Source of the DNA: a virus
DNA length: 33,718 bases
Strand: one strand, 5' to 3'
Virus record (IMG/VR): IMGVR_UViG_3300025890_000067
Coordinates: 1-33,718 of that record
A program made the position numbers and the translations under genes. Every line of letters begins with the position of its first letter. Positions within the stretch are counted from its first letter, which is position 1. The notes below the pieces were generated by a model. That model was not told the origin of the DNA and ran no database searches. It worked only from the letters and a program-made list of their open reading frames with translations. Positions 1-33,718 of this stretch are shown here, piece after piece.

Positions 1-11
1 AGGAGAATGAT

Positions 12-131
12 ATGACAGGTATTGAATTTATGGCTGTTGCTACTATTGGTATGCTTGCTGTTGGTGAAGTTGTTGCTCTTACTGCAGAGTACGGCCCTGT
101 ACTTATTGAGCAAGTTAAAGGCTGGTTCTAA
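12..131 (+). CDS. 39-aa hydrophobic small protein
   Basis: A 39-residue open frame starts at ATG 12 and is preceded by a perfect AGGAG at 1-5 with a 6-base spacer, which is why I accept so short a gene. The first half is hydrophobic (FMAVATIGMLAVGEVVALTA, about residues 6-25) and could form one membrane helix; the tail (EQVKGWF) is mildly amphipathic. The stop TAA shares its last base with the ATG of the next gene (TAATG), so the two are translationally coupled. I do not recognise a family. A small membrane peptide, for example in lysis or superinfection control, is possible but is inference only. Confidence 0.6.
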   Translation: MTGIEFMAVATIGMLAVGEVVALTAEYGPVLIEQVKGWF

Positions 132-319
132 TGTATGTTTTAGTACTCATTATGATGTTTGAAGGGCGCATAAAAGTGCAATCTTTTGATGGTTTGTTTA
201 TGGATGTCCATTCTTGTAATGAGTTAGCTGTTGAAATGGAAAACAGATTAATGAGTACTAGACCTACACCAGAGTCATCAGCAAATACTTACTGCTTTCA
301 AGTACCCGAAAGTGCATAA
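131..319 (+). CDS. 62-aa hypothetical protein
   Basis: A 62-residue protein whose ATG overlaps the stop of the preceding 39-aa gene by one base. AAAGG lies about 9 bases upstream of the start, inside that gene. The sequence begins with a short hydrophobic strand (MYVLVLIMMF) and continues as a small mixed soluble domain with two cysteines. No motif or family is recognised. It sits in a run of three tightly spaced plus-strand genes that face the late minus-strand operon, which suggests it belongs to the end of an early or middle transcription unit. Confidence 0.6.
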   Translation: MYVLVLIMMFEGRIKVQSFDGLFMDVHSCNELAVEMENRLMSTRPTPESSANTYCFQVPESA

Positions 320-328
320 GGAATACCA

Positions 329-532
329 GTGAAACTAGAACGAGAAGCCAAGGCATACATGGACACAAAGACTAATCTTTTTAAGGCTGACCTGACAACA
401 CAGGCAACAGGCTTAGAAGTACACTACAATAGAAACCTACACCACTGTGATGAAAAGGAGAACGCTTTAGAGCGACTTACTGAGTCACAGATGTGGGCTA
501 AGCTCGCTGCTGAAAAGTACGGTATTAAATAA
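329..532 (+). CDS. 67-aa hypothetical protein, GTG start
   Basis: A 67-residue protein starting at GTG 329. The choice is supported by AAGGA at 318-322, six bases before the start and overlapping the stop of the upstream gene. The protein is charged and probably helical (KLEREAKAYMD at the start, ENALERLTESQMWAKLAAEKYGIK-type helix at the end), with no membrane segment or known motif. It is the last plus-strand gene: its stop is six bases before the hairpin that separates it from the convergent late operon. Function unknown; its length and charge would suit a small phage regulator, but nothing in the sequence shows this. Confidence 0.65.
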   Translation: MKLEREAKAYMDTKTNLFKADLTTQATGLEVHYNRNLHHCDEKENALERLTESQMWAKLAAEKYGIK

Positions 533-537
533 AGAAA

Positions 538-556
538 GGGGCGCTTAGTGCGCCCC
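538..556. terminator. Convergent rho-independent terminator
   Basis: A perfect 7-bp GC-rich stem (GGGGCGC at 538-544, loop TTAGT, GCGCCCC at 550-556) lies in the 29-base gap between the convergent genes ending at 532 and 562. Read on the minus strand it is followed by TTTCTTTATTTAA, a good T-rich tail, so it should end the long late transcript. Read on the plus strand the tail (CTCTGCTATTCTTT) is only moderately T-rich, so termination of the small-gene transcript is likely but weaker. Confidence 0.85.
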
Positions 557-561
557 CTCTG

Positions 562-3500
562 CTATTCTTTGTAGACTTGATCATGGTAGTCTAGATAGTT
601 TAGATACATGTACAATTCATTGTAATTCATGTCTCTGATATTTGTTGTAGCTCCCTTGTTCTTCATAAACCTCTTTGCTTCTGCTTTAGAGTTTCTATTG
701 CCAGTAGCTGATGCTTTTCTACGCAAACTCTGAATGATTGTATCAGAGTCTGAGCTTGCCTCTAAGTAAGACTTTACATCTGCACGTATCTTAGTCAGCC
801 TGTCAGATACCATAGTACGTCTTTGCTGTAAGTTAGCCTTCTTAAACTTAGGATCAGCTAACAACATTTTTGACTCCCTCTCTAATAGAGGTGCAAATAC
901 TTTGTTAAAGACCTTATCGTACCCAGCAATCTCAGATCTCTCCCCTGCAGTCCAAGGTGCCATCTCAGCCACAGAGTATAACTCTTCTGCTGCAGTACGA
1001 GTTTGCTTAATAGTCACACCTAAAACTTTAGCAAGTGGGTTGGGGTCATAGACCTCACCTTCACGTATACCTACACGTAGCTCTTCGCCTGTAAGAGTAT
1101 CCTTTGTTTTATCATTGAGATCCCCTTTAGCAGTATCAATAGCATCAATAAATACTTCTGCTAAGTTATCTACATATTTAAGAGAAGACTGTGAAAGTGT
1201 ATCTATACCCTGAGACTGACGTACATCTTTAGCTGTGTCTGTTTCAGTTGCAAAGCCTACAAGCTTGTTTAGTGTGTCTAGTGGGCGGGTGTAACCTGAT
1301 AAGTAATTACCACCAGCTTTAGTTATTCCTGATCCAAACCCCGCCTTCAAGTAATCTAAATCACCTTCCATGTTAAGGAAGAAGTCTACAATAGAGTTAA
1401 GATCATTACCAAACTGTGCGTCAGAAGCAAACTGACCTACTGCCATCTGCTTACCTAATTCTGTTACAAGCTCTAATGGTACAACGTCTCCATCTTTTCT
1501 GATACCAAGTATACGCCCAGCAAGTAAAAACATAGAGGCCGGGAATTGGCTCTTCATGTCAATTACATTACCTGCGCCTGACTCAACTTCGTAAACGCCT
1601 AAGCCTTTCTTTCTACGCTCTTCATCATAAGCTATAGCTAGACCTGCAGTAGAGTATGCAACCAGCGTTCTAGAAAAAGCCTCTGTAGGCTTGAGCATGT
1701 CTACGTCTTCGCCCTTCTTAGCAGCACCACGTACCAGAGCACTTGCCATATCAATGGCTCCACCTGCTGACCACTGATAGCCTGTAGCTATAACATTATT
1801 AAAGAACCGTCCAAAGGGTAGGATAGTACCTACTACAGGGATGTTAGAAAGGTTCTCAATTTGTTTTGCTGCCAGCCCTAAGAAGTTTTCCTGCGCTGTG
1901 TAATCTTTAGAGAAAACTGAGCGCAGTGTTTGATCCAGAGCACCGCCAATAACGTCATTATCGATAAGATCTATATCACCTTCTTTGAGAACAGTCATAA
2001 GATCTTTGTCATGCTTGAGCCGTACATACTTATCTAGCTCACCCATAAACATCTGTGACTTAGTAAAGCTATCTTGAATGCGTACACCAGATATCTTTGT
2101 AGCAGCATCTGCAATAGTCTCAAGCTTCTTGGCTACACCTTTAGTTGTGTCTATACCATAGCGCTTACCAGTACGCTCTACACCACCTGACACAGTTTCA
2201 AAGAGTATCTTGCTTACGTCTTTGTGCTGACCAAGGAAAGCCATATATGCGTCATGCGTAGTGTAGGGATCTAACAAGTTACGCATCTTCTGCGCTTGCA
2301 TATCTAGATATACTCTACCGCGTCTACGTGTCTCAACAGCCTTCTGCCCCTTCTGTGTCATGCTCAAAGCAATGTGACCATAACCATTAAGCACATCAGC
2401 TAGGGTTGAAACAGTAGCGTACTGTGCAAAGCCAGCAACGTTGACTGCAGTTGTAGATGTTGATGATACAAGCATTCTACGCCACAGGTTTTGACCATAA
2501 GCGAAAGGCTGTGCACGTTTAGCTTTCTCTCCTTCCTTCTTTAAGATCTCTCCTGATGCCTCACTGATAATAGTTTCACCGTGCAGTAGAGTACCATTTA
2601 CTACCTTAGCTGCTTGGCTCATTATGTTTAGTGTGGTACCACCACGACTTGCTTCAAATGCCACTAAGTCCTGCAGGTTCTTCTGTGAGCTAGTGGCGTC
2701 ACCTAAAGTAATACCTGTAATCTTCAAAAGTTTGTTTATCTCTGTTAGCTCATCTTCTGGAAGCTGTGGCACAATGTTACTTAGGGCGTCAGATATAGTA
2801 ACGTTATTGGGCAGCTTATGCCCAGACTTAGCTAACTGAAAAGCTAAACCGTCTACTGTACCTTTACCATTAGAGCCTAAGATAATCTGAGAGAATACAT
2901 CTGTGTCTGTGATGTTTCTACTGAACATGTCTCTGCCAGCTTCAACTTTCTCTTTCCAGCTACGAACATTCTTTTTGATGTCTGCTGTTACGTCATCTAT
3001 TTGAGAGTTAGTTAGCTTTATTGTTACTGGCTTAGTGCGCTTCTCACGCATAGCAGCTAACTCACCTTCTAACCCTAGATCTGCGTAACCCGACTTACCC
3101 TTCATTTTACCTGCAACTATTTGAGCACCAGGAGCAGCCACACCAAAGAGTGAGCTAAAACCTGTTTGTAACAAGCTGTACTCATCCTGTGAATCTACAT
3201 CAATCATAAGATTCTGAATCTGTAGATCCTGCAATACTGCTAGTGATGTGTCTGTTGCTGCTGTAGCGTACAAAGACTTTTTAGCTGCACCTTCTGTTAT
3301 CTCTTGCTTAGCTTGCTGTCGAGCCTGTAGCCTAGCACGGCGTAGGGCAAGATCTCTTTCCCGCCTTGCTGTCTCCCGCATAATCTTTTTAGCTGCAGGA
3401 TTTTTAGCCCCTATAGACAGAGCATGATTTAAAGCAGCCTCTCCCGCCTCTTTACCAATCTTCTCTGCTGCTTCACGAGAGGCACCCTTTTTAAGGGCTT

Positions 3501-4098
3501 CCTGTGTAGCCTTAGCTACGGATAGCTTAACTGCTTGCTTTCCCCCTTGGGTAATACCAAAGCCAGCCGCTTTAGTTATACCACCTGTCAATAAACCAAG
3601 ATAGTTTGATGGGTCTTTAGCTGCAGCAAAGATGTAATCCTTCACACCATCTAAAGCACCAAGCACCCCATCATTTACAAAGACACTACCTGTTTGATCG
3701 TACAGGTCATATGCTTGCTTTGCTTTTACTTTATCTAACTCTGTTGCCTTAGATACAAATCTAGCCTCACTTGCAGTAGATACAACGTTTGTATTGAACG
3801 CTCTCATATGATCAAAAAACTGTTCTACAAGTTTATCATCATCATACGCCCCACCATCACGGTACTGATATCCAAACCTAGACATCATGTAGTCACGTAT
3901 CTTTGCAGCATTGGCAGACTTTTTTAGATCGTCTTTCTTTAGTTTGCCTTGCTTAACGTTTGTATCTTGAGCGGCATCTCTTCTAGCTAGAATGTCCTCT
4001 AAAGAAACGCCTTTTGGCTTAGACTCTACAGCAGTAGTAGCAGTGGTAGCCTCTTCTTTTTTCTGCCTATCCAATATATCCTGTAAAGAAACACTCAT
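562..4098 (-). CDS. 1178-aa large internal virion (ejection) protein, putative
   Basis: The last and second-largest gene of the late operon. The start follows a GGAAGAG ribosome-binding site that lies in the end of the preceding gene. Near the N-terminus a short motif occurs twice: VSLQDILDR at residues 3-11 and VSLEDILAR at 31-39. A long basic, alanine-rich helical stretch spans roughly 185-280. Hydrophobic Gly/Ala-rich stretches occur near 145-185, and around 748-768 there is a proline/glycine patch (SNIPVVGTILPFGRFF) that I associate with very large internal proteins of marine phages. No peptidase or lysozyme motif is evident. Size, position at the end of the virion genes and helical/hydrophobic make-up suggest a protein carried in the capsid and ejected with DNA. 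Homology to T7 gp16 cannot be claimed. Confidence 0.7.
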   Translation of the reverse strand: MSVSLQDILDRQKKEEATTATTAVESKPKGVSLEDILARRDAAQDTNVKQGKLKKDDLKKSANAAKIRDYMMSRFGYQYRDGGAYDDDKLVEQFFDHMRAFNTNVVSTASEARFVSKATELDKVKAKQAYDLYDQTGSVFVNDGVLGALDGVKDYIFAAAKDPSNYLGLLTGGITKAAGFGITQGGKQAVKLSVAKATQEALKKGASREAAEKIGKEAGEAALNHALSIGAKNPAAKKIMRETARRERDLALRRARLQARQQAKQEITEGAAKKSLYATAATDTSLAVLQDLQIQNLMIDVDSQDEYSLLQTGFSSLFGVAAPGAQIVAGKMKGKSGYADLGLEGELAAMREKRTKPVTIKLTNSQIDDVTADIKKNVRSWKEKVEAGRDMFSRNITDTDVFSQIILGSNGKGTVDGLAFQLAKSGHKLPNNVTISDALSNIVPQLPEDELTEINKLLKITGITLGDATSSQKNLQDLVAFEASRGGTTLNIMSQAAKVVNGTLLHGETIISEASGEILKKEGEKAKRAQPFAYGQNLWRRMLVSSTSTTAVNVAGFAQYATVSTLADVLNGYGHIALSMTQKGQKAVETRRRGRVYLDMQAQKMRNLLDPYTTHDAYMAFLGQHKDVSKILFETVSGGVERTGKRYGIDTTKGVAKKLETIADAATKISGVRIQDSFTKSQMFMGELDKYVRLKHDKDLMTVLKEGDIDLIDNDVIGGALDQTLRSVFSKDYTAQENFLGLAAKQIENLSNIPVVGTILPFGRFFNNVIATGYQWSAGGAIDMASALVRGAAKKGEDVDMLKPTEAFSRTLVAYSTAGLAIAYDEERRKKGLGVYEVESGAGNVIDMKSQFPASMFLLAGRILGIRKDGDVVPLELVTELGKQMAVGQFASDAQFGNDLNSIVDFFLNMEGDLDYLKAGFGSGITKAGGNYLSGYTRPLDTLNKLVGFATETDTAKDVRQSQGIDTLSQSSLKYVDNLAEVFIDAIDTAKGDLNDKTKDTLTGEELRVGIREGEVYDPNPLAKVLGVTIKQTRTAAEELYSVAEMAPWTAGERSEIAGYDKVFNKVFAPLLERESKMLLADPKFKKANLQQRRTMVSDRLTKIRADVKSYLEASSDSDTIIQSLRRKASATGNRNSKAEAKRFMKNKGATTNIRDMNYNELYMYLNYLDYHDQVYKE

Positions 4099-4099
4099 A

Positions 4100-6115
4100 T
4101 TACTCTTCCATCATATTAAGGGCTTGCAAAATAATACTGGCAGCGTTGTCTAGATCCATATAAGTAGAGTCAGCTACAAGCTCTGAGTTACCTGAGTTTT
4201 CTTCAAACCAAGCAGCTAGTGCTTCTTTAACTTCTGAAATAGGATCATCTTTCGTGATACCAAACTCTTCCATAGCCTCTAGCATTTGATTATCATACTT
4301 CATAAAGAAGTCTGTTTTACTTCTTACAGGTGGTGCAGTAGATACATCAGGTGCTTCTTCCTGTTTCTTTGGCCTATCACCTAAACCTTGTAGTGGCGTA
4401 CTGGGTGGCTTTGCATTTGGTACATCCAAAGGATCTGCTGCAATAACTCTAGCCTCTTCTTCTGCAGGGCTTATTACATCTGGTTTCACTACATCTTTAA
4501 ATGCCCCTGCTCCTACAGACCACATATCAAGAGGGCGTGGTGGTAGACCTGCAGCTACACGCTCCTTACGAGACATTTCTTTCCACTCTGCCAGAGTAAC
4601 ATCTGACATAGACTTTTTCCAGTTATTGACTTTAGTGATGTTGATAGCTGCTGTATCACGAGGGCTAGTACCTCTATCACTTAGGTTTATAGGTTGCTCT
4701 ACAAACGCCTTGCTCTCTAAGATAGGCTTAGCATCAGGGTTTGTTTGTATCTCTTGCTGCATTTCTGGAGAAGCTAAGACATAATCTGACATAGCTACGC
4801 TAAGGGTTTCATCTGTCTGATGGTTAAACACCCGCATATTACCGTCACCATCTTCAAAGATAGTTACTGGGTGATTTATTACAGAATCAGTGTCTACAGT
4901 AAATGTTACTGCATCAGGCTCTAACGAGAAGGGTAAGCCTTCCATGTCCTGTGTTTGTACAGGGATAGGAGCGTTATCTTGATTAACAATCTTAACAGTT
5001 TCTACTGTTTGTTCTGCTGCAGGTGCTGGAACAGAAGGCATTGTAGGTGCTTGCTGATTTTCTGTCTCATCCAAAGGTAGTGCGGGTTGTTGTACACCAG
5101 TATCAGTAGCAGTAGGTGAGCTTTCTTCTGTTGGTTCTTCCTCTACTGCGCCACCTAAAGTTGTTGCAGTCCATCCCGGAACGCCTACGATGGTATCATA
5201 CTGATTAGCCATACGCTTTACAAAAGTCTCACCATAGTAAGCTGCAGCTTGGTCTTGCACATAAGGTGCAAACTGCTCATTTAAAACTTGTAGTTTCTTC
5301 ATTTCTGCTTGTGCTAATCTACCTTGAGCCTTTAAAAGCTGAGACTGTGAATCGTCTACGCCAGCATCTACATTACGTTGGAATACAATAATGTCTTCTC
5401 TAGCTTGCTCTATTTCACTTTCTGCTTCTGTAAAGGCATCGTTAGCATTTACTGTAGACTGAAAATCTATACGGGCGCTAGACACATCGTTTTCACTAAA
5501 CAAGTTAGGAGACAGGTAAGTAAGGTAAGAGTTACCACCTACTTTATTGTACGCAGAGGATGAGGCCATTTGCTTTAGATCAAACAAGCTCATACCTTCA
5601 TAGACTTCTTCTTGGTCTAGCTTGAAACGAACATCGTCCATAGCAGTACGTCCAGTTGTACGATCCCACCAGTTAGACTCAGGACGTTTGTAATCTCCTG
5701 TGGTGTACTTACCAATGCCAAAGCCTTCATCAAGCATGTCTTGTATAGTCACACCTGTCATAGCAGGATCAAGAGTAGTGGCAGCAAATATATCAGCGTT
5801 GTTCTTTACAAAGTCTATACCTTGACTTGCTACACCTTTAGACAGAACACCATCTAAAGTAGATAGCCCATCTAAGCCATTCTCTGCATAAGCAGCCTTG
5901 ACCATTTCTTTTGTGCCGCCCTTACTAATGATTTTCTGTGTAAGGGTTTCAGCATTATTGCGTGCTTTAACCTTCAAGTCAGCTTTAACTTGATACGCAG
6001 CCTGATTCTCACGAAGATCATCCATGTAATCTTCTGCTTTTTTCTTACGTCTTTGAATGTTCTCTGCAGATGTCTTAAAAAACCCTGTCAGAAATGCCTG
6101 TGCTGCTTCACTCAT
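4100..6115 (-). CDS. 671-aa putative internal virion protein
   Basis: A 671-residue protein with a basic helical N-terminus (about 1-60, rich in Lys/Arg/Glu), a mixed globular region to about 320 that includes an amphipathic heptad-like helix (EAESEIEQAREDIIVFQRNV), then a Pro/Glu/Thr-rich disordered linker around 322-374. The second half is mixed, with another proline-rich part, and ends in an acidic helix. GAGG lies 9 bases before the ATG, within the end of the preceding gene. It lies two bases before the 1178-aa gene and three after the 190-aa gene, so the three are probably co-translated parts of one virion subassembly. No enzymatic motif was recognised; an internal core or ejection protein is the best guess from context. 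Confidence 0.65.
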   Translation of the reverse strand: MSEAAQAFLTGFFKTSAENIQRRKKKAEDYMDDLRENQAAYQVKADLKVKARNNAETLTQKIISKGGTKEMVKAAYAENGLDGLSTLDGVLSKGVASQGIDFVKNNADIFAATTLDPAMTGVTIQDMLDEGFGIGKYTTGDYKRPESNWWDRTTGRTAMDDVRFKLDQEEVYEGMSLFDLKQMASSSAYNKVGGNSYLTYLSPNLFSENDVSSARIDFQSTVNANDAFTEAESEIEQAREDIIVFQRNVDAGVDDSQSQLLKAQGRLAQAEMKKLQVLNEQFAPYVQDQAAAYYGETFVKRMANQYDTIVGVPGWTATTLGGAVEEEPTEESSPTATDTGVQQPALPLDETENQQAPTMPSVPAPAAEQTVETVKIVNQDNAPIPVQTQDMEGLPFSLEPDAVTFTVDTDSVINHPVTIFEDGDGNMRVFNHQTDETLSVAMSDYVLASPEMQQEIQTNPDAKPILESKAFVEQPINLSDRGTSPRDTAAINITKVNNWKKSMSDVTLAEWKEMSRKERVAAGLPPRPLDMWSVGAGAFKDVVKPDVISPAEEEARVIAADPLDVPNAKPPSTPLQGLGDRPKKQEEAPDVSTAPPVRSKTDFFMKYDNQMLEAMEEFGITKDDPISEVKEALAAWFEENSGNSELVADSTYMDLDNAASIILQALNMMEE

Positions 6116-6117
6116 AT

Positions 6118-6690
6118 CTATTGCCCTCGCGCCATAAGACCTTGCGGTGTTTCACCTTCAACCATAGGCTCCTCTGGAGCTTCATCCATAGGCTGCTCTA
6201 TTGCTGCTGCTTCTGGTTCTTCTTCTACAGCATCCTGCATACCACGAAGCATCTCTGTTCCTTCATCCTCACCAGACTTAACGCTCTTCTCTATAGCGTC
6301 TGCAATGATTACATCTAAGCGGCGTTTCTGACGCTCTGTGCGTAGCTTTTCTGGGTCTACGGCTGTCTCAGGTGTCTCAACACCATAGGGCACCATAAGG
6401 GCTTTTATATAGGCTCCTACGATAGGTGCAGCCAGCATCTGTACATCAACAGTGTGCAACCCTTTCATAGTACCCATGATAAGTAGCGTCTCTGTAACGT
6501 CCTGTATGTTAGCACCAAGATCAAACAATAAAGCCAGATCATCCGTAGAGTCTTCATCAGAGAGCTTTTCAATATAATACGCAACAGCTTCTTCCATCGT
6601 ATCCATCTCAGGTGGGTTTTCCCATGCAGCGTTACGGGGTTCGTCTGTTAGAGACTGACCTGGAATTGGTGCTTTAAATAAATCTTCCAT
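6118..6690 (-). CDS. 190-aa conserved phage structural-type protein
   Basis: Begins with the proline-rich PIPGQSLTDEPRNAAWENPPE stretch (residues 9-29). A helical core follows (about 32-105: EEAVAYYIEKLSDED, ETLLIMGTMKGLHTVDVQMLAAPIVGAYIKALM), then a basic helix, and an acidic Glu/Pro-rich tail from about 150. This layout is one I associate with conserved proteins of unknown function in marine podoviruses and myoviruses. AAGG seven bases upstream supports the ATG. It follows the holin-like gene by nine bases and precedes the 671-aa gene by two. A small virion or assembly protein is likely; the exact role is unknown. Confidence 0.65.
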   Translation of the reverse strand: MEDLFKAPIPGQSLTDEPRNAAWENPPEMDTMEEAVAYYIEKLSDEDSTDDLALLFDLGANIQDVTETLLIMGTMKGLHTVDVQMLAAPIVGAYIKALMVPYGVETPETAVDPEKLRTERQKRRLDVIIADAIEKSVKSGEDEGTEMLRGMQDAVEEEPEAAAIEQPMDEAPEEPMVEGETPQGLMARGQ

Positions 6691-6699
6691 ATTTATGCC

Positions 6700-7143
6700 T
6701 TACTTTGTAAATCCTGCGCCAAAGTATAATCCTACGATGGCTGATACGATGTGTGTGTCTAGGGGTGTTATTACGAAGCCGTTAGCGTACTTCCATTGGG
6801 TTGCTTCTGCAGGGCCAAATAGCCAGTTTAGGAAGCCGCCCTGTACTTCTGTGTACCCTACAATAACGCTTACGTCAGGATACCATACTGCCACCAGCTT
6901 AGGCAACACTATAATAGAGAACACAGCAGATAGAGCTATAATCCTACGTGTCCATGCAAAGTGCTTATCTGTCTTACCTGCATCCCTAGCACGGTTGACT
7001 TGATCTGCATTAAACTGGGCATTAGCAAGCATCATCTTATTCTGCTCTTGCTTGTTCTTCATGCTCTGACCCCATATAGACATCACTCCCCCCAAGATAG
7101 TTGAGAAGAGCATAGTCAGTAATTCTAGGGGTAAGCCAAACAT
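6700..7143 (-). CDS. 147-aa holin-like membrane protein
   Basis: Three hydrophobic segments are visible: an N-terminal one (about 3-24, LPLELLTMLFSTILGGVMSIW), one at about 67-90 (RIIALSAVFSIIVLPKLVAVWY) and a C-terminal one (about 126-145, DTHIVSAIVGLYFGAGF). Between the first two is a basic, glutamine-rich helix (SMKNKQEQNKMMLANAQFN) and a short acidic/basic hinge. The pattern, including WTRRIIAL and ITPLDTHIVSAIVGLYFG, matches a family common in marine podoviruses that is often annotated as holin. Its ATG overlaps the stop of the muramidase gene (TAATG), consistent with a lysis pair. Direct evidence of pore formation cannot be read from sequence; an alternative is a membrane-anchored virion protein. 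Confidence 0.7.
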   Translation of the reverse strand: MFGLPLELLTMLFSTILGGVMSIWGQSMKNKQEQNKMMLANAQFNADQVNRARDAGKTDKHFAWTRRIIALSAVFSIIVLPKLVAVWYPDVSVIVGYTEVQGGFLNWLFGPAEATQWKYANGFVITPLDTHIVSAIVGLYFGAGFTK

Positions 7144-8645
7144 TAGTTTGATGCTACTCTTGTGTCAGGTCTAGCCTTGGGGCGTAGTGATGTTTTAGGG
7201 GCTAGTTTAGAGGAAGTCTTAGGTCTAACTAAAGATAGTATAGGTTCTAAATCTTTTTTAGTTGTATGAGTACCTTGCCCAGCAGTACTACCTTCTACAG
7301 AGGCCCATATATCTGACACTCTTTTAAGCATACTACTTTCTGACTTTTTACCTTTTTTCCAATTATAGTAGCCTGTTTCTTTTAGTGCTAATCTACCAAT
7401 AGCCTCTTGTACAGCAGGTGTGTAGATTGTGTCTGCTTTTAAGTCTAACTTATCAGCCCAAGAATCTTTTGCAGGTTTTTCTGGAGTACCCGCACCAAAT
7501 AAAGAAGATCTCAAAACTTGATACTTACCCGCTGCGCTTGTGCCTAATGTTGTACCGGGAATCTTGCCTTTAGTTTTATTTATAAGATCTGTTTGATATT
7601 TATAAAGCTCTGCTAACGTCATCTTTGTTACAGGCTTATTTGGTGCAAGCATTGACCCATAAGCATAGACCATATCATATTCGGAAGAACCTATTCCTAG
7701 AGCTTTTTGTGCTTTTAATTTTTCAGGATCAGCACCTTCACCTAAAGCAATACGATCCAAAAGTTTTTGCTCTGGGGTATCAGGCAAGTAACCCATATAG
7801 TTATCATCATTAGGTAAACCCATATCATCATCTGTCAGAGGTTCTACTTCTGCAGTCGCCACCTCTGGTCTTACACGCCCTAGTGGGTCATCCTCATTTA
7901 AGCCACTAGCTGCCATGTCTACTCTAGGGTCAGAAGCAACAGGAGACATAAGCCCTTGAGATGCACCTTTAGATTGCGTGATACCTTTCTTAGCTCTCTC
8001 CCTTGCTGCCTCTACAGCGCTCTTCTTAGCTTCTTCTTCCATGTCAACCACAGGCAAGCCCATCTGAGCAGCTTCTTTTCTCATGGTCTGACCAGCCATC
8101 ATTCTAGCTAAATCCATATCCTCTACAGATAAAGACCCTGCACTAGCCATCTGTACACCCTCACCTACAAAAGACGAACCTTTGTTAGCACGGTTACGTA
8201 GGTATGACCCTAAGCTAGAAGATAACTCATCTACCATAACATCTGGTTGCTTTGGTACAGTGATACCATCTGATGCATCTTTAATACTCATTGAGCTATC
8301 ATCTGATGCCATACCGGGATTATACATGCCTGTTGCTTCAAGTAGCGCATCTTCAATATCACTGGACCCTTTTACCCTATCAACATAAGATCGTAGCTCA
8401 GAGATATCAGGCTTAGGACGCTTATTATGCATAAACGTTTGTTTAAACTTATCATCATCATTGAACGCACCACGTAGGTTTTGGTAGAAGCGCTCTAGAA
8501 AGTCTCCACCTGTACCTGATGCATCTGTATCATTACGTTTATTACGAGACATGATAGAAGAGTTTGTATCTTCTGTTGATACATCATTCTGTTCATCATT
8601 CTCAAAGACACTAAAGTCAGGTAGAAAGCGGTATTGATTAGCCAT
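7143..8645 (-). CDS. 500-aa virion protein with C-terminal muramidase domain
   Basis: The first ~290 residues are acidic and low in complexity, probably a flexible or virion-anchoring region. Residues ~296-385 look like a lysozyme-type peptidoglycan hydrolase: IALGEGAD with candidate catalytic Glu303, then YDMVYAYGS, MTLAELYKYQ and the typical GTSAAGKYQV (368-377). The domain would cut cell-wall glycan, either at the tail tip during entry or at lysis. I chose the ATG at 8645 because AAGGA lies seven bases before it. A longer frame opens at 8774 but overlaps the upstream gene by 119 bases and has no ribosome-binding site. A basic Pro/Lys-rich tail ends the protein. The downstream holin-like gene is coupled by TAATG. 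Which glycosidase class it belongs to is uncertain. Confidence 0.8.
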   Translation of the reverse strand: MANQYRFLPDFSVFENDEQNDVSTEDTNSSIMSRNKRNDTDASGTGGDFLERFYQNLRGAFNDDDKFKQTFMHNKRPKPDISELRSYVDRVKGSSDIEDALLEATGMYNPGMASDDSSMSIKDASDGITVPKQPDVMVDELSSSLGSYLRNRANKGSSFVGEGVQMASAGSLSVEDMDLARMMAGQTMRKEAAQMGLPVVDMEEEAKKSAVEAARERAKKGITQSKGASQGLMSPVASDPRVDMAASGLNEDDPLGRVRPEVATAEVEPLTDDDMGLPNDDNYMGYLPDTPEQKLLDRIALGEGADPEKLKAQKALGIGSSEYDMVYAYGSMLAPNKPVTKMTLAELYKYQTDLINKTKGKIPGTTLGTSAAGKYQVLRSSLFGAGTPEKPAKDSWADKLDLKADTIYTPAVQEAIGRLALKETGYYNWKKGKKSESSMLKRVSDIWASVEGSTAGQGTHTTKKDLEPILSLVRPKTSSKLAPKTSLRPKARPDTRVASN

Positions 8646-8655
8646 TATATTGTCC

Positions 8656-10899
8656 TTAACTAAATGCACTAGCAGCCCAAGAACCAGCAGCAGACCAGAA
8701 GCTAGAAGTCTTATCTGATGAAGCTTTTGAAGCTGCAGCCTGTGCTGCTTTATCTGCGCCGTACTTTGCTGCATCTGCGCTGATCTTTGTTGTTATAATT
8801 GATGTAGCGCGATCAGCATCATTATTTGCTGTATTATTAGCAAAGCTCATCAAATCACGGTACGTTTGAATTGTAGCATTATATGCATTCAATGTCATCT
8901 GCCCCTGACGTTGAGCATCTAAACGGTTTGCTTCATTGATAGCTGCATTATCTGCTGTTGTGTATGCTTGCGCCCAAGAGGCGTTAGCCTGTGCTACAAC
9001 TAAACGGTTTGTAGAGTTAAACTGTTCGCGCTGATTAGCTTGTGCCACATTAAACTGCTCTAATGCGTTAGCTTCACCAGCGTTAAATCTTTCCATAGCA
9101 TTAGTCTGATCTGCATTAGCAAGCTGTACACGAGCGCCGAGATCTGCAAAGAATTGGTTTACTTGGTTCTCACTAGATGCATTAAACTGCTTGGCTGCAT
9201 TCTCTGCTGCCTGATCAGAAAGTATAGCATTTACCTGAGACTGTGCACTGAACATCGTAGTCTGTTGCTCATTGGATAAATTAGCCATATCCATTTGCAG
9301 AAATGCACTAGCAGCCTGTATGTTAGCTTGTTGGCGGTTATTAAGGTTAGCCATGTCTACCTGTGACATAGCTGCAGCATCAGCCATAACCTTAGCATTC
9401 TTAGCATTCAGATTTGTTAAGTCAACTGTTTGGGCCATACGTGCATTCTCTAATGCAACCTGCTGTTCTGCGCTAAAATTCATATTCGCAATGTCAGAGA
9501 TCTTAGCTGCGTTAGATACACGAGATTGAAACTCTTGGTTAAACTCTAACCCTAGAAACTGTGCGCGTTGTTGTGCAGCGAACATAGCAGTCTGTTGTCT
9601 GTTTGACAGGTTTTGCATCTCAAAGCTTGCAACAGTCTTAGCATCTTGAGAGGCGATAGGGATTGCACTCTCCATTGCAGCCTGTACGATAGCCTGTCCA
9701 GCCATAGATGAAGATGACAGTCCACGACTAGCCATACGTGCTGTTGCTGCTCTCATAGCACCAGCAGCCCAAGCAGGTGGTTCCTTGCCCTCAAAGTCTT
9801 CCATCAAGCTAGTTAATTGACCTTGTACAGTAGCATCAGTAGATGGTGCACCTGTGGCAGCTTCAAAGTTTACTTCTTTTTTGACTCGCGCCATATCAAC
9901 AGCAGAGCCACTAATCATCTCATCAGCTTCTGCTTTACGAGTGGGAGCGTCTTCTACACGCCTAGCTTGATCAATCTGTTCTACTGTAAGGCCTAAACTC
10001 TTTAGATCCTCTGGTGACATAGTAGCAGCATCTGCTAAAGCTTCGTCACTAGGTTTACCTGTAGCCGCCTCTAACTTCTTTAGTGTATCAGCTACTTCTG
10101 CAGACACTTTTTCTGGAAGAAAGGTGGAAACAGGTGGTTTTGCAGGGGCTGTAACGTCACTAGCTGGTGTAGCAACTGCAGCAGAAGCTTCGTCTACAGT
10201 ACCCGCCTCACCTGTACCTTCGGCAATAGCACCTGCAGCTTTTTGTACGTCTGTAAATTTATCTACTTCTATATCTTTAACTAATTTTTCAGGTGTCTTT
10301 AGGGCAATATTAGTTAATTCTCCGACAGCCTTGCCGGGATTAGCAGGTTCTTTAGGGGGTGTGATATCTGTTGGGGGTGTGATATCTGGTGGGGGTATTG
10401 CAGGTCCACCTTCGACGGGCAAGTCCTCAAACCCAAGATGACCATTTGGCAATGTGCCCCCGCCAAGTAATGTGGCAAAGGTTGAACCCATAGGCGCAGT
10501 TTTTTTTGCCTTTTCCTGTGCTGCCTTTGTTTGTTGGGCAATGTCTGCTCTCTCATTACTACTCAGATTTGCAGAATCTTTTACAAGCTGCCCACTTATA
10601 AGCTTTAGCTCTCTTTCTTTATTTCTCTTTGCATCCGCTAACTCACTAGAATCCAATAAAAGAACCTTACCATATGCGTCAACAAAGTTTCCCTGCTGAC
10701 CATACTGATCTAGGCCAACAGAGCCGCCTTCTGCAAAGCCAATACGTTTTTGGGCCATCTGTGTCATCTTACCTACACGAGCAGCTAATGCAGGATTGGC
10801 TGCAATGATCTTTTCCTGCTCATCAGACTGCATACCTTTTAGGCTAGGATCTATCCTGCCTAGCTGCTCTGGAGTAAATCCTGCAAAACGTTTTGCCAT
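8656..10899 (-). CDS. 747-aa repeat-rich coiled-coil virion protein
   Basis: A long Ala/Gln/Asn-rich protein. Residues 1-160 carry a basic helix and a short FAEGGSVG motif (55-62). A proline-rich linker (PPPDITPPTDITPPK, 169-183) follows, then low-complexity Ala/Thr/Glu sequence to about 350. From ~425 to ~640 it is almost purely helical, with repeats of about 22 residues (MANLNNRQQ at 516, MANLSNEQQ at 538, and diverged copies upstream). An 11-residue repeat then follows at ~603-635 (ERFNAGEANAL, EQFNVAQANQR, EQFNSTNRLVV). Such repeats form long amphipathic helices, as in trimeric stalks or ejected internal proteins. AAGGA seven bases upstream supports the start. It lies between the membrane protein and muramidase genes; I read it as an internal or tail-associated virion protein. 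Confidence 0.65.
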   Translation of the reverse strand: MAKRFAGFTPEQLGRIDPSLKGMQSDEQEKIIAANPALAARVGKMTQMAQKRIGFAEGGSVGLDQYGQQGNFVDAYGKVLLLDSSELADAKRNKERELKLISGQLVKDSANLSSNERADIAQQTKAAQEKAKKTAPMGSTFATLLGGGTLPNGHLGFEDLPVEGGPAIPPPDITPPTDITPPKEPANPGKAVGELTNIALKTPEKLVKDIEVDKFTDVQKAAGAIAEGTGEAGTVDEASAAVATPASDVTAPAKPPVSTFLPEKVSAEVADTLKKLEAATGKPSDEALADAATMSPEDLKSLGLTVEQIDQARRVEDAPTRKAEADEMISGSAVDMARVKKEVNFEAATGAPSTDATVQGQLTSLMEDFEGKEPPAWAAGAMRAATARMASRGLSSSSMAGQAIVQAAMESAIPIASQDAKTVASFEMQNLSNRQQTAMFAAQQRAQFLGLEFNQEFQSRVSNAAKISDIANMNFSAEQQVALENARMAQTVDLTNLNAKNAKVMADAAAMSQVDMANLNNRQQANIQAASAFLQMDMANLSNEQQTTMFSAQSQVNAILSDQAAENAAKQFNASSENQVNQFFADLGARVQLANADQTNAMERFNAGEANALEQFNVAQANQREQFNSTNRLVVAQANASWAQAYTTADNAAINEANRLDAQRQGQMTLNAYNATIQTYRDLMSFANNTANNDADRATSIITTKISADAAKYGADKAAQAAASKASSDKTSSFWSAAGSWAASAFS

Positions 10900-11175
10900 C
10901 TACTTATCCTTACTTTTATCTTTTGCCATAAATTCTACAGAGGATCTAATAGCCTTTATATTTTCATCAATTCTTGCTAATGAGATAGCCTGATTTTGCA
11001 CAGAGGTTTCCATTCGGCTCATACGCATGTTTAGTTCATTTATATCTTCTGCATTATCTTCAATATCAGACATCATCATTGATACTGTCCATACGATAGC
11101 AGCACCTTGGACAATAAGACCAAATATTAAAGTTATAGGTACCGATTTGTTTAAGTGCCAGTTATCATTGCTCAT
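10900..11175 (-). CDS. 91-aa one-helix membrane protein (holin/spanin-like)
   Basis: The start is taken at ATG 11175, which shares a base with the stop of the upstream fibre gene (TAATG). A longer frame to 11223 would overlap the fibre by 49 bases without a ribosome-binding site. Residues ~12-33 (VPITLIFGLIVQGAAIVWTVSM) form one membrane helix. The rest is a charged, heptad-patterned coiled coil (DIEDNAEDINELNMRMSRMETSV) ending in KDKSKDK. This is the layout of small phage holin-like and inner-spanin-like proteins that sit in the cytoplasmic membrane with a helical tail. It could equally serve as a membrane partner of the muramidase-bearing protein two genes downstream. No lipobox partner (outer spanin) was seen nearby. 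Confidence 0.7.
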   Translation of the reverse strand: MSNDNWHLNKSVPITLIFGLIVQGAAIVWTVSMMMSDIEDNAEDINELNMRMSRMETSVQNQAISLARIDENIKAIRSSVEFMAKDKSKDK

Positions 11176-13031
11176 TAGTGTATAGTTCCTAATAAGTGTG
11201 TAGTTTGTAAATTTAACAAACATCCATTTGCAAGCATAGACAACCTAAGCCTAGACCAAGTTGTAGGGGCTGAAGTAGTATTATACCAAAGTAGTATTCC
11301 CGGTATTCCACTTTGGTTTGCTATTGTTCCTTTTATGTTCATCCCAGTAAACCCTGAACCAAGGTTAGCACCTATAACTGGCATCATTACTAAGGGCATA
11401 GTTTGCCCTGTAGAGTAGTGCTGAAAGGGTAAACCTTTTATTTCTATCTGGTTGCCACTAGAAGCAGAGGAAATCTTAGAGCCTAACCTAATCATAATAT
11501 GTAAATGTACAAAATCTCCTACTCTTTGATAAAAACCGTCCTGCCACTGGTATGCATTAGCTATATCTCCTGCTTCGGTATCACCATACAAATAAGGAGT
11601 AAAAGTACCTTGTTCAAATTTAGAAAACTTTTCTGTGTGTACATTAGTACCTGTTTCACTTGTTGTATCTGAATTAGCAGAAAAGTCTAAGCTTTTAGCA
11701 GAACTAAGAACTACATCACCATCTTTAATAGTAACTCCGTCAATACTCACACCATTAGCGGAAGTCTTTTCATTGATTGTATCAGTAGATACTGCAGTAA
11801 AAGATGGGCTACTTGTAGTTGTTAGCTGTTGATTTATTGCTTTGACTGATGCTTCACTAGCAAGCTCACTGTCCATGACAGCACCTGCAGCAGTAACATT
11901 AGCTGTTGTTACTGTTTGAGCATTAGCATCTATATTTGATAATTTAGTTTTCTCTGCATCAGTAAAGGCATTTGTGTTTGACTCACCTTCATAAGCAGTC
12001 TTAATTTGAGCACCCGTCTGATCCGCTGTAGCGTTAGCCTCTATGCCGTTGAGCTTTGTATGGTCTGCATCTGTAAAAACATTACTGTCCGTTGCCGCTT
12101 CTACCGCCGCTCTAATCTCAGCATTAGTTTGATCACCAGTTGCGCCAGTTTCAATACCATTTAACTTTGTATGGTCTGCATCGGTGAAAACATTGCTGTC
12201 CAATGCGGCTTCAACTTTGGTACGGATTTGCGCTGCCGTTTGATCCGCTGTGGCATTGGCCTCTATCCCATTCAGCTTGGTGTGATCTGCGTCAGTAAAC
12301 ACATTACTGTCTGTTGCTGCTTCTACAAGAGTACGAATCTCTGCAGCAGTTTGATCTGCTGTTGCACCTGTTTCTACTCCGTTTAACTTAGTCTTATCTG
12401 CTGCAGACATAAGACCAGAAACACTGGTAGTAACATCCGCTATATTAAGAGTAGTATTAGAAATAGATATTGCTGTACCTAAGCTTAACCAATTAAATGT
12501 GCTACCACTGTCATCCCAGAAAGCAATACGATCCGCATTAGGATCAGTTAAACTTTGTAAACCTAAGTGACTGAGAGACACAGTACCTGTACCAGCAGCA
12601 TCGTCATAAGCTACAGCAATACCTGTACCTGCAGTTAGGTTGCCCCCTGTAATATCTTCAATATACTCTTCTAAAGAAACAGCGCCTATATTTACTGTGC
12701 CAGTAAGAGTTGTTGAAGTATTAACTGTCAGGTTATTTGTGTTAGTCGTAGTAAAGAAAGCGTTGTCAAATCTAAGACCTGTTGTTCCTAAGTCTAAACT
12801 GGTTTGACCTGACTTAGGTTGCATAGCGTTTGCATTAAACTCATAGGCTAAGCTTGGGCCTACTGCTGTAATAACAGGGCCATTCCCTGCAGTACCATCA
12901 TGGGTGTGACCACTCGTACCAAAAGCCACCTCAATAGCGTCATACTCTGCGTTAAAGTCTGCTGCATTAATAGTAAGACCATCAGCAATGTTATCCTCTA
13001 CGCCAACGCCTGTTCTTATATATCCTGCCAT
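11175..13031 (-). CDS. 618-aa tail fibre-like protein with 37-aa tandem repeats
   Basis: A probable receptor-binding or fibre protein. The N-terminus (MAGYIRTGVGVEDNIADGLT, then a GTSGHTHDGTAGNGP stretch with the HTHDG motif of fibre proteins) looks like a virion-attachment part. Beta-rich sequence follows, then tandem 37-residue repeats at about 208-392 (FTDADHTKLNGIEANATADQ type). The C-terminal ~160 residues are a distinct globular domain (EQGTFTPYLYGDTEAGDI..., YQRVGDFVHLHIMIRL), typical of fibre-tip modules in phage proteins. AGGA lies eight bases before the ATG. It lies between the nozzle-like gene and a membrane protein gene. Trimeric fibre folding is inferred from the repeats. Confidence 0.75.
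   Translation of the reverse strand: MAGYIRTGVGVEDNIADGLTINAADFNAEYDAIEVAFGTSGHTHDGTAGNGPVITAVGPSLAYEFNANAMQPKSGQTSLDLGTTGLRFDNAFFTTTNTNNLTVNTSTTLTGTVNIGAVSLEEYIEDITGGNLTAGTGIAVAYDDAAGTGTVSLSHLGLQSLTDPNADRIAFWDDSGSTFNWLSLGTAISISNTTLNIADVTTSVSGLMSAADKTKLNGVETGATADQTAAEIRTLVEAATDSNVFTDADHTKLNGIEANATADQTAAQIRTKVEAALDSNVFTDADHTKLNGIETGATGDQTNAEIRAAVEAATDSNVFTDADHTKLNGIEANATADQTGAQIKTAYEGESNTNAFTDAEKTKLSNIDANAQTVTTANVTAAGAVMDSELASEASVKAINQQLTTTSSPSFTAVSTDTINEKTSANGVSIDGVTIKDGDVVLSSAKSLDFSANSDTTSETGTNVHTEKFSKFEQGTFTPYLYGDTEAGDIANAYQWQDGFYQRVGDFVHLHIMIRLGSKISSASSGNQIEIKGLPFQHYSTGQTMPLVMMPVIGANLGSGFTGMNIKGTIANQSGIPGILLWYNTTSAPTTWSRLRLSMLANGCLLNLQTTHLLGTIH
11856..12410 (-). repeat. Five tandem 111-bp (37-aa) repeats within fibre gene
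   Basis: Five consecutive 111-base units lie in frame, at 12410-12300, 12299-12189, 12188-12078, 12077-11967 and 11966-11856. Units 2-4 share the start FTDADHTKLNGIE and the core ATADQT or ATGDQT; units 1 and 5 are diverged (SAADKTKLNGVE, FTDAEKTKLSNID). Many differences between units are synonymous, so the peptide pattern is kept better than the DNA. Repeats of this kind are usual in the shafts of trimeric phage fibres. Confidence 0.9.
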
Positions 13032-13034
13032 CTT

Positions 13035-14582
13035 TTATTTCCTGTCTCTATTTGCAAACTCTAGTAAAGCGGTATCAAGAGTGTATGTTGGATTAGTTGA
13101 GTTGTCTTCAATACGTATTGATATGGTTGTTCCCGACCCTTGTACGTTTAAAGGAAACTCCTTCTTTAAGTTTGTACCATAATTAGCTACACCAAATGTA
13201 GCGCTACCACCACCAAACAAAAAGCTACTAACGTTAGCTTCATTATTTATAGTATAGCTAGAAGGCTCTAATACAGAAGGATCTCCAGAATGAGAAAAGT
13301 TATATCTTAGCTTTACATTAAAACTCATGTTAGAAGTAGGTGCTGCAAAAACAGTAAGCTTATAAAAAGTTTTTCTTAACTCAGGATCTGTCAAGGGCAT
13401 AAAGGGTGATTCATATATAGAGTTTATAGATGCACCATCAAAGTTATTACCATCCTCTATTTTATAAACGTACCCACTATCATTACCTATAACACTAAGC
13501 TCATCTGACCCCACAACTTTACTATCTGCCACTTTTGCTTTTATTCCGCGTATAGTAGAAAAGGCTATATTACTAGCGCCCTGCGCTATAAACTTTGTAG
13601 CAATCAACCCTCTAGAAGAACCTGCTTTCTGAGAGGCTTGGTAATTAAATACCCTATACTGGGCTTTACTCTGTAGAACGACTGAACAATAAGAAGTGGA
13701 GTTTATTAAGAAATCCCTAAAGTCTTTTGGTATTTTATCTGACGGTACGTCTAACCCAAAATCGCCAATTCTATCTGTGGCGCTTAAAAGCCTAACACCA
13801 TCAGGGGCTAAGTATATAACGTCACCGCCAAACTCTTGAATAGTGTCTGCATCAATACAACCAATACGCTCTGTAATTGGCTCTAATCTAAAGTCTGCAG
13901 TTGTGTTACCAACTAACTTTTTAACTGTCTTCTCTGTAAAAACAATTAACTGCTCACGAAAAACTATAAGGCCCGTTACATTATCAATAACGTTTATAAC
14001 CCCAGCACCATTAGCTGCACTAAAATCATCTACAGTGAAAGGGGCTGTAAAGTTTAACTTATTACCTTTACTATAAAAGGCAGTACCTTTAAACACAACA
14101 ACATGTTCAGAACCCTGTATATCAGAAGGAGTGGTTAAGTGTGTTAAAGAAGAATTACTGGTGTTATATATACAAGGGTAATTTACACCATCAACAAAAA
14201 CAATCTTACTTGTACCATCTATGTTAAAGTCAGCAGATCTTACTTTGTTCCCCTCAGTGCTGCTGGTATTTTCGGTTAGCGCTGTCCAGCTAGAGCCAGT
14301 GCTTTTAAAAAACTGTGTTCTGTTATTATTATTTTTTCTAGCTGCTATAACTGTTGTTGCATCAACAACTTTAACACCCTTTAGCTCCCCACTACCTGTA
14401 ACTTGAGTTGAGGAAAACTTAGAAAAACCTTTTACTTTAGTGTAGCCGCCCTCTTTGTTAGGCTCAAAGTTTTGCAAAATAGTGGCAGAACCAATAGCAT
14501 TAGTACCCTGCTGTAAGGGGCTAAGGTTACTGATAAGACCGCCTTTAAACTCAATAGGGAATGTTTGCCAAGGTATAGCCAT
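13035..14582 (-). CDS. 515-aa tail nozzle / tail tubular B-like protein
   Basis: The N-terminus (FPIEFKGGLISNLSPLQQGTNAIGSATILQNFEPNKEGGYTKVKGF) is typical of tail nozzle or stabilisation proteins of short-tailed phages: a glycine-rich opening, then an N-F-x-P segment and a basic/aromatic strand. The rest is a series of beta blades (VVDATTVIAAR, IVFVDGVNYPCIYN, DVIYLAPDGVRLLSA) consistent with a propeller-like body. The ATG overlaps the stop of the preceding adaptor-like gene (TAATG), so both are probably made in linked amounts. By analogy with T7 gp12 or P22 gp10 it would form the distal tail tube, below the adaptor. Sequence similarity to those proteins was not tested. Confidence 0.65.
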   Translation of the reverse strand: MAIPWQTFPIEFKGGLISNLSPLQQGTNAIGSATILQNFEPNKEGGYTKVKGFSKFSSTQVTGSGELKGVKVVDATTVIAARKNNNNRTQFFKSTGSSWTALTENTSSTEGNKVRSADFNIDGTSKIVFVDGVNYPCIYNTSNSSLTHLTTPSDIQGSEHVVVFKGTAFYSKGNKLNFTAPFTVDDFSAANGAGVINVIDNVTGLIVFREQLIVFTEKTVKKLVGNTTADFRLEPITERIGCIDADTIQEFGGDVIYLAPDGVRLLSATDRIGDFGLDVPSDKIPKDFRDFLINSTSYCSVVLQSKAQYRVFNYQASQKAGSSRGLIATKFIAQGASNIAFSTIRGIKAKVADSKVVGSDELSVIGNDSGYVYKIEDGNNFDGASINSIYESPFMPLTDPELRKTFYKLTVFAAPTSNMSFNVKLRYNFSHSGDPSVLEPSSYTINNEANVSSFLFGGGSATFGVANYGTNLKKEFPLNVQGSGTTISIRIEDNSTNPTYTLDTALLEFANRDRK

Positions 14583-15271
14583 TAATAATGTACTCTTGTA
14601 TCTCGAATATATTCTGTTCTATTTATAAACATACTTCTTAAATTCTTTATACCTTGCTGAAATCTTTCAAACGAAAGCCTTGCAGAAGCATTGTCATTTT
14701 GAAATTGGTACACAAAATACATAGCACCTTCAATTATAACAAATCTATACTCTTCTGGTAGTGTAGGTACATCACCATGCAAATTTAAGTCGAAGCCTTT
14801 TGAGTAATACTCATACACAACTTCATATGCTTTATCTGCTGCTGGTACAATTATGATTTCATTGCTAGGTGCTCTAACCACATATGTAGGCACAGATCTG
14901 TTTGATGTACTAGAGTTATATTCATAATCTACATACTTGTCAAGATATTCCTCATAATTTAGTACTTTAAGTTTAGTTGTACTAACATTTAGAGAAGAAT
15001 CTGCTTTTATCCTAAAGCTATTCATGTTTATTGTCTTACAATCGTAAGGAAAGGAATACCTAACTTCACCTGGAATTAAGATCTCTTCTTCTTCCCTGTG
15101 ATTGAAGGGCCACTCAAACTCTTCTTGATTTATGTGACGTATTGAAGCATTAACTGCATCTTTAGCTAAACTGTAATAACCTGTTGTAGTAGCAAAGTTA
15201 CCAGAAGTAAGCTCCACTTCATTAAGTCTACGGTTTATATCATTAACTAATCCTAAGAAATCATATGCCAT
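14582..15271 (-). CDS. 229-aa head-tail adaptor / tail tubular A-like protein
   Basis: Opens with a helical segment (FLGLVNDINRRLNEVELTSGNF, then YYSLAKDAVNASIRHINQ). A strand with W and F (FEWPFN) leads into acidic/beta segments (EEEEILIPGEVRYSFPYDC), a central beta domain, and a C-terminal helix (SARLSFERFQQGIKNLRSMF). This order of helical N-terminus, W-x-F-N strand and beta body resembles tail tubular A or adaptor proteins, which bind the portal ring and seat the nozzle. AAGGA lies seven bases before the ATG, overlapping the stop of the upstream gene. The next gene is the nozzle-like protein, the usual partner. The assignment is by architecture and context only. Confidence 0.6.
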   Translation of the reverse strand: MAYDFLGLVNDINRRLNEVELTSGNFATTTGYYSLAKDAVNASIRHINQEEFEWPFNHREEEEILIPGEVRYSFPYDCKTINMNSFRIKADSSLNVSTTKLKVLNYEEYLDKYVDYEYNSSTSNRSVPTYVVRAPSNEIIIVPAADKAYEVVYEYYSKGFDLNLHGDVPTLPEEYRFVIIEGAMYFVYQFQNDNASARLSFERFQQGIKNLRSMFINRTEYIRDTRVHY

Positions 15272-15598
15272 TTACTTTTCCTTAATTCTTAGAAAGATAG
15301 CTCTTTCATAAGTAAGACCTTCTGCAGTAGTGACCTGACAGTAAATCTTATATCTATTATTATTAGTGCCTAAACCTAGTCTTATAGTAGAAACTGTACT
15401 GGTGTTAGTTTTAGATGCAACTAAAAGACCGTGTATAGTCTGTGGTAAAGAGTTAAAATCTACCTCAGTCTTAACCTCACTAGCATTATCTACAAACCAT
15501 TTTACAGATGTTATTGTATCATCACCTAAAAATCTAGACCAATCTACATTGTAATCTAGTTGTTCATCTTTATCTTTGTCGGGCCACTTTAAAGCCAT
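15272..15598 (-). CDS. 108-aa small virion protein, possible fibre-tail adaptor
   Basis: The N-terminus (MALKWPDKDKDEQLDYNVDWSRFLGDDTITSVKWFV) is a pattern I associate with small phage proteins found beside tail fibre genes: a basic/acidic lead, then DYxxDW and GDDTI. The remainder is beta-rich (TIRLGLGTNNNRYKIYCQVTTAEGLTYERAIFLRI), compatible with a single Ig-like or adaptor domain. GGAG lies six bases before the ATG. Its stop lies directly against the start of the next gene, the tail adaptor-like protein. A role joining fibres to the tail is plausible. Confidence 0.55.
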   Translation of the reverse strand: MALKWPDKDKDEQLDYNVDWSRFLGDDTITSVKWFVDNASEVKTEVDFNSLPQTIHGLLVASKTNTSTVSTIRLGLGTNNNRYKIYCQVTTAEGLTYERAIFLRIKEK

Positions 15599-15607
15599 AA
15601 CATTCTC

Positions 15608-16543
15608 CTATACATAAACAGTATTAAACCTGTTTGTTTTTGGTACATAAACAGTTGTATTAGTTTCAACAACATGATTGGTTGTAACTCTGTTTATTTG
15701 AGGTATGTACACCGTCTTATTGTCTTGCATAATATAAACCGTATTATTATCTGCTGCTTTGAGTACGTAGACTACATGATCTCTATCATAACTATCTGAG
15801 AAAGGTACATAATCAAAGGTTACGCCATTTGCTGTTGTACCTAATAACTGACCAAATGTTAAATTATTACTTGCTAGTGTAGTAGAAGCTTTACCAAAAG
15901 CAGTTATTGAATTTTCTTGTATGTCTAAAACAAGGTCAGATAGAATACTATTCGCTTCTGCTGAGAAACCTAAGTCGTTTACAGAAACTGTAGCACTGTC
16001 TGCCACAATAATTAAGTTTGCTTCACCTGAACCCGTAGGTGCTGTATTAGAAAATAAAGCACTGTTGCTAGGTAAAGTTAAGTTAGCTAAACCATTAGCA
16101 CTAATATCATCGGCAACAACTAAAGCAAAGTTTGTACTTAGTGTAGTGTTAGCATCTGCTGAAGGTATTACGTCAGAGCTATTTACAGTAACAGTAACTG
16201 TACCAGTGACAATATTAGCAATACCTGTACCGCCTAAAGACCCCGCAATAAAAGAACCATTTGCTGAAGGTATTACAGGGTTAGCCTCACCAAAAACATT
16301 AGCTAAATTATTAAGGCTGACCGTTAAAGATACAGAAGATACGCTTTGATTGGCTTTTGCAGAAAAACCTAAAGCACTCGTATTAGTTTGTATAGTTACT
16401 GCAGGAGATATAGTATTAGCTAAACCCGTAGAGCCTAAAGAACCTGCAGTTAAAGACGTTAAGACTGTACTAATAAAAGCATTAGCTAATACACTACCCG
16501 TATTACTAAAAGGACTTTGAGAAAATGATGTAAAGCCTAACAC
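15608..16543 (-). CDS. 311-aa beta-repeat virion protein with TVYVP C-terminus
   Basis: Starts at GTG 16543, supported by GGAG eight bases upstream and overlapping the end of the preceding gene. About 250 residues are made of Ser/Thr/Asn/Ala-rich beta repeats (GSLGSTGLANTISP, LGFSAKANQSVSS, GSLGGTGIANIVTG, LGFSAEANSILSD). The last ~50 residues carry a different motif several times: NTVYIMQDN, KTVYIPQINR, TTVYVPKTNR, NTVYV. No signal peptide, cysteine or catalytic motif is seen. Its place among fibre genes and the repetitive beta make-up suggest a structural component of a fibre, spike or head decoration. I know the TVYVPxxNR pattern only from other uncharacterised marine phage proteins. Confidence 0.6.
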   Translation of the reverse strand: MLGFTSFSQSPFSNTGSVLANAFISTVLTSLTAGSLGSTGLANTISPAVTIQTNTSALGFSAKANQSVSSVSLTVSLNNLANVFGEANPVIPSANGSFIAGSLGGTGIANIVTGTVTVTVNSSDVIPSADANTTLSTNFALVVADDISANGLANLTLPSNSALFSNTAPTGSGEANLIIVADSATVSVNDLGFSAEANSILSDLVLDIQENSITAFGKASTTLASNNLTFGQLLGTTANGVTFDYVPFSDSYDRDHVVYVLKAADNNTVYIMQDNKTVYIPQINRVTTNHVVETNTTVYVPKTNRFNTVYV

Positions 16544-16546
16544 TAA

Positions 16547-16834
16547 TTATTCTCCAGATAGAGGGTTATCTGTAGCGTACTCTTTAGCTTTGGATATTAT
16601 AGTAGTTAAATCAGAGAGTGCTATATTATCAATCACATCTTCTTGATTATCTTCTTGACCGTCATACCAAGAGCTAGGAGTGATATAACTGCCACTTGAG
16701 TTTAACAAACAACACTCACACTTATTGGGAGAGGCAGATGCTTGTTTAATGCCACCATCTCCTGGCAAGTTTTGAGCTATAATAAGTACATAGTCGTTGC
16801 CTACACTGAATTTTAATCGTGATATACCTAACAT
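16547..16834 (-). CDS. 95-aa hypothetical protein with KCECC motif
   Basis: A small protein between two fibre-like genes, with AAAAGG seven bases before its ATG. The first half has short beta strands (RLKFSVGNDYVLIIAQNL). Residues 38-42 read KCECC, the only cysteines in the protein. The second half is acidic (DGQEDNQEDVIDN) and ends in a helix (SDLTTIISKAKEYATDN). I do not recognise a family. The clustered cysteines might bind a metal or form a disulphide. Its placement suggests a small structural or chaperone role for neighbouring fibres. Confidence 0.55.
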   Translation of the reverse strand: MLGISRLKFSVGNDYVLIIAQNLPGDGGIKQASASPNKCECCLLNSSGSYITPSSWYDGQEDNQEDVIDNIALSDLTTIISKAKEYATDNPLSGE

Positions 16835-16845
16835 TTTATAACCTT

Positions 16846-18762
16846 TTAACCACTGCTATCCCAATCAAATGTTTGAGATGGATTTGGCCCAGAAGACCCA
16901 GATTTTCTAAACACATAAGCTCCGATTCCTGTTGAATGAGTCATACCGCCTGAAGTTTTTGTGCCCCCACCCGTAAATTCACTGTTATTTACAGCATTGG
17001 TTGCGTTCGTAGCTAGTGAGGAGAGTGCAGTGTCATATAGCTTAAAGTTTATATTGGTATCACTCCAAGAGGGGTCATTAGAAAATTTCAAAGCAGAGGT
17101 GTCAGAGTCTATGTTGTTGTCTACTAAAAACAACTTAGCCGTATTTGAGTAAACTGCACCCGCATCTGTAAATCTATTTGATGCCCAAAGTATTTTTTTG
17201 TTGGTGCTACCATCGTTGTCATAGTTAGATACAACTAAACGTCCATTTATATCAGCCGCCGTATCTGGCGCTTGATAGTCATTTGATGGAGAGTGGCCAG
17301 CCTGAACCTCTGGAACAATATAAGTACCGTTGCTGTCAGTAGCTGTCGTAGGGTTATTTATTTTAATTTTAAGCATAATCGCAGCGTCATCTTCACCAGA
17401 ACCAGAATGCCCAAAGTCAGTAATGTGATCTGCGTTGTTTATAACTAACTGCAACCACATGTGATCACCATTAATAACTCCTAAACTACCCAGTTGTAAT
17501 TTGGGTTGTGTAGAAGAGATGTAGTTTTCTAGGGGATAAAATAAACTACGATACCACTTTTGTGGTACTAGGCTTGAATTAAGTTTTAAAATACTCAACA
17601 CCCCAGAGTAAAATGTAGTACCTGAATTAGTAGTGTTGGAGTAACCAGAGCTGTTATGTTCTAAAAAAGCAACCCATATATTATCACTGCTATCACACAT
17701 TATTGTTGGCCCAGAAGTCAGCATGGAACCGGGGTTATTACCTGCACCTGAATATAGGGGAGTACCAGTACTAACAATACGCCCCGCTGTATTCACTAAA
17801 CCATTAGAAGATGCGTTCCAATCTAAACCGCTAAACTTACAAAAGTGCATACCCCCACTATAGGTACCTGCAGTAATAGTACTTGAAATAACTATCTCGT
17901 TATTATTGTTTATAATAGGCTTTTTACACATTCTGGTACTCACACTCTGTGGGTTGCACGAATGTACATAGGGGGTTCCAGTACCTGAAGGGTCAAATTT
18001 TGTTATTAGGTAATTTACATAAGATGCGTGACTGCTTTCCATAGGCTGAGTAAGTGCAACAGGGGTACCATTATCGCTACATACACCTCCAAAACACGCT
18101 ATGCTAAAGTTGTAAGGTGAGCCATCGCCTAATGTTACTCTCCAATTCCAATCCACTGCACCTCTTGTAGTAGACGTACCCTCTAGGTTTGTCTCGAACT
18201 GCATGGCCCCGAGATGCCAGTCATAATAGTTACTTAAATAATGGTAAAACACTATACCCTTACCGCCGTAACTGCTTGTATTTCTGTTAGGTATGTAGTC
18301 GTCAGGGTATGTAAGACCCCCACCAGATGTATATCTATTGCCCCAAGAAGGATTATGCCGCCAACCATAACTTACAGATTGGCTGCCATATAAACTAGAA
18401 GCAGGTGTTAGAGCCATGTGAGTGTCAACATCCCAAGTAGCCCCGTTAATATAATGACGGTAACCATAGTTTTCAGATTTGTGTATAACCGAAACCTTAT
18501 CACCGTTTTGACTTGCTGATACTTTAGGCCAACTTAAATATTGGTTATTCTGATTACTTGTACCATCCCAATACGCAAACTGAAAATTACTTACACTGCT
18601 ACTAGCACCATACCACTCTGAAAAAGACATCTGAGCACCGCTAGATTTGCTAATCAGTCCACGAATATCTGTATCATTGGTAGAGGCTTGAGTACCTGTA
18701 GTACCCCCTGCTTCTACGTGAATATCGTTTAAACTAATAGCTCCCGATGTCTGTAAGGCCAT
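16846..18762 (-). CDS. 638-aa tail fibre / appendage protein
   Basis: The first ~55 residues (MALQTSGAISLNDIHVEAGG, then DTDIRGLISKSSGAQMSFSEWYGA) match a lead sequence I know from many marine phage tail and appendage proteins, probably the virion-attachment part. The remaining ~580 residues are rich in Ser, Gly, Asn, Trp and Tyr, strongly beta in character, and look like a large receptor-binding body. Examples are YWDGTSNQNNQYLSWP, MHFCKFSGLDWNAS and IMCDSSDNIWVAFLEHNSSG, the last suggesting propeller-like blades. GGAG lies seven bases before the ATG. It follows the 112-aa gene by three bases, a common phage pairing of fibre and small partner. The receptor cannot be inferred. Confidence 0.65.
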   Translation of the reverse strand: MALQTSGAISLNDIHVEAGGTTGTQASTNDTDIRGLISKSSGAQMSFSEWYGASSSVSNFQFAYWDGTSNQNNQYLSWPKVSASQNGDKVSVIHKSENYGYRHYINGATWDVDTHMALTPASSLYGSQSVSYGWRHNPSWGNRYTSGGGLTYPDDYIPNRNTSSYGGKGIVFYHYLSNYYDWHLGAMQFETNLEGTSTTRGAVDWNWRVTLGDGSPYNFSIACFGGVCSDNGTPVALTQPMESSHASYVNYLITKFDPSGTGTPYVHSCNPQSVSTRMCKKPIINNNNEIVISSTITAGTYSGGMHFCKFSGLDWNASSNGLVNTAGRIVSTGTPLYSGAGNNPGSMLTSGPTIMCDSSDNIWVAFLEHNSSGYSNTTNSGTTFYSGVLSILKLNSSLVPQKWYRSLFYPLENYISSTQPKLQLGSLGVINGDHMWLQLVINNADHITDFGHSGSGEDDAAIMLKIKINNPTTATDSNGTYIVPEVQAGHSPSNDYQAPDTAADINGRLVVSNYDNDGSTNKKILWASNRFTDAGAVYSNTAKLFLVDNNIDSDTSALKFSNDPSWSDTNINFKLYDTALSSLATNATNAVNNSEFTGGGTKTSGGMTHSTGIGAYVFRKSGSSGPNPSQTFDWDSSG

Positions 18763-18765
18763 TGA

Positions 18766-19104
18766 TTAACTCCAAGGCATGTCAGGTTCTTGTACGGTTT
18801 GTTCGTCAATCTGGCTTTGGATTTGCCCATTTACATGCTCCTCGTATCCACCAACAACAACAGCTTGTATCCAGCCCAATACCGTTGCCTCAGTAAGATC
18901 TGCAAAAGCTACAAACGTATCTGCTGGTGTGTTTGCTGCCGTGAAGGGCGTTGCGCCAGAAAAACTACCAGTGTTTCCATCAGAGTCAGTACCAGTTTTT
19001 TTCCAATATGTTTGAACCACAGCGTTTGCTAATGCATCACCATCAGCGTTAGTTTGGTTTTGGGTTTTGAGGGATGTGATTTCCCAAGTGTATGTCATGC
19101 TCAT
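18766..19104 (-). CDS. 112-aa conserved fibre-associated protein
   Basis: Reads MSMTYTWEITSLKTQNQ, then AVVQTYWKKTGTDSDGNTGSF, ATVLGWIQAVV and GYEEHVNGQIQSQI. The combination is one I recognise from a small, widely conserved family of unknown function in marine phages, usually next to tail fibre genes. GGAG seven bases upstream of the ATG supports this start; a second ATG two codons later is also possible. It is sandwiched between the S74 fibre and the 638-aa fibre with gaps of one and three bases. A tail-fibre assembly or accessory role is inferred from position alone. Confidence 0.65.
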   Translation of the reverse strand: MSMTYTWEITSLKTQNQTNADGDALANAVVQTYWKKTGTDSDGNTGSFSGATPFTAANTPADTFVAFADLTEATVLGWIQAVVVGGYEEHVNGQIQSQIDEQTVQEPDMPWS

Positions 19105-19105
19105 T

Positions 19106-22100
19106 CTAATTCTCCAATTTTTCTAAGCGTGATTTGAGAGTTTCAATTTGATCTTGTTGTTCTTTGACCGCTTCGATCAGCAACGGTACAAGCTTGGCAT
19201 AATCTACGGTTTTGTAGCCGTGCCCTATGGCTGCGTCTGTAACGACCTCTGGCATAACAGCTTCAACTTCTTGAGCCGACACGCCGACTTGGCGGTTGTC
19301 TTTGTAACCTAGCGTTTGAGCTTTTTTGTTTGCTGTGTAATAGAAGCCGTTAAGCTGAGAGACTTTCTCTAAGGGGCTATCAATGTTACCTTCGATGTCT
19401 TTTAGACGTTCATCTGAGTAATAGGCTACGATGTTTCCAGCGACCCTGATGCTGTCGCCTGTACTTGAAGGATCGACATAGAAACCTGTATTAACTTGGT
19501 CATAAAAAGCAAAAGCACGAACATCAGCACCGCTGTCGTACATGCGGATGCCGCCGCCATCTACGGTTACAGTTTTGTTAAAATAAAACGTAGGCCTATC
19601 TGTATTGATATGAGCATAGGAGCTATTTGCTGGCCCTAACTCTATGTATCCATAGCTAGTAGCTACTCTTAGGTAAACGCCGTTTTGAGAAAGGGTTGGA
19701 CTACTATCACCAAAGTCGATTGCGTTTAGGCGTGACGTACTTGCTGGATCAACGTAGTAAGAGGTGTTGGCACTATCGTAGAAGATAGGCCCACGAACAC
19801 TAGAATTGTGGAATAGCTGTCCACTGCTTATACCTGACACAGTTGACCCAGCACCCTTAACTCTAAAGCCATAATTAAAGCTTGAACCCATGCGAATATC
19901 TACGCCGTATTCAGATGAGTTGCCATTGTACTTGTCTACGATCAAACCCCAATCGTTATTGTTTGTAGCTGTAACGTAAACAGTACCATCGGTAGAAGAA
20001 TTTCCAGTACCACCGTCTACGGTTATCTGAGCCATTCTGCTATTACTGTCAGGGTGAATATAAAAACTAGTGTTATTACTGTCGTAGTAGATAGGGGCAC
20101 GAACACTTACATAGTTAATAAGATTGCCATCCATATCAAGCCGCATTCTCTCCGACCAGTCGGTAGACGCATCAGCGGTATTGTTTGTATAGAATGCAAG
20201 ACCTGACCTAAAATAGTTGCCTTCACCTATCTGTAAGATGCCAGCGGATCGTTTGGTATAACTTGTATACAGAGGTGCCCAAGTAATACCTGTACCAATA
20301 TTATTTGAGGTTCCAGCGGAATTACCGTTATTTATACCAAAATACAGTTGGTTATTTTGAGTAGTGCTGTTTTGTGTTCTGGTATCAATATTACCTTTAA
20401 TACGAACACTGCTGCCTGTGCTTGCAGGATCAACGTAGTAAGTTGTATCGTTACTATCGTAGAAAATAGGTGCACGCACAGATTGATTAAAGTTAACCTG
20501 AGTAAATGCACTATCAATAGTTAATTGGTTGCTCGTCCAGCTAGAACCAATATGAGCATACTCACTGTCTCTCTGATAAAGTTGCAAGTCTCTGCTTTGA
20601 CCTGAACCACCTAAAATTCTTAATTTATTATGGTAGCCTCCACTCTGTGCCGTAACACCAGTTGGACTTGTGCCAAACATAAAAATGTCATTTTGACCAT
20701 CACCAGTTAATGTGCCTGCCCCCAAAACAGCACCGCCAACGTGGGTTAAATCACCAGTAAAAGTATCGTTTGCATCACTTCTCAGATAACTAGAACCCTG
20801 CACACCATCAAGTAAGTCTGCATCAAGGCCAGAGCCGCTTCCATCATTACCGCTATCCCAAATAGTTCTCCACGATGTCCAGCTATCAGTAGGTGATGCG
20901 CTATTATCCGCATTTCTAACTCTTAAATAGTTGCCACCATTCGCAGCGCCATGACCACAATAAAGTTGGAAATCACCGCCTGCGTCAGCGCCGCCTCTAC
21001 CCCCAACATGAAGAACAACGCCATACTCAGGCCAGCCCTCTACGCTACGAACAAAAGAAGTCTGAACACCTGTCACACCATCTACTGTAGGATAGTTACC
21101 TGCCGTAGTAGAATTGCTCCATACGTAGTTACCTGATGTTTTAAGTATTTTGTGGCTGTGACTATCGTTAGCTACCGTAGCAGCTAGTGAAGCATTGCCT
21201 GAGCCATCCCAGCTTACTGAACCAGTGACATCGCCTGTGAGGGATAATGTACGGGCTGTAGTCCATGCATCTGCATTAGGGTGGTAGCCATCGTGGAATA
21301 CAGTGTCACCTTGTGCGTAGCTATTTACACTGCCTCCATTGTTATAACGCAGTGTACCACCAACACTACCTAAGAACGCATCTGTACCAAAACCTGACTG
21401 GTTGTCTGTTCCAGTACCTTCTGTCAGTTCAAGACGCTCAGCAAGGACTTGAATTGTGTAGTTTGAAGAGTGGTCAATATGAATTTGAGGCTTTTCTGGA
21501 CTGCCACCAATAATAAATTCTGGATGGTTCGATGATGTTCCGCTTTGGTAAGTAACGTTTACTTTCCAAGTGCCATTTTGGTTCCAGTACACTGCGGTTG
21601 CACTTTGATCTGTACCAGTGCCGTCGATATGCGCATGGAAGCGATAGGCACCGCCACTGGGTAATGAATTTCCATCATGGTAAAGCAATTCTTTAGGTGA
21701 TGTATTATTTACAACATAGCTGCGCTTCCAAGTGTGATATTCGTTGCCAATGCTGTAACCACCATCTGGCAATATCAGACGACCTGTCATCGTATCGCCA
21801 GTGACATTCACAAAGCGGCTATCTGCTTCTGTCTCAGTGTAATAGCGCCCATCGTGCGTATGACTATCGTTTGCAACAGTTACACTAAGCGTAGCATTAG
21901 CAGAACCATCCCAAGATACACTACCAGAAGCATCGCCTGAGAGTGAGAGCGTTCTAGCGGTTGTCCACTTATCTGCGTTGGGGTGGTAGTGATCACTAAA
22001 ATACTGTGTCCAACTTGTATCCCATGTGCCGCCAGTCTTGCGTCTACCGTACAATGAAACTTTGTTAGCCGCACCGCCGTATGTCTGTACTAACTGTTGG

Positions 22101-23284
22101 GGCTGGCTACCATCTGGGATCACAAACATAGCGCCATATGTCGCTGGACTATTAGATGGGTTAGAACCACCCCAATGCGCTAATGCTCTGACATTGTAAC
22201 TGTTTAAATCATTAGAGGAAGACAAAGATGTTGAGGTAATATTTCCAAAAACATGAGTATGGCTGTCATTCGCCACCGTCACACTCAGTGTAGCATTAGC
22301 AGAGCCATCCCAAGAGACAGAACCAGATGCATCACCACTTAAAGAGAGTGTACGTGCTGTAGTCCATTTGTCAGCGTTGGGGTGGTAGCCATCATGGAAT
22401 AGTTTTTGGTGACTACCGCCGTTGTAGTAGCGTGGCTCATGCTCAAAAGACCAAAACCCACCAGCGTTATACACCCTAGAATTAGTAACATCATCACGCT
22501 GTAAATCTATAGCCCAAGGCGAACCATTTGTAGCTGACAGCCTTAAGATTCCAGAAGTGTTGGTGTCTACGGTTAGGGGTGCCGTCATCGTGCCGCCAGC
22601 TAAAGGCAGTTTAGTAGCAATAGAGTTAGTTACAGTAGTGCTAAAGTTAGCATCATCGCCTAAAGCTGCTGCTAATTCATTAAGAGTATCTAAAGTAGAA
22701 GGTGCTGAGTCAACAAGGCTAGATACTTCTGTATCTACATACTGCTTTGTAGCGGCTCCTAATGCAGCACTAGGGTTAGCATTAAGTACTAGATTACCTG
22801 TCATAGTACCGCCAGATCGCATTAGAGCACCAGCAGAAGTTACATTAGCTGTGTCCGTTACATCTGCACTAGCTTCAACACCATCTAGCTTAGTTCCATC
22901 TGCTGCTATATCTCTACCGTCTACAGTACCTGTAACTGTAATATTAGCAAAAGCAGCATCCTCACCTGAAACAATAGCTTTGCTTGCAGGGTAAGTCATA
23001 AACACATCTTTAGTACCTGCAGAAAAAGTAACTGCAGATGTACCGTTAGAACCTGCTAACACTGTAGTGCGTGAAAGTGTATTACCAGTATTCCAAGTAC
23101 CTAGTCCTACTTCCCACTCATCAACTCCAGAAGATGCATGGGCAATGGCATAAAAAGTCGTGTCTCCATTAGAAAGGTAGGACTGAAAAGTATCAAAGGT
23201 GGCTAGTGCACCACCTAAAGATATGTTTCCAGTACCTGTAGTCGTAGTCGATTCTTTGACACGATCTTTTAAAATAAATGCCAT
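19106..23284 (-). CDS. 1392-aa tail fibre with C-terminal S74 intramolecular chaperone
   Basis: The largest protein in the window. The N-terminal ~130 residues (DRVKESTTTTGTGNISLGGA, WEVGLGTW, LSRTTVLAGSNGTSAV) are a common phage fibre attachment module. Shaft sequences follow, including GGTMTGNL-type repeats, three copies of a 44-residue unit starting HPNAD, and four copies of a FYDSNxTxYYVDPAST-type unit near residues 940, 1065, 1170 and 1260. The C-terminal 103 residues are a Peptidase_S74 chaperone: SDERLKDIEGN starts at Ser1290, with Lys1295 five residues on. This is the Ser/Lys spacing used for self-cleavage in endosialidase-type fibres. The domain ends in a coiled coil (EQQDQIETLKSRLEKLEN). 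It would help the fibre trimerise and is then released. AAGG lies nine bases before the ATG. Confidence 0.9.
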   Translation of the reverse strand: MAFILKDRVKESTTTTGTGNISLGGALATFDTFQSYLSNGDTTFYAIAHASSGVDEWEVGLGTWNTGNTLSRTTVLAGSNGTSAVTFSAGTKDVFMTYPASKAIVSGEDAAFANITVTGTVDGRDIAADGTKLDGVEASADVTDTANVTSAGALMRSGGTMTGNLVLNANPSAALGAATKQYVDTEVSSLVDSAPSTLDTLNELAAALGDDANFSTTVTNSIATKLPLAGGTMTAPLTVDTNTSGILRLSATNGSPWAIDLQRDDVTNSRVYNAGGFWSFEHEPRYYNGGSHQKLFHDGYHPNADKWTTARTLSLSGDASGSVSWDGSANATLSVTVANDSHTHVFGNITSTSLSSSNDLNSYNVRALAHWGGSNPSNSPATYGAMFVIPDGSQPQQLVQTYGGAANKVSLYGRRKTGGTWDTSWTQYFSDHYHPNADKWTTARTLSLSGDASGSVSWDGSANATLSVTVANDSHTHDGRYYTETEADSRFVNVTGDTMTGRLILPDGGYSIGNEYHTWKRSYVVNNTSPKELLYHDGNSLPSGGAYRFHAHIDGTGTDQSATAVYWNQNGTWKVNVTYQSGTSSNHPEFIIGGSPEKPQIHIDHSSNYTIQVLAERLELTEGTGTDNQSGFGTDAFLGSVGGTLRYNNGGSVNSYAQGDTVFHDGYHPNADAWTTARTLSLTGDVTGSVSWDGSGNASLAATVANDSHSHKILKTSGNYVWSNSTTAGNYPTVDGVTGVQTSFVRSVEGWPEYGVVLHVGGRGGADAGGDFQLYCGHGAANGGNYLRVRNADNSASPTDSWTSWRTIWDSGNDGSGSGLDADLLDGVQGSSYLRSDANDTFTGDLTHVGGAVLGAGTLTGDGQNDIFMFGTSPTGVTAQSGGYHNKLRILGGSGQSRDLQLYQRDSEYAHIGSSWTSNQLTIDSAFTQVNFNQSVRAPIFYDSNDTTYYVDPASTGSSVRIKGNIDTRTQNSTTQNNQLYFGINNGNSAGTSNNIGTGITWAPLYTSYTKRSAGILQIGEGNYFRSGLAFYTNNTADASTDWSERMRLDMDGNLINYVSVRAPIYYDSNNTSFYIHPDSNSRMAQITVDGGTGNSSTDGTVYVTATNNNDWGLIVDKYNGNSSEYGVDIRMGSSFNYGFRVKGAGSTVSGISSGQLFHNSSVRGPIFYDSANTSYYVDPASTSRLNAIDFGDSSPTLSQNGVYLRVATSYGYIELGPANSSYAHINTDRPTFYFNKTVTVDGGGIRMYDSGADVRAFAFYDQVNTGFYVDPSSTGDSIRVAGNIVAYYSDERLKDIEGNIDSPLEKVSQLNGFYYTANKKAQTLGYKDNRQVGVSAQEVEAVMPEVVTDAAIGHGYKTVDYAKLVPLLIEAVKEQQDQIETLKSRLEKLEN
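21152..22384 (-). repeat. Three dispersed 132-bp (44-aa) repeats in fibre gene
   Basis: Copies lie at 22384-22253 (residues 301-344), 21985-21854 (434-477) and 21283-21152 (668-711). Each begins HPNADxWTTARTLSL, continues with GSVSWDGS and ends in VANDSHTH or VANDSHSH. The first two copies are nearly identical as peptide; the third has GDVTGS for GDASGS and other changes. They alternate with unique segments, so each copy probably caps or links one receptor-facing domain. Confidence 0.9.
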
Positions 23285-23298
23285 TATTTATTGCCTTA

Positions 23299-23736
23299 TC
23301 AGCTAATACGAATTACTGCGTTTGAAGCATCTGCTGCTGGGAATACAACAGTAAAGTCACCTGCAGTAGAAGTTACAGTTGAACCAAAGTTAAATACTGC
23401 AATAGCTTTATTTGACTGAGATGAATTGTATATAATAGCTCCATCTGCTGATATAGTTAAGTTAGAAAAAACTTCATCTGCAAAGTCAACAAAAGCTGTT
23501 GTGCCTGATAGTGTAATACTAGCAGAGTCAAGTACTTGACCCCCCGCTGAGTAGTTAGTTCCTGATGCTTCATCAGAGTTTCCTGTGACATCAGAGTAGT
23601 TAGCTGTAGCTGCACCATAGGTGCCAGAAGGTGAGGCTTTAATCAGAGCTACTTTTAAACTGTCTGTATCTAAATCGTGAACACCGCCAAGTAGCTCTTG
23701 CTTAAACGTGTTACACATTGCTGTAGTAATAGCCAT
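23299..23736 (-). CDS. 145-aa conserved small virion protein
   Basis: Begins MAITTAMCNTFKQELLGGVHDLDTDSLKVALIKAS and continues with beta strands (YSAGGQVLDSASITLSGTTAFVDFADEVFSNLTISADGAIIYN), ending in AVFNFGSTVTSTAGDFTVVFPAADASNAVIRIS. I recognise this as a very common marine phage protein of one beta domain, found beside coat or tail fibre genes. It has no assigned biochemical role; decoration of the head or attachment to fibres are both possible. AAAGGA lies eight bases before the ATG. Upstream is a terminator-like hairpin that may limit read-through from the coat gene, and the S74 fibre gene begins 14 bases downstream. Confidence 0.75.
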   Translation of the reverse strand: MAITTAMCNTFKQELLGGVHDLDTDSLKVALIKASPSGTYGAATANYSDVTGNSDEASGTNYSAGGQVLDSASITLSGTTAFVDFADEVFSNLTISADGAIIYNSSQSNKAIAVFNFGSTVTSTAGDFTVVFPAADASNAVIRIS

Positions 23737-23765
23737 TGAAGGTATCCTTTATAAACAAAGCACAA

Positions 23766-23791
23766 AGGGGCCAGCACATAGGCCAGCCCCT
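23766..23791 (-). terminator. Terminator-like hairpin after the coat gene
   Basis: On the minus strand AGGGGC (23791-23786) pairs with GCCCCT (23771-23766) around a 14-base loop, followed by TTGTGCTTTGTTTAT. The 6-bp GC-rich stem and moderately T-rich tail suggest partial termination or mRNA 3'-end stabilisation directly behind the major capsid gene. The next gene in the same direction lacks an obvious own promoter, so read-through must occur. Confidence 0.6.
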
Positions 23792-23805
23792 AAGTATAAC
23801 ATTAA

Positions 23806-24873
23806 TTAAGCAGCGTTGTATGCTGCAGTGACCAACGCTTGTGGGCGAAGAATTTTGCGACCATAAAGGTGCATTCCGCGCACGATGTCAGCGAATGAAT
23901 CTGGATCACGATAGTTTTCCACGTTGTTGATCTGCTCAGCAGAAGCAACAGCATCATCCTGACCACCCAAGATAACACCAAAGTTGGCGTCTTGAGCCAA
24001 AGCACCAGAAGTGCCAGCGCCAGTACCCTTAGCAGGTAGAGAGTTTGAAACGTATACACGGAAGCCGTGCATGTTGTTCAAGACAAGACCATTTTGCAAG
24101 CCAGAACCACCGAAATCGGCGTTCAACATGCGACTGTCTTCGTCTTTGAGCATCTCTACAAAAACCGGGTCAACAACGATCCATCTCCCTCGTGCCTCAA
24201 CATTAGCTGTGTCCATCTGACGAGCCATACGTGCAATAACTGTCAAAGGTGAGACAGTTGCAGATGACAGTGCAGTTGCACCTGGCAAACGTGGAGCTAA
24301 TGGAATTGAGTCACCAGTTGCGTAGGCTGTTGAAGCTGAATCAGCAGATCCTAATGAACCAAAGTCAGTAGCGTCCAAGTGATTCACTTTCAAGAATTCA
24401 CCATCAAGCTCACCAGCAGTTGGGTGCTGTGCATCACCAGAGGTAGATGTAATCAGCGCACCTGCAGCGGTGAAACCAGACATGTATGACAGTACGTCTG
24501 CATCCATTGAGTCAGCCATTTTAAATGCTGCACGATCAGATGCCAAACGAACAAAGTCTACATTGGCGAATTGCTCTTCAATGTCATCCATTTTGAAGGC
24601 AAAGTAGTTTGCTTTGTCAATGGTCAATGAAAAGTCTGAATCATCAAGTTTCTCAACAGAGATGCTTGTATGACGTTGTAGAGCGTTGACGGTTACGTCT
24701 GGCTCTTTTTGAATGCGAACAGTGTCGCCTTGGTTTGCAATCTCACCAAAATATGAGTTGTTGGTAATTGCGTTAGTGACAGCAGAGCGCCGTAGAGCAA
24801 TCTGTGCCTGTTTTGAGTAGATAATCGGAGAGAAGTTTCCGTTAAATCCACCTGATGCGGATGTAATAGCCAT
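23806..24873 (-). CDS. Major capsid protein
   Basis: A 355-residue coat protein. Residues from the N-terminus read MAITSASGGFNGNFSPIIYSKQAQIALRR, then NSYFGEIANQGDTVRIQKEPDVTV, then FSLTIDKANYFAFKMDDIEEQFANVDFVR. This is the typical course of a P22/HK97-fold phage coat: an N-arm, an E-loop region, then a long spine helix with NYFAFKMDD. The C-terminal part contains RWIVVDPVFVEMLKDEDSRM and NMHGFRVYVSNSLP, and ends KILRPQALVTAAYNAA. GAAAGGAA lies seven bases before the ATG, a strong ribosome-binding site. It follows the scaffold gene, as expected, across an unusually long structured leader, and precedes a terminator-like hairpin. No protease gene is visible nearby, so processing of the coat is not implied. 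Confidence 0.9.
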   Translation of the reverse strand: MAITSASGGFNGNFSPIIYSKQAQIALRRSAVTNAITNNSYFGEIANQGDTVRIQKEPDVTVNALQRHTSISVEKLDDSDFSLTIDKANYFAFKMDDIEEQFANVDFVRLASDRAAFKMADSMDADVLSYMSGFTAAGALITSTSGDAQHPTAGELDGEFLKVNHLDATDFGSLGSADSASTAYATGDSIPLAPRLPGATALSSATVSPLTVIARMARQMDTANVEARGRWIVVDPVFVEMLKDEDSRMLNADFGGSGLQNGLVLNNMHGFRVYVSNSLPAKGTGAGTSGALAQDANFGVILGGQDDAVASAEQINNVENYRDPDSFADIVRGMHLYGRKILRPQALVTAAYNAA

Positions 24874-24901
24874 AATGGTTTCCTTTCAATGATATGGCGT
24901 T

Positions 24902-24916
24902 TATAGTAACACTATA
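24902..24916. promoter_or_regulatory. Palindrome TATAGTAACACTATA upstream of coat gene
   Basis: Perfect 6-bp inverted repeat (TATAGT / ACTATA, 3-base centre) about 30 bases before the coat ATG. It could be an operator-like protein site, a small RNA hairpin or part of a phage promoter; sequence alone does not decide. Confidence 0.35.
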
Positions 24917-24957
24917 CCCACTTGAAAGAGGCCTTCTGTACTAGGGTAGTCAGCTTT

Positions 24958-24982
24958 GCTTTAGAGATGCCTCTCTGTAAGC
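24958..24982 (-). promoter_or_regulatory. Stem-loop in coat leader RNA
   Basis: On the minus strand GCTT pairs with AAGC and AGAGA pairs with TCTCT around a GGCA tetraloop, with a small internal loop (AC against A) between the two helices. The AGAGAGGC strand can instead pair with GCCTCTTT at 24932-24925 (8 pairs, one G-U), so two mutually exclusive folds are possible. Confidence 0.45.
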
Positions 24983-25039
24983 ACTGGGCCTATACATTAG
25001 GGTGAGTCTTATATTTGTGGCGATTGTGCTTTTAATAAA

Positions 25040-25071
25040 GCATACACACACTTTAATATATGTGTATATGC
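25040..25071 (-). terminator. AT-rich hairpin after scaffold gene, possible terminator
   Basis: On the minus strand GCATATACACA (25071-25061) pairs with TGTGTGTATGC (25050-25040) across a 10-base loop; all 11 positions pair, with one G-U. TTTATTAAAA follows. This could end part of the upstream transcript or stabilise its 3' end. The stem is AT-rich and the T-run short, so termination would be partial. An overlapping hairpin (GCTTT-ATTA-AAAGC, 25041-25028) competes for the last two bases. Confidence 0.4.
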
Positions 25072-25103
25072 TATAGTTTTATCTATGATAATGTTAATGT
25101 CAA
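25070..25103 (-). promoter_or_regulatory. Possible sigma70-like promoter upstream of coat leader
   Basis: A perfect TTGACA (25103-25098) sits directly after the scaffold stop codon. The hexamer at 17 bases spacing is AAAACT, at 16 bases TAAAAC, and TATAGC only at 22 bases, so the -10 match is poor. It may be a weak promoter for the coat gene or chance in AT-rich DNA. Confidence 0.25.
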
Positions 25104-26063
25104 CTACTTCTTTGACATATCATAAATAAATTTACCAGAGCGCTGAGCATCTAAGATCTCATCCATGCGCTTCTCGTATTCTTTAATAGACATTTTAGCT
25201 ACCATAGACTCACTAATGTAATTAGATGAATCGTCTGGGTTAGGTGTAGATACCTTTTTAGCTTTTACAGAAGAAGCAGCATTCTTATCACTGCTAGACT
25301 GCTTCATTGTCTTTATGCCTTTATCTATTTTGTATAAGTCTAATACGCGAGCTACAGATTTAGCATCGTCTGTATTCTCATATAAAGCATCTTGTACCCA
25401 CTTAGGTTGTTCTTCTGCCCAACTATGGAATACATCATCTTCGCGGATCTGTGCAAAGTCAGGGTGTATATTAAGTAGCTCTACCTCTGCCTTTTCTTTC
25501 TTGGCTTGTGTACGCATACCTTCTATCTCTTGTAGTCGCGTATCTAAGTCAGAAGCACGCTCATTAGCTTTCTTATCTGCAATAGCTTCAATGATACCCG
25601 CTACATCAGGGTATTTCTTAGTCCAAGCATCAATCTCTTCTTCTGACTTAGGTAGTACAAGCTCATTCTTAGCAGCCAAGTCTAGTTGACCTTTTAGTTT
25701 CTCTAACTCCGCTTTATACTCTGCATCTTTCTCTTGCATGTATTTACGGATATCGGAGTAGCGCTTCTTAAAGCTCTTCTCTTCTGCACTCAGATCGGGG
25801 TCATCTGTTTCGGATGCTTTTGCTTTCTCTGGGGCTTCTTCTTGTTTGGTATCACTTGTTGGTGATATTGTGGATTCGACAGGCTCTGAGCTACTGGGTT
25901 CCTCTTGAGTAGCTTCTTCTGTTGAGGCTTCTTGCTCTTCATCGTCCTGTTTTATACCAGCATCTTTTAAAAGCTGAGCTAACTCCTGTTCATCTTTTTG
26001 TACACGAGACATATTACGCATATGTGATGCAGATTCAACTGCAATAGTTTGGGCTTCCGACAT
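25104..26063 (-). CDS. Capsid scaffolding protein
   Basis: A 319-residue, very charged and helical protein placed directly before the coat gene, the standard position for a podovirus scaffold. Residues ~35-95 are acidic and disordered (Glu/Ser/Thr/Pro-rich). Coiled-coil stretches lie near 95-135 (EEKSFKKRYSDIRKYMQEKDAEYKAELEKLKG type) and 165-195 (ADKKANERASDLDTRLQEIEGMR). The C-terminal ~30 residues form a basic helix (MVAKMSIKEYEKRMDEILDAQRSGKFIYDMSKK), as in scaffolds that bind coat through a basic C-terminal helix. AAAGGAG about seven bases upstream supports the ATG. No protease motif is present, so it is probably removed intact rather than by self-cleavage. No similarity search was made. 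Confidence 0.8.
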   Translation of the reverse strand: MSEAQTIAVESASHMRNMSRVQKDEQELAQLLKDAGIKQDDEEQEASTEEATQEEPSSSEPVESTISPTSDTKQEEAPEKAKASETDDPDLSAEEKSFKKRYSDIRKYMQEKDAEYKAELEKLKGQLDLAAKNELVLPKSEEEIDAWTKKYPDVAGIIEAIADKKANERASDLDTRLQEIEGMRTQAKKEKAEVELLNIHPDFAQIREDDVFHSWAEEQPKWVQDALYENTDDAKSVARVLDLYKIDKGIKTMKQSSSDKNAASSVKAKKVSTPNPDDSSNYISESMVAKMSIKEYEKRMDEILDAQRSGKFIYDMSKK

Positions 26064-26081
26064 TTCTTACTCCTTTATGTT

Positions 26082-26099
26082 GGGGCCAGCCTAAGCTGG
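26082..26099 (-). other. Small hairpin before the scaffold ribosome-binding site
   Basis: In the 66-base gap between scaffold and the 1004-aa gene, CCAGC (26099-26095 on the minus strand... read as CCAGC-TTAG-GCTGG) forms a 5-bp stem with a 4-base loop, followed by CCCC rather than T. On the minus strand this gap lies between the end of scaffold's upstream neighbour and the scaffold start, so the hairpin is in the scaffold leader, about 15 bases before AAAGGAG. It does not look like a terminator. Confidence 0.3.
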
Positions 26100-26129
26100 G
26101 TAGCCTTATAGTTATTTATTGTCGTTTAG

Positions 26130-29100
26130 TTATTTCTTCTTTTTGTTCTTCTGCATCAAGCCGCCTTTATTCATAGGGCCAGCGTAATTTGATCCCCCTG
26201 CACCCGAACCTACACCACTACCTGCTTTCATTTGAGAGCCAGATAATTTAGCGGCAGTAGAGGCAGATACGCCCCCCTTCTGTCTAGCCGCTGACATAGC
26301 TTTAGCTTTACTAGCAGAAGTAGATGTTGAAGCTTGTGAAGCATTTGCAGCAGCTATCTGTGCAGCACTTGGGCCATCATCTCTACTACTAGATGGTTTA
26401 GGTGCAGGTTTAGTAATATCATCTTTAGTAACAGCACCTACATGATTACCTAAATTTGTATTAGCCTTTGTACCTGTACCACCTGAACGCCTTGCACCAT
26501 CCCAGCTATCTGACTGAGTTGGTCCTTGAACACCAGAACCACCTTCGTCAAAACCAAGCAAGTCGCCCAACCAAGTATCACCAAAGTTTATTTCACCATT
26601 ACCGTCTACATCTTGAAGGATGCCGCCCCCGCCAAGTAGACCACCGCCACCTGTGATACCTGATCCTTTTTCTTTACCCCTACTGGTCACTCCATCAAAT
26701 AAGGTTTGTATCTTAGCTCTGTCTGCATCTGTTGTTGCAGATTTGTAACGCTCTGCTAATTCTCTTGCTACTGCAAAACCTGTAGCACGTTTACCAATAG
26801 ATGCTATAAGGCCTACAGGCCCAGCAAAAGCACCTAGACCTGTAATTGCTTTATTTACTTTAGGATCACCTAATCTTTCTGCTAACTCAAATAGCTCAGT
26901 TTTACTGTAGTCTTTAAAAGTATTTTGAGCAGATTTTACTTTTTCTTCTTCATTTCTAAATGAGTTACTTTCTCTAGAAGGGTTTACTGAAGAAGACTCA
27001 CCAGTATCTGGTTGTTCTACTGTAACCTCTGGGGTAGGATTATAACTTTCTGATGTAACATACCCTTGATCAATTAGTAGCTTTGCTGAAGAATCAGGTT
27101 GCCCATTAACAAAACGCAGTGTAGCCACAGCACCTGTAGCAGGGTCACGATATTCTTTATATTCTATGTTATCCCCTGTAAAGTAAGACTCAAAAACAGA
27201 AGATACATCTGGTATTTCAGTGGGTGCAGGTGCGTCAAATCCACCCTCATTGTAACCCCTCAAGTAACCGCCATCCTTCATATTTACCATAGGCTGATCT
27301 TCTGCGACTGTCTGTAACTCAGATATGTCAAACGGGAAGTCTTCATCCTCTGGATCAACCATCTCCATTCCATCTGGGGGTATTGGCTCTCCACCGATAC
27401 GACCATTGGCTTCCATGTCAGCAAAACCCTGTTTAGCTTGTGTACGGAGATCCTCAAAGAATTTAACACCATAGAAGCGTACAACGTCAGCAGGTACAAC
27501 ATACTCGCCTTCACTTAACTGTGCAGGAATATCATCACGTACCTCTTCGGGTAGTGAACCTGTAGGTACTTCATTACCTGATACAGGATCTACATCCTCT
27601 ACTGAGCCACCCAGCGCAAAGGCCATTTGAGTTTGTTCATCCATAGCCATTCCACCTTCGTTAAACATTCTTATTTTACCATCTCTGGTTCTAACTGCCA
27701 TCTCTTTCATCTGTGAAATAGTAGGCTTCTTTACGTTTTTAGCTAATACAAGAGGGCCAACCTGTATCACTTCATCGGCCTCAAATACAGGCATTCCTGT
27801 CTTCTTGTCGTAGAATGCACTACCACGATAAGGATTCATACCTACTTGAATCCACTCGTCTGAACCAGATTCAATAATGTCTGCTGCTTGACGTTGCAAA
27901 TCATACGGGTCTGCAGATTGATATTCACCAAAGATACGCGCAATAGTAGCTTTGCCTTGAGGTTTAGGTGCGTCCTCGCCTGTAGCCTGTACAAGCCTCT
28001 TACCTCTAGCAATGTCTAAAGCTGTTTTAGGATCTGAACCAAAGTTAATATTCTTTAAACGAATAGCCTGACCATACCCTACAACACTACCTGACTTTTG
28101 ATTCCCATCGTGAATAGATACCACCCAAGTGTCATAATCATCATAAGCAGGTATATCTAGCCTAGAAGAAACTACCTGACCTTGTTTTAAGTCTGCACCC
28201 TTAACACCTAACACAGGATATTTTTTAGCTTTCTTACCTAACGCTCCTGTAATTTCAGTAACCGTAGGCATCATTTCTCGTACTTGTTCTGCAGTAAACT
28301 CTTGAGGGTCCGGTATAAACTCTTTTATCCTTTTTCTAGCTTCTTTAGAGGTAATATCACCTTCTAATAAAGATCCTGCTGCTTCTTTAGCCCCTTCTGG
28401 GTTTTTCTGCCGTTGAGATTCAGGTAGCCTGTTTTCTTTTCGCCACTGTTCTAATGCTTCTGGGTCATCCAGTAAACGCTCTGCTTCAACTACGTCCTCA
28501 TTAACTCTGGGCTTTGAGGCTACTACTGTAAAATCGTCGCTATTTACTCTGTCTTTTAATTCAGTATAAACTTGCATTGGTGAAAAAGTTTTATCTCCTG
28601 CAGCAATACTATTCTCAGCAGCAACTTTCTGTAATTTTTCAGCAAAACCTTCTCCGAAAGCAGGATCGTTCATAAGATCAACAGCAGACTGTGTTACTGT
28701 TTTATTATTTATTCCTGCAGAGGAATTTGAAACCATGTCTACTTTTGGTATGCCTGTTCCAACCTCACCCTTTAACCTAATATTACCGCCCATACTGCCT
28801 AACGCATTGGGATCAACCTCAACACGTTTTACAGTCTCTGCAGCTTTTTTAGCACCAGCCCTTATCGCATTAGCTGCAGCATCACCCAATCCCGGAACAA
28901 GCCCTACAAGAGCAGCCCCGCCTAGTGCACCCGCGAGAAAGTAATTAGGATCTTCTTTGTTTAATTCATCATATACTTCTTTAGCTGCCATAGCATCACC
29001 AATAACAGGTGTAGCTGATGCAATAAAAGTAGCTGCGTCTTTAAAGGATAAGTCAGTATTGACTTTCGGTGCATCTTCAACAGCTTTAGCAGACTCTGCT

Positions 29101-29144
29101 GCCCAGCCTAATGCTTCCTCAGTCTGCTTACTTACTAAATCCAT
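26130..29144 (-). CDS. 1004-aa multidomain internal virion-type protein
   Basis: A large mosaic protein between portal and scaffold. Residues ~68-100 are hydrophobic and Gly/Ala-rich (YFLAGALGGAALVGLVPGLGD), resembling the lead of pre-toxin or polyvalent proteins. Residues ~285-475 form a globular domain with YPVLGVKGADLKQGQVVSSR, WVVSIHDGN and WIQVGMNPYRGSAFYDKKTG, then EADEVIQVGPLVLAKNV. I loosely associate it with domains of large polyvalent phage proteins. Next come RMFNEGGMAMDEQ (492-504) and LSEGEYVVPADVVRFYGVKF (543-562), a well-known marine phage pattern. An EF-hand-like DVDGNGEINFGD loop lies at 845-856, and a Ser/Ala/Lys-rich tail ends in KNKKKK. GGGAG seven bases before the ATG supports the start, which overlaps the upstream gene by 17 bases. 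It is probably packaged in the head; no catalytic site is certain. Confidence 0.65.
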   Translation of the reverse strand: MDLVSKQTEEALGWAAESAKAVEDAPKVNTDLSFKDAATFIASATPVIGDAMAAKEVYDELNKEDPNYFLAGALGGAALVGLVPGLGDAAANAIRAGAKKAAETVKRVEVDPNALGSMGGNIRLKGEVGTGIPKVDMVSNSSAGINNKTVTQSAVDLMNDPAFGEGFAEKLQKVAAENSIAAGDKTFSPMQVYTELKDRVNSDDFTVVASKPRVNEDVVEAERLLDDPEALEQWRKENRLPESQRQKNPEGAKEAAGSLLEGDITSKEARKRIKEFIPDPQEFTAEQVREMMPTVTEITGALGKKAKKYPVLGVKGADLKQGQVVSSRLDIPAYDDYDTWVVSIHDGNQKSGSVVGYGQAIRLKNINFGSDPKTALDIARGKRLVQATGEDAPKPQGKATIARIFGEYQSADPYDLQRQAADIIESGSDEWIQVGMNPYRGSAFYDKKTGMPVFEADEVIQVGPLVLAKNVKKPTISQMKEMAVRTRDGKIRMFNEGGMAMDEQTQMAFALGGSVEDVDPVSGNEVPTGSLPEEVRDDIPAQLSEGEYVVPADVVRFYGVKFFEDLRTQAKQGFADMEANGRIGGEPIPPDGMEMVDPEDEDFPFDISELQTVAEDQPMVNMKDGGYLRGYNEGGFDAPAPTEIPDVSSVFESYFTGDNIEYKEYRDPATGAVATLRFVNGQPDSSAKLLIDQGYVTSESYNPTPEVTVEQPDTGESSSVNPSRESNSFRNEEEKVKSAQNTFKDYSKTELFELAERLGDPKVNKAITGLGAFAGPVGLIASIGKRATGFAVARELAERYKSATTDADRAKIQTLFDGVTSRGKEKGSGITGGGGLLGGGGILQDVDGNGEINFGDTWLGDLLGFDEGGSGVQGPTQSDSWDGARRSGGTGTKANTNLGNHVGAVTKDDITKPAPKPSSSRDDGPSAAQIAAANASQASTSTSASKAKAMSAARQKGGVSASTAAKLSGSQMKAGSGVGSGAGGSNYAGPMNKGGLMQKNKKKK

Positions 29145-29325
29145 TGACTGTCTCCCTGAGTAGCTTTAACCGTCTTAGCACACCAATTGCACCCTGTGCT
29201 CTATATACTTCTACAGGTGTATCCGCATTTTCGATGATTCTATGCTGTATAGTGACTAGATCATCTATGTGTGCATAAAATTCTTCGATAGCTTGCTTGT
29301 TATTTACAAACTGTTTAAGCGACAT
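29128..29325 (-). CDS. 65-aa small protein coupled to portal gene
   Basis: I chose ATG 29325 (MSLKQFVNNKQAIEEFYAHID): AAGGG lies about 10 bases upstream, and the start overlaps the portal stop by 11 bases. A longer form from ATG 29346 (7 more residues) lacks a ribosome-binding site. The protein is all-helical (QAIEEFYAHIDDLVTIQHRIIENA, then VYRAQGAIGVLRRLKLLRETVNGF) without motifs. Its end overlaps the 1004-aa gene by 17 bases. A small helical protein at this place suits a portal-associated or head-completion factor; I do not recognise a family. The tight overlaps on both sides suggest production in proportion to portal. Confidence 0.7.
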   Translation of the reverse strand: MSLKQFVNNKQAIEEFYAHIDDLVTIQHRIIENADTPVEVYRAQGAIGVLRRLKLLRETVNGFSK

Positions 29326-31444
29326 TACCAGTAAACCCTTGTTCATCTGGTGTAGGGGCTGTTCCTATACCCATCTGTGAACCGCCGCCACCAGACGTAT
29401 CAGCTACGCCCTGTGGGCCTTGTCCTTGAGGTGGAGCACCCTCTGGTGCTGCAACACCTTCTGGCCCTGCAGGGGGCTGTGCAGGCTGCTGAAAGCCTTT
29501 CAAGATCTCAGCTTGAATAGCCGCATCCTGCATGGAGTTAGTAACCTTGTCTGGATCAAGATCCATAGACTTAGCAATCTCACGAATGATGTAGTCCATC
29601 TTAGCAAAAGGTGCTAATACTGGATTCTGTGCAACCTGTAAGAATTGCATCAAACGCTGTGACCGTACTTCGTTAGCCATCAAGCTTTCTGTACCAGACG
29701 CACGTACCTCTAAATCACCTTTAATCTTTTCATCAAAGTCAAACTGCATGTTAAATGCAAAGAATGCTTTACCTAGAGGGCGAATCAGGTAGTCATCTAC
29801 GTTCTTTACTACTGTACGGATAGAGCCGTTGGCAGCAGACATAAGCATACTAATACCAGAAGCAGTACGACCCACTCCAGAGACGCCTGTTTGACCATGT
29901 GCGAAAGATGGAAATCCAGTTGACTCATCAGCCAAAACCCTTGCTTTATCAAATAGTTGCATGTTTTCTTGCGCTACATTCGGAAACTTGGTGCCAAAGA
30001 TGCTCTGCCCCATTGCACCCCCCTGACGCCTAAACACTTTTCCGGGGTACACAGACAAGTCTTGGCCTGGCACCATGTTCGTTTCGTCAACTTCAATAAT
30101 TAAGTTTCCACTTAGTGCAGCATTATCAATAGCCATACGCATAAAGCCATTCATAAGGGTTTGAGTATCATCCATATTTTCTGCAATACCTACACCAAAG
30201 AAGCTGTAAGGGTTATGCTCATATGGGGTAGCATAGTACGGTATACGTGATGGTTTGAATGGGTTTAGTACCATACGTAGTACTTCACCATTACATATCC
30301 ACACATTAGCACTTACTTCATCTAAATCTTTCATGGAAGTAGGTATCTTAATACCGTGCTCTTCTAAGATAGCTGTATCTACGAAACCCCAAAACTCTAG
30401 TACTTCCCAACGCTCAGACTCAGCATGAACCTGATTGTCTTCCATAGTCATTTCCCAATGCTTCTGCACGTAGTCTGGGCCTTTGGCTACTGCCATATCA
30501 ATAGAGTCATCCATAAAGTATGGGCGGGTCTTGAGGGAGCGTAGCTGTGTACGTGACATCTTGTGACGCTCAATAGTGTACTCAGCATCATCCATAGAGG
30601 TAGCTTCTGGGTCAGGGTAGAAATTCCACACACTTACGTGGTTACACTCAGGTACAGTCTTTATAAGTGGGTCATACTCACCTTGGTCATCCCAATTAGG
30701 GTATTCTTTATCTACAGCAAATGGGCCTTTCATAACACCCATACCAAGCAAAGCCATCTCAAATGCCATAGAACGTAAATGCAAAGAAGCGCCAGACTCA
30801 TTTAGCTGGTCATGGATCTTCTTCTCCATTCGTTTAGCTGCAACCATAGCAGGGTGAAATGTAACGGTGGTAGGCGTTGTGCCATCACCTTCGACAACCT
30901 TTTCTGATACGGATTCTAACTTGTCGCTGAGTGGCCCTAAACGCTGTTTTAGATCTGCGAGCGTTTCTCCGGGTTTTAGCTTCTCATTACCGTCAAGTAA
31001 GTAGGGCCGTGAAGGCTTGTCTTGTGTTACACTTTTAAGTGCTTCACCAGCGGCTGCGGCATTAGGGTCAATATTGATGTGTACTGATTCAGCAACACCA
31101 TCAGGTAAAATAGATGGGTCTACTGACATAGGAAACTTATTGTTACCAAACAAAACGTCAACAATCTGCCCATATGCAGCTAAGGTCTTAGTCTTCGTGA
31201 CTTTAACAAATACACGAGACTTTTCTGTGTCTGTAAACTTTACGTCAGGCCCGTACAAACCACGATAGTTGCGGTAAGCACGTAGCCACCTATCTTCATC
31301 ACTTCTGCGAGCATCTTCTGCCCTGCTAAAACGTTCATCAACAAAGGATACAATGCTAGATTTAGCTTCAAAGATGCTATCCTCTGCGTCCTCTGCAGCT
31401 ACAACTTCATCTGTATCAAAAGTTACTTCGTCAATATCTGCCAT
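29315..31444 (-). CDS. Portal protein
   Basis: A 709-residue protein placed four bases after the large terminase gene. The N-terminal half has the usual portal course: an acidic helical lead, SSIVSFVDERFSRAEDARRSDEDRWLRAYRNYRGLYG (helix with RxxDExRWLRAYRNY), VFVKVTKTKTLAAYGQIVDVLFGNNKFP, and a central wing/stem (FEMALLGMGVMKGPFAV, VSVWNFYPDPEAT). After the stem come FFGVGIAENMDDTQTLMNGFMRMAIDNA and GRTASGISMLMSAANGSIRTVVKNV. This is typical of P22/T7-class head-tail connectors that form the 12-subunit DNA channel. The last ~50 residues are Gly/Pro/Gln-rich and disordered. GGA nine bases upstream of the ATG is a weak ribosome-binding site. Confidence 0.85.
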   Translation of the reverse strand: MADIDEVTFDTDEVVAAEDAEDSIFEAKSSIVSFVDERFSRAEDARRSDEDRWLRAYRNYRGLYGPDVKFTDTEKSRVFVKVTKTKTLAAYGQIVDVLFGNNKFPMSVDPSILPDGVAESVHINIDPNAAAAGEALKSVTQDKPSRPYLLDGNEKLKPGETLADLKQRLGPLSDKLESVSEKVVEGDGTTPTTVTFHPAMVAAKRMEKKIHDQLNESGASLHLRSMAFEMALLGMGVMKGPFAVDKEYPNWDDQGEYDPLIKTVPECNHVSVWNFYPDPEATSMDDAEYTIERHKMSRTQLRSLKTRPYFMDDSIDMAVAKGPDYVQKHWEMTMEDNQVHAESERWEVLEFWGFVDTAILEEHGIKIPTSMKDLDEVSANVWICNGEVLRMVLNPFKPSRIPYYATPYEHNPYSFFGVGIAENMDDTQTLMNGFMRMAIDNAALSGNLIIEVDETNMVPGQDLSVYPGKVFRRQGGAMGQSIFGTKFPNVAQENMQLFDKARVLADESTGFPSFAHGQTGVSGVGRTASGISMLMSAANGSIRTVVKNVDDYLIRPLGKAFFAFNMQFDFDEKIKGDLEVRASGTESLMANEVRSQRLMQFLQVAQNPVLAPFAKMDYIIREIAKSMDLDPDKVTNSMQDAAIQAEILKGFQQPAQPPAGPEGVAAPEGAPPQGQGPQGVADTSGGGGSQMGIGTAPTPDEQGFTGNVA

Positions 31445-31447
31445 GTT

Positions 31448-33040
31448 TTAGTATCCAAATGTTGTGTCTTGTGCTTGAAAGCCCTGATTTGGTTTGTCAG
31501 GCGTGAAATCCCATATACTTCTACTACGGGGTCTAGTCATAACGCCGTAACGTAGGGCATCATATAGGTGGTCTTCCGCTTTAGTATCTACATCCTCTGG
31601 GTTTTTCTTATCTAGAGGTATAATAGGTATTTGAGCTAAAGTGTTTGTACAGTTACTCATAAAAGCGAGTCTGGGCTTCTCAGTAAACTCATCTACCTGC
31701 AGACGCCTGTGTATTTCGTTCTTACCTGCTACACGAGAGCCTCTAGATCTATCAGAAGGACGCCAACGGCAACCCTTCATGTTCATCTGTTCAGCCAGTG
31801 ATGGCCCAGTATCACCACGGTTATGCCATAAACTAGAATCCAGAACACCATATCGCATACCACCATCTTTATATTCCGCTTCCAGTATCATATCAGCTAA
31901 ATCAGAAGCTGTAACTTTAGAACAATAAAGCTCCCTGTAGACGATAAGCTGTTCGTCGGGAGCGACAGTAAACCATAAAACTCCTGTATAACTACCGTAG
32001 CCGTAGTCGCAAGCTCTAAACTTAACCCAGTTGTCTGGTATTTCAAAAGGGTCAATGACATGAATGGATCTGTTAAACTCTGGGAAAGCTGCTCCTTCAT
32101 TGACATCCCAATTACCTTCTAATAGTTGTTTTCTTTGATGTTCTGGCAAAGACAAAAGCATAGCTTCGTAGTCACCAGTATCAGCTAAGTATGGGTTGTC
32201 AAACAGACTAGCAGGTATAAACCTACGCTTAAACAGAGGTTGACCCTCTTTACTGTGACCTTTAGGGAACGTAATAGTATCCCCTGTTTCTATGTTAGTT
32301 GCCCAGAACGCTTTGTTAGAAGGTGCAGGGTCAATAAACATCTTTTTAACCCAACTATGACCACTACCACCTGGGTTTGTAGTAGCACGAATATACAAAC
32401 CTAAGTCTGTACTATGAGCAGACCTCAAGCGACTTCGCATATAATCGAACGCATAAGGGGTAGGCCACTGCGTTAGCTCATCAAAGCCTATCCAGTTAAA
32501 CGCCTGACCTTGGTAACGAGTAACGTCCATATCTTTATCAAGATACGACATCCAGAGCCGACCACCTTTCGGAGTAGTCCACTGACTTTTACGCTCAGAC
32601 CACTTAATGCCCGGAACAGCTTTAGGGTAAAGCTCTTGGCTTTTTTGAATAAGCTCACGTAATTCCTCCGTAGTATGTCTTACAAGTAACCCACTAAAGT
32701 TTGGGTCATTTAATCCGTGTAAAGGATCAGCAAGCATTGCGTAACTCTTGCCGCCACCTGCTGCACCACCATACAGTACCTCACGCTCAGATGCGCTTAG
32801 AAAGTCTGTCTGAGGGCCGGGATTAGGCTTAAATACTACATCCTGTGCCGCCTCAACGTCAAACTCTGCAGGGGCTACCTGTGCAGGTACAGTTTCTTTT
32901 GGAGTGACAACTACAGTCTCACTCTTCTGAGTACGCTCCGATACAGCCTTTTTCGAGCCTCTCGATTTCGGATAACGCCGTTTCGAGCCGCTTGGCAAGG
33001 TTCCGTTTAATTGTAGCAGCTTTTTTACGTCTTCGCTCAA
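31448..33040 (-). CDS. terL: Terminase large subunit (TTG start)
   Basis: The DNA-packaging motor. ATPase motifs: Walker A GGAAGGGKS (91-99), Walker B NWIGFDE (Asp187, Glu188) and the TTNPGG coupling motif (220-225). Nuclease motifs: Asp345 in ACDYGYG, Asp401 in VLDSS, and Asp490/Asp494 in KAEDHLYDAL, which cut the concatemer. The first ATG in frame is in the Walker A region, so the start must be another codon. TTG 33040 gives 530 residues with a basic, disordered 70-residue lead; its ribosome-binding site (AGAG, eight bases upstream) is weak. The 5' end overlaps the preceding helix-turn-helix gene by 122 bases in a different frame. The exact start is the uncertain part; the function is not. 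Confidence 0.9.
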   Translation of the reverse strand: MSEDVKKLLQLNGTLPSGSKRRYPKSRGSKKAVSERTQKSETVVVTPKETVPAQVAPAEFDVEAAQDVVFKPNPGPQTDFLSASEREVLYGGAAGGGKSYAMLADPLHGLNDPNFSGLLVRHTTEELRELIQKSQELYPKAVPGIKWSERKSQWTTPKGGRLWMSYLDKDMDVTRYQGQAFNWIGFDELTQWPTPYAFDYMRSRLRSAHSTDLGLYIRATTNPGGSGHSWVKKMFIDPAPSNKAFWATNIETGDTITFPKGHSKEGQPLFKRRFIPASLFDNPYLADTGDYEAMLLSLPEHQRKQLLEGNWDVNEGAAFPEFNRSIHVIDPFEIPDNWVKFRACDYGYGSYTGVLWFTVAPDEQLIVYRELYCSKVTASDLADMILEAEYKDGGMRYGVLDSSLWHNRGDTGPSLAEQMNMKGCRWRPSDRSRGSRVAGKNEIHRRLQVDEFTEKPRLAFMSNCTNTLAQIPIIPLDKKNPEDVDTKAEDHLYDALRYGVMTRPRSRSIWDFTPDKPNQGFQAQDTTFGY

Positions 33041-33335
33041 TATTTATTCTCTGTCTAAGACCTGCATGTGATATGCTGCGTCCAGTTTGTTTTGTGAGCC
33101 AATTAGCTACATCTCTGTAACTGTACTGTTGAAGATGCCGCTTTGCAAGCTCTAAGGCCTCTAACTCAAGAGGTACAGGCTGTAACAAGTTTTCATTGTC
33201 AGGGTGTATCTCATAACCAAAGGGCGGCTTCTTAGATAGTCTGGCTATAACGTGCCACTCTTTCTCTTTGCCGCGTTTTGGTTTAGGTAGCTCCCAATAC
33301 TCTAAGTCTCTACTTATGTGCTTTGGTCTGACTAT
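32919..33335 (-). CDS. Helix-turn-helix protein between terminase genes (ATA start proposed)
   Basis: This frame codes 138 residues from an ATA at 33335 to TGA at 32919. Nothing between the ATA and a TTG at 33188 is a usual start, yet that part looks coding: RDLEYWELPKPKRGKEKEWHVIARLSKKPPFGYEIHPDN (basic/aromatic, no stop, typical phage protein composition). The ATA overlaps the stop of the small terminase (AATAG) and has AGAAGG nine bases upstream; the TTG has no ribosome-binding site. Residues ~72-98 (YSYRDVANWLTKQTGRSISHAGLRQRI) form a helix-turn-helix like those of resolvases or terminase small subunits, followed by a basic helix (~99-130). It may act in DNA recognition during packaging. 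The true start could be the TTG (89 aa). Confidence 0.6.
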   Translation of the reverse strand: MVRPKHISRDLEYWELPKPKRGKEKEWHVIARLSKKPPFGYEIHPDNENLLQPVPLELEALELAKRHLQQYSYRDVANWLTKQTGRSISHAGLRQRINIERRRKKAATIKRNLAKRLETALSEIERLEKGCIGAYSEE

Positions 33336-33700
33336 TCGTTAGTACCTTCTTTTGGCGGTAGATAAAAGACGCCACCTGTTGAGGTAACATCAACCTTATC
33401 TACTTTACCAAGTCCAGCACGATCAAGCAAGTCTTTAGCGGCACTCATCTTATCTTTTATACCAAGCTCTGTAGGGTCAGACAAAGCCTGTACCATTGCC
33501 ATTGCAGCTTTAGGCGCTGTACGGGCGAAATAAGATCTTGTAGCTTCTCCAATTTCATCTTTAAGTGACTCCACTATAATACGAGTTGGTGTGCCGTTAC
33601 TGTAACCTGCCAACTTCTTGGCAAGCACAACATCACCACCAGCATCATCGAAGAGTACTTCTAGAAACTTTTGTTGGTTTTCTGTGAGGTTTCTTGCCAT
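33332..33700 (-). CDS. terS: Terminase small subunit
   Basis: A 122-residue protein opening the packaging cassette. Residues ~5-50 (LTENQQKFLEVLFDDAGGDVVLAKKLAGYS, IIVESLKDEIGEATR) form a helical DNA-binding lead of the small terminase type. The centre is a helical oligomerisation part (PKAAMAMVQALSDPTELGIKDKMSAAKDLLDRAGLGK), and the end is a short beta tail (DKVDVTSTGGVFYLPPKEGTNE). The DPTELGIKDKMxAAKxLLDRAGL series is one I know from small terminases of podoviruses and marine phages. It would bind the packaging site and load the large subunit. AGGA lies nine bases before the ATG, and the stop overlaps the ATA of the next frame. The promoter of the operon is outside the window. Confidence 0.8.
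   Translation of the reverse strand: MARNLTENQQKFLEVLFDDAGGDVVLAKKLAGYSNGTPTRIIVESLKDEIGEATRSYFARTAPKAAMAMVQALSDPTELGIKDKMSAAKDLLDRAGLGKVDKVDVTSTGGVFYLPPKEGTNE
33345..33350 (-). promoter_or_regulatory. Ribosome-binding site pointing to ATA start
   Basis: AGAAGG on the minus strand, inside the end of terS, is nine bases upstream of the ATA at 33335 and of no other usable start in that frame. It is the main sequence argument that translation of the helix-turn-helix frame begins at the terS stop. Confidence 0.45.
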
Positions 33701-33718
33701 ATGAAGTTGTCCTTTATA

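Follow-up and report, generated by a model that had tools for sequence, protein, structure and literature searches.

Coupling of genes through overlapping stop and start codons is common, and the NUGA overlaps are its commonest arrangement (PMC12548453; PMC6728339). Natural AUA starts have also been described: in S. aureus they are used by infC, ccpN and, in some strains, citZ, and ccpN has a conserved AUA in B. subtilis too. Output from AUA in S. aureus reporters is about 10% of that from AUG, rising to at most 30% when ccpN is assayed in rich medium (PMC13009471).

The locus described here, between the two terminase genes of a marine phage, combines features of both. Like the NUGA (−4 nt) pairs, it has the −4 spacing of start and stop, a Shine–Dalgarno (SD) sequence inside the upstream gene, and genes that belong to one complex; it differs in that those pairs have an NUG start and a TGA stop, whereas here the proposed start is AUA, the overlap is AUAA or AUAG, and the upstream stop is TAA or TAG. 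With infC and ccpN it would share a natural AUA start, with a clear SD and conservation of the AUA across divergent homologues, but those are Firmicutes host genes with extended SDs, while here the SD seems moderate and the AUA overlaps the stop of terS, to which the gene is likely to be coupled. A third comparison is orfB of IS911, which has an AUU start coupled to orfA in the −1 frame, together with a real frameshift product. The present gene would resemble it in its non-AUG start, its place in a compact mobile element and its coupling to an upstream gene in the −1 frame, but would differ in using AUA rather than AUU and in having no such frameshift product.

Gene Order and Features of the Terminase Region

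The window (the whole stretch of 33,718 nt that was analysed) is the record of a 33.7-kb virus, an HMO-2011-type marine podovirus, and its kin are the Roseobacter phages CRP-603, CRP-2 and CRP-207 and the Puniceispirillum phage HMO-2011. Its TerS is 81% identical to that of CRP-207. The features of the region are given in Table 1. All its other main genes begin with ATG, save one that has GTG and terL, which has TTG.

Read on the minus strand, terS ends in AAA GAA GGT ACT AAC GAA TAG. The gene that follows, ahead of terL, is read in frame −1 with respect to terS (TAA CGA ATA GTC AGA CCA AAG), and the junction reads AAAGAAGG TACTAACGA ATA GTC AGA. From the ATA, 138 codons are open to a TGA at 32919–32921. 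A sequence-only reading of this DNA had described the frame, the order TAA-CGA-ATA, the overlap of the ATA with the terS stop and an AGAAGG 9 nt upstream, and all of these are present at the positions it gave. It had also stated that no ATG, GTG or TTG precedes the TTG at codon 50, and that this TTG has no ribosome-binding site; the first point holds in the sequence, and the second agrees with a computed anti-SD pairing of only −1.3 kcal/mol. The corresponding value for the AGAAGG ahead of the ATA is −6.7 kcal/mol, inside the range of the window's ATG genes.

The UUG start of terL lies inside the AUA-started gene and produces an overlap of 122 nt. Of the relatives, 101 had a recognisable motif at the terL site, and each of these has the UUG (101/101). 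In the GenBank records of CRP-603 and CRP-207, the terL start is placed far downstream.

Table 1. Positions of the features discussed, in the window unless another locus is named.
Feature	Position	Strand	Remarks
terS, small terminase subunit	33332..33700	−	122 aa, ATG start; PHROG 2538 terminase small subunit, E 7.7e-6
Shine–Dalgarno-like AGAAGG, within terS	33345..33350	−	9 nt upstream of ATA
In-frame TAA just 5′ of ATA	33339..33341	−	restricts start to CGA, ATA or later codons
terS Asn codon AAC	33338..33340	−	AAC in 114/114 ATA-class sequences
CGA codon between TAA and ATA	33336..33338	−	
Proposed AUA start codon, overlaps terS stop (AUAG)	33333..33335	−	invariant, 114 distinct sequences, three clades
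terS stop codon TAG	33332..33334	−	
AUA-started gene, predicted 138-aa helix-turn-helix packaging protein	32919..33335 (stop included)	−	conserved family
TTG, codon 50, first ordinary in-frame start triplet	33186..33188	−	judged non-start
Predicted resolvase-type helix-turn-helix core, residues 55–95	33051..33173	−	AlphaFold2, Foldseek, TerL homology (CRP-3, CRP-235)
terL, large terminase subunit	31448..33040	−	UUG start within upstream gene; PHROG 979, E 2.6e-57
HTH module–TerL, CRP-235	L574 1553–2748		
HTH module–TerL, CRP-3	L575 1562–2751		
HTH module–TerL, Rhizobium phage RHph_I3_11	L576 1133–1816		

Start Codons of Homologous Genes

Seven scans of viral contigs, together with nine phage records, gave 558 usable loci with 376 distinct junctions. 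With two exceptions, these junctions carry an ordinary start no more than 9 nt from the terS stop, or else an ATA at −1. One exception is L335, in which assignment of terS failed; the other, L031, has a one-base indel downstream of the ATA. L031 belongs to the window's clade, and its frame is broken by a one-base insertion in the A run after the ATA (near position 2365), either a read error or decay.

The ordinary starts of relatives are varied in both codon and position (ATG at −5, −1, +2, +4, +5 and +9; GTG at −5, +5 and +9; TTG at +3). L032, L033, L034 and L297 use a TTG immediately after the terS stop, despite an out-of-frame AUG 8 nt upstream of that TTG. No homologue with an ordinary start begins near residue 50. 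The alignment of homologues that the sequence-only reading had called for places their N-termini near residue 1; in it, W14 is nearly invariant and P17, P38, G40 and Y41 are invariant, all upstream of codon 50. From these starts near residue 1 and the invariant residues before codon 50, the gene between the two terminase genes is real and full length.

Within the family, a distantly related freshwater clade (L499 and relatives, L499–L521; 20 distinct sequences) has GAATGA at the junction, with an ATG exactly at the position of the ATA. This is the ordinary ATGA overlap, and it is one transition away from the ATA/TAA form.

Contigs of bacterial genomes gave only four matches, in two marine MAGs. 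These (L566–L569) lie on two contigs of identical lengths (62,825 and 55,371 bp) in MAGs labelled Flavobacteriales TMED123 and Neomarinimicrobiota MED589. As contigs of the same length appear in two differently labelled MAGs, they are probably phage contigs that were binned into bacterial MAGs.

Conservation of the AUA Junction

An ordinary start at the end of terS is absent in 114 of the 376 distinct junctions, and every one of these 114 has ATA at −1, i.e., one base before the terS stop (TAG or TAA). With repeats of the same contig counted, this ATA class amounts to 211 loci. No member has an ordinary in-frame start near the terS stop, so that the NUG by which NUGA pairs are recognised is lacking throughout. 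AGAAGG is found exactly 9 nt upstream of the ATA in 114/114, and its computed anti-SD pairing ranges from −5.3 to −11.1 kcal/mol across the class.

The class falls into three well-supported clades, those of the window (19 sequences) and of CRP-207 (58), and a third (37), across which the ATA is conserved down to about 60% amino acid identity. They are separated by users of TTG, GTG and ATG, and the tree requires at least three changes. CRP-207, a cultured and fully sequenced Roseobacter phage, carries the same arrangement. Being found in all 114 homologues without another start, including CRP-207, the arrangement exceeds what chance would give. A simple history, with one ATG-to-ATA change at the same site, is unsupported, the nearest ATG users starting at −5, +5 and +9; against its rejection stands the freshwater clade, which does have ATG at the ATA site.

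In the GenBank record of CRP-207, codons 2–86 of the gene are unannotated and its last third is given as a 52-aa remnant (gp62). The unannotated stretch in this record (L084, MZ892987, positions 1993–2249) is 257 nt long and falls exactly at the first codons of the AUA gene.

Constraint on the Junction and the Coding Sequence

The ATA and the last codon of terS share a base, the first of the ATA being the wobble position of that codon. All 114 sequences have A here, even L164 and L166, whose TerS ends in Gln rather than Glu. By itself this invariance is only moderately informative, several other Glu, Lys and Gln wobble columns also being unchanged, and the reading frame of terS partly dictates the first two bases of the ATA. 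A G at this wobble, which would give GTA in the same phase, occurs only in relatives with ATG or GTG at +5, where the last terS codon is GAG except in one freshwater relative with GAT.

Stronger constraint is seen when the junction codons are taken together. Four two-fold codons (AAA, GAA, AAC, GAA) show zero synonymous changes in the CRP-207 clade and in the third clade, where the remaining conserved two-fold codons average 3.5 and 2.9 such changes (P = 0.001 and 0.004, respectively). The codons of the SD site (AAA GAA) are among those with zero synonymous change. The Asn codon of terS is never AAT, which would create an out-of-frame AUG just after the SD; the AUG that AAT would create is the actual start of the class with ATG at −5.

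Within the ATA clades, residues 2–49 have pN/pS values of 0.15–0.25, with pS up to 0.79. Judged by these ratios, codons 2–49 are under purifying selection, in agreement with the earlier view of them as genuine coding sequence.

The ATGA form is never seen in the 114, yet TGA is usable as a stop in these phages, as the middle gene itself ends in TGA in 104/114. This absence would fit selection for a weak start, but it is not proof. A TGA stop of terS, which would turn the ATA into an AUG, is also absent in marine relatives where it would be immaterial (0/153); because avoidance of TGA is therefore not specific to ATA users, it was dropped as proof of such selection.

The Encoded Protein and Its Relationship to TerL

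No family could be assigned reliably to the 138-aa protein from Pfam, PHROGs or NCBIfam, Pfam showed no recombinase match, and a sequence search of the PDB returned nothing. In the AlphaFold2 model (pLDDT 80), a disordered N-terminal arm and two short strands are followed by a helix-turn-helix (HTH) and a long C-terminal helix reaching residue 129. Foldseek found close viral homologues of this model and weak matches to the DNA-binding domains of resolvases and serine integrases (viral proteins named as resolvases, E 0.013 and 0.08; serine integrases in the PDB, E about 1). A match to the G20c TerS was weak (E 2.6), and a separate terS precedes the gene. By its model, the protein is predicted to be a resolvase-type HTH module. 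The layout is similar to that of serine recombinases and resolvases (PFGY...HTH), but the 138-aa protein is without the catalytic resolvase domain and lies in a packaging operon.

Roseobacter phages CRP-3 and CRP-235 carry the same module in the corresponding position downstream of terS, where it is joined in frame to TerL as its N-terminal part (hhalign E 3.8e-12 and 6.8e-10). The ATPase part of these fused proteins is homologous to the window's TerL. They differ from the present case in being one fused polypeptide started from an ATG, as against a separate, AUA-started gene. In Rhizobium phage RHph_I3_11, a separate frame of 231 codons runs from the module into a TerL-like start. Because the module is fused to TerL elsewhere, the middle gene is likely to have a role in DNA packaging, and homology suggests that it most likely encodes a DNA-binding module that is a partner of TerL.

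Proposed Initiation at the AUA and Alternative Explanations

The reading that we consider likely is that the middle gene starts at the AUA of the AUAR overlap, by a restart coupled to terS, and that it yields a low output of an HTH partner of TerL. The overlap of the AUA with the terS stop, as AUAG or AUAA, would be a variant of the common four-base NUGA overlap. Ribosomes terminating terS would be held by the AGAAGG 9 nt upstream, and a fraction of them would restart at the AUA using the initiator tRNA, with fMet as the first residue. The outcome would be a small, TerS-coupled amount of the HTH protein, acting with TerL in packaging. AUA gives little product in most assays, which counts against this proposal. 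No conserved RNA structure was found at the junction. A special tRNA was considered and set aside, as neither the window nor the searched 50 kb of CRP-207 contains a tRNA gene.

A true start at some other weak in-frame codon (the CGA, a later ATA or CTG, or the ATA at codon 30) is very unlikely. In the window, codon 7 is also ATA, and codon 30 has a good SD with a computed pairing of −8.2 kcal/mol; however, invariance across the three clades belongs to the ATA at −1, set 9 nt from AGAAGG, while the codon 7 ATA and the CTG of some members are not shared from clade to clade, and later starts such as codon 30 would lose the conserved W14 and P17. Slightly less probable still is a −1 shift near the terS stop, which would produce a TerS–HTH fusion with no new start at the AUA. 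The gene of the ATA class does lie in the −1 frame relative to terS, and SD-like sequences 9–14 nt upstream can stimulate −1 shifts in bacteria. The window for such a shift is, however, tiny, the −1 frame being closed by TAA two codons before the ATA in clade A and by TGA three codons before it in members of the L121 type. Nor is AAC GAA TAR slippery: CGA is where the Glu tRNA would need to pair again, and AAC is preceded by a variable base. The nearby upstream in-frame stop and the lack of a slippery site make frameshifting unlikely, and relatives have free-standing ATG, GTG or TTG starts in other frames.

Production of a truncated protein only, from the codon-50 TTG in the window or from the ATG annotated for gp62 in CRP-207, is highly improbable. 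Such a start was chosen by the automatic annotation of CRP-207, but it is at odds with the purifying selection on residues 2–49 and with homologues whose ordinary starts all lie near residue 1; the SD pairing of the codon-50 TTG is almost nil, and initiation there would remove the invariant P17, P38, G40 and Y41. The sequence-only reading had allowed for a read error or a base change that destroyed a former ATG. One metagenomic contig by itself could not have ruled out error, but the ATA is present in 114 distinct sequences from many metagenomes and in the complete genome of a cultured phage; the frame, moreover, is unbroken and evolves under purifying selection. Since three clades and the cultured phage all conserve the ATA, a read error or a recently destroyed ATG is excluded, and the likelihood of an error, or of a gene decaying in one phage, is negligible.

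That reading had also offered an AUA start coupled to terS. Of this, the AUA over the terS stop emerges as the best start of the gene; that ribosomes use it, and that they do so by reinitiation, we infer from the conserved arrangement of the junction.

Implications for Phage Annotation and Packaging

The sequence-only reading had regarded an AUA start with reinitiation control as novel. AUA starts are known from infC, ccpN and citZ of S. aureus, and coupling through overlaps is common; the novelty lies in bringing the two together, as an AUAR overlap retained in the packaging operon of a phage. A search of the open literature, outside which most subscription papers lie, found no report of a conserved phage AUA start or of an AUAR overlap.

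The gene finders Prodigal and GeneMark consider only ATG, GTG and TTG as starts, so that AUA-started genes are lost or shortened in annotation, as in CRP-207. Both programs were used on these phages (PMC9038755).

A putative natural AUA start in three lineages of abundant marine phages, and in a cultured phage–host pair (CRP-207 and its host FZCC0040), makes AUA initiation and its coupling directly testable. More tentatively, selection may maintain the AUA for its very weakness as a start, coupled to TerS and setting the ratio of TerS, HTH partner and TerL. Because IF3 screens against AUA, packaging output could possibly follow the initiation-factor state of the host. If this tentative view is true, AUAR overlaps would be a general but overlooked class of phage starts, one missed by gene finders.
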